Of a stretch of 48,292 nucleotides of DNA, positions 1-48,292 are shown in pieces. This DNA is from an uncultured Verrucomicrobiales bacterium (GTDB taxonomy: Bacteria; Verrucomicrobiota; Verrucomicrobiia; Verrucomicrobiales; DEV007): the NCBI GenBank assembly GCA_937891465.1, contig CALAHF010000212.1:1-48292 (forward strand), written 5' to 3'. Every line of letters starts with the position of its first letter. Within the stretch, counting starts at the first letter, position 1. Under the pieces are notes generated by a model, which was not told where the DNA came from, did not search any database, and saw nothing but the letters and a program-made list of their open reading frames with translations. Both the position numbers and the translations under genes were made by a program.

Positions 1-560
1 TTGTATAATTCGCGTCTTCCCGTCGTTTCAGCAAGAGCCAGGAGTCGGATCTTAAATCCATTTTCCTCAGCAAAAACCTGGAAAAACAATTCCGGGCTAA
101 ATTGGTAAAAACCATGCCCATTGTAATTATTGGACGTGGTGTGCGATACAAAACACCCCCCCTCAGCCACCAGGTTCATGGCATTTGCGATCGCATTCGG
201 AAAATTGAAGACATGCTCGAGCGTACCGCCATCAAACACCACATCATATTGTGAATGCCAGGATTCAGGAATGGGCTTGTTGAGGTCGTGGGTCAAACTG
301 CAGCCCTCGTAGTCACTGAAATCGAGAGATTCAACCTGCTCGCAGCCGAGTTGGCGGAGAAACCGATCCGCAAAAATTCCGTCCTCACAATAGTCGGACG
401 AAGCTTCATTCTTCAACTGAGGAAATTTTGATGAAATTCTCTGCCAGTCCTCAGAGGTCAAAGAGAGATGTTGTCGGCCTAACATTAGGAAGCGACTGAT
501 CGGCAACTGCTGTTGAGACAATGTAAGAAGCGCTTCTGCGCCGATATGATCAATGGCCAT
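1..560 (-). CDS. SAM-dependent methyltransferase-like protein, C-terminus cut by window edge
   Basis: The gene reads leftwards from an ATG at 560 and is open to position 1, giving about 186 residues. The frame upstream of this ATG offers no better start. The segment FDGGTLEHVFNFPNA followed by a glycine-rich turn (LVAEGGCFVSHT) resembles the acidic-loop and post-motif part of class I methyltransferases found in glycan clusters. A clear GxGxG motif is not visible, so the fold assignment rests on the DGGTLEHV stretch. It lies divergently from the O-antigen-ligase-like gene at 750, which suggests a role in modifying sugars or lipids of the surface glycan. The substrate is unknown. Confidence 0.6.
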   Translation of the reverse strand, partial: MAIDHIGAEALLTLSQQQLPISRFLMLGRQHLSLTSEDWQRISSKFPQLKNEASSDYCEDGIFADRFLRQLGCEQVESLDFSDYEGCSLTHDLNKPIPESWHSQYDVVFDGGTLEHVFNFPNAIANAMNLVAEGGCFVSHTTSNNYNGHGFYQFSPELFFQVFAEENGFKIRLLALAETTGRRELY

Positions 561-749
561 AGTTTCGAGGCAGAAATTCACATTTTAGGACGCCAAACGC
601 AAAGATGCTAGTATGCACTTTCGTCAAGTTCAACTGGGTTTTCTCCATTCCGGTGAAGCGAGGGAGAAAAGTTCCTAGCCCCACCCCTCAATGAAGCTTG
701 CAGTAAGCGGAGAAGATCCTAATTTAGCGTTGCACGTTTCGTGCCAAGA

Positions 750-2153
750 ATGGAATTCTTCTTTGCCGTCCTTTTTCTCCTCATCTACTACATTCGCCCC
801 CAGGATTGGGTGCCGGGAATGGCAGGCTTTGAGCTGGTGCGCCCCGTCGTCGGCCTCTGGCTCATCACTCTCCTAATCGGCAAGTCGCGTCCCTCCCCGC
901 TCGCAGGCTTCGCGCGAACACCGCACGACTGGATCATGATGAGCTATCTTGGCTACATCGTGTTTTTCGGAGGGGGAACGATTATGGGCGTAATTCCCCT
1001 GTTAGCGTTCTACATCCTGACGGTACATTCCGTCAACTCCTGGCCCCGAATGTTGCGTTACCTGACCTTCTGGAATGGCGCTCTCGTCACAATCGCACTG
1101 ATCGGTGTTCTCAGCACCGTAGGATTTGATCTAACCGGAGCGCAGGAAAACTTCTATACTCAACTGGGGCGACTCGCCATCGGAACCTGGCTCCACGACA
1201 ACCCAAACGCACTCGCTCACAGTGTCGTCGTCGCCATTCCTGGTTGCTTTCTTCTCTATTTCTGGAAGGGATCGATGGCGAAACGTTTCGTTATTTTCCC
1301 TGCAATGGCGGCGATCGTGTTTTATTGCGCCTGGATGACCCAGTCCAAGGGCGGCTACCTCGTAGGCGCTCCCCTGGTAGTTCTGACGTTTGTCATTGGA
1401 AAACCCAAATGGTTACAGCTTACCGCAATTTCCGCAGCCCTGATCATCGGCGTCTCAGCACTGAGTTTTCTTCCCCGGATGAGCGACATGAACAATCTTC
1501 GGGCTGACGAAGGAGTTCAAGGACGACTTCTAGCGTGGGAAATGGCAAAAACGGCAGAAGAAAACCATCACACGGGAGTTGGGTGGAGACAATTTATCGC
1601 GATGATTCCCTGGCAGGAAGGAAACCGTTTCCTAATCGTTCCCAAGGGCACCCACTCCAGCTACGTTCAGGTCGGCGCTGATCTGGGACGCTATGGACTT
1701 TTCCTCTATTTGGCGGGAATTTGGTGCGCCCTGCATACCCTTCTCGCCTTCAAATCTTCCGACACAACGCAGGAACGCTGTCGACGGATCCTGCTGGTAT
1801 TTGTGATTGCCAATTTGATCTCTGGCTGGATGATCAACCGACAGTATCACACCGAGTATTTCTTATTGATCGCTGCCGCAGCCGCCATGCATCGCCTCGC
1901 AAAAGCAGAGGAACAAACCACAGAAGCCAGTGTTTCCGCTGAAGAAAATTCACCGAACGGGCGAGAGCTTCCCCCAAAGCAGGTAAAACGGGCTTGGGAA
2001 AACCGTAATACTCCTGCCTTCCAACCAAGAGCAGACCGCACCATCCCCGTGAAGCCCCTATGGAATCGGTTCGGATTGCTCGATCTAACAATCTGTGTCG
2101 GTCTGACCTGGCTGACTCTTTGGACTTGGGACTACGTCTTGAAGAACATTTGA
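750..2153 (+). CDS. O-antigen ligase / Wzy-like polytopic membrane protein
   Basis: This protein of about 467 residues is almost entirely hydrophobic, with roughly ten or more predicted membrane segments. It opens with MEFFFAVLFLLIYYIRPQDW, a beginning typical of the O-antigen-ligase-like proteins of exopolysaccharide clusters. A longer soluble loop with charged and aromatic residues (about 250-300, including HHTGVGWRQF) fits the large periplasmic loop of WaaL/Wzy enzymes, which join or polymerise lipid-linked glycans. The C-terminus has a charged cytoplasmic stretch before a last membrane helix. ATG at 750 is preferred over GTG at 741. The neighbours (chain-length kinase, GT2 enzymes) support a polymerisation or ligation role. 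Polymerase versus ligase cannot be settled from sequence. Confidence 0.72.
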   Translation: MEFFFAVLFLLIYYIRPQDWVPGMAGFELVRPVVGLWLITLLIGKSRPSPLAGFARTPHDWIMMSYLGYIVFFGGGTIMGVIPLLAFYILTVHSVNSWPRMLRYLTFWNGALVTIALIGVLSTVGFDLTGAQENFYTQLGRLAIGTWLHDNPNALAHSVVVAIPGCFLLYFWKGSMAKRFVIFPAMAAIVFYCAWMTQSKGGYLVGAPLVVLTFVIGKPKWLQLTAISAALIIGVSALSFLPRMSDMNNLRADEGVQGRLLAWEMAKTAEENHHTGVGWRQFIAMIPWQEGNRFLIVPKGTHSSYVQVGADLGRYGLFLYLAGIWCALHTLLAFKSSDTTQERCRRILLVFVIANLISGWMINRQYHTEYFLLIAAAAAMHRLAKAEEQTTEASVSAEENSPNGRELPPKQVKRAWENRNTPAFQPRADRTIPVKPLWNRFGLLDLTICVGLTWLTLWTWDYVLKNI

Positions 2154-2423
2154 CAATACAGTCGTGAAGCGATCACAACCCCCACTGAAAAGCTGTAGCG
2201 AACCTTTCGTCATTTAATAAAAAGGAGGCAACCTCACATCTTTCCATCACGAATCATTTGGAAAAACAAAGACTCGATTCGGCTTCGAAAGTTCCGGTCG
2301 ACAATCAGCAAGGGAGATTTTCAGAAGCCCTCTTAAATTCCTTTTTGTTTGCAGGATTATGAGCTTGAGGTAGCTTCCAAGAATAATTTTCCCGACTCAT
2401 TGCTGTCTCGCAAAAGAGCAGGA

Positions 2424-2461
2424 TCAACCTAAGTACCTTTTCTCAACCTAAGTACCTTTTC
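2424..2461. repeat. Exact 19-bp tandem duplication in a 318-bp gap
   Basis: Two abutting identical 19-bp units (beginning TCAACCTAAGTACC) fill 2424-2442 and 2443-2461, ending ten bases before the start of the small membrane protein gene. The rest of the gap 2154-2471 shows no gene that I can support. It contains an isolated purine-rich AAAAAGGAGG at about 2220 without a usable start codon behind it. The doublet could be a regulator site or simple slippage. Confidence 0.7.
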
Positions 2462-2471
2462 CATTGTATTC

Positions 2472-2756
2472 ATGCTGCAAGCCCTGATAAACTTCTTAAC
2501 ACTGCAAGTAACGTCTGAACATCCCATGGTTTACTGGGCTCTCGGGGCAGTGTGGTTAATCTTGCTCATTGCCGCCTTCGACAGTCTGCGCAGAATCAAG
2601 GTCCGTTCAGGAGCAAAATTCGCTTGGGCTGTACTCATTCTGCTTATCCCAATCATTGGACTCGGACTGTACTCGCTGCGTTGCTTCATTAAGAGCGACT
2701 GGACTTTCATTCGGCCTTACTTCACTTCGGTCAAAATGGCAAAGAAAATTCGCTAA
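2472..2756 (+). CDS. Small PLDc_N-like membrane protein
   Basis: This 94-residue protein has two hydrophobic helices (about 20-38 and 50-67). The second, with WAVLILLIPIIGLGLYSL, matches the W-x(n)-P-xx-G-xxxY pattern of the phospholipase D nuclease N-terminal (PLDc_N) membrane module, which occurs alone in many small proteins. No HKD catalytic motif is present, so it is not itself a phospholipase. It ends 47 bp before the chain-length regulator and may be co-transcribed with it. Its function is unknown. Confidence 0.6.
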   Translation: MLQALINFLTLQVTSEHPMVYWALGAVWLILLIAAFDSLRRIKVRSGAKFAWAVLILLIPIIGLGLYSLRCFIKSDWTFIRPYFTSVKMAKKIR

Positions 2757-2803
2757 CCAGCCCTCGACTTGTTGATCGTTCGATTTTTCTGCTTCTGAAT
2801 CTT

Positions 2804-5056
2804 ATGGAACCAGCCAATAACTCCAGTGCAAAATTCGATCCAGTTCGGATACTCACGCAGGCTTTCTCCTACGTAAAGCATCTCCGCCTGATGCTGATTG
2901 TTTTCGCCTTTGCCCTCCTTGCCGGCGTCACCTATTTCCAATGCGCGACTCCACTCTATCAGGCCACTTCGCTCGTCTTCTTCCAATCGTTTGGGACTCC
3001 ACTCCGGGACAGAGAAGTCCCTGAGACCTCAGCCTATTCGTCACGCACATCACGGAACTTATCTGACCGGATCCGCTCCCAGCAGGTTTTGCTTGCAACG
3101 GGCCGGCGTCTCGGACTGATTAGCGATACAGGGACCTATGAAGAGTTTCTCGAGCATGTTCCGGCAGTGAGGGTAGGGATCATCGATCCTCGTCATGTCG
3201 AAGTAACGGTACTCGCCTATGATCCCGAAGTGGTCAGGAACTTCTGCGCGGCACTTGTCGAGGAATTTGAGAGTACCCAGGAGTCTTCCTGGACGGAGTT
3301 TCGCGACGACGCAATGGATCGCTATGCATTGCAGTTGACTGAACTGGAGGAAAAAGTTGCTGAGAATGTCGGCTTCCTCACAGATATGGAGCGCGAACAG
3401 AAATTCACCGAGGTCACTATCGAACAGCAAAACCTGCTCCAGATCCCGAAGGAACTTGTCGAGACTCGGGAACGACTGACGCGCATGGATGCAATTCGGA
3501 AATCCTTGGAGCGTTACGAATCCGAAGGAGTGAGCGCCAATAATCTTACGATTCTCTCGCTCCTTTCAAGTTTTGAGAAAGAAACAGAAGTCGAAGTCGG
3601 GAATCTTGTTCGTCGCTCTTTCGCTCCCAGCAGGACGGGGGCCACAACAGCAAAGTCCGATCCTCGAGTAGTGACGCCGGCGGAGGTGGACGGGATCGAT
3701 CCGTGGAGAGATCTGGAAAAACAAAAGCGGATACTTGAGACCGAGATCCTTGACGCCTCAAAAGTCTTCCTTCCTGAACACCAGAAGATGAAGGCGCTCA
3801 CCGAAAGACTGGAGATCCTCAAACGAGGCCTGAACACCGAGATGCTCGTCCTACGCGAGAAATTTGATCTCGAGTATCAACGGCTTACCGATAAACTGGC
3901 TCAGTTGGAATTGCGCATCCCCGAATACCAGAAGGTCACCGAAGAGTTCGGTAGGTCCTCGATCGATTACAGCACCATCGAACAGGCGCAGATGATGTGG
4001 GATAAAGCTCGGGAGCGACTGGCCGAAAAACTGGCCACGATCACCTTCACCGAAGATTTCGATTGGGTTCAACTTAGATTCAAAGGGCACACCAGCTTGC
4101 GTGACGAAATTCCCATTTCCCCGAACAAGAAAAAACTTGTCATGCTATCGCTTCTTCTTGGTTTAGCAGGGGCAATCGGACTCCCTACTCTTTTGAACCT
4201 GCTAAACACCTCGGCCACCTCGATGCCCCAACTAGAAGACTACATTGATCTCAAAGGGATTGGAATCGTCCCTCTGAGCGATCCCGAATTCCTTGAAGCG
4301 GTCCACCGCTCACCGGCCCAGGGTGCGACAGTCCCCAACTATCTGCTCGAATGTTTTCGAGTCATCCGCGCCAACATTGGACTTGACGCGGGCGTGGCCG
4401 AAAACCCCTCGCAGGTCATCCTGATAACAAGCGCCCGCCCCCAGGAAGGAAAAACCACTCAATCTGCGAATCTGGCCTGGGCGTATCACTCCATGGGCGA
4501 GCGGGTTCTCCTTGTAGACTGCGATCTGCGACGAGGCAGACAGCATGCTCTGCTCCAGTTAAATAATGAATTTGGAATGTCGAGAATGCTGATTGGGGAC
4601 ATCTCCCCGGACGAGGCTATCCTTTCGACAGAGCAGGAGAATTTTGACGTAATCCCCCGGGGACCGATTATCCCGGGTTCCACGGAACTCCTATGCCAGG
4701 ATGGGTTTTTCAAGTTCGTTGCCCACTGGCGGACCCAGTACGACCGGATCATTCTCGACTGTCCTCCCGTTTTGGGATTGAGCGAGTCCACCTCGCTACA
4801 GCGACTCGCTGACGGCATCGTTTTCGTGATTCGGTCCGAGAAAACATCAATGAAGGATGTTAGGGACGCGGTTTTGCTCCTACGAAAAACGGGAGCCCAT
4901 TTTTACGGATTTGTCCTCAACTACGTTGATCTTTCAAAAATTGGAAACTACTACCAATACTACTACTATTCAGCCCCCTATTATGACCAATTCGATGGCG
5001 ACAACGAAGAATTGACTCATGACAAGAAAGAATTACCTCCGGGAGGCCGTCATTGA
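2804..5056 (+). CDS. Wzz-type polysaccharide co-polymerase fused to BY-kinase (capsule/EPS chain-length tyrosine kinase)
   Basis: This 750-residue protein has the two-part architecture of Wzc-like regulators. The N-terminus has a membrane helix (about 27-47), a long periplasmic coiled-coil region (about 150-410) and a second helix (about 443-463). The C-terminus is a P-loop kinase with Walker A SARPQEGKTTQS (about 545), Walker A' VLLVDCDLRRG (about 570) and Walker B IILDCPPV (about 650). It ends in a tyrosine cluster, YYQYYYYSAPYY (about 717-728), the expected autophosphorylation tail. Such proteins set polymer length and drive export by cycles of tyrosine phosphorylation at the inner membrane. 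The O-antigen-ligase-like gene lies upstream and a GT2 gene 34 bp downstream. No dedicated tyrosine phosphatase is seen nearby. Confidence 0.9.
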   Translation: MEPANNSSAKFDPVRILTQAFSYVKHLRLMLIVFAFALLAGVTYFQCATPLYQATSLVFFQSFGTPLRDREVPETSAYSSRTSRNLSDRIRSQQVLLATGRRLGLISDTGTYEEFLEHVPAVRVGIIDPRHVEVTVLAYDPEVVRNFCAALVEEFESTQESSWTEFRDDAMDRYALQLTELEEKVAENVGFLTDMEREQKFTEVTIEQQNLLQIPKELVETRERLTRMDAIRKSLERYESEGVSANNLTILSLLSSFEKETEVEVGNLVRRSFAPSRTGATTAKSDPRVVTPAEVDGIDPWRDLEKQKRILETEILDASKVFLPEHQKMKALTERLEILKRGLNTEMLVLREKFDLEYQRLTDKLAQLELRIPEYQKVTEEFGRSSIDYSTIEQAQMMWDKARERLAEKLATITFTEDFDWVQLRFKGHTSLRDEIPISPNKKKLVMLSLLLGLAGAIGLPTLLNLLNTSATSMPQLEDYIDLKGIGIVPLSDPEFLEAVHRSPAQGATVPNYLLECFRVIRANIGLDAGVAENPSQVILITSARPQEGKTTQSANLAWAYHSMGERVLLVDCDLRRGRQHALLQLNNEFGMSRMLIGDISPDEAILSTEQENFDVIPRGPIIPGSTELLCQDGFFKFVAHWRTQYDRIILDCPPVLGLSESTSLQRLADGIVFVIRSEKTSMKDVRDAVLLLRKTGAHFYGFVLNYVDLSKIGNYYQYYYYSAPYYDQFDGDNEELTHDKKELPPGGRH

Positions 5057-5090
5057 TTTGCAATGGTTCTGAACAAAGTTCCCAATTCGA

Positions 5091-6254
5091 ATGATACTCC
5101 CGATGTTTTTTTGGCTCAGCCTTGCTGTAGTGATTTACACCTTTGTCGGCTATCCAATTTGTCTCCGGCTTCTGAATATTCTGCGGAAGCCGTCTTCCCA
5201 AGCTGAGATGACGAAGGAATCTTTGCCAAAACGATTGCCATCCCTCTCGGTCATACTGGTTGTTTGGAACGAGGAAAGTCAAATCGCTGCTCGAATTCGC
5301 AACCTGGAGGCTTGTGTATATGAAGGGGACCGGGAAATTATTATCGTTTGTGATGGTTGCAGTGATGCTACTTTGACGGAAATCAATTCCACTTTGACAA
5401 GCATCTCTTTGCAAGTCCTGGAAAAGTCAGAGAAGGAGGGAAAGGCAGCCGGAATCAATGCTGGCGTCAAAAAGGCATCGAACGAAATCCTGGTTTTCGC
5501 CGATGCGCGCCAGCGGTTTGAGACCAACGCGCTTAAACGTCTGGTCACCCCGCTGATCACAGACTTGGAAGTCGCGGGGGTGAGTGGAAGTCTCGAAATC
5601 GAAAAATCAGAAGCGGGTGCCGGTGCGGGACTGGATGCTTACTGGAGATTTGAAAAGTGGATTCGAAATGAAGAGTCGCGATGGGATTCAGTAATTGGAT
5701 GCACGGGTGCGATCTACGCCCTTCGACGTGCTTCGTTTGAGGAAATTCCTGACGATACTCTGATTGATGACGTTGTTATTCCAATGACGGCCCTGCTTCG
5801 AAATTCTACAATACAGTTTGAACCGACCGCGATTGCTTTTGACCCTCAGACCCTTGACCCTGACAATGAAAACAGGCGCAAATTACGAACATTGGCAGGC
5901 AACTATCAGATGTTATTTCGCTATCCGTCCTGGTTGAATCCGTTTCAAAATCGATGCGCATGGCAACTGATCTCCCACAAGTATCTTCGGTTGGCAGGCC
6001 CTTTTCTGCTCGGTCTTTGTCTCTTCTCATCAGCAATTCTTTCGTTACATTCTCCCCTCTATCGAACCTTGTTCGCGATGCAGATTCTGTGTTACGCCCT
6101 TGGTTTGACAGGAATTCTGATTCAGGGAGCGAAAGTGCGGATCCTGACGATTCCCGGGGGATTTCTCTTTCTCCAATGGCAAAGCCTGAGAGGCTTAATT
6201 TTTTATCTGGCAAACGTGCGAAAAGAGGTAAAGGGAGGATGGAACGTTCGATGA
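5091..6254 (+). CDS. Membrane-anchored family 2 glycosyltransferase
   Basis: This 387-residue protein has an N-terminal membrane helix, then a GT-A domain: LPSLSVILVVWNEE at about 49, EIIIVCDGCSDAT at about 84 and FADARQRFE at about 130 as the nucleotide-binding and acidic motif. Two or more helices follow at 300-370. The NRRKLRTLAGNYQML stretch resembles the Q/RxxRW-like acceptor motif of processive or cellulose-synthase-like GT2 enzymes. The likely role is transfer of sugar from an NDP-sugar to a lipid-linked or growing polymer at the inner membrane. ATG at 5091 or 5103 could both start it. Donor and acceptor are not predictable. Confidence 0.85.
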   Translation: MILPMFFWLSLAVVIYTFVGYPICLRLLNILRKPSSQAEMTKESLPKRLPSLSVILVVWNEESQIAARIRNLEACVYEGDREIIIVCDGCSDATLTEINSTLTSISLQVLEKSEKEGKAAGINAGVKKASNEILVFADARQRFETNALKRLVTPLITDLEVAGVSGSLEIEKSEAGAGAGLDAYWRFEKWIRNEESRWDSVIGCTGAIYALRRASFEEIPDDTLIDDVVIPMTALLRNSTIQFEPTAIAFDPQTLDPDNENRRKLRTLAGNYQMLFRYPSWLNPFQNRCAWQLISHKYLRLAGPFLLGLCLFSSAILSLHSPLYRTLFAMQILCYALGLTGILIQGAKVRILTIPGGFLFLQWQSLRGLIFYLANVRKEVKGGWNVR

Positions 6255-6273
6255 GTGACCAAGCAGTGTGAAT

Positions 6274-7338
6274 ATGATTCGAGCATTTGATAGGTGGCTT
6301 CTTCCGTATTTGAAGCGTCGAATAATTAAGACTGATGAGCCGATTCATCTTTTCCTTGCCGTTTGCGATCATTTTGAGCCTTTTCACGGGTCTGACAAGG
6401 CCGGTGCAAGGGAACGACTGACGGTTTGGGAACAGAAGTTTCCCAAGTTTGTCGATTCTTTTCTAGACTTGAATGGAGTTTCCCCTCGGCATACGTTCTT
6501 TTTCCCAGTTGAGCAGTACGACCCTCATATACTTGATCGTCTTGCCGGAATCTGTCAAAAAACCGGATCCGAAGTGGAGATACACCTGCACCACAAAAAT
6601 GACTCGCCTGCGGGAGTTCGCGCGGCTTTAGAAAAAGGCAAAGTTGATCTACTGCGTCATGGTTTGCTGTCGCGTGATGCTGAAGGATCGGTGCGGTATG
6701 GTTTTATTCACGGAAATTGGGCGCTCAACAATTCCCATCCGAAAGGAGAGGGGTGTGGCGTCGACCACGAGATTCCTATTTTACGCCAAACGGGATGTTA
6801 CGCAGATTTCACGATGCCCTCAGCCCCTTCATCAACTCAATCGCGGGTTATAAACCGAATCGGTTATGCGCAGGATTTGAAAGGGCGGCTTGCTTTGGAT
6901 AGGGCGGAAAATGCAGAGGTAAACGCTTCCATACGCCGACGGGAGAATACAGATGAGTTGTTGATGATCCCCGGTCCACTTGCTCTAAATTGGCGAAAAC
7001 GAAAATGGGGGGTTATTCCCAAGATCGAAAATGGGGACATTACGGGTGCAAATCCCCCTACCCTATCTCGTTTACATCTGGCAAAAAAATTAGGGATTTC
7101 TGTCACGGGAAAACCAGAGTGGGTCTTTGTGAAATGGCATACTCACGGTGGGATCGAACGAAATTTTGAAATGCTCCTGGGGGAACCGATGCATCGGTTC
7201 CATGAATCACTCGGTGGCTGTAAGGATCTGAATTTTCACTACGTGACAGCCCGTGAAATGGCGAATTTGGCACACGCCGCCGAAGATGGTTGCGAAGGAA
7301 ACCCTGATAATTTCCGCGATTACTGTTTTCGGCGATAG
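6274..7338 (+). CDS. Polysaccharide-deacetylase-like protein, unassigned
   Basis: The protein has about 354 residues from ATG 6274; GTG 6268 in frame would add two. I do not recognise a named family with certainty. Conserved-looking metal-ligand candidates appear in the order expected for a NodB-like barrel: AVCDHFEPFHG (about 29-39), EIHLHHKND (about 102-110), FIHGNWALNN (about 144-153), then CGVDHEIPILRQTG and YADFTMPSAP (about 161-186). Lack of a signal peptide points to a cytoplasmic or membrane-peripheral location. It follows the GT2 gene within 20 bp and so is probably in the same operon. It could modify the lipid-linked glycan by deacetylation. This remains inference. Confidence 0.55.
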   Translation: MIRAFDRWLLPYLKRRIIKTDEPIHLFLAVCDHFEPFHGSDKAGARERLTVWEQKFPKFVDSFLDLNGVSPRHTFFFPVEQYDPHILDRLAGICQKTGSEVEIHLHHKNDSPAGVRAALEKGKVDLLRHGLLSRDAEGSVRYGFIHGNWALNNSHPKGEGCGVDHEIPILRQTGCYADFTMPSAPSSTQSRVINRIGYAQDLKGRLALDRAENAEVNASIRRRENTDELLMIPGPLALNWRKRKWGVIPKIENGDITGANPPTLSRLHLAKKLGISVTGKPEWVFVKWHTHGGIERNFEMLLGEPMHRFHESLGGCKDLNFHYVTAREMANLAHAAEDGCEGNPDNFRDYCFRR

Positions 7339-7347
7339 GGGCTGCTT

Positions 7348-8130
7348 TTAAATCCGTCCCTTGATTTTGTAAACACACAGGGCGGCCCATTCCCGAATAA
7401 TCTGGTTCCATGCAACAAAGGTACTCGTACTGGGGAGAAACGAATCGGTAAAAGTCGGAGAATGGCTGGGACTGCGATTCGTTTGGTGGTCGGTTGGAAA
7501 AAAATCGACTTCTAAGCCTGCTTTCTCGAAGCAAGCCTGCGCCCGGCGCACGTGAAATGCGGAAGTAACCACTAAAACTCTGGGTTGCGGTTTTGTTTCA
7601 TTTTTGGTGAAATAATCCCGGCATTCAATCGCATTTTCAAAGGTATTTAGACTGGTCGAGAGCGCTGTCAGGTCTTCGTCTTTCAAACCAAACCGTCGAG
7701 CTGTTTCTATGGCCAAATCGGCTTCACGAAGCGTGGGATCGACAGAAGATGGGGAGCCGCTTACGAAGATGAGGTGTTTGGCTTTTTTCAGGCGATGCAA
7801 TTCGATGGCGTTTGTGAAACGATTGGGGAATTGATTGAAATTATGTCTGTCGAGCGGCGCAGCCCACATTCGGGTAAACCCACCGAGGACGATTGCGTAA
7901 TCGTAGGCTTCTTCGATTTCCTGAAACGCAATGGGAGCGGGTTCCCACCAATTGCTCACCATTTTGAAAATGAACGGATTGGAAAAAACGAGCAACACTG
8001 TTAAGGCTGTGACCAAAAGCCCCTTTTTCCATTTAGGCGGCCGTAACAACGCCGCGCCCAGAAGGGAAAATATCACCCAGAGAAAGGGCTGCAGAAACAG
8101 CACGGATAAGATTAAAAAAAAAGCCGACAT
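7348..8130 (-). CDS. YdcF/ElyC/SanA (DUF218) family envelope protein
   Basis: This 260-residue protein has two N-terminal membrane helices (about 5-30 and 38-55) followed by the DUF218 domain: DYAIVLGGFTRM at about 76, LIFVSGSP at about 115, READLAIETARRFGL at about 128 and LVVTSAFHVRRAQACFEKAG at about 182. The LGG, SGxP, exxN and SxxHxxR elements are the family signature. Members act in envelope polysaccharide and peptidoglycan metabolism, although their reaction is still unclear. It converges on the deacetylase-like gene with only 9 bp between stops and diverges from the VanZ-like gene. Confidence 0.85.
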   Translation of the reverse strand: MSAFFLILSVLFLQPFLWVIFSLLGAALLRPPKWKKGLLVTALTVLLVFSNPFIFKMVSNWWEPAPIAFQEIEEAYDYAIVLGGFTRMWAAPLDRHNFNQFPNRFTNAIELHRLKKAKHLIFVSGSPSSVDPTLREADLAIETARRFGLKDEDLTALSTSLNTFENAIECRDYFTKNETKPQPRVLVVTSAFHVRRAQACFEKAGLEVDFFPTDHQTNRSPSHSPTFTDSFLPSTSTFVAWNQIIREWAALCVYKIKGRI

Positions 8131-8171
8131 GAATTCTTCTCGAGAGCATACTGTGATTTTTGATTCACCCT

Positions 8172-9062
8172 ATGCAAGGTAAAACCTTACATCAGCCTTT
8201 CAAACGACTCTTGTTTGCACTGTGTCTGGGCATCATTCTGTTTTTTCTTTTTTCCCGAGGTCTCCCCTCCTCGCTTGGAGTTTTGGGAAATGTATTTTCA
8301 AATGCGCTCCATTTTCCGGTATTCTTTCTGATCACATTGGGAATCGCGAGAGTTTTACCTCTAGGAATGTCCCCAGGGCAAAGACTCCTCACCGCTGTAT
8401 TGTCCGCAATTGGACTCGGGATCTCCAGTGAACTCATTCATTCAGTGACCATCGGACGTTCGGCTTCACTTGGTGATTTTTTGCTTGATCTGTTAGGCGT
8501 CGGATTTGCGGCAATTATTCTCAAATGGGGCTCACAATGGAAGCGGGGAGGATGGGCCGTTTTCTGTTTTTCGGCAGTGATTTGCTTCAATTTGGTATTA
8601 CTCCCTTTCTGGCTTCAACTTCGGGCTGAAATAATCTACCAATCTCGAATTCCAGACTTGGGATGCTTTTCAGAATCTTTTTGTTTGAGAATCTGGCAGC
8701 GACAGGGAAATGCACAAGTAGAACAGACCGACAACTCGCTCTCCGTAACGATTGGACCGGGTAAGTTCGGAGGAGTTTCCTGCTTGGCAAAACAAAATTG
8801 GGCACGCGAGGCCGCAGATTTGCTTTGCCTCGAATTCACCAACAAAGGAGAGAATTTTTTCCTCGGAATCAGAATTGATGACGATAATGGAGCGCGATTC
8901 TACGATGAGGCAGAGATAATAACCGGAAAAACCGAAATTCAAATATCACTTCGCGAGATCGACAACAAAGTTGACTTGGCACATATTTCCCGAATTGCCC
9001 TTTTCACAGAGGACGAGCATGAAACACGACGATATATTATTAATTCTGCTTTTCTGGAATAG
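8172..9062 (+). CDS. VanZ-like membrane protein with C-terminal beta-rich domain
   Basis: The protein has about 296 residues from ATG 8172; the TTG at 8160 is an alternative. The first 145 residues hold four to five helices with the VanZ signature: FSNALHFPVFFLITLG near 40-55 and SSELIHSVTIGRSASLGDFLLDLLG at about 90-115. A further helix (about 135-150) leads into about 150 residues of beta-rich sequence (for example LCLEFTNKGENFFLGIRIDD) that resembles a galactose-binding or discoidin-like sandwich and would face the periplasm. VanZ-like proteins occur often in exopolysaccharide clusters, but their biochemical role is not settled. It ends 23 bp before the dehydrogenase gene. Confidence 0.75.
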   Translation: MQGKTLHQPFKRLLFALCLGIILFFLFSRGLPSSLGVLGNVFSNALHFPVFFLITLGIARVLPLGMSPGQRLLTAVLSAIGLGISSELIHSVTIGRSASLGDFLLDLLGVGFAAIILKWGSQWKRGGWAVFCFSAVICFNLVLLPFWLQLRAEIIYQSRIPDLGCFSESFCLRIWQRQGNAQVEQTDNSLSVTIGPGKFGGVSCLAKQNWAREAADLLCLEFTNKGENFFLGIRIDDDNGARFYDEAEIITGKTEIQISLREIDNKVDLAHISRIALFTEDEHETRRYIINSAFLE

Positions 9063-9085
9063 CGTTTGCGGCTAGGAATAACCGC

Positions 9086-10399
9086 GTGAATAACAATCCT
9101 TCTATCAGCGTTTTTGGACTCGGCTATGTAGGCAGCGTCACTGCGGCCTGCCTCGCAAAACGAGGGTTCCAAGTCGTCGGATGTGACATATCCCAAGCAA
9201 AAACGGATCAAATAAATTCCGGTGTTGCCCCGATTAGCGAGCCCGGGCTGGATGAATTGATTTCGCAACAACATGAAGTCGGGCGCATTCATGCAACGAC
9301 AGATGCGGCCTCTGCGATAAAGGCGAGCACTATCTCGTTTATTTGTGTCGGAACACCATCTACGGCATCGGGGGCTTTGGATTTGCGTTTTGTTGAGGGC
9401 GTTTCGCAACAGATTGCTGATGCGATTAAGGAAAAAAAAGAACGCCATGCCATTGTTTTCCGCAGCACCATGCTCCCCGGGTCGACCCGACAGCTAGCGG
9501 AACGGTTCTTTAGTGAAGTTTCACATTTGGTGGATGTGTTTTTCTATCCTGAGTTTTTGAGACAGGGAGCTGCTTTGGCGGATTTTGAAGATCCCAGCTT
9601 GTCAGCGATCGGAGTTCTTGAAGTGTCCCAAAAAACAGATTCGATCACTGGTGTTTTAGAGAAAGATACGGAAGTCGTTTTAGTTGAGTCGGCTGAATTA
9701 CTGAAATACTCCTGCAACGCTTTTCATGCCGCGAAAGTTGCGTTCGCAAATGAAATCGGGCGAATTGGGAAAGCGGTGGGTCTTGATTCCAGCAAAGTCA
9801 TGCACCTACTCTGTCAAGATGATCGATTGAATATTTCGTCTTATTATCTGAGACCGGGCACTCCCTTTGGTGGGTCTTGTTTGCCAAAAGATGTCAGCGC
9901 ACTTTGCCAGAAAGCCCGCTCGATGGGGGTTGCGGTACCGATGCTGGATAGTTTACTGGAAAGCAATCAGCGGCATCTCGAATCCCTCATTGAAAGAGTG
10001 GAGTTCTCGAAGACACGCCGGGTGCTGTTGGTTGGATTAGCGTTCAAGGCGGGAACGGATGATCTTCGCGGCAGTGCGATGCTGGAATTGGCTGCGAGTC
10101 TTTTGTTGCGGGATTTTGATGTGAAAATTTTTGACCCGGATGTGGCGCCCCGAAATTTAGTTGGTGCAAATCAGCGATTCGCGGCCGCGAAATTGCCTTC
10201 GCTGGATTCTTTGCTCGTTTCCGATTTGGCAGTCGCTCTTAAAGGAGAGAGAACAACGCTTGTGATTTCCAAGCCTTGCGTCGAAATTGTGGAATTGAAG
10301 AAGCTCCTCGGCGGAGATGAAGAACATCATGTGATCGACGTCAATGGCTGGGCTGATCTGAAATCCATAGCGCCCTCATACGAAGGACTTTGCTGGTAG
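9086..10399 (+). CDS. UDP-glucose/GDP-mannose 6-dehydrogenase family enzyme (AlgD-like)
   Basis: This 437-residue enzyme oxidises the C6 alcohol of a nucleotide sugar to a uronate with two NAD. The Rossmann motif FGLGYVGSVTAACLAKRG opens the protein. EPGLDELI and FICVGTP are conserved substrate/NAD loops. The central YSCNAFHAAKVAFANEIGR helix and the catalytic cysteine in GGSCLPKD (Cys265) are intact. YYLRPGTPFGGSCLPKD reads closer to GDP-mannose dehydrogenase (AlgD) than to Ugd, but specificity is uncertain. The start is GTG 9086, with AGGA at about 9074 as ribosome-binding site. It would supply uronic acid precursors for the acidic polysaccharide built by the surrounding genes. Confidence 0.88.
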   Translation: MNNNPSISVFGLGYVGSVTAACLAKRGFQVVGCDISQAKTDQINSGVAPISEPGLDELISQQHEVGRIHATTDAASAIKASTISFICVGTPSTASGALDLRFVEGVSQQIADAIKEKKERHAIVFRSTMLPGSTRQLAERFFSEVSHLVDVFFYPEFLRQGAALADFEDPSLSAIGVLEVSQKTDSITGVLEKDTEVVLVESAELLKYSCNAFHAAKVAFANEIGRIGKAVGLDSSKVMHLLCQDDRLNISSYYLRPGTPFGGSCLPKDVSALCQKARSMGVAVPMLDSLLESNQRHLESLIERVEFSKTRRVLLVGLAFKAGTDDLRGSAMLELAASLLLRDFDVKIFDPDVAPRNLVGANQRFAAAKLPSLDSLLVSDLAVALKGERTTLVISKPCVEIVELKKLLGGDEEHHVIDVNGWADLKSIAPSYEGLCW

Positions 10400-10483
10400 C
10401 TTCTCTAACCTCTTTTATGGAGGCAGCGGGCGCGAAATACTGTTTAACAATGATGAGAATCATGACAAGAAACCGATTTTTCG

Positions 10484-10545
10484 GGGAACTTCGAGTTTCC
10501 GACCAGACCCTGTTTACTCGCTGACTCAACCCTGTTGAGTCGGAA
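10484..10545. repeat. Dispersed YAGGGT repeat, copy 1 (two degenerate units)
   Basis: Two units in the same orientation carry the core as its complement: AGACCCTGTTTACTCG and CTCAACCCTGTTGAGTCGG. They match the core and half-arms of the repeat family seen better at 20221, 22945, 31397, 41908 and 47893, and this copy is the most decayed. It sits in the 316-bp gap 10400-10715, where I see no gene. The remainder is AT-rich and holds the presumed promoter of the GT2 gene at 10716. Confidence 0.5.
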
Positions 10546-10715
10546 CTATCCCACCTTTTACCTTCTGACGTTTTCACTCGCCGAACGCACCTTTCCAATG
10601 AATTTGATCATCAACTTCATTCGAATGAATCCAATCGTTTTAGCTTAAACCATTTTTCTATTGCCATTCAGAAGGCATTGGCTTAATCGCTCCTGTTGTT
10701 TATTCGATAAATTTC

Positions 10716-11849
10716 ATGAACTTAACTTTTGTTTTCCCCTGCCTGAATGAAGCCGGATCTTTGCAATCGTGTATTCGCGCAGTGCGGGAATCACTTGATA
10801 AAGCGGGGGATAAATTAAACTACGAAATTGTGGTCGCTGACAATGGCAGTACGGATGACTCGGCAAAAATTGCACTGGAGGAGGGGGCGCGGGTCGTTCC
10901 CGTTGACCAGCGAGGATACGGGGCAGCTCTGCGAGGGGGAATCGAGGCAGCGCAAGGGGAATATGTGATGTTTGCGGATGCGGATAGCACTTATCTTTAC
11001 GAAAACGCACTAACTCTATACGACAAAGCGATTGAGTGTGACGCTGACATGTCGATTGCATCGCGAATGACGGGAGAAATTGAGTCAGGGGCGATGCCGT
11101 GGTTGCACCGGAGATTGGGAACCCCTGTATTAACGGGACTCATTAACCTGCTCTTCAAAGGCAAACTATCGGACTGCAATTCGGGGTTTCGGTGTATTCG
11201 GAAGTCGGCTTATGAATCGTGGGGGATCCGCGCCAGTGGGATGGAGTTCGCTTCGGAATTGCTTATTAAGGCGCTGAAGCACAAAGCCAAGATGGTGGAA
11301 ATTCCATCGGGGCTGCGCCGTGGTCCGGAGGGACGAGTGGCGCATTTGCAAACGTGGCGTGATGGGATGCGGCATTTGCTGTTTATTTTATCAGAGCGTC
11401 CGCGATTATTCGAATGGTCGGGGTTAGTTCTAATCTGGATCAGTTCTATTCTCCAATTATTGGCAATGGCGATAGGGCCGGTAAACATTGGAGGGCTTCA
11501 CATCTTCGACTTGCACTCGAAAGGCTTACTTTTATTGGCGGGGATAACGGGAATGCAGCTTTATGTTTTCAGTTGTATGCTTTTTCTTAAAAAGAGAGAA
11601 AAACCGACGAGAATGACAAATAAGCTGATCGAAATTGGTGAAGGACCTTTGTTTTTCTTCCTCCTGTCGATTTTGGTGACTGAAGGTTTATTGGTTGGTT
11701 TTGTGGTTTTAAACTGGGTATTAAACAATTTCGCGAATTTGGATCTGACCAACGTTTTGATCGGAGGTATTCATCTGCTGGGGTTACCATTGATGTTGGC
11801 TATCGGGCTGTTAGGTATTCACGTTTTCAAAAAAAGCGACGACACCTAA
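10716..11849 (+). CDS. Family 2 glycosyltransferase, dolichol-phosphate-mannose-synthase-like with membrane tail
   Basis: This 377-residue protein has an N-terminal GT-A domain: LTFVFPCLNEAGSL, EIVVADNGSTDDS at about 42, RGYGAALRGGIEAAQGEYVMFADADSTY with DAD at about 89, and DCNSGFRCIRKSAY at about 156. About four membrane helices (about 230-370) follow. This arrangement matches polyprenyl-phosphate glycosyl transferases that load a sugar onto undecaprenyl phosphate. The GT39-like enzyme at 12584 could use such a lipid-linked sugar as donor, so the two may be partners; that link is inference. It converges on the methyltransferase at 11856 with six bases between stops. Confidence 0.87.
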   Translation: MNLTFVFPCLNEAGSLQSCIRAVRESLDKAGDKLNYEIVVADNGSTDDSAKIALEEGARVVPVDQRGYGAALRGGIEAAQGEYVMFADADSTYLYENALTLYDKAIECDADMSIASRMTGEIESGAMPWLHRRLGTPVLTGLINLLFKGKLSDCNSGFRCIRKSAYESWGIRASGMEFASELLIKALKHKAKMVEIPSGLRRGPEGRVAHLQTWRDGMRHLLFILSERPRLFEWSGLVLIWISSILQLLAMAIGPVNIGGLHIFDLHSKGLLLLAGITGMQLYVFSCMLFLKKREKPTRMTNKLIEIGEGPLFFFLLSILVTEGLLVGFVVLNWVLNNFANLDLTNVLIGGIHLLGLPLMLAIGLLGIHVFKKSDDT

Positions 11850-11855
11850 TCCAGT

Positions 11856-12569
11856 CTACTTGGCCTTTTGGCAGAGGACAAGATACTGGCCTCCGAAGGG
11901 TAGCCAGTGAATGAAAGGCTCCAGCATACGCAATCGACTCAGCAGGCGGGGAAAAAAGAAGACGTAATCGGTCCGAAGAATACTGAAGCCATTTTCTGTA
12001 AGCAATTTACGGGCTCCGTGAGGCCACACGAGGATGGCATCTTTATCAAATGGGACTCGACTCATTGCGTAACGAGTTCCTGGATTCCAGGGATTGTTCT
12101 CCCAAAATGCGAATACACCGCCAGGTTTGAGTTGATCATAGACGAATTGAACCGCCTTTTTTCGCTCGGCTAAAGGAATGTGATGGAACACTCCGTTGCA
12201 GAATGCGAGATCAAAATTCCCTGTGTGCTCTCCTTCAGGCGTAGCGAATTCGACGGAGTAATCTCCACTCCAGGCGGCTCGCGCCTGAGCAAGCGATTTT
12301 TCGGAAGGGTCTACTCCTAATATATAATCGCTTCCAAGATGCTTATAGAGAAACGGTGTGGCGCTACCGGTTCCGCAGCCAAAGTCCAGCGTTCTGCTGG
12401 AAGCGGCTCCAATTTCGGTCAATTTGCTCCTAAGCCATTGAGTTCTACCTTCTGCGAAGAAATTTTTGTCCTCACCGCTTATTTTCAAGCCTTGATTGAG
12501 CACGGTGTCGTAGTCTTCAGCAAAAGCATCAAACTCAGGTTGGTCTCCTTGCGTTTCTGTATTTTTCAT
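11856..12569 (-). CDS. Class I SAM-dependent methyltransferase
   Basis: This 237-residue protein has motif I LDFGCGTGSATPFL (about 62-75), an acidic motif II ILGVDPSEKSLAQA (about 83) and a post-motif FDLAFCNGVFHHIPLAERKKA (about 119-139), the classical UbiE/Methyltransf_12 layout. The substrate is not predictable; a sugar, lipid or small-molecule acceptor in the glycan pathway is plausible from context. It starts 14 bp from the divergently oriented GT39-like gene, so the promoters of both genes must overlap the opposite coding region. Confidence 0.85.
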   Translation of the reverse strand: MKNTETQGDQPEFDAFAEDYDTVLNQGLKISGEDKNFFAEGRTQWLRSKLTEIGAASSRTLDFGCGTGSATPFLYKHLGSDYILGVDPSEKSLAQARAAWSGDYSVEFATPEGEHTGNFDLAFCNGVFHHIPLAERKKAVQFVYDQLKPGGVFAFWENNPWNPGTRYAMSRVPFDKDAILVWPHGARKLLTENGFSILRTDYVFFFPRLLSRLRMLEPFIHWLPFGGQYLVLCQKAK

Positions 12570-12583
12570 TTTGATTCAGCGTC

Positions 12584-14221
12584 GTGAGAGATTCCACTAG
12601 CCAACCACTTGTGTCACCCGAAAATTCGGGGGCTTCCGGGTTTTTATATTCAAAAACCGGTGGATTCGTGGTGTTTGGGCTTCTTTTTTGTGTCGTTCTT
12701 GGCTGCCAAATTCAGAGTGGTGCATGGCTGAGTGATTTTGGTGGACATGCAGATGAAGGGGCTCATGTCGTAACCAGCTTAATGGTTCGCGACTATCTGG
12801 CGGGTGGATTTCAGGAAGAATTGCACCCGGTGCGTTTCGCTGAGTCTTATTATGATAAATATCCAAAAGTTGCAATCGGCCACTATCCGCCTGGATTTTA
12901 TGGGGTAGCGGGTGTGGCTTTGTTATTTTCTCGATCTCCAGAAGCTATTTTATTAACAATGGCACTCTCTTGCGCCTTCTGCTGCTGGCTGACATGGCGA
13001 ATTGGGAATTGTATTTTTCAAGCGAAATCGTCAGCCCTCGTCGCTGCGTTTCTTCTTTGTCTACTTCCCCTGATCCGGATCTATACCGCCATTGTGATGT
13101 CGGACGTATTGTTGGTAAATTTTTGTTTATTGGCCCTGTGGGCATTCGCACAATATTTGTCTACTTCTAGACTTCGTTACTCCCTTGCATTTGGTTTCTG
13201 GGCTGCGTTTGCAATTCTTACGAAGGGGTCAGGGTTGATGCTTGCATTGGTTCCGCCAATCGCCATTTGTCTAAACGCAAAATGGTCTTATCTCCGTGAC
13301 TGGCGGCTTTGGATAGCCGCACTGCCCGTTCTGGTTCTCGCACTTCCCTGGCTGCTGTTGACTCGCCATATCACGGAAGAAGGGATGAGCCACCAGCCGT
13401 TTGCCGAATATCTCACACAGGCGATTCCTTATTATTTTTCAGGATGCACCGAAGTGATGGGTTGGGGCGCTTTCATTCTCCTGATTGGCCTTGCTGCCTG
13501 GACGTTGATTAGACGAGTTCGTTCATCCATTTCTCCGATCGAAAGTGTTTTGTGGGCATTTATTTGCGGCCTGTTTATCTTGTACGCTACCGTTCCTTCC
13601 GGGTTCGATTATCGCTATCTCGTTCCGATTTTGCCGGCTGCTTTCGTCTTAATAGTTTTAGGAATTGAACGATTCGCCGGCAGCTCCGGGAAAAGGAGGT
13701 GGCTTTCAATTGTAGCGGTGTTAATTTTCGCAGCGATTGTTCTTTTTGAGACTTGGCGCCCAGTCGAAAAGATATACACAGGATCCAATGAAGCTATTGC
13801 TGCCGCAGTTGCCGATTATGATGAAAGAAAGACTACGATTCTAGTAATCTCAAATGCCAGAGGCGAAGGCGCGCTTATTTCTGCCGCTGCTTTTTTGAAT
13901 AATGATTCGGTAACAGTCAAAAGAGGATCAAAAATCCTGGCGAGCAGTGATTGGCTGGGACGAGGCTATGCGGCGTCTTTCGAAGACAGCCTCCAGTTTG
14001 ACGAGGTTTTAGAAGATCAGAAAATCGATTCCATCATTATTGATAATCCTGATAAAAATGCTGCAGCACACTGGAAACTTGCCCTGAAACTACTGACTGA
14101 AACGAATGCTGCCGCCCCCTATCAACAAGTCGGGGAGCTTCGATCCAAGCGAAAGCGCGCTGTTGAAAATCAGTTCCGAGTCTTTAAGGTCACTCGTTTT
14201 CGATCCGAAACTGAGCCGTGA
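12584..14221 (+). CDS. GT-C glycosyltransferase, ArnT/PMT (GT39)-like
   Basis: The protein has 545 residues with about ten membrane helices through residue 390 and a soluble C-terminal domain. The first large periplasmic loop carries HADEGAHVVTSLMVRDY (about 53-69), where the acidic pair in ADEG corresponds to the catalytic D-E region of GT39 and ArnT enzymes. PKVAIGHYPPGFYGVAG (about 94-110) resembles the second conserved loop. Such enzymes move a sugar from a polyprenyl-phosphate carrier to a lipid, glycan or protein in the periplasm. The start is GTG 12584, since no nearby ATG is in frame. The 3' end overlaps the convergent EEP gene by 32 bp. Confidence 0.8.
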   Translation: MRDSTSQPLVSPENSGASGFLYSKTGGFVVFGLLFCVVLGCQIQSGAWLSDFGGHADEGAHVVTSLMVRDYLAGGFQEELHPVRFAESYYDKYPKVAIGHYPPGFYGVAGVALLFSRSPEAILLTMALSCAFCCWLTWRIGNCIFQAKSSALVAAFLLCLLPLIRIYTAIVMSDVLLVNFCLLALWAFAQYLSTSRLRYSLAFGFWAAFAILTKGSGLMLALVPPIAICLNAKWSYLRDWRLWIAALPVLVLALPWLLLTRHITEEGMSHQPFAEYLTQAIPYYFSGCTEVMGWGAFILLIGLAAWTLIRRVRSSISPIESVLWAFICGLFILYATVPSGFDYRYLVPILPAAFVLIVLGIERFAGSSGKRRWLSIVAVLIFAAIVLFETWRPVEKIYTGSNEAIAAAVADYDERKTTILVISNARGEGALISAAAFLNNDSVTVKRGSKILASSDWLGRGYAASFEDSLQFDEVLEDQKIDSIIIDNPDKNAAAHWKLALKLLTETNAAAPYQQVGELRSKRKRAVENQFRVFKVTRFRSETEP

Positions 14222-15323
14222 CAGCCCTGTGTTGAGATGGGCGATCGGATTCTGTGATGCACCAAACTGGCGTCCAGTTTTCATTGCAATAGAGGTAATC
14301 GATTCTCATCCATGGACCTCCCAGGCTGAGTGGATTTCGGGTGACACCTGGAAAAGAATAACCGAATCCATGACCCGATTCAGCATGGGCGTCGCTGAAC
14401 TCTCCCTGAAATAAGGAGTGGATATAACCACCTGCAGGTGCATTGAAATCTCCAACAATCAAGACAGGTAATGGATCATCCCGCATGATCTGGACGAGTT
14501 CCCGAGCCTGTTCCACTCGTTCATCCCAGAAAACCTGATTGATCTTGCGTTTTTCCCCGAGCGATGTTCCGGGGATACCGATGATCCCATATAAAAACGA
14601 CCCTCGAAAATAATACTTAAGGGTGTCCCGGGGAGAAATAACATGAACGCTGTAAATGGCGATTGGAGTCCCGCTAAAGTCTAATTCAAAGCGAGCGGCC
14701 GGAGCAAAGTCCTGATTGCCGTGTGGCACAGTGACCAGCGTTGAGGACACGATCGGATAGCGGCTCAGAAGAGTGAATTCGCCTTCACTTTTCGTGAACT
14801 TGAACTCCTCATATCCTGCTGCTTCGGCATACCGGCCCGCTCTTCCTGAAGCTTCTTGCAAAGCGACTACATCAGGGGTGGTCGCATTTTTGAACGGTTG
14901 GAGACTTTGGTTTGCGTTTTGACCACGGTTGTAGGTCAAAACTGTTATTTCTTTTCCAGCTTGCGACGTTACAGCTGTAGGTGTCTTGCGTATTTCCCAT
15001 CCCATGCCAATCCACACAAATAGGGCGCAAGCGACTGCCAACAAGGCGAATAGACGTCGGTGAATAAGGAGCAGAACAGGAAATAGTATGATGGCTGGCA
15101 GTAGGAAAACAGCTCGAGGCACATACAAACCGAATGCAAAAGTCAGATTTTTTTCCCCCACATAACGAAAGAAAACAATGCACAGCAGAAGCGAAATTAC
15201 ATAGCTCAATGTCAGGAAAATCAGAATACGCCGACACTGCAATCTGACTTTCGCCAGGAATTGCTTCCGAGAATCGTCATCTACGAGAATTTCACCAAGA
15301 CGTTTGACTGAAAACTGCCTCAT
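14190..15323 (-). CDS. Membrane-anchored endonuclease/exonuclease/phosphatase (EEP) family hydrolase
   Basis: The protein has 377 residues. Three N-terminal helices (about 32-115) anchor it. From residue about 125 the EEP domain follows: ITVLTYNRGQNA, DVVALQEASG with the catalytic Glu, LIVGDFNAPAGG and the terminal SDRPSQHRAVTAQF with the paired Asp/His. These metal-dependent hydrolases cut phosphodiesters of nucleic acids, lipids or sugar phosphates. A membrane-anchored, outward-facing one next to glycan genes is more likely to act on lipid or glycan phosphate. Its ATG overlaps the stop of the prepilin-like gene in an ATGA, so the two are translationally coupled. Confidence 0.85.
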   Translation of the reverse strand: MRQFSVKRLGEILVDDDSRKQFLAKVRLQCRRILIFLTLSYVISLLLCIVFFRYVGEKNLTFAFGLYVPRAVFLLPAIILFPVLLLIHRRLFALLAVACALFVWIGMGWEIRKTPTAVTSQAGKEITVLTYNRGQNANQSLQPFKNATTPDVVALQEASGRAGRYAEAAGYEEFKFTKSEGEFTLLSRYPIVSSTLVTVPHGNQDFAPAARFELDFSGTPIAIYSVHVISPRDTLKYYFRGSFLYGIIGIPGTSLGEKRKINQVFWDERVEQARELVQIMRDDPLPVLIVGDFNAPAGGYIHSLFQGEFSDAHAESGHGFGYSFPGVTRNPLSLGGPWMRIDYLYCNENWTPVWCITESDRPSQHRAVTAQFRIENE

Positions 15324-15583
15324 TCTAGGTCGGGTAAACGAAACCCTGGTAACCGGGACTCTGGTTGCTCCATTTCAAACACAGGTTGCTCCATTTCGGG
15401 CTCAGGCTGTTCGACTTTAATTACTGCGGGAACTTTTGGTGTGCCAACCGGTTTGAAGCGATGTTTAACCAAGGCAATGATCACCCACGAAAGGATCAAT
15501 AACGTGAATAGAATTATCAGAGACTCCAGAATAGTGAATCCTTTTGATTTTTTGGAGAAAACATTCTTTTTTTGATTCATCAT
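15320..15583 (-). CDS. Mini prepilin-like protein with type IV pilin leader
   Basis: This is a short protein of 86-87 residues from tandem ATGs at 15583/15580. After a basic leader comes KSKGFTILESLIILFTLLIL: a Gly followed by Phe and a Glu at +5, then a 20-residue hydrophobic helix, which is the prepilin-peptidase motif. Downstream there is no pilin globular domain, only a proline- and acid-rich tail with the internal repeat EQPEPEMEQPVFEMEQPES. Prepilin-leader proteins are very numerous in Verrucomicrobia and Planctomycetes. An open frame continues upstream to 15694, but its extra 38 residues lie before the leader and are unlikely. The stop overlaps the next gene's start. Confidence 0.6.
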   Translation of the reverse strand: MMNQKKNVFSKKSKGFTILESLIILFTLLILSWVIIALVKHRFKPVGTPKVPAVIKVEQPEPEMEQPVFEMEQPESRLPGFRLPDLE

Positions 15584-15863
15584 TTTACGGTAGATTGATC
15601 CGACATCGAATTCACTACTTTCTTGCAAAGTTGAATAAGATTTCTTGGGTTGCAAGATGAAACTGAAGCTTCCTCGTCCAACGCGTTGCCTCATAAAAAA
15701 GGGCTCTCTTTCAAAAGTGCAGAGCGGTTTCCTGTCTGAGTTTCAGAAAGAGATAATTCAGGGATCAGATTCCGCGGGATTTGTGGATGAAAAAATGCCG
15801 GATGTAAATGGCGGGTTAATTCCGGTACGCTTGTAGGTATTTTAATTTCAAGGTTAGATTGAG

Positions 15864-16100
15864 TCAAGATTGGTGTTTTTCAGGACTTTTCCAATGGCTG
15901 GACGGTGAGGAGCCCACAGGGCGACGAGGCGTCCAGCCAGTGGAGCGGTTATCCCCCCCCTTCGTTTTTTGTTGCCGTTTCCGGGCATCTTTGAGGCGAT
16001 AGCTTTCACCGTTGGCCTCTATAATGTGGACCCGGTGTGTCAGACGATCGAGCAGTGCTCCGGTCAGCCGTTCGCTTCCCATCACCTCGGTCCAGTCTGA
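15864..16100 (-). pseudogene. istB: IS21-family istB ATPase, C-terminal remnant
   Basis: Reading leftward from 16100, the frame gives SDWTEVMGSERLTGALLDRL and then HRVHIIEANGESYRLKDARKR, the standard C-terminal part of IstB, the AAA+ helper ATPase of IS21 transposases. Everything upstream (Walker motifs, about 180 residues) is missing because the match stops abruptly at about 16100, where an IS3-type sequence begins on the other strand. The tail after YRLKDARKRQQ is low complexity. The element is dead and the transposase partner istA is absent. Confidence 0.8.
15895..15939. repeat. Inverted repeat at the end of the IS21 remnant
   Basis: A perfect 10-bp inverted pair, TGGCTGGACG at 15895-15904 and CGTCCAGCCA at 15930-15939, encloses 25 bases. 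It lies just beyond the recognisable istB tail and may be a transposon-end or terminator relic. Between 15584 and 15863 I see no gene that can be supported. Confidence 0.55.
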
Positions 16101-16276
16101 CAATTGATGCGTTGAAAAAGGCGATTCATACCCGCAATCCAAACCCCGGCTTGATGGTTCACACCGATCAAGGCAGCCAATACGGATCGCGGGCCTATCG
16201 CGATAACCTCGATTCAATCCAGGCCCATCAAAGCATGTCACGGCGGGGTAATTGTGGGAATGGAGGAAACGGGTAA
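16098..16276 (+). pseudogene. IS3-family transposase (orfB, DDE integrase core) fragment
   Basis: The plus frame from about 16098 reads DALKKAIHTRNPNPGLMV, then HTDQGSQYGSRAYRDNL and SMSRRGNC, the well-known second-Asp region of the IS3/IS150 DDE transposase. The motif HTDQGSQY contains the catalytic Asp. The N-terminal part and the final Glu region (normally GNCWDNA...E) are missing: after SRRGNC the sequence becomes GNGGNG and stops. It joins the istB remnant with no spacer, suggesting nested insertion or deletion between two elements. Confidence 0.8.
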
Positions 16277-16369
16277 TGATAGATTTGTAACGAATAGATA
16301 ACAACTGACCGAAAAGAACGAACGCGCATCGATTAACACAGGAAAGCAATTCTTACGGGGAATCTATAG

Positions 16370-16438
16370 GCCGTTGTTCTCAGGTGATTATGGCAGCTTC
16401 CAATCCGTAGGTCACGCGTTCGAGTCGACCTAACGGCG
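16370..16438 (+). pseudogene. Degenerate tRNA-Thr-like gene
   Basis: The ends GCCGTTG (16370-16376) and TAACGGC (16431-16437) form a complete 7-bp acceptor stem with one G-U pair, followed by a discriminator base. Inside, CTCAGGTGATTA recalls the D-loop, GCAGCT and GTAGGTCAC match the anticodon-arm borders of bacterial tRNA-Thr, and GTTCGAGTC is a T-loop. The total length is only 69 nt, the anticodon arm is about 4 nt short with no foldable 7-nt loop, the D-stem does not pair and the T-stem holds only two good pairs. It is therefore a decayed copy rather than a working tRNA. It lies between IS remnants and the redox cassette. Confidence 0.55.
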
Positions 16439-16487
16439 GAATTCCGTGAGTTGTTTTCGCACTCTCGCTGGGTGATGTTCCGATCCG

Positions 16488-17738
16488 ATGAAGAAAACTC
16501 ATGTTCTGGTTCTAATCGTTTTATCCGTGGCACTTTCGGCCGTCGGACAGGACATCAATTATTCCGACCTGTTTAGTCCGGTCCATGGGTACCACACCCA
16601 GGAACTCAACGATCCGTTCACTCGGTTGATAGCGGATGTCAAATCCGGGAAACGCGAACTCGACAACAGCAGTTCAAAGGCATTCATCGCCAGCATGCTG
16701 GAACATCTCGACGTTCCAGCCAGTTCCCAATTGCTGATTTTCTCCCGGACCAGCCTTCAAACGCGGAGAATCTCGGGGAGCAATCCCCGGGCTGTGTATT
16801 TCAACGAGAACGTCTACGTCGGGTATATTCCCGGCGGAAGTGTCGAAATCATTTCGCTCGATCCCGAGCTCGGAGGAATCTTCCATATCTTCGACAGACC
16901 GAAAAACGACGCAAAACCGGTGTTCGAACGAGGAGGAGGGCTCTGCGTGGATTGTCACTCTGTCGCCAAGACTCGGCGCGTTCCCGGGCTCTCGACTCGG
17001 TCGGTGATTCCCGGTGCCAACTGGGGCAAACTCGTGGCATTCAGCGACAACCAGATGGGCCATCAGATTCCTCTCAGCGAGCGTTTTGGCGGCTGGCATG
17101 TGACTGGGGATTCGGGGATCACCGACCACAAGGGTAACCTGACCGGCCAGAGAGTCGGTGGAAAGATCGTCACCGAGGTGATCGAGCCAGGCACTGAATT
17201 TGATTGGTCTGCGTATCTCACCGAGACCAGTGATATCCTTCCGCACCTGATCCTCGAGCATCAGGCAGGATTCATGAACCTGGTTTTGGAAGCCACCTAC
17301 CGGGCGCGGACCTATCAGCATATCGGCAAAGGGGAAATCAAGCCGGAACATGTTGCGGTGCTTCACGGCCTTGCCGATGAACTCGTTCGCTACCTGCTGT
17401 TTGCCGACGAAGCGAAATTTCCGGCAGGTGGAATCCGAGTCGACCCGCAGTATCGCGAGGATTTTCTCGCTGATCGCAAGGAGGCATCGAACGGGATCTC
17501 GCTGAAGGATCTTGACCTGGAAACTCGGATTTTCAAACACCCTTGCAGTTACCTGATCCACAGCGACGTCTTCCAGGCGACTTCCGATCTCTTCAAGCAG
17601 CGCGTTTATCAGGTTCTCGGCGAAGCGCTCAGTATCGAAAAACCAAATCCGGACTTTGCCTATCTTTCCGTCACAGAAAAGGAGGCGATCCGCGGCATTC
17701 TCCGGGAAACGCTCAGCGATTTGCCGGGCGGCTGGTGA
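16488..17738 (+). CDS. Exported single-heme c-type cytochrome-like protein
   Basis: This 416-residue protein opens with a cleavable signal peptide (KKTHVLVLIVLSVALSAVG, then QDIN). It has one heme-attachment motif, CVDCH at 153-157. The preceding part, FSRTSLQTRRISGSNPRAVY at about 85-104 with NVYVGYIPGG, and the following RVPGLSTRSV and RFGGWHVTGDSG match a widespread but unnamed family of Planctomycete/Verrucomicrobia proteins, as I recall it. It is likely periplasmic and in electron transfer or catalysis. It is the first gene of a cassette with the thioredoxin-fold and PQQ-type genes. The opposite strand also has a long open frame, which is a composition artefact. Confidence 0.75.
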   Translation: MKKTHVLVLIVLSVALSAVGQDINYSDLFSPVHGYHTQELNDPFTRLIADVKSGKRELDNSSSKAFIASMLEHLDVPASSQLLIFSRTSLQTRRISGSNPRAVYFNENVYVGYIPGGSVEIISLDPELGGIFHIFDRPKNDAKPVFERGGGLCVDCHSVAKTRRVPGLSTRSVIPGANWGKLVAFSDNQMGHQIPLSERFGGWHVTGDSGITDHKGNLTGQRVGGKIVTEVIEPGTEFDWSAYLTETSDILPHLILEHQAGFMNLVLEATYRARTYQHIGKGEIKPEHVAVLHGLADELVRYLLFADEAKFPAGGIRVDPQYREDFLADRKEASNGISLKDLDLETRIFKHPCSYLIHSDVFQATSDLFKQRVYQVLGEALSIEKPNPDFAYLSVTEKEAIRGILRETLSDLPGGW

Positions 17739-17849
17739 ACGACCTGGCAGCCTGGAAAAAAGGTCAGGGAACTTCCGGCATCTACTGGATCCCCGTGTTG
17801 CGTATCAATTCGAGCTTGATCCTGCAAGGATTCTGACGACTATGGGAGG

Positions 17850-18374
17850 ATGAGAATCGCTTTGGCCCTAGTATCCCTGATCGGAGCGGCGTCGCTTCAC
17901 GCCGCAGAACCCCTGATTGTTCCTGATTGCGTCATATGGTTCGAAGACCTCGAGAATCTCGACGCGATCAAAAAGGAAGCAGCTAAAGAGAACAAGGCTG
18001 TCTCTTTTCTCCTGATGGAACCGGGCTCCACGTGAGGCCCTTCCAACGCCGCCAGTTTGACGGCAATCAAAGCAATTAAAGATGACTCAATAATCGTGTT
18101 CATCGATGGCTCGAACCTCCACCTCACACCGAAATCGGTTGTGAAGGCCATCGAGGATGCTCCCTTAGTGGCCACTCCGATCGTGGCCGTTTTCGATTCT
18201 GCCATTGAGAAGAACCTCGGCGTCCTTGGATACGGTGACATCCGAAAACGCGACGGTTTAAAGAATCTAAAGGCAAAAATCGCTGAGTTGCGCGGCACTG
18301 ATGATAAAGTGACCAGCAGCCCCGAGGCCGGCAATAAGCAAATCGCCAAGCTGACCAGGGAAAAAACGGAATAA
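17850..18374 (+). CDS. Candidate selenoprotein: exported thioredoxin-fold protein with UGA at the active-site position
   Basis: The frame from ATG 17850 gives a signal peptide (MRIALALVSLIGAASLHAAE) and a thioredoxin-like lead-in (AIKKEAAKENKAVSFLLMEP). It meets TGA at 18033-18035 and then continues in the same frame for 112 codons to a stop at 18372. Reading TGA as selenocysteine gives GST-U-GPSN at residue 62, aligned with the CGPC box of thioredoxins, with Ser replacing the resolving Cys. Downstream come IIVFIDGSN and VATPIVAVFDS, the latter a cis-Pro strand as in thioredoxins, then LGVLGYGD. The alternatives are a Cys-to-stop mutation (pseudogene) or a sequence error. A GGGAGG directly abuts the ATG, an unusual spacing, so a start a few codons downstream is possible. 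Confidence 0.55.
18048..18064 (+). promoter_or_regulatory. bSECIS-like hairpin directly after the in-frame UGA
   Basis: Twelve bases after the UGA, GCCG (18048-18051) pairs with CGGC (18061-18064). A C-A mismatch follows, then two more pairs close a GUU loop. Counting U of UGA as 1, the loop G and U fall at 23 and 24, the same numbering I recall for the SelB-contacted bases of the E. coli fdhF element. There is no clear bulged U17. The hairpin is short, so this is suggestive only. Confidence 0.4.
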
Positions 18375-18519
18375 GTCTTTTTCGTTGAGTCCGGAAAGTG
18401 ATGGAGCGCGCCTGGTTTGAGGCGCTGAGATTTTCTCTGGATAGATCGCGGCAGGGCCATGAATCGTCCGATGTTTTTTCTCTGCTTGTCGGCATTCGGG
18501 TTGTAGCCGTCATTAATTC

Positions 18520-19845
18520 ATGAAGATGGAGATCTGTCAGATTGTCTCGCCTCAAATCAACCCGACTAATGTGAAAGCGGATCGAGCATTCGCAACAGTG
18601 GGGCTCTTTGTGGTGGCGCTTGCTTTCTTGACTGCAGTGAGAACTGCCGGCGCAGCCAAACCTGCTGAGAATCGGGAAGAGCGGCGGGTTGCCTCCGAGG
18701 CTGATCGACTGAAGAACTGGCCCAACTTGTTGGGGCCAGCGGCCAATGTTTCCCCAGCCACCGGCCTGTTGAAGGATTGGAACGGCGAGACAGGCGAAGG
18801 AATCAAGTGGAAGACCCGGATTCCGCTGCCCGGCTACAGCTCGCCGATTTATTGGGATGGAAAACTCTACCTAACCGGTGCCAACGCATCGACCCGGGTC
18901 GTCTATTGCATCGATTCCCAAAGTGGTGAGATCATTTGGGAGAGACACGTGAAGAATATTCCCGGATCCCCCAAGAGTGTTCGTATCAGTGAGGGCGCTG
19001 GATACGCGTCGTCGACAATGGCGACAGACGGTGTTCGGGTTTTCGCGAGCTTTGCGAATGGCGATCTTGCCGCCCTCGATCTCGAGGGAAGCCCGATCTG
19101 GTCGAAGAATCTCGGGAAACCGGAAAATCTCTACGGCCACGCTTCGTCGCTGGTAACTCATGGCGACAACCTGTTGATTCAGTATGATCAGGAGAATCTC
19201 GGATATGTCGCGGCTTTGGATGTGGCGACCGGAAACGAACGCTGGAAGACGGAACGGGATTTCCGCTCTTCTTGGTCGATGCCGCTGGTCGCTATGATCG
19301 GCGATCACGAGGAGGTTATTCTCGCGGCCGAACCGACCGTGGTTTCCTACGATCTGAAATCCGGCAAAGAACTCTGGCGGCTCGATTGTCTCAAATACGG
19401 CGAGGTGACCGCAGTCCCGGTCTACGCTGACGGGCTTGTCTACGTTTCTGCGGATTCTGCCAATCTCAGCGCGATCGACGTGAAGACTCAAAAGATTGTG
19501 TGGGAAAGCAGCTTCTCCAAGCCCGGGGTCTCCACCCCCCTGCTTCACGAAGGACTGCTCTACTGTGGGGCCGACGACGGTGCCTTTGCCTGTTTCGATG
19601 CGAAAACCGGAGAAGAACTCTGGACCGAATACGCGGATGACGGTTTTTATGCCTCCCCGATCCTGGCGGACGGCAGAGTCCACCTGCTGGACCGCAGCGG
19701 GACGATGCACATTCTCAAACCTGGCCGCGAATTGAAGATTCTCGGGCAGTCCCACCTCGGAGAGGAAGCTTCCTGCACCCCGGCAGTGGTCGGTGACAGC
19801 TTCTACATTCGCGGACTGAAACACCTTTTCCGAATCGGTCCCTGA
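18520..19845 (+). CDS. Exported PQQ-type beta-propeller protein
   Basis: This 441-residue protein has a signal-peptide-like helix at about 27-45 (TVGLFVVALAFLTAVRTAGA). Repeated blades of the PQQ/quinoprotein class follow: YCIDSQSGEIIWERHVKN, ALDVATGNERWKTER, SYDLKSGKELWRLD, AIDVKTQKIVWESSF and CFDAKTGEELWTEYA. Each has the DxxTGxxxW pattern. Catalytic residues of true PQQ dehydrogenases are not evident, so a scaffold or outer-membrane/assembly type role is equally possible. It lies 145 bp behind the thioredoxin-fold gene in the same direction. The gap holds only a very short possible frame at about 18459. Confidence 0.8.
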   Translation: MKMEICQIVSPQINPTNVKADRAFATVGLFVVALAFLTAVRTAGAAKPAENREERRVASEADRLKNWPNLLGPAANVSPATGLLKDWNGETGEGIKWKTRIPLPGYSSPIYWDGKLYLTGANASTRVVYCIDSQSGEIIWERHVKNIPGSPKSVRISEGAGYASSTMATDGVRVFASFANGDLAALDLEGSPIWSKNLGKPENLYGHASSLVTHGDNLLIQYDQENLGYVAALDVATGNERWKTERDFRSSWSMPLVAMIGDHEEVILAAEPTVVSYDLKSGKELWRLDCLKYGEVTAVPVYADGLVYVSADSANLSAIDVKTQKIVWESSFSKPGVSTPLLHEGLLYCGADDGAFACFDAKTGEELWTEYADDGFYASPILADGRVHLLDRSGTMHILKPGRELKILGQSHLGEEASCTPAVVGDSFYIRGLKHLFRIGP

Positions 19846-19865
19846 TTAAAGTGGACATGGAAGAC

Positions 19866-20138
19866 CTAGTATGCGATTCGGCCTGCTTTCGAGCGCCCGG
19901 GCGAGCGAATCAGTTTCACTTTGCACACCGCAAAGGCATTCCGAAACGGCTGGTTTCGAAGGCACAGACCATTTGCCTTTCTGCCTTTCGGCGGATTTTT
20001 CACGTAAACGAAAACATTGGCGAGCCCGCCGGATTCGCTGATAAGAATCGATTCATCAAGAGGACGTTCATCGCCGTAGGAGTTTTTGCTGTCGTCGAGT
20101 GGGAGAAGACGACGCTCAGGCTTTGTGACTTCGAGCTT
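19866..20138 (-). pseudogene. Remnant of a cupredoxin-like exported protein
   Basis: On the minus strand an uninterrupted frame without a start reads KLEVTKPERRLLPLDDSK, then DERPLDESILISESGGLANV and FVYVKNPPKG. The DESxxxxxxGGLANVxVYxK pattern is the hallmark of the N-terminal part of plastocyanin-like proteins common in Planctomycetes and Verrucomicrobia. The frame closes upstream at a TGA and loses similarity after PPKG, and no copper ligands are recognisable. It is a truncated relic. The rest of the gap 19846-20606 shows only the repeat hairpin at 20221 and a small palindrome at about 20129-20143. Confidence 0.45.
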
Positions 20139-20220
20139 TCAGCTCGTCTCACGGCTCAACTATTTGTGGGAGCCCGAGGTGGAGCGCAGACAGCCTAAGG
20201 CAAATGTCTGGCAGGGTTTT

Positions 20221-20267
20221 CACGAGTCAATAGGGTACGTTCGTTGAGGCAACCCTATTGGTTCGTG
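20221..20267. repeat. Dispersed YAGGGT repeat, copy 2 (inverted pair, 16-bp stem)
   Basis: CACGAGTCAATAGGGT (20221-20236) and ACCCTATTGGTTCGTG (20252-20267) are inverted units. As RNA they pair over all 16 positions, two of them G-U, around a 15-nt loop. It is the cleanest head-to-head arrangement of the repeat family. No T-run follows, so it is not a standard intrinsic terminator. Confidence 0.75.
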
Positions 20268-20606
20268 AAATGATTCGAGGAAGAATGATGCGTTTGAATG
20301 CCGAGAGCATTTGGCTGAATACCTTTGTCAAAATTTGAAAAATGTTGACTGGACCCCACTGATGACTCAAATTTTTCACCCTTTCTCCCCCTGAATTCCC
20401 TCAAACCCGGCCGGACCAACGCGCCGCTAAAAACCCTTGAAAAACCAAATTCCTATCAATGTGAATGAGTCGCATTATTCGATTCAACTTCCGCATGGGG
20501 GACTCAAGCAAAGTGGAGTGGGCAAAGACTGCTCGCGTTACAGCCTCGAAGAATACCTCACTCTGAAACGAGTGTCCGTCCTGATTGAAAATTAATAACA
20601 AACCCG

Positions 20607-21254
20607 ATGAATATGTTTCCCGATAGCATTCTAGAACGTTTGGAAAAAGGTGGCGTCGTTGCCGGCTTTTCCCTGGACCAAGTCGAACACGCCGTCCCGC
20701 TTGCCAGAGCCCTGCTTGCTGGCGGTATAGACGCGATTGAACTGACCTTGCGCACTTCGGTTGGGATGGATGCTGTGAAAGCGATCTGCTCCGAGGTGCC
20801 CGAAATGCTGGTGGGCGTCGGGACAATCCTAACTCCCGAGACAGCGAGAGAAGTCAAAGAAGCGGGAGCCGATTTCGGTGTTTCCCCCGGCTTAAATCCA
20901 GAGGTGGTTTGCGCCGCGCAGGAGGCGGGGCTGCCTTTTGCTCCAGGCATCTGCACGCCTTCCGATGTGGAAGCCGCGATTACCCTGGGTTGCCGTTTCG
21001 TGAAATTCTTTCCTGCCGAAGCCTCCGGCGGCCTGAAATATCTACAGAGCATGGCAGCGCCCTACAAGCATCTCGGGATTCGTTATTTCCCCCTCGGCGG
21101 TTTGAATGCCGACAACATGAATGATTACCTGGCAGATGACATCGTTCCCGCAGTAGGCGGATCGTGGATCGTCAAAAAGGATCTAGTCATGAAGGAAGAC
21201 TGGGATGGAATCACAGCGAGCGCAGCAGAAGTCCTCGATCGAATCAACCGATAA
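20607..21254 (+). CDS. eda: KDPG/KHG aldolase
   Basis: This 215-residue class I aldolase cleaves 2-keto-3-deoxy-6-phosphogluconate to pyruvate and glyceraldehyde 3-phosphate. It shows the family motifs in order: AGGIDAIELTLRT (about 38-50, catalytic Glu45), VGVGTILTPE (69-78), FGVSPGLNPEV (90-100), and GCRFVKFFPAE with the Schiff-base Lys133. YFPLGGLNADN forms the phosphate site. The length is normal. It is followed after six bases by the KDG kinase, so the two form the lower part of a uronate or Entner-Doudoroff pathway. Confidence 0.93.
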   Translation: MNMFPDSILERLEKGGVVAGFSLDQVEHAVPLARALLAGGIDAIELTLRTSVGMDAVKAICSEVPEMLVGVGTILTPETAREVKEAGADFGVSPGLNPEVVCAAQEAGLPFAPGICTPSDVEAAITLGCRFVKFFPAEASGGLKYLQSMAAPYKHLGIRYFPLGGLNADNMNDYLADDIVPAVGGSWIVKKDLVMKEDWDGITASAAEVLDRINR

Positions 21255-21260
21255 AAAAAC

Positions 21261-22349
21261 ATGAAGCCCGTCGTTACTTTTGGAGAAATTATGTGTCGAC
21301 TCGCATCGCCGGGAAATCTTCGACTGCGTCAAACACGCGAGTTGGAAGTTACCTATGCGGGAGCCGAAGCCAGTGTCGCAGCATCGGTCTGCAACTTCGG
21401 CGGTGAGGCGCGATACATTACGGCACTGCCGAAGCACGCCTTGGCCGAAGCGACGATGGATTCGCTCCGCGCCGTTGGAATCGACACGAAATTCGTGAAG
21501 CGAACGGACGCTGGTCGTCTCGGAGTTTACTTTCTCGAAACCGGGGCCAATCAGCGACCTAGCAATGTCATCTATGACCGTGCTGATTCGGCCATCGCGA
21601 CCACTCCAGCGGAGCAGTACGACTGGGATGCAATTTTCGATGGGGCACAATGGCTTCATCTCAGCGGAATCACCCCTGCCCTTTCAGAAATAGCGGCGCA
21701 GGCGACCCTCGTGGCCGCGCAAAAAGCACAGGCGGCAGGGGTTCAGGTTTCGATCGACCTCAACTTCCGTAAGAAACTCTGGGACTGGAATCCTTCCCAG
21801 TCAGCAGGTGATCTGGCCGAAGAAACGATGCGTGGAATCCTGCCTCATATTGATGTGATCATTGCGAATGAGGAAGACTGTTCCGACGTTCTTGGAATTC
21901 TTGCGGCCGAGACTGATGTTGAAGCAGGAGCATTGAACACGGAGCGATATCCCGACGTTGCCCGGCAGGTCGTCGAGCAGTTCCCGAACGTAAGCAAAGT
22001 TGCCATCACCCTGCGCGAGAGTCTTTCAGCAACCCACAATAACTGGGGCGCAATGCTCTACGTTGCCGCGAACGATGCCCCCTATTTTGCCCCGCTTGAC
22101 GGCGAAGGAAATTATCAGTCCTACGAAATCAAAAATATCGTCGATCGCGTCGGCGGTGGTGACTCATTCGCAGGCGGCCTGATTTTTGCCCTTACAACAG
22201 CTGAGCTCAGCGAGCCTCAGACTGCGTTGAGATACGGAGTAGCTGCCTCTTGCCTGAAGCATTCTATCAAGGGCGACTTCAACTTTTCCACTCGCTCTGA
22301 AGTCGAATCCCTTATGGGCGGTTCAGCATCCGGACGTGTCGTTAGATAA
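21261..22349 (+). CDS. kdgK: 2-keto-3-deoxygluconate kinase, PfkB family
   Basis: This 362-residue sugar kinase has FGEIMCRLASPG at the N-terminus, a sugar lid region, DLNFRKKLWDW at about 165-175 and the PfkB signature DRVGGGDSFAGGLIFAL (about 295-311) with the catalytic Asp. The RKKLW motif after DLNFR is typical of KdgK. It phosphorylates KDG at C6 for cleavage by the upstream aldolase, and translation is probably coupled with it. The residues fit the family, and the kdgK call is strengthened by the eda neighbour. Confidence 0.88.
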   Translation: MKPVVTFGEIMCRLASPGNLRLRQTRELEVTYAGAEASVAASVCNFGGEARYITALPKHALAEATMDSLRAVGIDTKFVKRTDAGRLGVYFLETGANQRPSNVIYDRADSAIATTPAEQYDWDAIFDGAQWLHLSGITPALSEIAAQATLVAAQKAQAAGVQVSIDLNFRKKLWDWNPSQSAGDLAEETMRGILPHIDVIIANEEDCSDVLGILAAETDVEAGALNTERYPDVARQVVEQFPNVSKVAITLRESLSATHNNWGAMLYVAANDAPYFAPLDGEGNYQSYEIKNIVDRVGGGDSFAGGLIFALTTAELSEPQTALRYGVAASCLKHSIKGDFNFSTRSEVESLMGGSASGRVVR

Positions 22350-22381
22350 CCACATCGAAAAACACACCCACCATTAGTCTA

Positions 22382-22809
22382 ATGACTTCATACGCAAAAA
22401 ACGCATTTCTCTTTGCCACCATCGTCGCCATGGGAGGATTTCTTTTCAGATCGGTTTACGCCAATATTGACGACAATTTGAAGTTCAAGTTGGGTTTCAG
22501 GAACCGGTTCCTGAAGCGCCCCTATTTCCCATCGAAGTTCACGCGGTCCGGCTTGGAGATGTTGCGATTGTCACCAATCCCTTCGAACTGTATCTCGACT
22601 GCGGAATTCAAATGAAGGGCCGCAGTCCAGCCGTGCAAACGTTCGTTGTTCAACTTGCGGGCAGCGCCTCTTATCTCCCAACCGAGCGAGCCGTTCGCCA
22701 GGGCGGTTATGGTGCCTTTGAGAAAACGTGTGTCGTCGACCCAAAAGCGGGAGACCAGATCGTTGCGGAAACGCTAGACTTGCTGAAATCACATTGGGAT
22801 TCCGAATAG
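22382..22809 (+). pseudogene. Ceramidase-like exported hydrolase, only ends left
   Basis: The first 30 codons give a signal-peptide-like start (MTSYAKNAFLFATIVAMGG). From about 22471 the frame shifts by one and reads FEVQVGFQEPVPEAPLFPIE, then VRLGDVAIVTNPFELYLD and VQTFVVQLAGSASYLPTERA. These are the terminal segments of the neutral/alkaline ceramidase-like exported proteins common in Planctomycetes and Verrucomicrobia. The whole central catalytic part, several hundred residues, is missing. It is a deletion remnant behind the eda-kdgK pair. Confidence 0.65.
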
Positions 22810-22944
22810 ACAGGGTTTGTTTGGCGAACTTTCGCTGTTGTATTGTGAGATGTGGGTTCACAAAGTAGAAAGCATTCGAATTGGTGGGAAACATCCAAGA
22901 TGGGGCGAGTCGTCCCACCTCGGACACATTTTGGACTCGCATCT

Positions 22945-22992
22945 TCCGATCGAACAGGGTCTGTTCGATGAATCAATAGGGTTGGATCGTAA
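22945..22992. repeat. Dispersed YAGGGT repeat, copy 3 (two direct units)
   Basis: The units CGATCGAACAGGGTCTGTTC and GAATCAATAGGGTTGGATCG follow one another in the same orientation inside the 317-bp gap 22810-23126. Each has the AYAGGGT core between GAAC/GAATC and GTTC/GGATC arms. The rest of this gap shows no gene. Confidence 0.7.
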
Positions 22993-23126
22993 AAATTGAT
23001 AAGGGCTGAAGCCTCCCCTTCCCTACATTCTTCAAATCAAACAAATCCGTGGCGCAATTCACCTGCAAATTTCGGCGACATACCTGGCTGGTGGACTCAT
23101 AATTGTGAACGATTAATCCAAACGAA

Positions 23127-23825
23127 ATGAAACCAATCGTCCAAATTTCTCTCGATCTCACCAATATTAATGAAGCTCTCGAAACGGCTACCCTCGCGCG
23201 TCGAGCAGGAGTGGATTGGCTGGAAGCAGGCACGCCTTTAATTTTAGCTGAAGGACTTCACGGCGTCCGCGCGCTTCGCGAGGCCTTTCCCGATGCTCCT
23301 GTTGTGGCGGATTTAAAGACGATGGACGGCGGCTATTTGGAGGCTGAAATGATGGCGAAAGCGGGAGCAACGCATGTCGTCGTCATGGCCCAAGCCCACC
23401 CCGAAACCATCAAGTGTGTGGTTCAGGCAGGTGCAGATTTTGGATGCGAAGTGATGGGCGACAATTTGGGTTACCCCTCAATGGTCGACGGAGCAAAAAT
23501 TCTTGAAGACCTTGGTTGCGGCTATGTTATTCACCACATTGGATACGACGAGCGCCGTGGAATCGCAGCAGCCGGTCAGCGAATGCCGAGCCCGCTTGAT
23601 GAACTTCGGGAAGTGGTCGATGCGGTGAAGGTTCCGGTTCAAGCCGTCGGAGGACTGAGTCTGGAACAGGCGATCGAATGTCCAAAATTAGGAGCGCCGC
23701 TTGTCGTGCTCGGCGCTCCCCTAACAATCGATGCCGATGCGTTTAAGACGGCTGATGGTGATCTCGAAGGATCGCTTCGCATGATTTGTGATGCGATTCA
23801 CGCGCAAGATGTCCCTTCCTTTTAA
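23127..23825 (+). CDS. 3-keto-L-gulonate-6-phosphate decarboxylase / hexulose-6-phosphate synthase family protein
   Basis: This 232-residue single-domain TIM barrel of the OMPDC suprafamily carries VVADLKTMDGGYLEAEMMAKAG with the diagnostic Asp62-x-Lys64-xx-Asp67 triad that binds Mg and the enediolate. AGVDWLEAGTPLI (about 27-39) and VQAVGGLSLEQA are also typical. The family contains the decarboxylase (UlaD/SgbH) and the formaldehyde-fixing synthase (HPS). The pathway context of sugar acids, with no isomerase PHI fused or adjacent, favours decarboxylation of a keto-sugar phosphate. It is first in an operon with the dehydrogenase and the isomerase-like gene. Confidence 0.75.
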   Translation: MKPIVQISLDLTNINEALETATLARRAGVDWLEAGTPLILAEGLHGVRALREAFPDAPVVADLKTMDGGYLEAEMMAKAGATHVVVMAQAHPETIKCVVQAGADFGCEVMGDNLGYPSMVDGAKILEDLGCGYVIHHIGYDERRGIAAAGQRMPSPLDELREVVDAVKVPVQAVGGLSLEQAIECPKLGAPLVVLGAPLTIDADAFKTADGDLEGSLRMICDAIHAQDVPSF

Positions 23826-23848
23826 TCGAAGCGCTTCCCACTTTTAAC

Positions 23849-24874
23849 ATGAAATCAGCAGCTGTTGTTAACTACGCACCCGAAAAGGGCTCCGTCGAAA
23901 TCCGCGAAATCGAACGGCCTGAGATCGGTTCAAATGATGTTCTCCTCGAAGTCGCCAATGTAGGCGTTTGCGGAAGCGACCTTCACCAATGGACGGCGGA
24001 TCATTCCTGGCCGGTAAATTACCCCGTCGTGCTTGGTCACGAATTCGGCGGCCACATTGTCGAGATTGGAAAAGAGGTAGAAGGTTGGAACGAAGGCGAT
24101 CGCGTCGTTTCCGAAACCGCTGCCATCATCAGCGAAAACAATCCGATGACGCGCCGAGGCCTTTATAATCTGGATCCCACTCGCAAGGGATTCGGCTACG
24201 GTGTGAATGGAGCGATGACAAAATACGTTCGCGTTCCGTCGCGCATTCTTCATCACGTGCCGGACGCCCTCCCCTTTGAACAAGCCTGCCTCACTGAACC
24301 GTGTTGCGTTGCCTACAGTGCGGTGGTGAAAAATGCGCGGATCGAACCGGGGGATCGCGTCGTTGTGTTAGGCCCTGGAACCATCGGAATTCTCTGCGCT
24401 GCGATGGCTCGACTCTGCGGAGCTGAGGTCGCCATTGTCGGCCTCGAACAAGATGCGCATCGCCTTGAGATCGCAAAACAATATGGATGCGAAGTCATCA
24501 TCGGCGACGCAAAACCTTGGGCGCTGGAACGTGATGGACTGGGCTGCGATGGGGTGATCGATGCGGCGGGTGCCAGTGTCACCTTGAAGATCGCGCTCGA
24601 CATCGTTCGGCCTGCAGGATGGATCAGTAAAGTCGGTTGGGGTCGTGATCCCTTGAATTTTAATCTTGATCCGTTGGTTCAAAAAAACATTAAGCTGCAG
24701 GGAAGCTTCAGTCACAACTGGCCTATTTGGGAACGAGTTATTGCGCTTCTCGCAAGTGGTCAACTCGATGTGAAACCGATTATCGGAGGCGTTTGGTCGA
24801 TCACGGATTGGCACGAAGCATTCGAGAAAATGCATTCCGGCGGAGTTGTGAAATCTGTTCTGAAACCCGACTAA
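23849..24874 (+). CDS. Medium-chain (zinc-type) sugar/polyol dehydrogenase lacking structural-zinc cysteines
   Basis: The enzyme has 341 residues. Catalytic-zinc ligands are intact: Cys41 in GVCGSDLH, His64-Glu65 in LGHEFGG, and Glu150 in LTEPCCVAYSAV. The NAD-binding motif is VVVLGPGTIGILCAAMA (about 170). The lobe that usually carries four cysteines for a second, structural zinc (about 92-109, AAIISENNPMTRRGLYNLDP) contains none, as in sorbitol-dehydrogenase-like members that lack this site. The likely reaction is NAD(P)-dependent oxidation of a secondary alcohol in a polyol or sugar acid. It sits between the decarboxylase and the isomerase gene with short spacers. Confidence 0.85.
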   Translation: MKSAAVVNYAPEKGSVEIREIERPEIGSNDVLLEVANVGVCGSDLHQWTADHSWPVNYPVVLGHEFGGHIVEIGKEVEGWNEGDRVVSETAAIISENNPMTRRGLYNLDPTRKGFGYGVNGAMTKYVRVPSRILHHVPDALPFEQACLTEPCCVAYSAVVKNARIEPGDRVVVLGPGTIGILCAAMARLCGAEVAIVGLEQDAHRLEIAKQYGCEVIIGDAKPWALERDGLGCDGVIDAAGASVTLKIALDIVRPAGWISKVGWGRDPLNFNLDPLVQKNIKLQGSFSHNWPIWERVIALLASGQLDVKPIIGGVWSITDWHEAFEKMHSGGVVKSVLKPD

Positions 24875-24881
24875 CATACCC

Positions 24882-25766
24882 ATGCCAAAACTCGCCGCAT
24901 TTCCCAAAGCCTTCATGCAAGCCCTCTGCAAGGATGGCACGATGACTGTTTCTGAATGGATTCAACTCGCTGCCGACCTCGATATTCAGGGGCTCGAATG
25001 GTATGCGGGGTTCATCGAGATGGAGGATGAATCCAATTGGACCCGCTTTCGAACCGAGGTAGAGGACACGGGAAAAGTGATTCCGATGATGTGTTGTTCT
25101 CCCGATTTCACGCATCCTGACAAAGCGTTTCGCGATCAGGAAATCACAAAGCAAAAGCGCTGGATCGACATGACCCACGCCCTCGGCGGTAGTTTTTGCC
25201 GAGTGCTCAGCGGGCAACGTCGGCCTGAGTTAAGTATCGACGAAGGCGTCAAATTCGCTGCCGATTCAATCATCGACTGCCTGCCCTACGCGGAGGAACA
25301 CGGCATCACCTTGATCATCGAGAATCACTACAAGGATGACTTTTGGGAGTATCCCGAATTTGCACAGCAAATGGACGTCTTTTGCCAATTGGTGGATCAA
25401 ATCGATCACCCGAATTTCGGAGTGAACTACGATCCCAGCAATACCTACCTGGCGGGAGAAGACCCGATCAAATTACTAAAGCGAGTGTCCGATCGCGTCG
25501 TCACCATGCACGCGAGCGACCGCTATCTGGCTGAAGGAACCATCGAAGATTTGCGCAACGAAGAAGGCGGCGCCCTCGGCTACGCCAAACGGTTACGGCA
25601 TGGCGAGATCGGCAAAGGCCTCAACGACTATGATGCCATTTTCACTGAACTAAAAAGCAAAGGCTTCGACAGCTGGATCAGTATCGAAGACGGCGTTGAT
25701 GGAATGAATCAGCTCGCCCGCAGCGTTGAATTTCTGAAACGAAAAATCGCTCAGCATTGGAAATGA
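24882..25766 (+). CDS. Sugar phosphate isomerase/epimerase-like TIM barrel
   Basis: This is a cytoplasmic 294-residue AP-endonuclease-2-like barrel. Candidate metal and catalytic residues are seen in LIIENHYKDDFWEYPE (Glu and His, about 144-160), NFGVNYDPSNTYLAGED (Asp, about 184-200), VVTMHASDRY (His, about 207-216) and ISIEDGVDG (Glu, about 267). These are the strand-end positions used in xylose-isomerase-like enzymes. It follows the dehydrogenase after seven bases. It probably interconverts a keto-sugar made or used by the dehydrogenase; the substrate is not known. Confidence 0.83.
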   Translation: MPKLAAFPKAFMQALCKDGTMTVSEWIQLAADLDIQGLEWYAGFIEMEDESNWTRFRTEVEDTGKVIPMMCCSPDFTHPDKAFRDQEITKQKRWIDMTHALGGSFCRVLSGQRRPELSIDEGVKFAADSIIDCLPYAEEHGITLIIENHYKDDFWEYPEFAQQMDVFCQLVDQIDHPNFGVNYDPSNTYLAGEDPIKLLKRVSDRVVTMHASDRYLAEGTIEDLRNEEGGALGYAKRLRHGEIGKGLNDYDAIFTELKSKGFDSWISIEDGVDGMNQLARSVEFLKRKIAQHWK

Positions 25767-25868
25767 GATGCTTCAACTGTTCGCAACCAACTTATCCATA
25801 GTACGTTTCGCTCTGAAACAATCTGAGTAATTTTCGATTCGGTCTGGCACAATCCAGCTCCAGCTCTC

Positions 25869-27017
25869 ATGAAAAAATTCTATCATCTCTCATTCGCCGT
25901 TGTTCTTGTAACACTAGCACAGCCAGTTTTTGGTCAGGCACCAACTACAGCAGAATCATTACTCACGCCGTTTGTTGAGCACTCAGAGTTGGCCGGAGCC
26001 GTCGGTTTTGTCATCGGAAAAGGCGGCGAACTCGCAACGGTTACAGTAGGCTTTGCGGACATCATTGCAAAAAAACCGATGGCAGCAGATTCTACCTTTT
26101 GGATTGCATCGCAGTCAAAGCCAATGACCGCCACAGCAGTCATGATGCTTGTCGACGAAGGAAAAATTGCCCTTGATGATCCCGTTGAGAAATACCTCCC
26201 CGAGTTCAAAAGTCAGATGGTGATTGCCGAAATAGATGACGATCACGTCCTGCTTCGGAAGCCCGTCCATCCCATTACAATTCGTGAAGTGTTAAGTCAC
26301 GTCAGCGGATTGCCATTCAAATCAGCAATGGAGGAACCCACTCTGGACGGACTGCCTCTGAATTTGGCAGTTCGCAGTTATGCAGCTGCACCGCTCGCAA
26401 CCGAACCGGGAACTCATTTCCAATATTCAAATGCAGGAATCAATACCGCCGCCCGTGTTCTCGAAGTCGTTTCAGGGATGAAATATGAAGATTTCATGCA
26501 GCGGCGGCTCTTCGATCCACTCGGCATGAATGATACCACATTTTGGCCGAGTGAAACTCAAGTTGAAAGGCTTGCAAAATCGTATCGGCCTAACAAAACC
26601 AAAGACAATCTCGAAGAATTTGGACTGGGCCAAATGAAGTGGCCTCTAACCGACCGCACGGGACGCTTTCCCATGCCGGCCGGTGGACTTTTTTCAACGG
26701 CAGAGGATACCGCAACGTTTTGCCGAATGCTTCTCAACGGAGGTGAACTCAATGGCAAACGATACATCAGCAAGGCTGCTCTTGCTGAACTCTCCCGCAA
26801 ACAGACGCCTGATTCCATCAAAAACGGATACGGATTAGGCTTCTCAGTTGGTGGTGATTCGTTCGGACACGGTGGCGCTCATGCTACCAAGATGGATATC
26901 TTTCCTGAGCAAGGCATCGCTGTTATCTGGATGGTTCAGCACGTGGGATTTCCCGGAGAAGGTAAGAACGCACATGGCGTTTTTAAAAATTGGGCGATTC
27001 AAAAATTCGGAAAATAA
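25869..27017 (+). CDS. Exported serine beta-lactamase-like hydrolase (class C / penicillin-binding fold)
   Basis: This 382-residue protein has a signal peptide ending at about VFGQA. Nucleophile motif SQSK (Ser81, Lys84), the tyrosine motif YSNAG (about 178-182) and a terminal HGGAH in place of KTG are all present, as in the broad Beta-lactamase/EstB/DAP-like S12 family. Family members include esterases, D-amino peptidases and carboxypeptidases, so antibiotic resistance should not be assumed. It converges with the carboxypeptidase gene at 27029 with 11 bases between stops. Confidence 0.85.
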   Translation: MKKFYHLSFAVVLVTLAQPVFGQAPTTAESLLTPFVEHSELAGAVGFVIGKGGELATVTVGFADIIAKKPMAADSTFWIASQSKPMTATAVMMLVDEGKIALDDPVEKYLPEFKSQMVIAEIDDDHVLLRKPVHPITIREVLSHVSGLPFKSAMEEPTLDGLPLNLAVRSYAAAPLATEPGTHFQYSNAGINTAARVLEVVSGMKYEDFMQRRLFDPLGMNDTTFWPSETQVERLAKSYRPNKTKDNLEEFGLGQMKWPLTDRTGRFPMPAGGLFSTAEDTATFCRMLLNGGELNGKRYISKAALAELSRKQTPDSIKNGYGLGFSVGGDSFGHGGAHATKMDIFPEQGIAVIWMVQHVGFPGEGKNAHGVFKNWAIQKFGK

Positions 27018-27028
27018 AAAACCAAACC

Positions 27029-27835
27029 TCACTGATTCAGCGACCATTTCAAAACCAATTCGGCATCAGTCCAGACGCCTTCCCAGGAACTCCCCAAAAT
27101 CACCGCGAGCACTTCTTTGTCGCCACGCTTTGCGGCAGCGATCAGACAACACCCCGCTGATTCAGTATAACCGGTCTTCATCCCGACGCATTCTGCATAG
27201 GAATGAATCAGCTCGTTGCTGTTTTCGATCTCGATCGTCTTGCCTCCTTGATACGTGAACGTTGTCTTCTTCGTTTCAACGATCTTTCGAATTTCTGGGT
27301 TTACCCAACAGGCACGGGCTAAAATCATCATGTCACTCGCAGTTGAATGCTGGCCTTCAACGGTCAATCCATGAGCTGTCTTAAAAACCGAGTTCTTCAT
27401 GCCCAGCTCAATTGCCTTTGCCTGCATCACCTTCGCAAAATTTCCCTGACTCGCGGAATGGTCTCGCGCGAGGCATTTCGCGACATCGTTGTAGCTCCGA
27501 ACCAACATCACCTCCAGCAGCTTTCCTTTCTCATAACGACTTCCTGCGGTGATCCACAAATTGCGCGGCGTCACCATTCCGTCGGTTTTTTCCACCATCA
27601 CCATATTGTCCAAATCACCGCTTTCAGCAATAATCAGCCCGGTCAGCAGTTTCTGCGTGCTTGCAACGGATCGCTTCTCATCGACGTTTTTCGAAAATAG
27701 AACCGCCCCGGTTTTTACATCGACTGTCAGCGCACTTTTGGCCGTCAGTTTCGGCAGCGCACTTTTATCCTGAGCCGAAAGAATCGCGCACGAAAAAATC
27801 AGCACAATGCACACCTTGGAAATTTGAATGGTCAT
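27029..27835 (-). CDS. D-alanyl-D-alanine carboxypeptidase, peptidase S11 family
   Basis: The protein has 268 residues including a signal peptide (VCIVLIFSCAILSAQ). All three active-site motifs of S11 penicillin-binding proteins are present: STQK (Ser59, Lys62), SYN (114-116) and KTG (220-222). ALTVDVKTGAVLFSKN at 35-50 is the typical lead-in. It trims the terminal D-Ala of peptidoglycan stem peptides. There is no C-terminal PBP5-like beta domain, giving a short form. Its ATG overlaps the stop of the upstream propeller gene (ATGA). Confidence 0.9.
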   Translation of the reverse strand: MTIQISKVCIVLIFSCAILSAQDKSALPKLTAKSALTVDVKTGAVLFSKNVDEKRSVASTQKLLTGLIIAESGDLDNMVMVEKTDGMVTPRNLWITAGSRYEKGKLLEVMLVRSYNDVAKCLARDHSASQGNFAKVMQAKAIELGMKNSVFKTAHGLTVEGQHSTASDMMILARACWVNPEIRKIVETKKTTFTYQGGKTIEIENSNELIHSYAECVGMKTGYTESAGCCLIAAAKRGDKEVLAVILGSSWEGVWTDAELVLKWSLNQ

Positions 27836-29361
27836 TTTGGGGGAATCTGATTCAGCGTATAATACGCCGTCGGCGAGTCGAGTGATTTCCCTCCGCTCGC
27901 CGATTTGATTCCCTTCGTCCGTAATTCGTGAACGTAGAATTCACGCAACCCATCCACCTTCAATCGCACGGTCAGTCCATCATTTGATACTACCGGAAGC
28001 TCGATTTTCAGAATCTGTTTTTGAATTTCATCGCCCCCATATTTTTGTGAATACTGATACGTGTAGTTCTCCAACTCGAATGCACCGGCGGCTAGAACCG
28101 TTTCGCGATCAACTGGCTGGGTGAATTTCAATTCAAATCCATCCGACTTCGCCCGCATTTCCTGGATCGCAAAAGGCGGAACCTTGGGATCATAATCAAC
28201 GCGGACCAATCCGTATGAGCGGTTGCCCAATGACGACCATCCACGGTTAGTCATGCCAACAAAAAGCGGACCGTCATCCGAAAATTCCAACCGCAAAACT
28301 GCCGCTGGAAACCCACTCAAAAATGGAAAGCAGGCCCCCTGATACTCGCCACCCACTTTTTCAAGAAACACCCGATTCACCCCCGCGTTGGTAAATTCAC
28401 CAATCAAAAGCTGTCCATCAAACGGTCCAAATTTTCCATCCGCGTCGATCAATTGAACGTCAGTTCCGCTCCGCCCAACTTTGTTGTAGGGCAACCACAC
28501 TGCGGGCGGAACAAACTCCTTTGAACTTCTCAACGCCTGCGGATACGGCACATTTGCTTTTGGCATCTCAATCTTCATCGGCGATCCCTCAATTTCCTGA
28601 CCTTTAGCAGATTCCTGATTTCCGTAAAAAACACCTTTTCGAAGATGATAAATCGGAGTGGCAGGAATCCATGTTCCCTGCTGGTCCGAGAAAAACAGAT
28701 CACCAGCCGCATTGGCACCCATCCCACTAGGCGACCGCATTCCGAATGACTGAGGTTGAAACTTTCCGTCTTTCCCAATCGTTCCACCCCACCCACGCCA
28801 ACCGTTGTGGTTGTTCGTGTGCGGCCCCATATCCAAATTCAGCGTCACCCAATACTCCCCTGCCTCATCAAGCTCCGGCCCGTAAGCATAAGCGTGGTAG
28901 GCCCCCGAAACATTCCAGCCGTCAGCCTCCGTCAGATAACCATCGGCCACGCCGTCTCCGTCTTTATCGCGGAGCCGCGTCACCTCGCTTCGTTGCGTTG
29001 TTAGCAAATCGTCGCCCTCTTTGGTGAGTCCGAGCGGCTCATGCAGTCCTGATGCGAACAGCGAAAATTTCACATCGTCAGGTTTATCTGAAAGCACTCC
29101 ATCTATGATCCAAATATCCCCTTTGCGAGTAGCAACAGCCAGCTTGCCGTCTCCCATCCAGGCCATTCCACTGACCTCAAGGGCAACGCCATCACCCGGT
29201 TTCCACTCTTTCGAACGCGATGTCGATGGCGAGCTTGCCGTAAGGATTTCGTGAAAGTTATACGAATCCTGTGCGCCAAGATTTATACAGAAAGCCAAGC
29301 CAACAGCTCCCGAGAAAATCAGTTTTTGGAATCGAGAAAAAGTTCGAAATTCAAATTTCAT
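27832..29361 (-). CDS. Exported beta-propeller protein of the PVC sorbosone-dehydrogenase-like type
   Basis: This 509-residue protein has a signal peptide ending near CINLGAQ. Blade signatures such as VALEVSGMAWMGDGKLAVAT, LTTQRSEVTRLRDKDGDGVA with DxDxDG calcium-like loops, and a C-terminal Ig-like region (about 410-500) match exported propellers widespread in Planctomycetes and Verrucomicrobia and related to glucose/sorbosone dehydrogenases. It has no heme motif, but the gene immediately upstream codes for five. The two probably work together in periplasmic oxidation. Both gene junctions are ATGA overlaps. Confidence 0.75.
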   Translation of the reverse strand: MKFEFRTFSRFQKLIFSGAVGLAFCINLGAQDSYNFHEILTASSPSTSRSKEWKPGDGVALEVSGMAWMGDGKLAVATRKGDIWIIDGVLSDKPDDVKFSLFASGLHEPLGLTKEGDDLLTTQRSEVTRLRDKDGDGVADGYLTEADGWNVSGAYHAYAYGPELDEAGEYWVTLNLDMGPHTNNHNGWRGWGGTIGKDGKFQPQSFGMRSPSGMGANAAGDLFFSDQQGTWIPATPIYHLRKGVFYGNQESAKGQEIEGSPMKIEMPKANVPYPQALRSSKEFVPPAVWLPYNKVGRSGTDVQLIDADGKFGPFDGQLLIGEFTNAGVNRVFLEKVGGEYQGACFPFLSGFPAAVLRLEFSDDGPLFVGMTNRGWSSLGNRSYGLVRVDYDPKVPPFAIQEMRAKSDGFELKFTQPVDRETVLAAGAFELENYTYQYSQKYGGDEIQKQILKIELPVVSNDGLTVRLKVDGLREFYVHELRTKGIKSASGGKSLDSPTAYYTLNQIPPK

Positions 29362-31505
29362 TTCGAAAAATAGGTGAAAGTGATCGCACGGTCGGTCGCC
29401 TTGGTTTCAAATTCAACGCCCACCGGATGTATTGGTTTTGCAGGTTCAGCACCACCTTCAGCCCACCGAATCGTTCGCACCAGCTTGCCGTCTTCGCCTG
29501 AGAAACGCTCACTTACTTCGAGACCGTCTTCGGATCGAAGAAATGTCGGGTTGCCTTTTTCATCAAGTTCGTAACCACGGAATCGCATCGGTGCAGTCGA
29601 CTTTTCAAATTCAAAAACCTCTTCTTCAAGTGGATCACCAAACGGCGCCGCCCGGGTAAAAAACGTATCATACCCGTCGAAGAATTTGCCCTTCCACACC
29701 AAAGCCGGTTGCCCTGATGCGCCATCAATCGCTATATTTACCTCTCCTGGGAACCCTACCAGAATAGCTTTCGTTCCGACCTTATTTAAAAATGTCCGCT
29801 GAATGATTGGGCGATCTTTCGGAATCAATTCGAACGCACCGCTCGCCCGATCTGGAAATCCTTCGGGGACGCCTTCACCGTTTTTGATGAAATTCCAAAT
29901 CGCTCCAATTTGCGTTTCGGCATCACCTCCCGCTACATCCGGCACCATCGATTTCCCGCCGGGCCATAACGGCGGCATCAAAGTTCCCGGTCGATAGCTG
30001 GCCGGATTCAAAAGGTATTCACGAAACCACGACGGTTGCAGCCGCTGATCCAAATTACTGATGTCCATCGCCTGAATTCCCAACGACGCGCGTTCTTCCC
30101 AGCGATGACAGGTGATACAATTCACTCCGCCGTGAATGCCCAATAGCTTTTGTCCTGCTTCCAAATCTTCGACTTTTGCTATCGGTGTCGCGTCTGGATT
30201 GGAATCGATTTTCGAAAGCCACGCCGCCATTTTTTTTGCCTGCGCGGGATACTTCGGCATCTGTGTTTTTACATAGTCCCTAACCCGGCTTCCTTCGGTT
30301 CCTGAAAAAACAGATTCAATCCATTCCAGTTTCAGCTTGTGCCCGACCCCTGTCAGCGGTGGCGCAAGTCGCCCTGAGTCGCCCAAACCTTCGTCACCGA
30401 TAAAAAACGAGTTCGTTTCCACAACCGGCCCGCCGATTCCATCACGTTCATGACACGCGTAACAATTCATCGCGGCCAAAGTCAGCTTTCCGTCGTCATC
30501 ACTCGTCTGCTTTTCAGATTTCAGAAAGGCAACCAACGACTTCCGCTGCTTCTCAGATAGATCGTAAAACGGACGTCCTTCAGCCGGTTCATCCGAAAGG
30601 CAACCACCTCCAGCACCCGAAGAAATCGGCTTAATTAGTGCCGCCTTTTGCTCAGATAAACCATCGTGGCAAGACGCGCAGTTTAGTTTATTCACCCACT
30701 CGCCGCCTCGTTTGATCGCATCAAAATCAGCCTTGGTCCACGTCCTCACATCAAATTTCGTGTCGGGTACACTGGCTTGATCGTCCCATAGATGAGCTGC
30801 GATATCTGACGCCTCTTCCGGCAACAGCTGAATGTGAGGCATCCGACCATCGGGTCGAAATGTGCTAATGTTCCCCAAAAAATAGGCCAGCCCCTTCACA
30901 TCGGTTTTCTTTCGAAAATCAGGATGAGAAATCGCATTCTCAAACTTCTCCAACTTTCCATGAGGCGAAATAAAATCAGGAGTCGCCGCATGACACGCGC
31001 CACATCCCTTTTCGTGATACATCGCACTTCCAGCCTCTGCATTAGTGTGACGCTGCGCGCGTATTTTTAATTTCGTTGGCCTCGTTCCCAGCCATGCCAT
31101 CACATCAGTAATCGCCGTTTCACGTTCTGCCTCAGGAATCCCGTCAAACATGTGAGGCATAGTCGATCCTTTCCTGCCATTTTCGGGATCCTTCAAGAAA
31201 TCCGCGACCCACTCTTTGCGAACCCGCAATGAAAGCGCCGCGAGATTCGGCCCCTTTCGTGGAACTTCGACCGCTGATCCTCCATGACAATTCGCGCAGC
31301 CCAATTCGGAATACAAAACCGCTCCGTCATCAAAACGCTCGTATCCGACAACGTGTGGTTCAGCTTTAAGAAATCCTGACACGAACAAAAGACCTACGAA
31401 CCAACAGGGTATGTTCAACGAACTAATAGGGTACGTTCGAAACGGCTTTTCGATCGAACAGGGGTGGTTCATCGAACGGATAGGGTTGCTTCGTGAAAAG
31501 ATCAT
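29358..31505 (-). CDS. Exported multiheme c-type cytochrome with five CxxCH motifs
   Basis: The protein has about 715 residues. Heme motifs occur in the order CANCH, CGACH, CASCH, CYACH and CITCH, each with nearby Met candidates as sixth ligand. The C-terminal region (about 580-715) is a carbohydrate-binding or Ig-like sheet without heme. ATG 31505 overlaps the stop of the upstream gene (ATGA), so this start is preferred over 31523. Residues about 4-37, just before the hydrophobic WFVGLLFVSGF of the signal sequence, are encoded by a copy of the dispersed repeat. It probably delivers electrons from the neighbouring propeller protein. Confidence 0.85.
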   Translation of the reverse strand: MIFSRSNPIRSMNHPCSIEKPFRTYPISSLNIPCWFVGLLFVSGFLKAEPHVVGYERFDDGAVLYSELGCANCHGGSAVEVPRKGPNLAALSLRVRKEWVADFLKDPENGRKGSTMPHMFDGIPEAERETAITDVMAWLGTRPTKLKIRAQRHTNAEAGSAMYHEKGCGACHAATPDFISPHGKLEKFENAISHPDFRKKTDVKGLAYFLGNISTFRPDGRMPHIQLLPEEASDIAAHLWDDQASVPDTKFDVRTWTKADFDAIKRGGEWVNKLNCASCHDGLSEQKAALIKPISSGAGGGCLSDEPAEGRPFYDLSEKQRKSLVAFLKSEKQTSDDDGKLTLAAMNCYACHERDGIGGPVVETNSFFIGDEGLGDSGRLAPPLTGVGHKLKLEWIESVFSGTEGSRVRDYVKTQMPKYPAQAKKMAAWLSKIDSNPDATPIAKVEDLEAGQKLLGIHGGVNCITCHRWEERASLGIQAMDISNLDQRLQPSWFREYLLNPASYRPGTLMPPLWPGGKSMVPDVAGGDAETQIGAIWNFIKNGEGVPEGFPDRASGAFELIPKDRPIIQRTFLNKVGTKAILVGFPGEVNIAIDGASGQPALVWKGKFFDGYDTFFTRAAPFGDPLEEEVFEFEKSTAPMRFRGYELDEKGNPTFLRSEDGLEVSERFSGEDGKLVRTIRWAEGGAEPAKPIHPVGVEFETKATDRAITFTYFSK
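31397..31496. repeat. Dispersed YAGGGT repeat, copy 4 (four direct units, inside a coding start)
   Basis: Four units with cores CAACAGGGTATG, TAATAGGGTACG, GAACAGGGGTGG and GGATAGGGTTGC read in one direction on the plus strand, with AAACGGCTTTTCGAT between the pairs. The same connecting phrase appears at copy 5. The copy overlaps the 5' end of the multiheme cytochrome gene, which reads through it on the minus strand. Confidence 0.8.
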
Positions 31506-32416
31506 TTCGTTTTTGCGAGACACGTTCCGATGTATTTCCGTGACTTATTTACTTCATCCGTGATCGCTCCCGCAGTCTCTAACATCGGCGTGCCACGCGG
31601 AGTCGGGTGCATGAAAATCTCAGCAACACCATCGAATTTGATATCACGAAGCGCCTGCACAATCGGTGTGTAATCAAGCGTGCCGCGTCCCGGAAGCTGC
31701 TCAAGCTCAATTTCTTTCTCGACGTGTTTTTTCGATCCGATCCCGTGTTCCTGAAAGTAGATGAACGGAATGTTTTTGTTCCCTAATTCACGGATCAAAA
31801 CTGGAATGTCATCGATGTGATTGTGGAGATGATGTGGAGCAAAACTGAGCCCAAGCGCCGGGTGATCATTAAACTCCGCAAAATAGCGGATCGCATCAGG
31901 ATGAGTGATCAACTGATTGGAATGGTTTTCGAGTGCAATCACCAACCCATGCTCTGCGGCAGCGTCAGCATGAGGTTTCATTTTTTCGAGGAATTTTTTG
32001 ACCCCTTGCTTCGCCTCGTCCCCCGATGGCTCTTTTCCTTTGCCGTTTCCACACACCAAAATCTTTCCACCCAGTTTTTTCAAAACCGGCATTTCCGGCT
32101 GCAATCCAAAACATCCCAATGGGTAGCGCGTTGATACAGTCAGCGCAGTGTCGTGTTTTTTCAACATTTCGGCAACGGTATCAACTCCGATTTCATCCAT
32201 CTCTTCCCGGTGAGTTGCATGCCCTTTTCCCCAAATATCGAGGCCGATCGAACCGCTCTTTTTCACCTCGGGAATGACACCAGCAAGCGGCAGATCGCCG
32301 TAGAGTGCTGACGAAAGCACATAGTCGATTTCAAATTTTTCAGCAGCCAGGGCGGATGCAAACGGAGCGCCCAATGTTGCGGCGGAAAGGGTTTTGAGGG
32401 TTTGACGGCGATTCAT
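31502..32416 (-). CDS. Tat-exported sugar isomerase/epimerase-like TIM barrel
   Basis: The protein has 304 residues. It starts with a twin-arginine leader (MNRRQTLKTLSAATLGAPFA, cut near ALAAEK), so the folded protein is exported. The barrel shows ALENHSNQLITHPDA (about 162-176), LGLSFAPHHLHNHIDD, FIYFQEHGIG and EIFMHPTP as likely metal-site strands of the xylose-isomerase-like superfamily. Periplasmic members of this family are plentiful in Planctomycetes and Verrucomicrobia and act on unknown sugars. It heads the four-gene operon that runs down to 27029, with ATGA junctions throughout. Confidence 0.8.
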   Translation of the reverse strand: MNRRQTLKTLSAATLGAPFASALAAEKFEIDYVLSSALYGDLPLAGVIPEVKKSGSIGLDIWGKGHATHREEMDEIGVDTVAEMLKKHDTALTVSTRYPLGCFGLQPEMPVLKKLGGKILVCGNGKGKEPSGDEAKQGVKKFLEKMKPHADAAAEHGLVIALENHSNQLITHPDAIRYFAEFNDHPALGLSFAPHHLHNHIDDIPVLIRELGNKNIPFIYFQEHGIGSKKHVEKEIELEQLPGRGTLDYTPIVQALRDIKFDGVAEIFMHPTPRGTPMLETAGAITDEVNKSRKYIGTCLAKTK

Positions 32417-32686
32417 CTATACGATCATGCTGGATTTTCCAAAAAATGTCATTGCAGGAATCCTTCACAAGACATCAGGTTTTGACTCAACCCAACCATC
32501 GTCTTTTTTGCAAGGTTTTGCGGAAAATAATCGACTGATTGCGAGATTGTGATTGGCTCCGTGAGTGCTGATTTATTTATGAACGGTGTCTCTTTACTGT
32601 TTTCGTCGATTTCGATGCTGGTTCTAACGTCCTGCGCATCGATGCAGCACTGTAAACCGGAATAATTTCCCCTTCCTGACGAATCC

Positions 32687-33544
32687 CGGTTTACAAAAGT
32701 CACGAAGGCTTCACACGGCGAGAAGTATCCATTTTGGCAGACGAAATCCGCTGGCAAACCCGTGCTGTTGTTGCATGCGATGAACGGAATCAGCCCTCGA
32801 ACGGCCGGACTGGCATTGAAAATCGAATCATGGGGCTATCGCGTTTATCTCCCCAGTCTTTATGGCCCCAAAGTCCTGGGCCAACCAGCCTACGGTTACG
32901 ATAGCGCATTGAGAGCGAACGGATTGACGATGTTGAGTGATGATTGGGAAACGACCGATCCCGACCAGGCCGGCCCGATTTTGGATGACATTCGCGAGAT
33001 GACGCGATGGATTAGCAAACGCGAAGGTGGAGTAGATGTCGCTGTTAAAGGAAATTGTCTTACTGTATTTTTTTACTGGCGTTTTTAGACGAACCTCAAG
33101 TGAAAAGGGTTGTCCTATGCCAACCGGCGACACCAATTAAGACCAATGCTGAAATTATGCTGCGTCTCCGGCAACCGGCAAAATTATCGAATGCATTGGG
33201 TATTTCTCAGGAACAATTGAATCGCGCCGTCGCCGCCCTGAAGAGCAACCCGTCAAAAAAGGTCTACGGATTTCACTATTTGAATGATCCACTAGCGCCG
33301 ATCGAGAAATTTGAACGACTCAATGCGCACTTCGTAAAAAACGGTGTCGGAGATCAGTTCAAAACGTTCGTTTTTTCTCCAACAAGATTTGTCACAAGAG
33401 TCTCAGGATCAATGCCCTGAAGTTGGGCGAACCGTTCAAAGGCGTAAAATGTTCGCTCCCCATTCAACGGTGATCAATCCCGAGCGCGGCGAGGACCGGG
33501 AATGGTTTCGCGGCCGATTGAAGCCGATTCTAGCAGCAAAGTAG
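32687..33544 (+). pseudogene. Dienelactone-hydrolase-like alpha/beta hydrolase with two frameshifts
   Basis: The frame up to about 33070 reads KPVLLLHAMNGISPRTAGLA, then GYRVYLPSLYGP and VDVAVKGNCLT, the oxyanion and nucleophile-elbow region. The match moves by one base to FLDEPQVKRVVLCQPATP, and near 33400 moves again to FAPHSTVINPERGEDREWF, a normal C-terminus with the catalytic His. The elbow reads G-N-C-L-T, so the nucleophile would be Cys. No good start codon is present upstream of 32762, where the frame is closed by TAA at about 32660. Between 32417 and 32686 I see no gene. Confidence 0.7.
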
Positions 33545-33637
33545 TCGCATTTCGCTCCCAAATTTGTTGAGAACTGGGAAGCAATGGCGAACCCCATTTT
33601 TTCGATTTGTTATAAAAATTCGAAAAAGGGGTTGTAA

Positions 33638-34267
33638 ATGCTCTTTTTAACGGCATTGGTCAGCCGAATTCCCAAAAGGACCTCTGAAGCAGTCAGAGAT
33701 TCCATCCCCCCACCCCCCAAATCTCCCCAAACGAACGAAAACAATCGTTTTCGAATGTTGAGCCGCTGCGTTGCCGCTCACGACCTGTCGTCATCCGACA
33801 GCAACCCCTCCGCCAGGACTGAACGTGATGATAAAATCCCCCTCAATATAATATCCGGCCTGACACTTGCCGTCTCTGCATGCGTCATCCTGCCCTCGCG
33901 CACAACCACTTCCGGCCAAAACTCTGCTTTAGTAAGAGAGGCCAAAACCTGGGAAGGGCGACACTACAAAAAAGGTGTCAACGCCCAATGCGCGAACTGG
34001 GTGACCACGGTGGTCTCAAAAACAGGGAAAACTCCCCCTGCCGGCTCATCGGCAGCCCGCTCGTGGATGTCGTGGGGCAAATCAGTCCCCATTAGTCAGG
34101 TCAAAGCCGGTGATGTTTTGGTTCTGAAAAACACTTACAAACCGAGCCCAAGCCATGTCGGAACCTACGTTGGAGACGGAGAGTTTATGCACCGTTCCAC
34201 CCACGGTAAGCCGGTCAAGCTGACTCAAGTCTCGAAATATCAAGTCGCTTCCGTTCGGCGACTTTAG
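33638..34267 (+). CDS. NlpC/P60-type cysteine peptidase-like protein with one membrane helix
   Basis: This 209-residue protein starts at ATG 33638 behind AAAGGGG. A hydrophilic N-terminal segment is followed by one helix (about 68-86, IPLNIISGLTLAVSACVIL). The C-terminal domain has Cys118 in NAQCANWVTTVV and His173 in PSPSHVGTYVGDGEFMH, the expected Cys-His pair of NlpC/P60 peptidoglycan endopeptidases. KAGDVLVL is the typical strand before the His. It is likely periplasmic and tethered, acting on peptide crosslinks. Its stop overlaps that of the convergent ribH gene. Confidence 0.75.
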   Translation: MLFLTALVSRIPKRTSEAVRDSIPPPPKSPQTNENNRFRMLSRCVAAHDLSSSDSNPSARTERDDKIPLNIISGLTLAVSACVILPSRTTTSGQNSALVREAKTWEGRHYKKGVNAQCANWVTTVVSKTGKTPPAGSSAARSWMSWGKSVPISQVKAGDVLVLKNTYKPSPSHVGTYVGDGEFMHRSTHGKPVKLTQVSKYQVASVRRL

Positions 34268-34779
34268 TCGGTAACTCCGGCCATTGCCTTCAGCATTTCA
34301 ATGGCCGCCTCAGCGGCTTCACGACCGCGATTGAGTTCATCTCCAATCGTTCGGACTTGCGCCTGTTCCGCATTTTCGACCAGAAGCACCTCGTGGATCA
34401 CCGGAATCAAATTCTCCCGAGCCGAAGCAGCAAGAGAATGGGTAATTGATTCTGCAATCAAATCCGCATGAGCCGTGGATCCACGGATGATAACACCAAG
34501 TGCGATCACCGCATTTGGGCGATTCGACGTCTTTCTGCAAAGGCTTTCGATAACCACCGGAATTTCAAAAGCTCCGGGAACTCGATGCAGATCGATTGTT
34601 GCATTCGGAAGCAGTTTAGCCAGCGTCTCGGTGGACGATTTGACGAGCGCGTCTGTAAAATCGGAATTGTAACGGCTTGCAACAATCGCGATGCGAGCAT
34701 CGGAATTACTTTCCTCCGGCGTCGATGGGGCCGATTTTTGGGGCTCTTTTTCCCCCGATCCAAAAGTCATTTTCAGCAT
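34264..34779 (-). CDS. ribH: 6,7-dimethyl-8-ribityllumazine synthase
   Basis: The protein has about 171 residues from ATG 34779; the longer frame begins only with TTG or GTG. It makes the last riboflavin precursor from a ribitylamino-pyrimidine and a butanone phosphate. The family motifs are in place: IAIVASRYNSDFTDALV, HRVPGAFEIPVV, and ALGVIIRGSTAHADLIAES with the catalytic His. The usual GVLT segment near the end is replaced by HEVLLVENAEQAQ, a moderate deviation. No other rib gene is in the window. Confidence 0.88.
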   Translation of the reverse strand: MLKMTFGSGEKEPQKSAPSTPEESNSDARIAIVASRYNSDFTDALVKSSTETLAKLLPNATIDLHRVPGAFEIPVVIESLCRKTSNRPNAVIALGVIIRGSTAHADLIAESITHSLAASARENLIPVIHEVLLVENAEQAQVRTIGDELNRGREAAEAAIEMLKAMAGVTD

Positions 34780-34792
34780 GATCGAAAAGGTA

Positions 34793-35588
34793 TCACGCAC
34801 TAAGCGAATCCTCAAACAAATGCCCCGCCCACGCGGCGATGATATTTGCTACGTATTTGGAGTCTTTTTTGTTCAGTAACAAATGATCTGCTCCGGGGAG
34901 CGACACGAAACTTTTCGGGTGTTTCGCAGCCGAATAAATATGACGCGCATGATCGATACTGACCGTTTCATCCGCAGGAGAATGCATCACGAGCAGCGCC
35001 CCTTTGAATTGGGAAATCCGCTCAAGAATCTTATGACTTTGGATATCTTCTAAAAATTGCTGTTTGATCGTGAATTTTCGCCCTGCCAAATCGACTTCCA
35101 CCTCCCCTTCACTTTCAATTTTCGCTTTATCTTGCTCAAAAAGATGACTGATATGCGATGGATCCGAAGGCGCCCCAATTGTGACGACGCCTTTGAGATC
35201 CGATAATTCGCTAGTCGCAGCGAGCTGCCGCAGCCCCACCAAGGCTTTGCCCGATCAATAGTTCAACGGGTTTTCCGATCGCTTCAGAAACGGCCCTCGC
35301 AGCCGAAACCAAGTCCTGCACATTCGACGAAAAATTCGTGTTGCCGAAATCGCCATCGCTATTTCCCAGACCGGTGAAATCAAACCGGAGAACAGCAAAT
35401 CCGGCCTGCGCCAAGTTTCGCGACACATGAGTCGCTGCGGCGATGTCTTTCGTGCAATTAAAACAGTGAGCGAACACCGCAATAGCATGTGGCGCATTAT
35501 AATCAGAAACAGGAGATTCCAAAGGGGCCGCGAGGGTTTCACCTGCCTGATTCTGAAACTCAAATTTATTTGTGCCAGCACTGAGTTC
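34793..35588 (-). pseudogene. Alpha/beta hydrolase, broken by one frameshift and fused upstream
   Basis: From about 35588 the frame reads [43 protein letters not shown] and [11 protein letters not shown], the serine elbow. It stops at 35211 in a wrong frame. One base over, the protein continues as [41 protein letters not shown] (Asp) and LPGADHLL (His). The lesion is a likely one-base insertion at about 35215-35235. No own start codon is seen, because the frame runs on from the ADP-ribosylglycohydrolase tail. A sequence error is the alternative explanation. Confidence 0.7.
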
Positions 35589-36495
35589 ATTTGGCAACTC
35601 CGCTTTTCCAAGCCAATTTTGAATTTCGTCCCCCGCATTCAATCCGGAAATCAATCGCTCTGGAATGGCTTCAACACCATGCAGCGCTCCCAGAACCATC
35701 CCAATCAGCATCCCTCGCGCGGCGGAATCTCCCCCGGCCATCGTGTTTTCGATCAGTGCGTTTTCGAATGAATCCTGATGCTATAGTAATACGAACAATG
35801 TCGCCGGAAACGCGTTCGGCATGTGGCAATCGAGACCCCGAGCAACCAGAGCCTCAATCGTGTCCTCCTCGAGCTCATTTCTCGCGTCGTCGACGCGCAT
35901 TGGCCGGATCAATGTTAGTCCAGCTTTGCGCAGAGAGCGATAGTAGCCCCTCCTCAAGGCCTACCCCGTGAACAATACGATGGGTCAATGCCGCAAAAAA
36001 CGCCGCAGCTTCAATTACGGCGGGATCTCCATGAGAAAACGCGGTTTGGGCCTTTGCGGCTTCAATGAACTCAGTTTGCTTGTCAGCGGCGGCAAATGGA
36101 ACCAGCAAAGGCGCTATCCTCGAAGCACCTGCGAGATCATTTGAATCGGAGCTTCTGGATTCCAAAGTCGATTTTGTGGCTCCGTCAACATACCCGGGGT
36201 ATTCCGCCAACCACATTGCTTTCCATCGATCGGTAAACGTTTCCATGCTAAACCTACCTTCAATGCTACGCATTAGCTCCAGAGTTTGGTCACCATAATG
36301 CGTGAAATCACCAGTTTGCTTTGCTTTATGATACTGGTTTTTTTCAGGAGAAATATAATCATTTACCCGACCGTGGGTAGACTCAATCTTCTTGGGATTA
36401 TAAACCCAATGAACGCCCAGAGTAAGGGCGTCACCAACGAAACTGCCCAAAACCGCCCCTTTGATTCGTTGTTCGAGGGTGACCTGCTTTGCCAT
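35589..36495 (-). pseudogene. ADP-ribosylglycohydrolase family gene with frameshift and in-frame TAG
   Basis: From ATG 36495 the protein reads MAKQVTLEQRIKGAVLGSFV and GDALTLGVHWVYNP, the N-terminal metal-binding hallmark. At about 35885-35898 the frame slips by one and resumes as VVDARNELEEDTIEALVARG. An in-frame TAG lies at 35781-35783, after PATLFVLL. The same frame then gives [20 protein letters not shown] and [20 protein letters not shown], the closing metal-binding helix. Such enzymes remove ADP-ribose from proteins or small molecules. Two lesions in one gene favour real decay, although read errors are possible. Confidence 0.7.
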
Positions 36496-36580
36496 TGTCA
36501 AAATTGTGAAATTGCAGAAAACGATTGAAACGGAACGTTCAAACAATCCTTACGGTTGAAATGAGCCTTCCCTCTAAACA

Positions 36581-36619
36581 CAAAAACCGCCGGGCGAAAA
36601 TAACCCGACGGTTTTTGTC
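36581..36619 (-). terminator. Strong hairpin terminator, works in either direction
   Basis: ACAAAAACCGCCGGG (36581-36595) pairs with CCCGACGGTTTTTGT (36605-36619) except for one C-A mismatch, around a 9-nt loop. A-tract and T-tract flanks give U-runs on both strands. It follows the small basic protein gene on the minus strand and lies upstream of the ADP-ribosylglycohydrolase gene. Confidence 0.85.
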
Positions 36620-36647
36620 AACTTGCTCAGTGTTGAATTGTATGAGC

Positions 36648-36989
36648 CTAAATCTTTAACTTCAGCTCGTTGAACTCAGCTTGAAGCGAGTCGATTTCGA
36701 CTTGAATCGCTTGCAGGCGGTTGAGAACAGCCCCGACGCTTCCGCCGACCTTTTTGCTCTTCTTGACGCTCTTCTGCTTGGGAGCAACAGCCTTCTTGCC
36801 GCCTTTTGCACCACGCTTTTTACCTGGAGTCTTAACTCCGGCACTCTTTAGCCAAGAAGCCACTGTAATCGGGTTGATTTTAAACTTTACAACCGCTGCA
36901 GATTGACCTCCGCGACCGTTTGCTTCATTGTGTTTAATAACGAACGCAACAACCTTGTCTTTTTGATCTTGTGTATATCTAATAGCCAT
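36648..36989 (-). CDS. Small HTH plus basic linker plus coiled-coil protein (DNA-binding, nucleoid-like)
   Basis: The protein has about 113 residues from ATG 36989. Residues 1-50 (YTQDQKDKVVAFVIKHNEA, then INPITVASWLKSAG) look like the helix-turn-helix of IS3 OrfA-type proteins. The stretch 52-80 is lysine/alanine-rich like histone-H1-type tails. Residues about 84-113 (VLNRLQAIQVEIDSLQAEF) form a heptad coiled coil for dimerisation. No transposase second frame is nearby, so a nucleoid-associated or regulatory role is more likely than mobility. It ends just before a strong terminator, so it is a monocistronic, well-expressed-looking unit. Confidence 0.65.
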   Translation of the reverse strand: MAIRYTQDQKDKVVAFVIKHNEANGRGGQSAAVVKFKINPITVASWLKSAGVKTPGKKRGAKGGKKAVAPKQKSVKKSKKVGGSVGAVLNRLQAIQVEIDSLQAEFNELKLKI

Positions 36990-37084
36990 TATCTTATTGG
37001 GGGTTATGTAATTGTGCTTCCACCCGACGCGAAGATGGGGCAATCCCTCTAATTTTCAACCACTTATTTTATACAAAGATTAGT

Positions 37085-37690
37085 ATGCAAACCTTAAAAA
37101 ACGACTCACCAACTAGTCAACATTCGGGCGCGAAAATCTGGATTTCAGCAGCCTTGTTTTGCCTCGTTTCCCTTGTCAGCTTCAGTCTTTGGGCCTTTGA
37201 TATTCCTTTTCTCAGAGGAGCCAATAAACTTTACCCGGCAATCGCAGTTGTCTTTATTCTGGGCGGTGCTCCATCCATGTTACCCGTTTTTCGGGCGAAC
37301 AATGGTAGCGTTGGCCAATTAAAGTATCTCCTACTCTTCTGGCCCGCATTCATCGTTTTTGCGGGAGCCTGGTGGTTTTTCTGGGAGCAATTCCACGATC
37401 ACACAGGCGAGATTCTGGGATCATTCCTCGGCTTGGCGGGGCTGATCCTGTTTTTTAAGCTCGGTTTCAGAACAACCCGCTCTTTCCCGCTGCTTTTGGC
37501 GATCGCGTTCACCTGGTACACCATGAACTATTACATCGCAGAATACGTCCACAACGAACTTAAATTCGCTACGTTCCCGGGCGCAGGCCCCCTGAGCCGC
37601 CTGTCATGGGGACTCTTTTTCGGAATCGGAATGGGCGCTGCTCTGGCTTTCGTAACCGACTCCCTCCGGCCAAAAAACGCCGCTGAGTAA
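37085..37690 (+). CDS. Hypothetical polytopic inner-membrane protein
   Basis: This 201-residue protein has about six hydrophobic helices (about 20-40, 50-68, 80-98, 108-125, 134-152 and 175-192) and no recognisable catalytic motif. The conserved-looking WWFFWEQFHDHTGE (about 96-109) and YYIAEYVHNELKFATFPG lie between helices. I do not recognise the family. It diverges from the basic protein gene over 95 bp and converges on the Nudix gene with one base between stops. Confidence 0.65.
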   Translation: MQTLKNDSPTSQHSGAKIWISAALFCLVSLVSFSLWAFDIPFLRGANKLYPAIAVVFILGGAPSMLPVFRANNGSVGQLKYLLLFWPAFIVFAGAWWFFWEQFHDHTGEILGSFLGLAGLILFFKLGFRTTRSFPLLLAIAFTWYTMNYYIAEYVHNELKFATFPGAGPLSRLSWGLFFGIGMGAALAFVTDSLRPKNAAE

Positions 37691-37691
37691 T

Positions 37692-38327
37692 TTATTCCAA
37701 CAAGCCGATAAAGCCGTCGAAGCAGATCTGCGACCACGATTCCATCTTTTTGCGAAGCTTTGTCAGCTCTTCGACATCGAGAAACTCGAGCTTCTCGATA
37801 CTAGCTTCGTTCGCTTTCACGTTTTCACTCTCAAGTTGAATGAGGTGAACGACTCCGAGGTGAACTTTACCAACCGCGTTGGAATCATCATTGATTAGAG
37901 CCACAATTCTCTGAGTGTAAGGCCCAACTATCTTCAATTCTTCGCGAATTTCACGCTCCACCCCTTTGGTGTAAGTCACCTTATCGACGGTTTCAGCCCG
38001 GTTTTCGGGATCAACATCAGTGTCGTTCACGTGACCACCGATTCCCAACGAACCTTTGGAAGCTAATCGCTTCTCTCCACCTTTTGCGCCGCGGACATAG
38101 TGCAAATACTTGTCACCAGCCTGAAAAATCACGTAAGGGATGATCTGCTTGTGGCTCGGATCATCTTCAGCTTCGTTGCGATCGAGGAAATAATTGTTCG
38201 CCGGTGCCAGAATTGCCCCGAGATACGACCAAGGCTCTAAACTGAGCCCCTGAAAGGATCCCAATTCGTCGAACAAATCACGTGAAATCACGAGAACATT
38301 TTCATCTTCGTACTTTTTTTTAGCCAT
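37692..38327 (-). CDS. Nudix-fold hydrolase-like protein
   Basis: The protein has about 211 residues from ATG 38327; the longer frame starts at 38348. A hydrophobic strand and GSLGIGGHVNDTD (about 92-104) lead, after an insertion of about 15 residues, to GVEREIREELKIVG (about 122-135). This is the second half of the Nudix box, with REIREEL as the metal-binding helix. The spacing between the glycine and REx2EE elements is longer than usual, so the canonical box is split by an insert. It probably cleaves a nucleoside or other diphosphate-X; the substrate is unknown. Confidence 0.7.
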   Translation of the reverse strand: MAKKKYEDENVLVISRDLFDELGSFQGLSLEPWSYLGAILAPANNYFLDRNEAEDDPSHKQIIPYVIFQAGDKYLHYVRGAKGGEKRLASKGSLGIGGHVNDTDVDPENRAETVDKVTYTKGVEREIREELKIVGPYTQRIVALINDDSNAVGKVHLGVVHLIQLESENVKANEASIEKLEFLDVEELTKLRKKMESWSQICFDGFIGLLE

Positions 38328-38370
38328 TCTCGGCGATTGTAACTTCAAACCGCGATCTGTCTCTCAAAAA

Positions 38371-39729
38371 TTACGGCCTAAAGTCGCTAATTAGCTCTCC
38401 AACACGTTTTTGCATCGATTTAAAGCGCTCATTTTCCGATTCGGCAAGGTTTTCAGTTTCATTCGGGTCTTTTTTGAGCTGGAACAAAAATTCACCGTCT
38501 TTTGGAGAATTGACGTATTTCCAATCCCCCTGACGCAATGCCAGCCAATTTTTTCGGTTCAACTCGGTATGAGCTCCCGTTTCCCAAAACAACTCGCGAT
38601 CCCCCACCGGCTCACCTTTTCCTAAAATCACGTTGGAAATATCAAGCCCGTCAGTTTTGGGAAACTCAGCATCAACACCTGCCAGCGAAGTAAAGGTTGG
38701 GAATAAATCCAGAGCGCTACAAACTCCTTCTTCGATTCGCCCTGCCTCGATCTTTCCGGGCCACCGCATCACACACGGCACTTTGATTCCTCCCTCAAAA
38801 AGCGTCGCCTTCACTCCACGAAGTGGCTCGTTATTGCCCCCGTAAACCGGATCCCCGCCATGGTCCGTCAGAAAAATAACCAGCGTGTTTTCATCCAGAT
38901 TATTCGCCTCAATAGCATCCAAAACCCGCCCGACTCCGTCATCAAGGCTCACCGTCATGGCAGCAAATTCCCGTCGGATTTTATCAGGGATTTCATCAAC
39001 CCCCTTGCGCTGCAGATCGGCGGACTGGGGTTGCATGATATTCACAGGCCCCTTGTCTTTAGGGCTGTATCCCTTTCCGAAATGCGGTGCGTTGTAGGCC
39101 AAATAGAGAAAAAACGGCATTTCAGAATTCTTCCGCTTTGCAAAAAAATCGATCGCTTCGTCAGAAATTAGATCGGTTGCATAGCCATTTTTTGATACGT
39201 GCTCGGTGCCGTGATACCAATCAGGAATGTTGCCATAGGTCATCGTAAAATAGTCGATACACCCGCCGGTATGCCCTCGAAAAAAATCAAAACCGTGATT
39301 CATCGGCAGCAGATCAGTTGACCCATGGCCGAGATGCCATTTTCCAATCAGACCGGTTTCGTAGCCGCCTTTTTCCGAGAGAACTTGCGCAATCGTCGTT
39401 TCATCAGCATGAATGCCACGCGACTTATGCTCATCGGCCATGAACATCAACGCTGAAAGTAGCTGATCCTTCGAGCGGCTTGGGTTTCTGCCCGTCAGTA
39501 ATCCGAAACGAGACGGCGTACAAATCGATGACGCCGAATAGAAATTCGTGAACTTCAGCCCTTCCGCAGCGATCCGATCGATGTTCGGTGTTGGAATTTC
39601 AGAGCCATAACACCCGACATCGTTCATCCCCTGATCATCCGTAAAAATCAGGACAATATTAGGTTTCTCAGCCGCGTGGGCGATCGAAAATCCAAGACTA
39701 AAAAGTAGAAGAACGAGCCGATTCATCAT
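38371..39729 (-). CDS. Exported formylglycine-dependent sulfatase
   Basis: The protein has 452 residues. A signal peptide (MMNRLVLLLFSLGFSIAHAA) precedes KPNIVLIFTDDQGMNDVGCY with the metal-binding Asp pair. The catalytic motif is C70-TPSR, the CxPSR form converted to formylglycine by a maturase that must be encoded elsewhere. GLIGKWHLGHG and LTDHGGDPVYGGNNEPLRG carry the remaining ligands. It is a family S1 sulfatase for sulfated glycans, typical of marine Verrucomicrobia. The region 39730-39900 upstream holds only its promoter area. Confidence 0.93.
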   Translation of the reverse strand: MMNRLVLLLFSLGFSIAHAAEKPNIVLIFTDDQGMNDVGCYGSEIPTPNIDRIAAEGLKFTNFYSASSICTPSRFGLLTGRNPSRSKDQLLSALMFMADEHKSRGIHADETTIAQVLSEKGGYETGLIGKWHLGHGSTDLLPMNHGFDFFRGHTGGCIDYFTMTYGNIPDWYHGTEHVSKNGYATDLISDEAIDFFAKRKNSEMPFFLYLAYNAPHFGKGYSPKDKGPVNIMQPQSADLQRKGVDEIPDKIRREFAAMTVSLDDGVGRVLDAIEANNLDENTLVIFLTDHGGDPVYGGNNEPLRGVKATLFEGGIKVPCVMRWPGKIEAGRIEEGVCSALDLFPTFTSLAGVDAEFPKTDGLDISNVILGKGEPVGDRELFWETGAHTELNRKNWLALRQGDWKYVNSPKDGEFLFQLKKDPNETENLAESENERFKSMQKRVGELISDFRP

Positions 39730-39900
39730 TCAAGCATTCAAAAGTAAACCCCCTTGAAGTCCAAGCCCGAATCGTGCTGATTCAGGCCTTCACAATCGAA
39801 TGGCAGCTTCCCGATCAGCCTTCCCACGAATTCTTTACCGTGATCTGAATGCTTTGGCGTTTTTGATCAATTGGAGCCTCAGAAAATCCTGCTGTAACGG

Positions 39901-40883
39901 TCATTCGTCTGCGTCGATGAAAACACCCGTTGCTTCGGGTTGAAAATTAAAGTGTCCGCAGAAATCCCACGGCCGGCCGGAAGCTTCACAGTCTCGATCG
40001 GAAACAGTCGTCAGACATTCTTCTGCAAATTGGGTGGGTTCGACATGCATGGCAACCTGCTCAATCAACACCGTAAAGGCTGCCGAAAAGATCAAGGTAA
40101 CCGCAACCGCCCTCAACATTGCTTTGGTGACCGCCTGCGGAACTACTGTGACAGGCCCGGAGACGCGAAGCCCTTCGTGGCAACAAATCACCCCGATTAA
40201 AAATGCAGGAACCGTGCTGCGACCGATCAAATTCAAAAAATCGGCGAGTACGATTGCGTCGAAGATCGAATTGAAAAATGCCCAGGACGAAATCCGACCG
40301 ATCATCAAAATCGCAATCGCTGAAGCCGCAAACGCACACGCGACAAACATCGCCGCTAGCCCCGTCGCCGCCAGCGCAAGTCCGATCGCACGGGCATCAC
40401 CAAAAATTGCACCAAATTCACACCCTGCCCTTCAAGCAGGTCGACCTCGCCGTTTACTCGCATCATCGCTATTTCCGTCGTGATCGCAGAAGCACTGGCT
40501 GAAATAATAATCACACAGGCGAAAAACGGTGCCGCTTCACGAATCACCAAAATACTGAGCACCGGCCCGAGAAAGTCGATTTGCCCCGTAAATTCGAGGA
40601 ATTTATACGAATTCAACGTTAAGACGATTCCAGCCGTCACTCCGGCGAACATCGTGAATGGAATTGCTTCGACGCCGCCAAATAAAATCTGACGCGTAAA
40701 CCGCTGCCGAACCGGAAGCACCCAGGATGAGGGACGCACGGCCCCCGCAACGCATTCGGAAGAAATCGCTCCGAGATAAAACGTGTTTCGCAGGAAGTAA
40801 CGGAAAAACCGTCCCATCCCGCTGATTATGCCCCGTCCAGTCAAGATCTGACTGTAAAAGGGAACGCGCATCCGGCAATTCAA
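39901..40883 (-). pseudogene. mlaE: MlaE-type ABC transporter permease split by a one-base deletion
   Basis: The first part (40883 to about 40395) reads FGGVEAIPFTMFAGVTAG, VLSILVIREAAPFFACVIII, TTEIAMMRVNGEVDLLEG and GVNLVQFLVMP, the EQ-loop and GVNPVQYL-like elements of MlaE/YrbE permeases. The frame then shifts. Restoring one C in the CCC run at about 40392 gives RAIGLALAATGLAAMFVACA, then IFDAIVLADFLNLIGRSTV and the last helices. The partner ATPase MlaF and substrate-binding MlaD are not adjacent. A single deletion means an assembly error is as likely as a true pseudogene. Two ATGs, at 40883 and 40817, are possible starts. Confidence 0.75.
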
Positions 40884-40925
40884 ATCGTGACGAACCTTCC
40901 CTAATTTCCTACCATTCTGAAAGTC

Positions 40926-41870
40926 ATGACCTCACTTTCACGTCGCCATTTTCTAAAAGCCGGAGCCGCCACCGCTGTTGCCGGGCCGATTTCCGGACTC
41001 GCCGGCCCCGATCCAAAATCCTGCGGGATCTCGATTGGCACCTACGGATTGCAATCCATGCCGTTGATTGATGCGTTAAAGCTCATCAACAAAACCGGCT
41101 ACGACGCCGCTGAAATTACTGTTTTTCCGGGGATGACAGGAGAACCGGCGAAACTCTCCGCCGCGGATCGTTCCGAGATTCTGAAAATGCGCGATGAATC
41201 CTTATTAATATCCGCACTGATGGCTGATTTAAAACCCAACGCGGACGACAAAAAACACGTCGAAACAACCGATGAGTTGAAACGAATTATCGAGCTCGCT
41301 CATGATTTGACCTCCCTAGTCATGCCACCGCTTATCCAGACCATTCTTGCCGGGAAAAATTGGGACACTGAGAAAAACCTCTTTCGTGATCGAGTGGCCG
41401 ATTGGATGCAAATCTGCGCCGATCAGAAAATCACACTCAGTGTGAAACCACATCGAAGTCACGCCATGTCGACGCCCGCCCAAGCCGCTTGGCTTTTGCA
41501 ACAACTCGGCAACAGCAAATGGGTTGGCATGACCTACGACGCGAGCCACTATGCCTTTCGCGATGGCTTGCCACTCGATGAAACGATTGCCACCGCGTTG
41601 CCGATCACCAATTACGCAGCCGTGAAAGACGCCATCAAACTCGACGACGGAAAAATCGGGTTCGCGCTTGCTGGCACGGCTGGAAATCCAGATATTGCGC
41701 AGATCGTCAAAAGCTTCAACAAAGGCGGTTATCGCGGTGATTTTTGCTGCGAAGTCAGCAGTCTCATTTGGAAAAAAGATCCGAAATACGATCCCGTCGC
41801 CGCAACTGAAGTTTGCTACAAAAACATGGTGGCAGCTTTTGAAAAAGCCGAGGTGAATCGTCACTTGTGA
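40926..41870 (+). CDS. Tat-exported sugar isomerase/epimerase-like TIM barrel
   Basis: The protein has 314 residues. It has a twin-arginine leader (SRRHFLKAGAATAVAGPISG) and a xylose-isomerase-like barrel: YDAAEITVFPGMTG, ITLSVKPHRSHAMSTPAQ (about 160-177), VGMTYDASHYAF and DFCCEVSSLIWKK are the likely metal-site strands. It is a second exported member of the type at 31502, with a different sequence. It starts 42 bp from the divergent mlaE gene and ends before repeat copy 5. Confidence 0.8.
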   Translation: MTSLSRRHFLKAGAATAVAGPISGLAGPDPKSCGISIGTYGLQSMPLIDALKLINKTGYDAAEITVFPGMTGEPAKLSAADRSEILKMRDESLLISALMADLKPNADDKKHVETTDELKRIIELAHDLTSLVMPPLIQTILAGKNWDTEKNLFRDRVADWMQICADQKITLSVKPHRSHAMSTPAQAAWLLQQLGNSKWVGMTYDASHYAFRDGLPLDETIATALPITNYAAVKDAIKLDDGKIGFALAGTAGNPDIAQIVKSFNKGGYRGDFCCEVSSLIWKKDPKYDPVAATEVCYKNMVAAFEKAEVNRHL

Positions 41871-41907
41871 AATCCACTCTCCACTCTCCACGATCCAACA
41901 GTATCCG

Positions 41908-41991
41908 TTCATCGAACATACCCTATCCGTTCGAAACAGCTTTTCGATCAAACAGGGTTGATTCGTCGATCATACCCTGTTGATTCGTCAG
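41908..41991. repeat. Dispersed YAGGGT repeat, copy 5 (mixed orientation, upstream of tatD)
   Basis: The units CGAACATACCCTATCCGTTC (reverse), CGATCAAACAGGGTTGATTCG (forward) and CGATCATACCCTGTTGATTCG (reverse) lie in series. A shorter AACAGTATCCGTTC leads them and is shared with copy 6. The last two form an inverted pair, AACAGGGT/ACCCTGTT, around a 15-nt loop, as in copy 2. The copy ends two bases before the ATG of tatD. Confidence 0.8.
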
Positions 41992-41992
41992 C

Positions 41993-42787
41993 ATGTTGAT
42001 TGATACCCATGCCCATCTGGCCTCGCCCAAATTCAAAGGCGACGTTGATGAAATCATAAAAAACGCGGCGGATGCCGGCGTTGATCGAATCATTGCGATC
42101 GCATGCGATTTGGAAGACAGCCCGGTAAACATTGAACTGGCCGAGAAATATCCAGGGACAGTCTACGCGACGGTTGGAATTCATCCCTGCTACGCGCACG
42201 AGATCGCTACGGATGATTACATCTCGATTCTAAGAAAACTCAGCACCCACGAAAAAGTCGTCGCGATTGGCGAAATCGGTCTGGATTACTATCATGCTCC
42301 GCCAACCGGCTTCACCGGGGAAACCTGGCGCACCCGACAAGCTGAAGTATTTCGGGCCCAGCTTGATCTCGCTGTAAAAGTCGATCTCCCAGTGGTTGTG
42401 CATCAACGCGACAGCAACGCGGATACGATGGCGATTTTAAACGAATACCGCGGCACCTCGCTCCGGGCAGTCCTTCATTGTTTCACCTACGATATCGACC
42501 ACGCCAAGCGGGCCTTCGATCTGGGGCATCTCGTCTCATTTACTGGCGTGGTGACCTATCCAAAAGCGCAAGATGTTCAGGAAATGGCGGCTCTCGTTGA
42601 TGGAAATAAGTTCATGGTGGAGACCGATTGCCCCTATTTGACGCCCGTTCCACGACGCGGAAAACGCTGCGAACCGGCTGATACTAAGCACACTGCGATG
42701 CATTTAGCGAAGCTACGAGGCGTTGATTTTGAGAGCCTTGCATCTGAAACCACCCAAACGGCGGAAGCTTTTTTTAAAATTGATTAA
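41993..42787 (+). CDS. tatD: TatD-family metal-dependent hydrolase/DNase
   Basis: This 264-residue TIM barrel has the first-strand metal motif DTHAHL, VGIHPCYAHE, VVAIGEIGLDYY with the bridging Glu, VVVHQRDSNADT, LHCFTYD with His, and METDCPYLTPVPRRGKRCEP with the last Asp. The order and spacing are those of TatD/YcfH enzymes, which act on nucleic-acid ends or in quality control. The length is normal. Its translation start lies against repeat copy 5, so that hairpin could influence its expression. Confidence 0.92.
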   Translation: MLIDTHAHLASPKFKGDVDEIIKNAADAGVDRIIAIACDLEDSPVNIELAEKYPGTVYATVGIHPCYAHEIATDDYISILRKLSTHEKVVAIGEIGLDYYHAPPTGFTGETWRTRQAEVFRAQLDLAVKVDLPVVVHQRDSNADTMAILNEYRGTSLRAVLHCFTYDIDHAKRAFDLGHLVSFTGVVTYPKAQDVQEMAALVDGNKFMVETDCPYLTPVPRRGKRCEPADTKHTAMHLAKLRGVDFESLASETTQTAEAFFKID

Positions 42788-42883
42788 ATTTGCGTCTCAG
42801 CTCTGACGAAAATTAACTTGCGCTGCTCTCTACCCTAACTAAGCTTTAATTGAGTACTAACCCTAACTGGATAGATAAGCGCT

Positions 42884-43084
42884 ATGTTCTCAAATAAAGA
42901 AAATAAGGTTCGCGAGAAACATTTTCCTTCCCGCAATCATAAAACAAAAGGTCAGAGCACTCACCACAAAGAGACTCTTACGATGACAGACAACCACCTG
43001 TTGTTTTTGGCTCAACGGGCACGAAAGGAGTCCTCGCTTCATCAACCGGTTGGCTTCTGGAAGCGAATTTTTGGCTGGCGCTGA
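42884..43084 (+). CDS. Possible small basic protein
   Basis: A 66-codon frame, rich in Lys, His and Arg, lies alone in the 332-bp gap 42788-43119. The C-terminal half (MTDNHLLFLAQRARKESSLH, then GFWKRIFGWR) looks like an amphipathic peptide and could start on its own at an internal ATG. I do not recognise it, and codon evidence is too thin to be sure. The gap otherwise has only short ACCCTAACT repeats at about 42831 and 42858. Confidence 0.35.
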   Translation: MFSNKENKVREKHFPSRNHKTKGQSTHHKETLTMTDNHLLFLAQRARKESSLHQPVGFWKRIFGWR

Positions 43085-43119
43085 CGCCATTCATCGCGGA
43101 TGCGTTGGGTCACTAATTT

Positions 43120-44373
43120 ATGGCTATCAACGCACGACAAATCACGCTGCAAGGGCTGCGTGACTGGGACGACACTTCGCGATTCGCCGACGATATTCTC
43201 GCCGGTTTAACAAAACAACACCTACTGGCTGGCTCAAACCGGGCATTGGTGCAGGAATTATTTTACGGAACGCTCCGTAATCTTGAGTCCATTGATTTTG
43301 TAATCGAAGCGCTGCGGCGCGGCAGCTTGGGCCCACAAGCATTGTGGGTTCTGCGTTTGGGAATTTATCAGCTCTATCACACGCACATTGCTGAGCATGC
43401 CATTTTGAATGAAACGGTCGGGCTGATGCCAAAAAATCAGCGCGGCTTCGTCAATGCAATTTTACGGAATTCACTGCGGCAGAAAGCTGATTTTGAACAG
43501 AAAATCGAGCAATCAACCGTAGATATCCGCGAATCTCATCCCGAGTGGCTGGTTGAACGGTGGCAGGAACAGCTTGGCGAAGACGAGACGGAAAAACTCT
43601 GCGCGTGGAATAACGTGGCCGCTCCGGTGTATGCGAGATTCAATCCGCTGGCCGATGTGAATCTCATCTCGGATCTCCGCGAAACGCTAGACGCGGATCT
43701 TTTTCTCGAAAAATTCCCCGAATTTTTCCGAATTGATGGCCCGATCAAACAAGAATGGCTGGCCGATGGTCTCATCTACATTCAAGACCCCAGTACGATC
43801 GGCGCGTGCGAACTGTTGAATGCTCAGCCCGGCGAAACCATCCTCGATGCCTGCGCTGCCCCCGGCGGAAAGACCGCTTTTCTCGCGGGAGAATTGAAGA
43901 ACGAAGGAACGATCATTGCGGCCGACAACGTGGCGAAGCGAATCACCCGGCTTCAGGAAAACCTCGACCGGATGCGAGTCACGAACACAAACATTCGTCA
44001 ATTGGATTGGCTGAATCTAGATCCCGATGCAGCGGAGCAGTTGCCGGAATTCGACGCGATTTTGGTCGATGTTCCGTGCTCAAATACAGGCGTGATGCGA
44101 CGTCGCGTCGATGTTCGTTGGCGGCTTCAGCCATGGGATTTCGAACGCCAAATAAAAACCCAAATGGCAATTTCCGAGGCTGTTTTGCCATTCCTGAAAT
44201 CCGGCGGACGGCTGATTTACAGCACCTGCTCGATTGATCGCGACGAAAACGAAGCCGTCATCGACACCCTGTTGAGCCAGAATTCAGATTTGGCCCAGGT
44301 TTCGACACGACGGACATTGCCTTGGATTGATGGCATCGATGGGAGTTTTGCGGCGCAACTGGTGAAGGCGTAA
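43120..44373 (+). CDS. rsmB: 16S rRNA (cytosine-C5) methyltransferase, RsmB/Sun family
   Basis: This 417-residue enzyme has an N-terminal NusB-like helical domain (about 1-135, AINARQITLQGLRDWDD) and a C-terminal class I methyltransferase. The motifs are ILDACAAPGGKTAFLAG (motif I), DVPCSNTGVMRRR with the helper Cys, and GGRLIYSTCSIDRDENE with the catalytic Cys in the TC position. It methylates one cytosine of 16S rRNA (C967 in E. coli). The architecture and motif set are canonical. Confidence 0.92.
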   Translation: MAINARQITLQGLRDWDDTSRFADDILAGLTKQHLLAGSNRALVQELFYGTLRNLESIDFVIEALRRGSLGPQALWVLRLGIYQLYHTHIAEHAILNETVGLMPKNQRGFVNAILRNSLRQKADFEQKIEQSTVDIRESHPEWLVERWQEQLGEDETEKLCAWNNVAAPVYARFNPLADVNLISDLRETLDADLFLEKFPEFFRIDGPIKQEWLADGLIYIQDPSTIGACELLNAQPGETILDACAAPGGKTAFLAGELKNEGTIIAADNVAKRITRLQENLDRMRVTNTNIRQLDWLNLDPDAAEQLPEFDAILVDVPCSNTGVMRRRVDVRWRLQPWDFERQIKTQMAISEAVLPFLKSGGRLIYSTCSIDRDENEAVIDTLLSQNSDLAQVSTRRTLPWIDGIDGSFAAQLVKA

Positions 44374-44463
44374 ACTCTACGAAAGCCGCCAAAATTTGCG
44401 TTACTATCACAAAAAGGCGGGGAGATTCCGGCTTGTTTTCCCGTTAATCTATGTGAATTCTCA

Positions 44464-44486
44464 CCCCGCTTTTCAGAAAAACGGGG
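44464..44486. other. Hairpin in the rsmB-to-propeller intergenic region
   Basis: CCCCG and CGGGG close a stem continued by TTTT/AAAA over one mismatch, with a CAG loop. There is no T-run behind it, so it could be a regulator or mRNA-stability structure as easily as a terminator for rsmB. The downstream gene starts at 44502. Confidence 0.5.
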
Positions 44487-44501
44487 CGGTATTCTAAGAT
44501 T

Positions 44502-47500
44502 ATGAAGAAGACTGAATTTTTTGGAAAAATAGCATTCATTGCGGCAATCGCCCTGCCCGTTGCAGGCCTGCTGATTGCGCAACAGAAGAAGGATGGCGAC
44601 GCCAAGCCAAATGAGACGACACCGATTGAGGTTCAGCGAACTGGCGAGCGACCCACCTACAAGCAGCCCACTGCGGTTGTTCCTAAGGAGACTACGCTAC
44701 CGCTCGAAGTGGAGAAGGGTGAAAAAATCGTTTTTATCGGCAACAGTCTCGCCGAGCGGATGACCCACTACGGGCATTTTGAATCGCTGATGTATCAGGC
44801 GATGCCGGAAAAAAATATCACGTTCCGGAACATGGGATTTCCCGGGCACACCCCGGCTTTTCGTCCGGAAGCGGGCCAGCCTGATCCGTGGGCCATCCCC
44901 GACGGCAAAACATTTCATCCAGAAATCAATGCTCACTACGGCAAAGGTCACTATCCAAAGCCCGATGAGTGGCTCACAATTCTGGAGGCCGATACGATCG
45001 TCGCATTCTTTGGTTTCAACGAGTCGTTCGATGGAATGGAAGGCTTGGAGAATTTCAAAAACGAGTTGAGCACATTTGTCGATCACACGCTGAAGACCGC
45101 CTACAACGGCGAATCCTCTCCGAATCTCGTTTTGGTAACGCCAATTGCAGCCGAGTCTCGCAAAGGCTTTGAACTCCCTGACCTTGTCGAACGTAGCGAA
45201 ATTCTCGCAGCCTACGCGGCTGTTGTGACGGAAGTCGCAGCTGAGAAAAAAGTGGGCGTTGTCGATCTGTTTAAACCGTCACTCGATCTATTCGTCAAGA
45301 CGGCAACGACTGAAAATCCATCAACAATCAACGGGGTTCACCTCAATGACGCGGGCTACAAAAAAATCGCGCCAATGCTTTACGAAGGCCTCTTCGGTAC
45401 CGCAAAGCTTGATTCAAAAATGGACACCGCGCTTCTTCGTAAAGCGATTTACGACAAGTCGTGGTTCTGGCGGAATGACTACCGCATGCTGAACGGCGTT
45501 CACGCTTATGGTCAGCGCTGGAATCCTTACGGCAATTTCAACTACCCTGAGGAAATCGAAAAAATTCGCGAGATGACGGATCTTCGCGACGAGAACATTT
45601 GGAAGATTGCTCAAGGAAAATCCGACACGCTGAAAGTGGATGATGCCGGCACTCGTCCCCTCACCCCGGTGACAACCAACTACACGCAAAGCGAAAAAAA
45701 CGGCAGCCCTGATTTCCTTTTGGAAGAAGAGGCACTGAAAAAATTCACCCTTCCCGAAGGCTACGAAGTTTCTGTTTTTGCGACCGAGCAGGAATTTCCA
45801 AATCTTGGAAACCCAGTTCAAATGCGTTTTGATAACAAAGGACGCCTTTGGGTTTCCACCGTTCCAAGTTACCCGCACTACAAGCCGGGTGGACCAATGC
45901 CAGCTGACAAGTTGCTCATTTATGAAGACACTGATGATGACGGCCGAGCAGATAAAGAGACTATTTTCGCAGACGATCTTCACATCCCGATCGGTTTCGA
46001 TTTCGCACCTGAAGGCGTTTACATTTCGGAAGAGCCGTTCCTGACTCTTCATAAAGATACCGACGGTGATGGACGCTCTGACTCGAAAGAATACATCCTC
46101 GACGGATTTGATCCGCATGACACCCACCACGCGATTTCTGCGTTTGATACCGACCACGGCGGTGGCCTTTGGATGTGCGAAGGACGCTTCCTCCACTCAC
46201 AGGTTGAAACTCCATGGGGGCCGCAGCGTATGGCTGACGGTGGCGCGTGGCGCTTCGATCCAAGTTCATGGAAAGTTGAACGAGCGTTTCAATCCGACGT
46301 TTCCAATCCCTGGGCGGTCACTCACGACGAATACGGTCAGAATTTCCTGAACGATGCTTCCGGTGGAGCCCATTATTGGATGCTTCCACTCTCGATGAAG
46401 GTTCCACACGCACATGAAATCGCGAAGGTTGAAAAATTCAATTTCGAACACCACACCCGCCCGTCTTCCGGTGGAGAATTCCTCTACTCAAGCCACTTCC
46501 CTGATGACGTACAGGGCGACTATCTTTACACCAACTCGATCGGTTTCCTCGGTATCAAACAGTATAAAACCTTCGAAGAAAAAATAGCGATCAAAGGAAA
46601 ATGGCGTCAGGATTTGATTCAGTCCAGCGACGGAAACTTCCGTCCGTGCGATCTCGAACTCGGGCCCGACGGCGCGTTGTATTTCATCGATTGGCACAAC
46701 ACATTGATCGGTCACATGCAGCATTCTGCTCGCGATCCATTGCGCAACAGCACATACGGCCGCATCTACCGAATCACCGCAACCGGACGTGATTTGGTTG
46801 ATCCTCCAAAATTGATGGAGCCGATTTGGCGACGCTCTTTGAAAACACGAAGCTTCCCGAGATCAATGCCCGGAGGTGGAGTCACCGTGAGCTTCGCAAA
46901 CGTGATGCCGAAAAAGTGATCGCTGCTGCGCACGAATTTGGATCCAAAAATGCAGACGACGAGCGCCTTGTTTTGGAGGCGCTCTGGGCGACTTGGGGAC
47001 ACCAGCAGCCTTCACCAACATTGATTTCCCAAGCTCTGAAAGCAGAAGATCATCGGGTTCGATCCGGAGCACTTCGTGTCGTTCGTCACTCCCTGGGTCT
47101 GCTGGAAAACCCAGCTCAGTTTCTTATGACTGCAGCCGTTGACGAAAATCCCCGTCCACGCCTCGAAGCCCTCGCTGCAGCAACGTGGCTTGGTGGAAAA
47201 GACGGTGCGGAGATTCTTCTTACCGTGGCAAATCAACCAACCGATCCATGGATTCGCGTGGCGCTCAACAGCAGCATTTTAAAACTAAAATCCGACGTCG
47301 ATGCCCTGCTTGCTACCGGTAAATTCAAGGACACACAGGATCTCGATAAGCTGCTTGCATCCAAACTTCTCGGTGCGGCAATCCGGAAAGAAGTCATTAC
47401 AAAAGCTGCGAAAGCAAAAACGAAAGGTCGCGAAGGCAAAGTCTTCAAAGCTCAGTATGAGTTGGGTGAAAAAGTATTTCACCGCGAGGCGAGCTGCGTG

Positions 47501-47878
47501 ACCTGCCACCAGGAAACCGGAATGGGAATGCAACAGCCCATCGCGATTTATCCTCCAATTGTTGATACCGAATGGATCAACGGTGACAAAGAACGTCTCA
47601 TCAAACTCGCGATGCATGGCATTCACGGAAAGCTGGAACTGAAGGGAATTACCTACGATCCCGCGAAAGGCGTGCCGCCAATGAGTGCAGTTGGAGCCAT
47701 CTTATCTGATGCCGAACTCGCAGCAGTTCTCACCTACGCTCGTCATAGCTGGGGAAACAACAGCGGTGCGATCACAGTCGAAGAAGTTGGTGAAGTCCGC
47801 ACAGCAACCAAAGGTCGCGCCATTTTCTACACGCCAGAAGAGCTGCTCAAAGAGCATCCGATGAAAGAGAAGGAGTAA
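44502..47878 (+). pseudogene. SGNH hydrolase plus beta-propeller plus HEAT plus cytochrome c protein, split by one frameshift
   Basis: The first frame (44502 to about 46820) has a signal-anchor helix (FIAAIALPVAGLLIAQ). An SGNH esterase domain follows, with IVFIGNSLAERM and the terminal GVHLNDAGY Asp/His-like pair. A PVC-type propeller comes next (LPEGYEVSVFATEQEFPN, LIYEDTDDDGRADKETIFAD, DTDGDGRSDSKEYILDGF). At about 46815-46826 the frame moves by one. The second frame continues as LATLFENTKLPEINARRWSH with HEAT-like repeats and one heme motif, CVTCH, before the stop at 47876. The usual family form is a single polypeptide of about 1100 residues. One missing base explains the break, so this may be an assembly artefact. 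Confidence 0.8.
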
Positions 47879-47892
47879 AATTCTCTACGAAA

Positions 47893-47990
47893 AAACAGTA
47901 TCTGCTCGACGAACGCACCCTGTTGCTTCGTGAAGGCATTTCGAACCAATAGGGTACGTTCGATAAACAGATAGGGTTGGTTCGAAAAGC
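47893..47990. repeat. Dispersed YAGGGT repeat, copy 6 (four units, mixed orientation)
   Basis: A short AACAGTATCTGCTC, as in copy 5, is followed by GAACGCACCCTGTTGCTTCG (reverse), CGAACCAATAGGGTACGTTC (forward) and AACAGATAGGGTTGGTTCG (forward). The reverse and first forward units can fold over about 14 bp with few mismatches. It lies between the propeller/cytochrome gene and the oxidoreductase gene. Confidence 0.78.
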
Positions 47991-48060
47991 GGTTTCCGAT
48001 GGCACACATCCGCTCGGGATTGGCTTCCCCTGATGGGGGTTTTGAATCACTGTTCTTTAC

Positions 48061-48292
48061 ATGAAACCAGATTCGAACTCGTCCCGCCGCCGCTTTCTGA
48101 AACACGGACTTGCCTCCACAACGGCGGCAGCCATTGGCTTTCCAGCTGTTGTGAAATGTGCCGAACCAAATTCGAAGCTTCAGGTCGCCTGTATTGGCGT
48201 CGGCGGAATGGGCGGTAACACGATGAAAAGCGTAGCAAGTCACTCGAATGTGGCGATTACCGGGCTTTGCGATGTTGAGAAAAAAACGCTCG
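48061..48292 (+). CDS. Tat-exported Gfo/Idh/MocA family oxidoreductase, N-terminus only
   Basis: From ATG 48061 a twin-arginine leader, SSRRRFLKHGLASTTAAAIG, is followed by KLQVACIGVGGMGGNTMKSV, the NAD(P)-binding GxGxxG turn of the family, and VAITGLCDVEKKTL. The window ends after 77 codons. Exported members of this family are typical of Planctomycetes and Verrucomicrobia and act on unknown sugars. Confidence 0.85.
   Translation, partial: MKPDSNSSRRRFLKHGLASTTAAAIGFPAVVKCAEPNSKLQVACIGVGGMGGNTMKSVASHSNVAITGLCDVEKKTL

Follow-up and report, generated by a model that had tools for sequence, protein, structure and literature searches.

An in-frame UGA codon in the window, by which we mean the whole stretch of 48,292 nucleotides analysed here from an uncultured Verrucomicrobiales bacterium, raises the question whether a thioredoxin-like gene of this organism encodes selenocysteine (Sec) at its active site or has been broken by a Cys-to-stop mutation. 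The first of these possibilities, a Sec-containing protein with the motif U-G-P-S, had been put forward in a sequence-only reading, with the second as its rival.

Reading frame and predicted fold

The frame, which runs from ATG to TAA, contains a single TGA at codon 62 of 174, after which 112 codons remain (Table 1). Coordinates and frame are as proposed in the sequence-only reading: the UGA occupies the site of the first cysteine of the thioredoxin CxxC motif, in the context GSTUGPSNAAS, and the segment VATPIVAVFD, which had been taken for the cis-Pro strand, contributes Pro110 directly ahead of a strand, as in thioredoxins. Because a signal peptide is predicted, the UGPS protein is probably periplasmic.

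Table 1. Features of the selenoprotein locus and its surroundings (window coordinates)
Feature	Position	Strand	Remarks
UGPS selenoprotein CDS	17850..18374	+	174 aa, predicted signal peptide and thioredoxin fold; UGA at residue 62 almost certainly read as Sec
Sec-UGA codon, residue 62	18033..18035	+	first position of the CxxC-equivalent motif, U-G-P-S
Predicted signal peptide MRIALALVSLIGAASLHAA, residues 1-19	17850..17906	+	putative cleavage site; N-termini of homologues alike
cis-Pro equivalent P110	18177..18179	+	invariant across the family (alignment, structure model); presumed cis geometry
SECIS-like stem-loop	18048..18064	+	18048-18053 pairs with 18059-18064; loop AGUUU
Ser69 codon AGT	18054..18056	+	used in all 20 aligned genes; forms the SECIS loop
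Upstream neighbour, 416-aa secreted protein	16488..17738	+	one CxxCH haem motif in the translated sequence
Downstream neighbour, PQQ-type beta-propeller protein	18520..19845	+	same location in five relatives
Conserved 14-base non-coding motif TTCGAGCTTGATCC	17809..17822	+	~30-40 bases before the start; 6/6 syntenic loci

An AlphaFold2 model built from 20 family members (pLDDT 81, pTM 0.74) shows its elements in thioredoxin order, with predicted strands at residues 28-30, 50-55, 80-85, 111-115 and 122-126; Sec62 caps a predicted helix at residues 63-76, and Pro110 lies just before strand 111-115. As modelled, the protein would thus have a beta-alpha-beta-alpha-beta-beta-alpha thioredoxin core in which the nucleophile starts helix alpha-1 and the cis-Pro precedes the next strand. 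The best Foldseek matches are the disulfide isomerase 3fk8 and thioredoxins (E 4.8e-4), and the best VIA-align match is poplar Trx h4 (Z 10.9, rmsd 3.2 over 120 residues).

Conservation of the UGA codon

A search of 96 genomes, consisting of the window's own genome and relatives, returned 22 matches from 12 genomes, all of which carry TGA at residue 62; among these UGA-carrying matches, identity to the window protein ranges from 21 to 76%. Within its own genome, searched with a query in which the TGA was translated as Cys, the window gene is accompanied by two paralogues, on contigs C54 (motif UGPS) and C165 (UGPC), and in both of them a single in-frame TGA occupies that residue. A search for the UGA pattern in named genomes gave 21 stretches, all of them from Verrucomicrobiota (Verrucomicrobiales, Akkermansiaceae, Roseibacillus). 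The coding sequence behind the UGA is conserved as well: when the window gene is compared with its nearest relatives, dN/dS after the TGA is ~0.3-0.36, which indicates selection on the protein encoded by the downstream half.

A conserved stem-loop downstream of the UGA codon

The hairpin noticed earlier in the window sequence, with its onset 12 nt past the UGA and G and U at loop positions 23 and 24 (18055-18056), is exactly where it had been described, and it proved to be conserved with covariation across the family, in which the GU of the loop is invariant. With the UGA numbered 1-3, positions 16-21 pair with positions 27-32; in the window clade this stem has one C-A mismatch. In the family alignment 87.9% of the cells of the stem are paired, compared with 16-58% for slid versions, compensatory double changes are found in four of the six stem pairs, and none of 500 shuffles matched the pairing or covariation score of the stem. 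Since protein constraint might mimic stem conservation, every gene was also recoded synonymously 2000 times. The real family has a mean of 5.27 of 6 pairs, against 4.08 +/- 0.15 (sd; maximum 4.55) in these randomisations, and the GU is present in the loop of 22/22 genes where 2.7 were expected (maximum 9). AGT makes up 13.6% of the other Ser codons in the 20 genes with an invariant AGT at Ser69.

Covariation per pair is modest, and RNAalifold retains three of the stem pairs only; for a four-pair helix, a control slid by -3 shows nearly equal pairing (83%), but one double change compared with eleven. The hairpin of the window gene on its own is unremarkable, with 13-14% of its synonymous recodings as good, and the weight of the hairpin evidence lies with the family and not with the single gene. 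This lack of significance in the single gene and the lone TGA in an otherwise open frame would both suit a pseudogene, in which a Cys codon (TGC or TGT) had mutated to, or been misread as, TGA and the rest of the frame was decaying. Such a history is nevertheless highly improbable, given that the same residue is TGA in 21 other genes across the 12 genomes, that purifying selection continues downstream of it and that synteny is conserved; the Cys-to-stop rival is therefore rejected. On the strength of the sequence comparisons, the gene is a real selenoprotein gene and not a broken one.

Selenocysteine machinery and cysteine-containing homologues

The sequence-only reading had proposed a search for selA, selB, selC and selD, and all four are present in the window's own genome. 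The matches to selB (283 bits), selA (496 bits) and selD (278 bits) are above the curated cut-offs, and selC, the gene for tRNA-Sec, is a fragment truncated by the end of contig C113 (51 bits compared with an Rfam gathering score of 47). A first Rfam scan of the genome for tRNA-Sec had given other tRNAs and one odd contig-end match, which a rescan revealed as the truncated tRNA-Sec. The fragment has the anticodon UCA in the loop CUUCAAA, and its sequence is nearly identical to the complete tRNA-SeC (tca) genes found with ARAGORN in the same genus, the same family and other relatives. In one relative (contig C73 of G048), a tandem pair of tRNA-Sec genes (L053/L060) lies ~700 bp apart. The SelD encoded on contig C43 of the own genome (L041) is the Cys, not the Sec, form and occurs as a fusion with an NADH-dehydrogenase-like domain. 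All 12 genomes with the UGA family contain selA, compared with 45 of the 96 genomes overall (hypergeometric 4.6e-5, a value that ignores the relatedness of the genomes).

We extended the comparison at residue 62 by a profile search of 387 genomes from the phylum, keeping the matches that covered the Sec position and leaving out the many that covered the C-terminal SHD1-like domain only. TGA is kept in the nearer homologues, and Cys is found in distant ones only: these have TGC or TGT exactly at the Sec position and belong mostly to genus g19 (motif ATTCPLA), and selA is absent from every g19 genome scanned for it. Other distant homologues have Asn, Gln, Asp, Glu, Lys, Gly or Ala at this position. 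No close Cys orthologue was found in a contig search with the Cys-read alignment. On a tree of 62 rows, 15 of them Cys rows, the Sec state changes about four times, compared with 18.9 times when labels are shuffled, and the window gene is one of 12 Sec genes that form a clade with full support.

These data also bear on a general reassignment or readthrough of UGA, by which the codon would be translated as Trp, Cys or Gly instead of Sec. A frame that is open on either side of the UGA is compatible with this explanation, which is however just as improbable as a pseudogene: of the 13 main genes of the window that were checked, 7 end in TGA as an ordinary stop codon, the genome has a full Sec machinery whose occurrence follows that of the UGA family, and the homologues in genomes lacking selA have Cys, not Trp. 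Supported by the conserved TGA, the Sec machinery, the Cys homologues and the covarying hairpin, the UGA at residue 62 is almost certainly read as selenocysteine.

A proposed one-selenol site without a resolving cysteine

The motif of the window clade is UGPS or UGPA. The earlier suggestion of a one-selenol site, in which the second Cys is replaced by Ser, is borne out by the conservation of this Ser in the clade: the resolving Cys of CxxC or UxxC is missing from the window clade, where Ser or Ala takes its position, and the UGPC paralogues, a sister group, retain the partner Cys. Seven of the 12 aligned UGPS/UGPA genes, six of them complete and one partial (L017), show no Cys at all, and the one Cys of the window protein is located 35 residues before Sec and is not conserved. 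With no conserved Cys and with the resolving position taken by Ser or Ala, the selenol must work without a conserved internal partner.

We propose that SelB and Sec-tRNA-Sec read the UGA as Sec, with the stem-loop, which begins 12 nt further on and has GU in its loop, as their guide; this recoding step is strongly supported by the comparisons described above. The product would adopt a thioredoxin fold in which Sec, as modelled, begins helix alpha-1 and faces the cis-Pro, and the selenolate would act alone, the second motif position being Ser, or Ala in sister genes. Most likely it would attack an oxidised substrate, be it a peroxide, a mixed disulfide or a sulfenylated periplasmic protein, and the resulting selenenic acid or selenylsulfide might be resolved by an outside thiol, by analogy with one-Cys peroxidases and monothiol glutaredoxins. 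Taken as a whole, a periplasmic thioredoxin-fold selenoprotein with UGA recoding through SelB and a stem-loop, and with the chemistry of a lone selenolate, is very probably the best explanation of the locus.

The protein could instead be a Sec protein other than an oxidoreductase, such as a binder of selenide, mercury or another metal, or a chaperone-like relative of thioredoxin. The absence of the resolving Cys is in keeping with this idea, as Ser or Ala at that position could mean a non-catalytic role, for example in metal binding, and in some distant homologues the Sec position is occupied by residues other than Sec and Cys, which implies that the fold is not used for thiol chemistry alone. 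We nevertheless consider such a role rather unlikely, because a UGPC paralogue in the same genome has a complete UxxC motif, Sec is situated at the thioredoxin nucleophile position, and Pro110 is invariant.

The upstream CxxCH protein (73-81% identity; no Pfam match) and the downstream PQQ-type propeller (73-79% identity) are found in the same place in five relatives, in which the order CxxCH protein, selenoprotein, propeller is kept on one strand. That the gene is flanked by those of a haem c protein and a PQQ-type propeller tentatively suggests that the selenoprotein serves periplasmic redox proteins.

Related UGA genes and implications

Several other UGA genes were encountered. On the minus strand of contig C19 of the own genome (71500-73800), a gene for a TlpA/redoxin-like protein (L114) has an in-frame TGA in the context YWGTRUGPCLAAMP and a C-terminal SHD1-like domain, and represents a candidate for a fourth selenoprotein of this genome. 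Two distant relatives from another family of the order (L069 and L072) have an in-frame TGA in PETUVTC and EPTUATC, respectively, and possibly belong to another selenoprotein group. A second UGA gene with the motif UHAC was seen in tandem with a UGPC gene (L030, L107 and L109, and also L028). An SHD1-like domain, which is widespread in the phylum, follows the thioredoxin domain in paralogues (e.g. L002 and L003) and is absent from the window gene.

As standard gene callers truncate such genes at the UGA, the whole family is likely unannotated. The family shows the use of selenium in Verrucomicrobiota, with several paralogues per genome. Its Sec branch, in which the partner Cys is missing, offers a natural test of what a single selenol can achieve on a thioredoxin fold, and the Sec/Cys pairs that track selA make the family a clean system in which to follow how Sec is gained and lost.

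Comparison with known selenoprotein families

The sequence-only reading had named no described selenoprotein of this exact type, and the comparison with published families agrees. No Pfam or NCBIfam model matches the window family at cut-off, including PF00085 and PF13899 at their gathering scores; searches against PHROGs and PDB sequences named no family, and weak matches to FakA-like_C, Cake and SHD1 are apparently due to chance or to the C-terminal SHD1-like domain. A 2026 review (PMC13188914) catalogues 119 prokaryotic selenoprotein families, none of which could be matched to the window family, and in the open-access papers searched we found no selenoprotein study of Verrucomicrobiota. By comparison with Pfam, NCBIfam and the families of the review, we therefore call it a new selenoprotein family of Verrucomicrobiota.

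The bacterial Sec-thioredoxin (PF00085, UxxC) shares with it the thioredoxin fold, the replacement of the nucleophilic Cys by Sec and the cis-Pro strand. In contrast to that protein, the window family has no PF00085 match at E 0.1, the UGPS/UGPA proteins of the window clade have a predicted signal peptide and lack the resolving Cys, and paralogues have an SHD1-like C-terminal domain. Nearest by description is GOS_C (Omp28_seleno, NF045500; PMC2398784), likewise with a Trx-like fold, a UxxC motif and an origin in marine samples, but NF045500 does not match the family loci in seven carrier genomes. The Trx7/PDZ selenoprotein (NF041199) has a Thioredoxin_7-type domain in common with the family, two members of which match PF13899 weakly (E 0.043, below cut-off); its motif is however CxxU according to the 2026 review (PMC13188914), and the window family has no NCBIfam match. 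A lone selenol with Ser three residues on is also found in the peroxiredoxin-like UxxS protein (cd02970) and in rhodanese-like form 1 (PF00581, UxxS), but these belong to other domain families, to neither of which the window family has a Pfam match. The redox-active disulfide proteins 2 Sec.1 and Sec.2 of Brachyspira (PF13192; PMC5330540) are small thioredoxin-domain selenoproteins with paralogues within a genome as well, but they are spirochaete proteins of PF13192 with CxU or UxC motifs. Set beside these systems, the genes described here probably represent a lineage-specific expansion of periplasmic thioredoxin-fold selenoproteins, one branch of which dropped the resolving Cys, and often every Cys, but kept Sec despite large sequence divergence, giving rise to a single-selenol enzyme with partners of its own, namely the haem c protein and the PQQ-type propeller.
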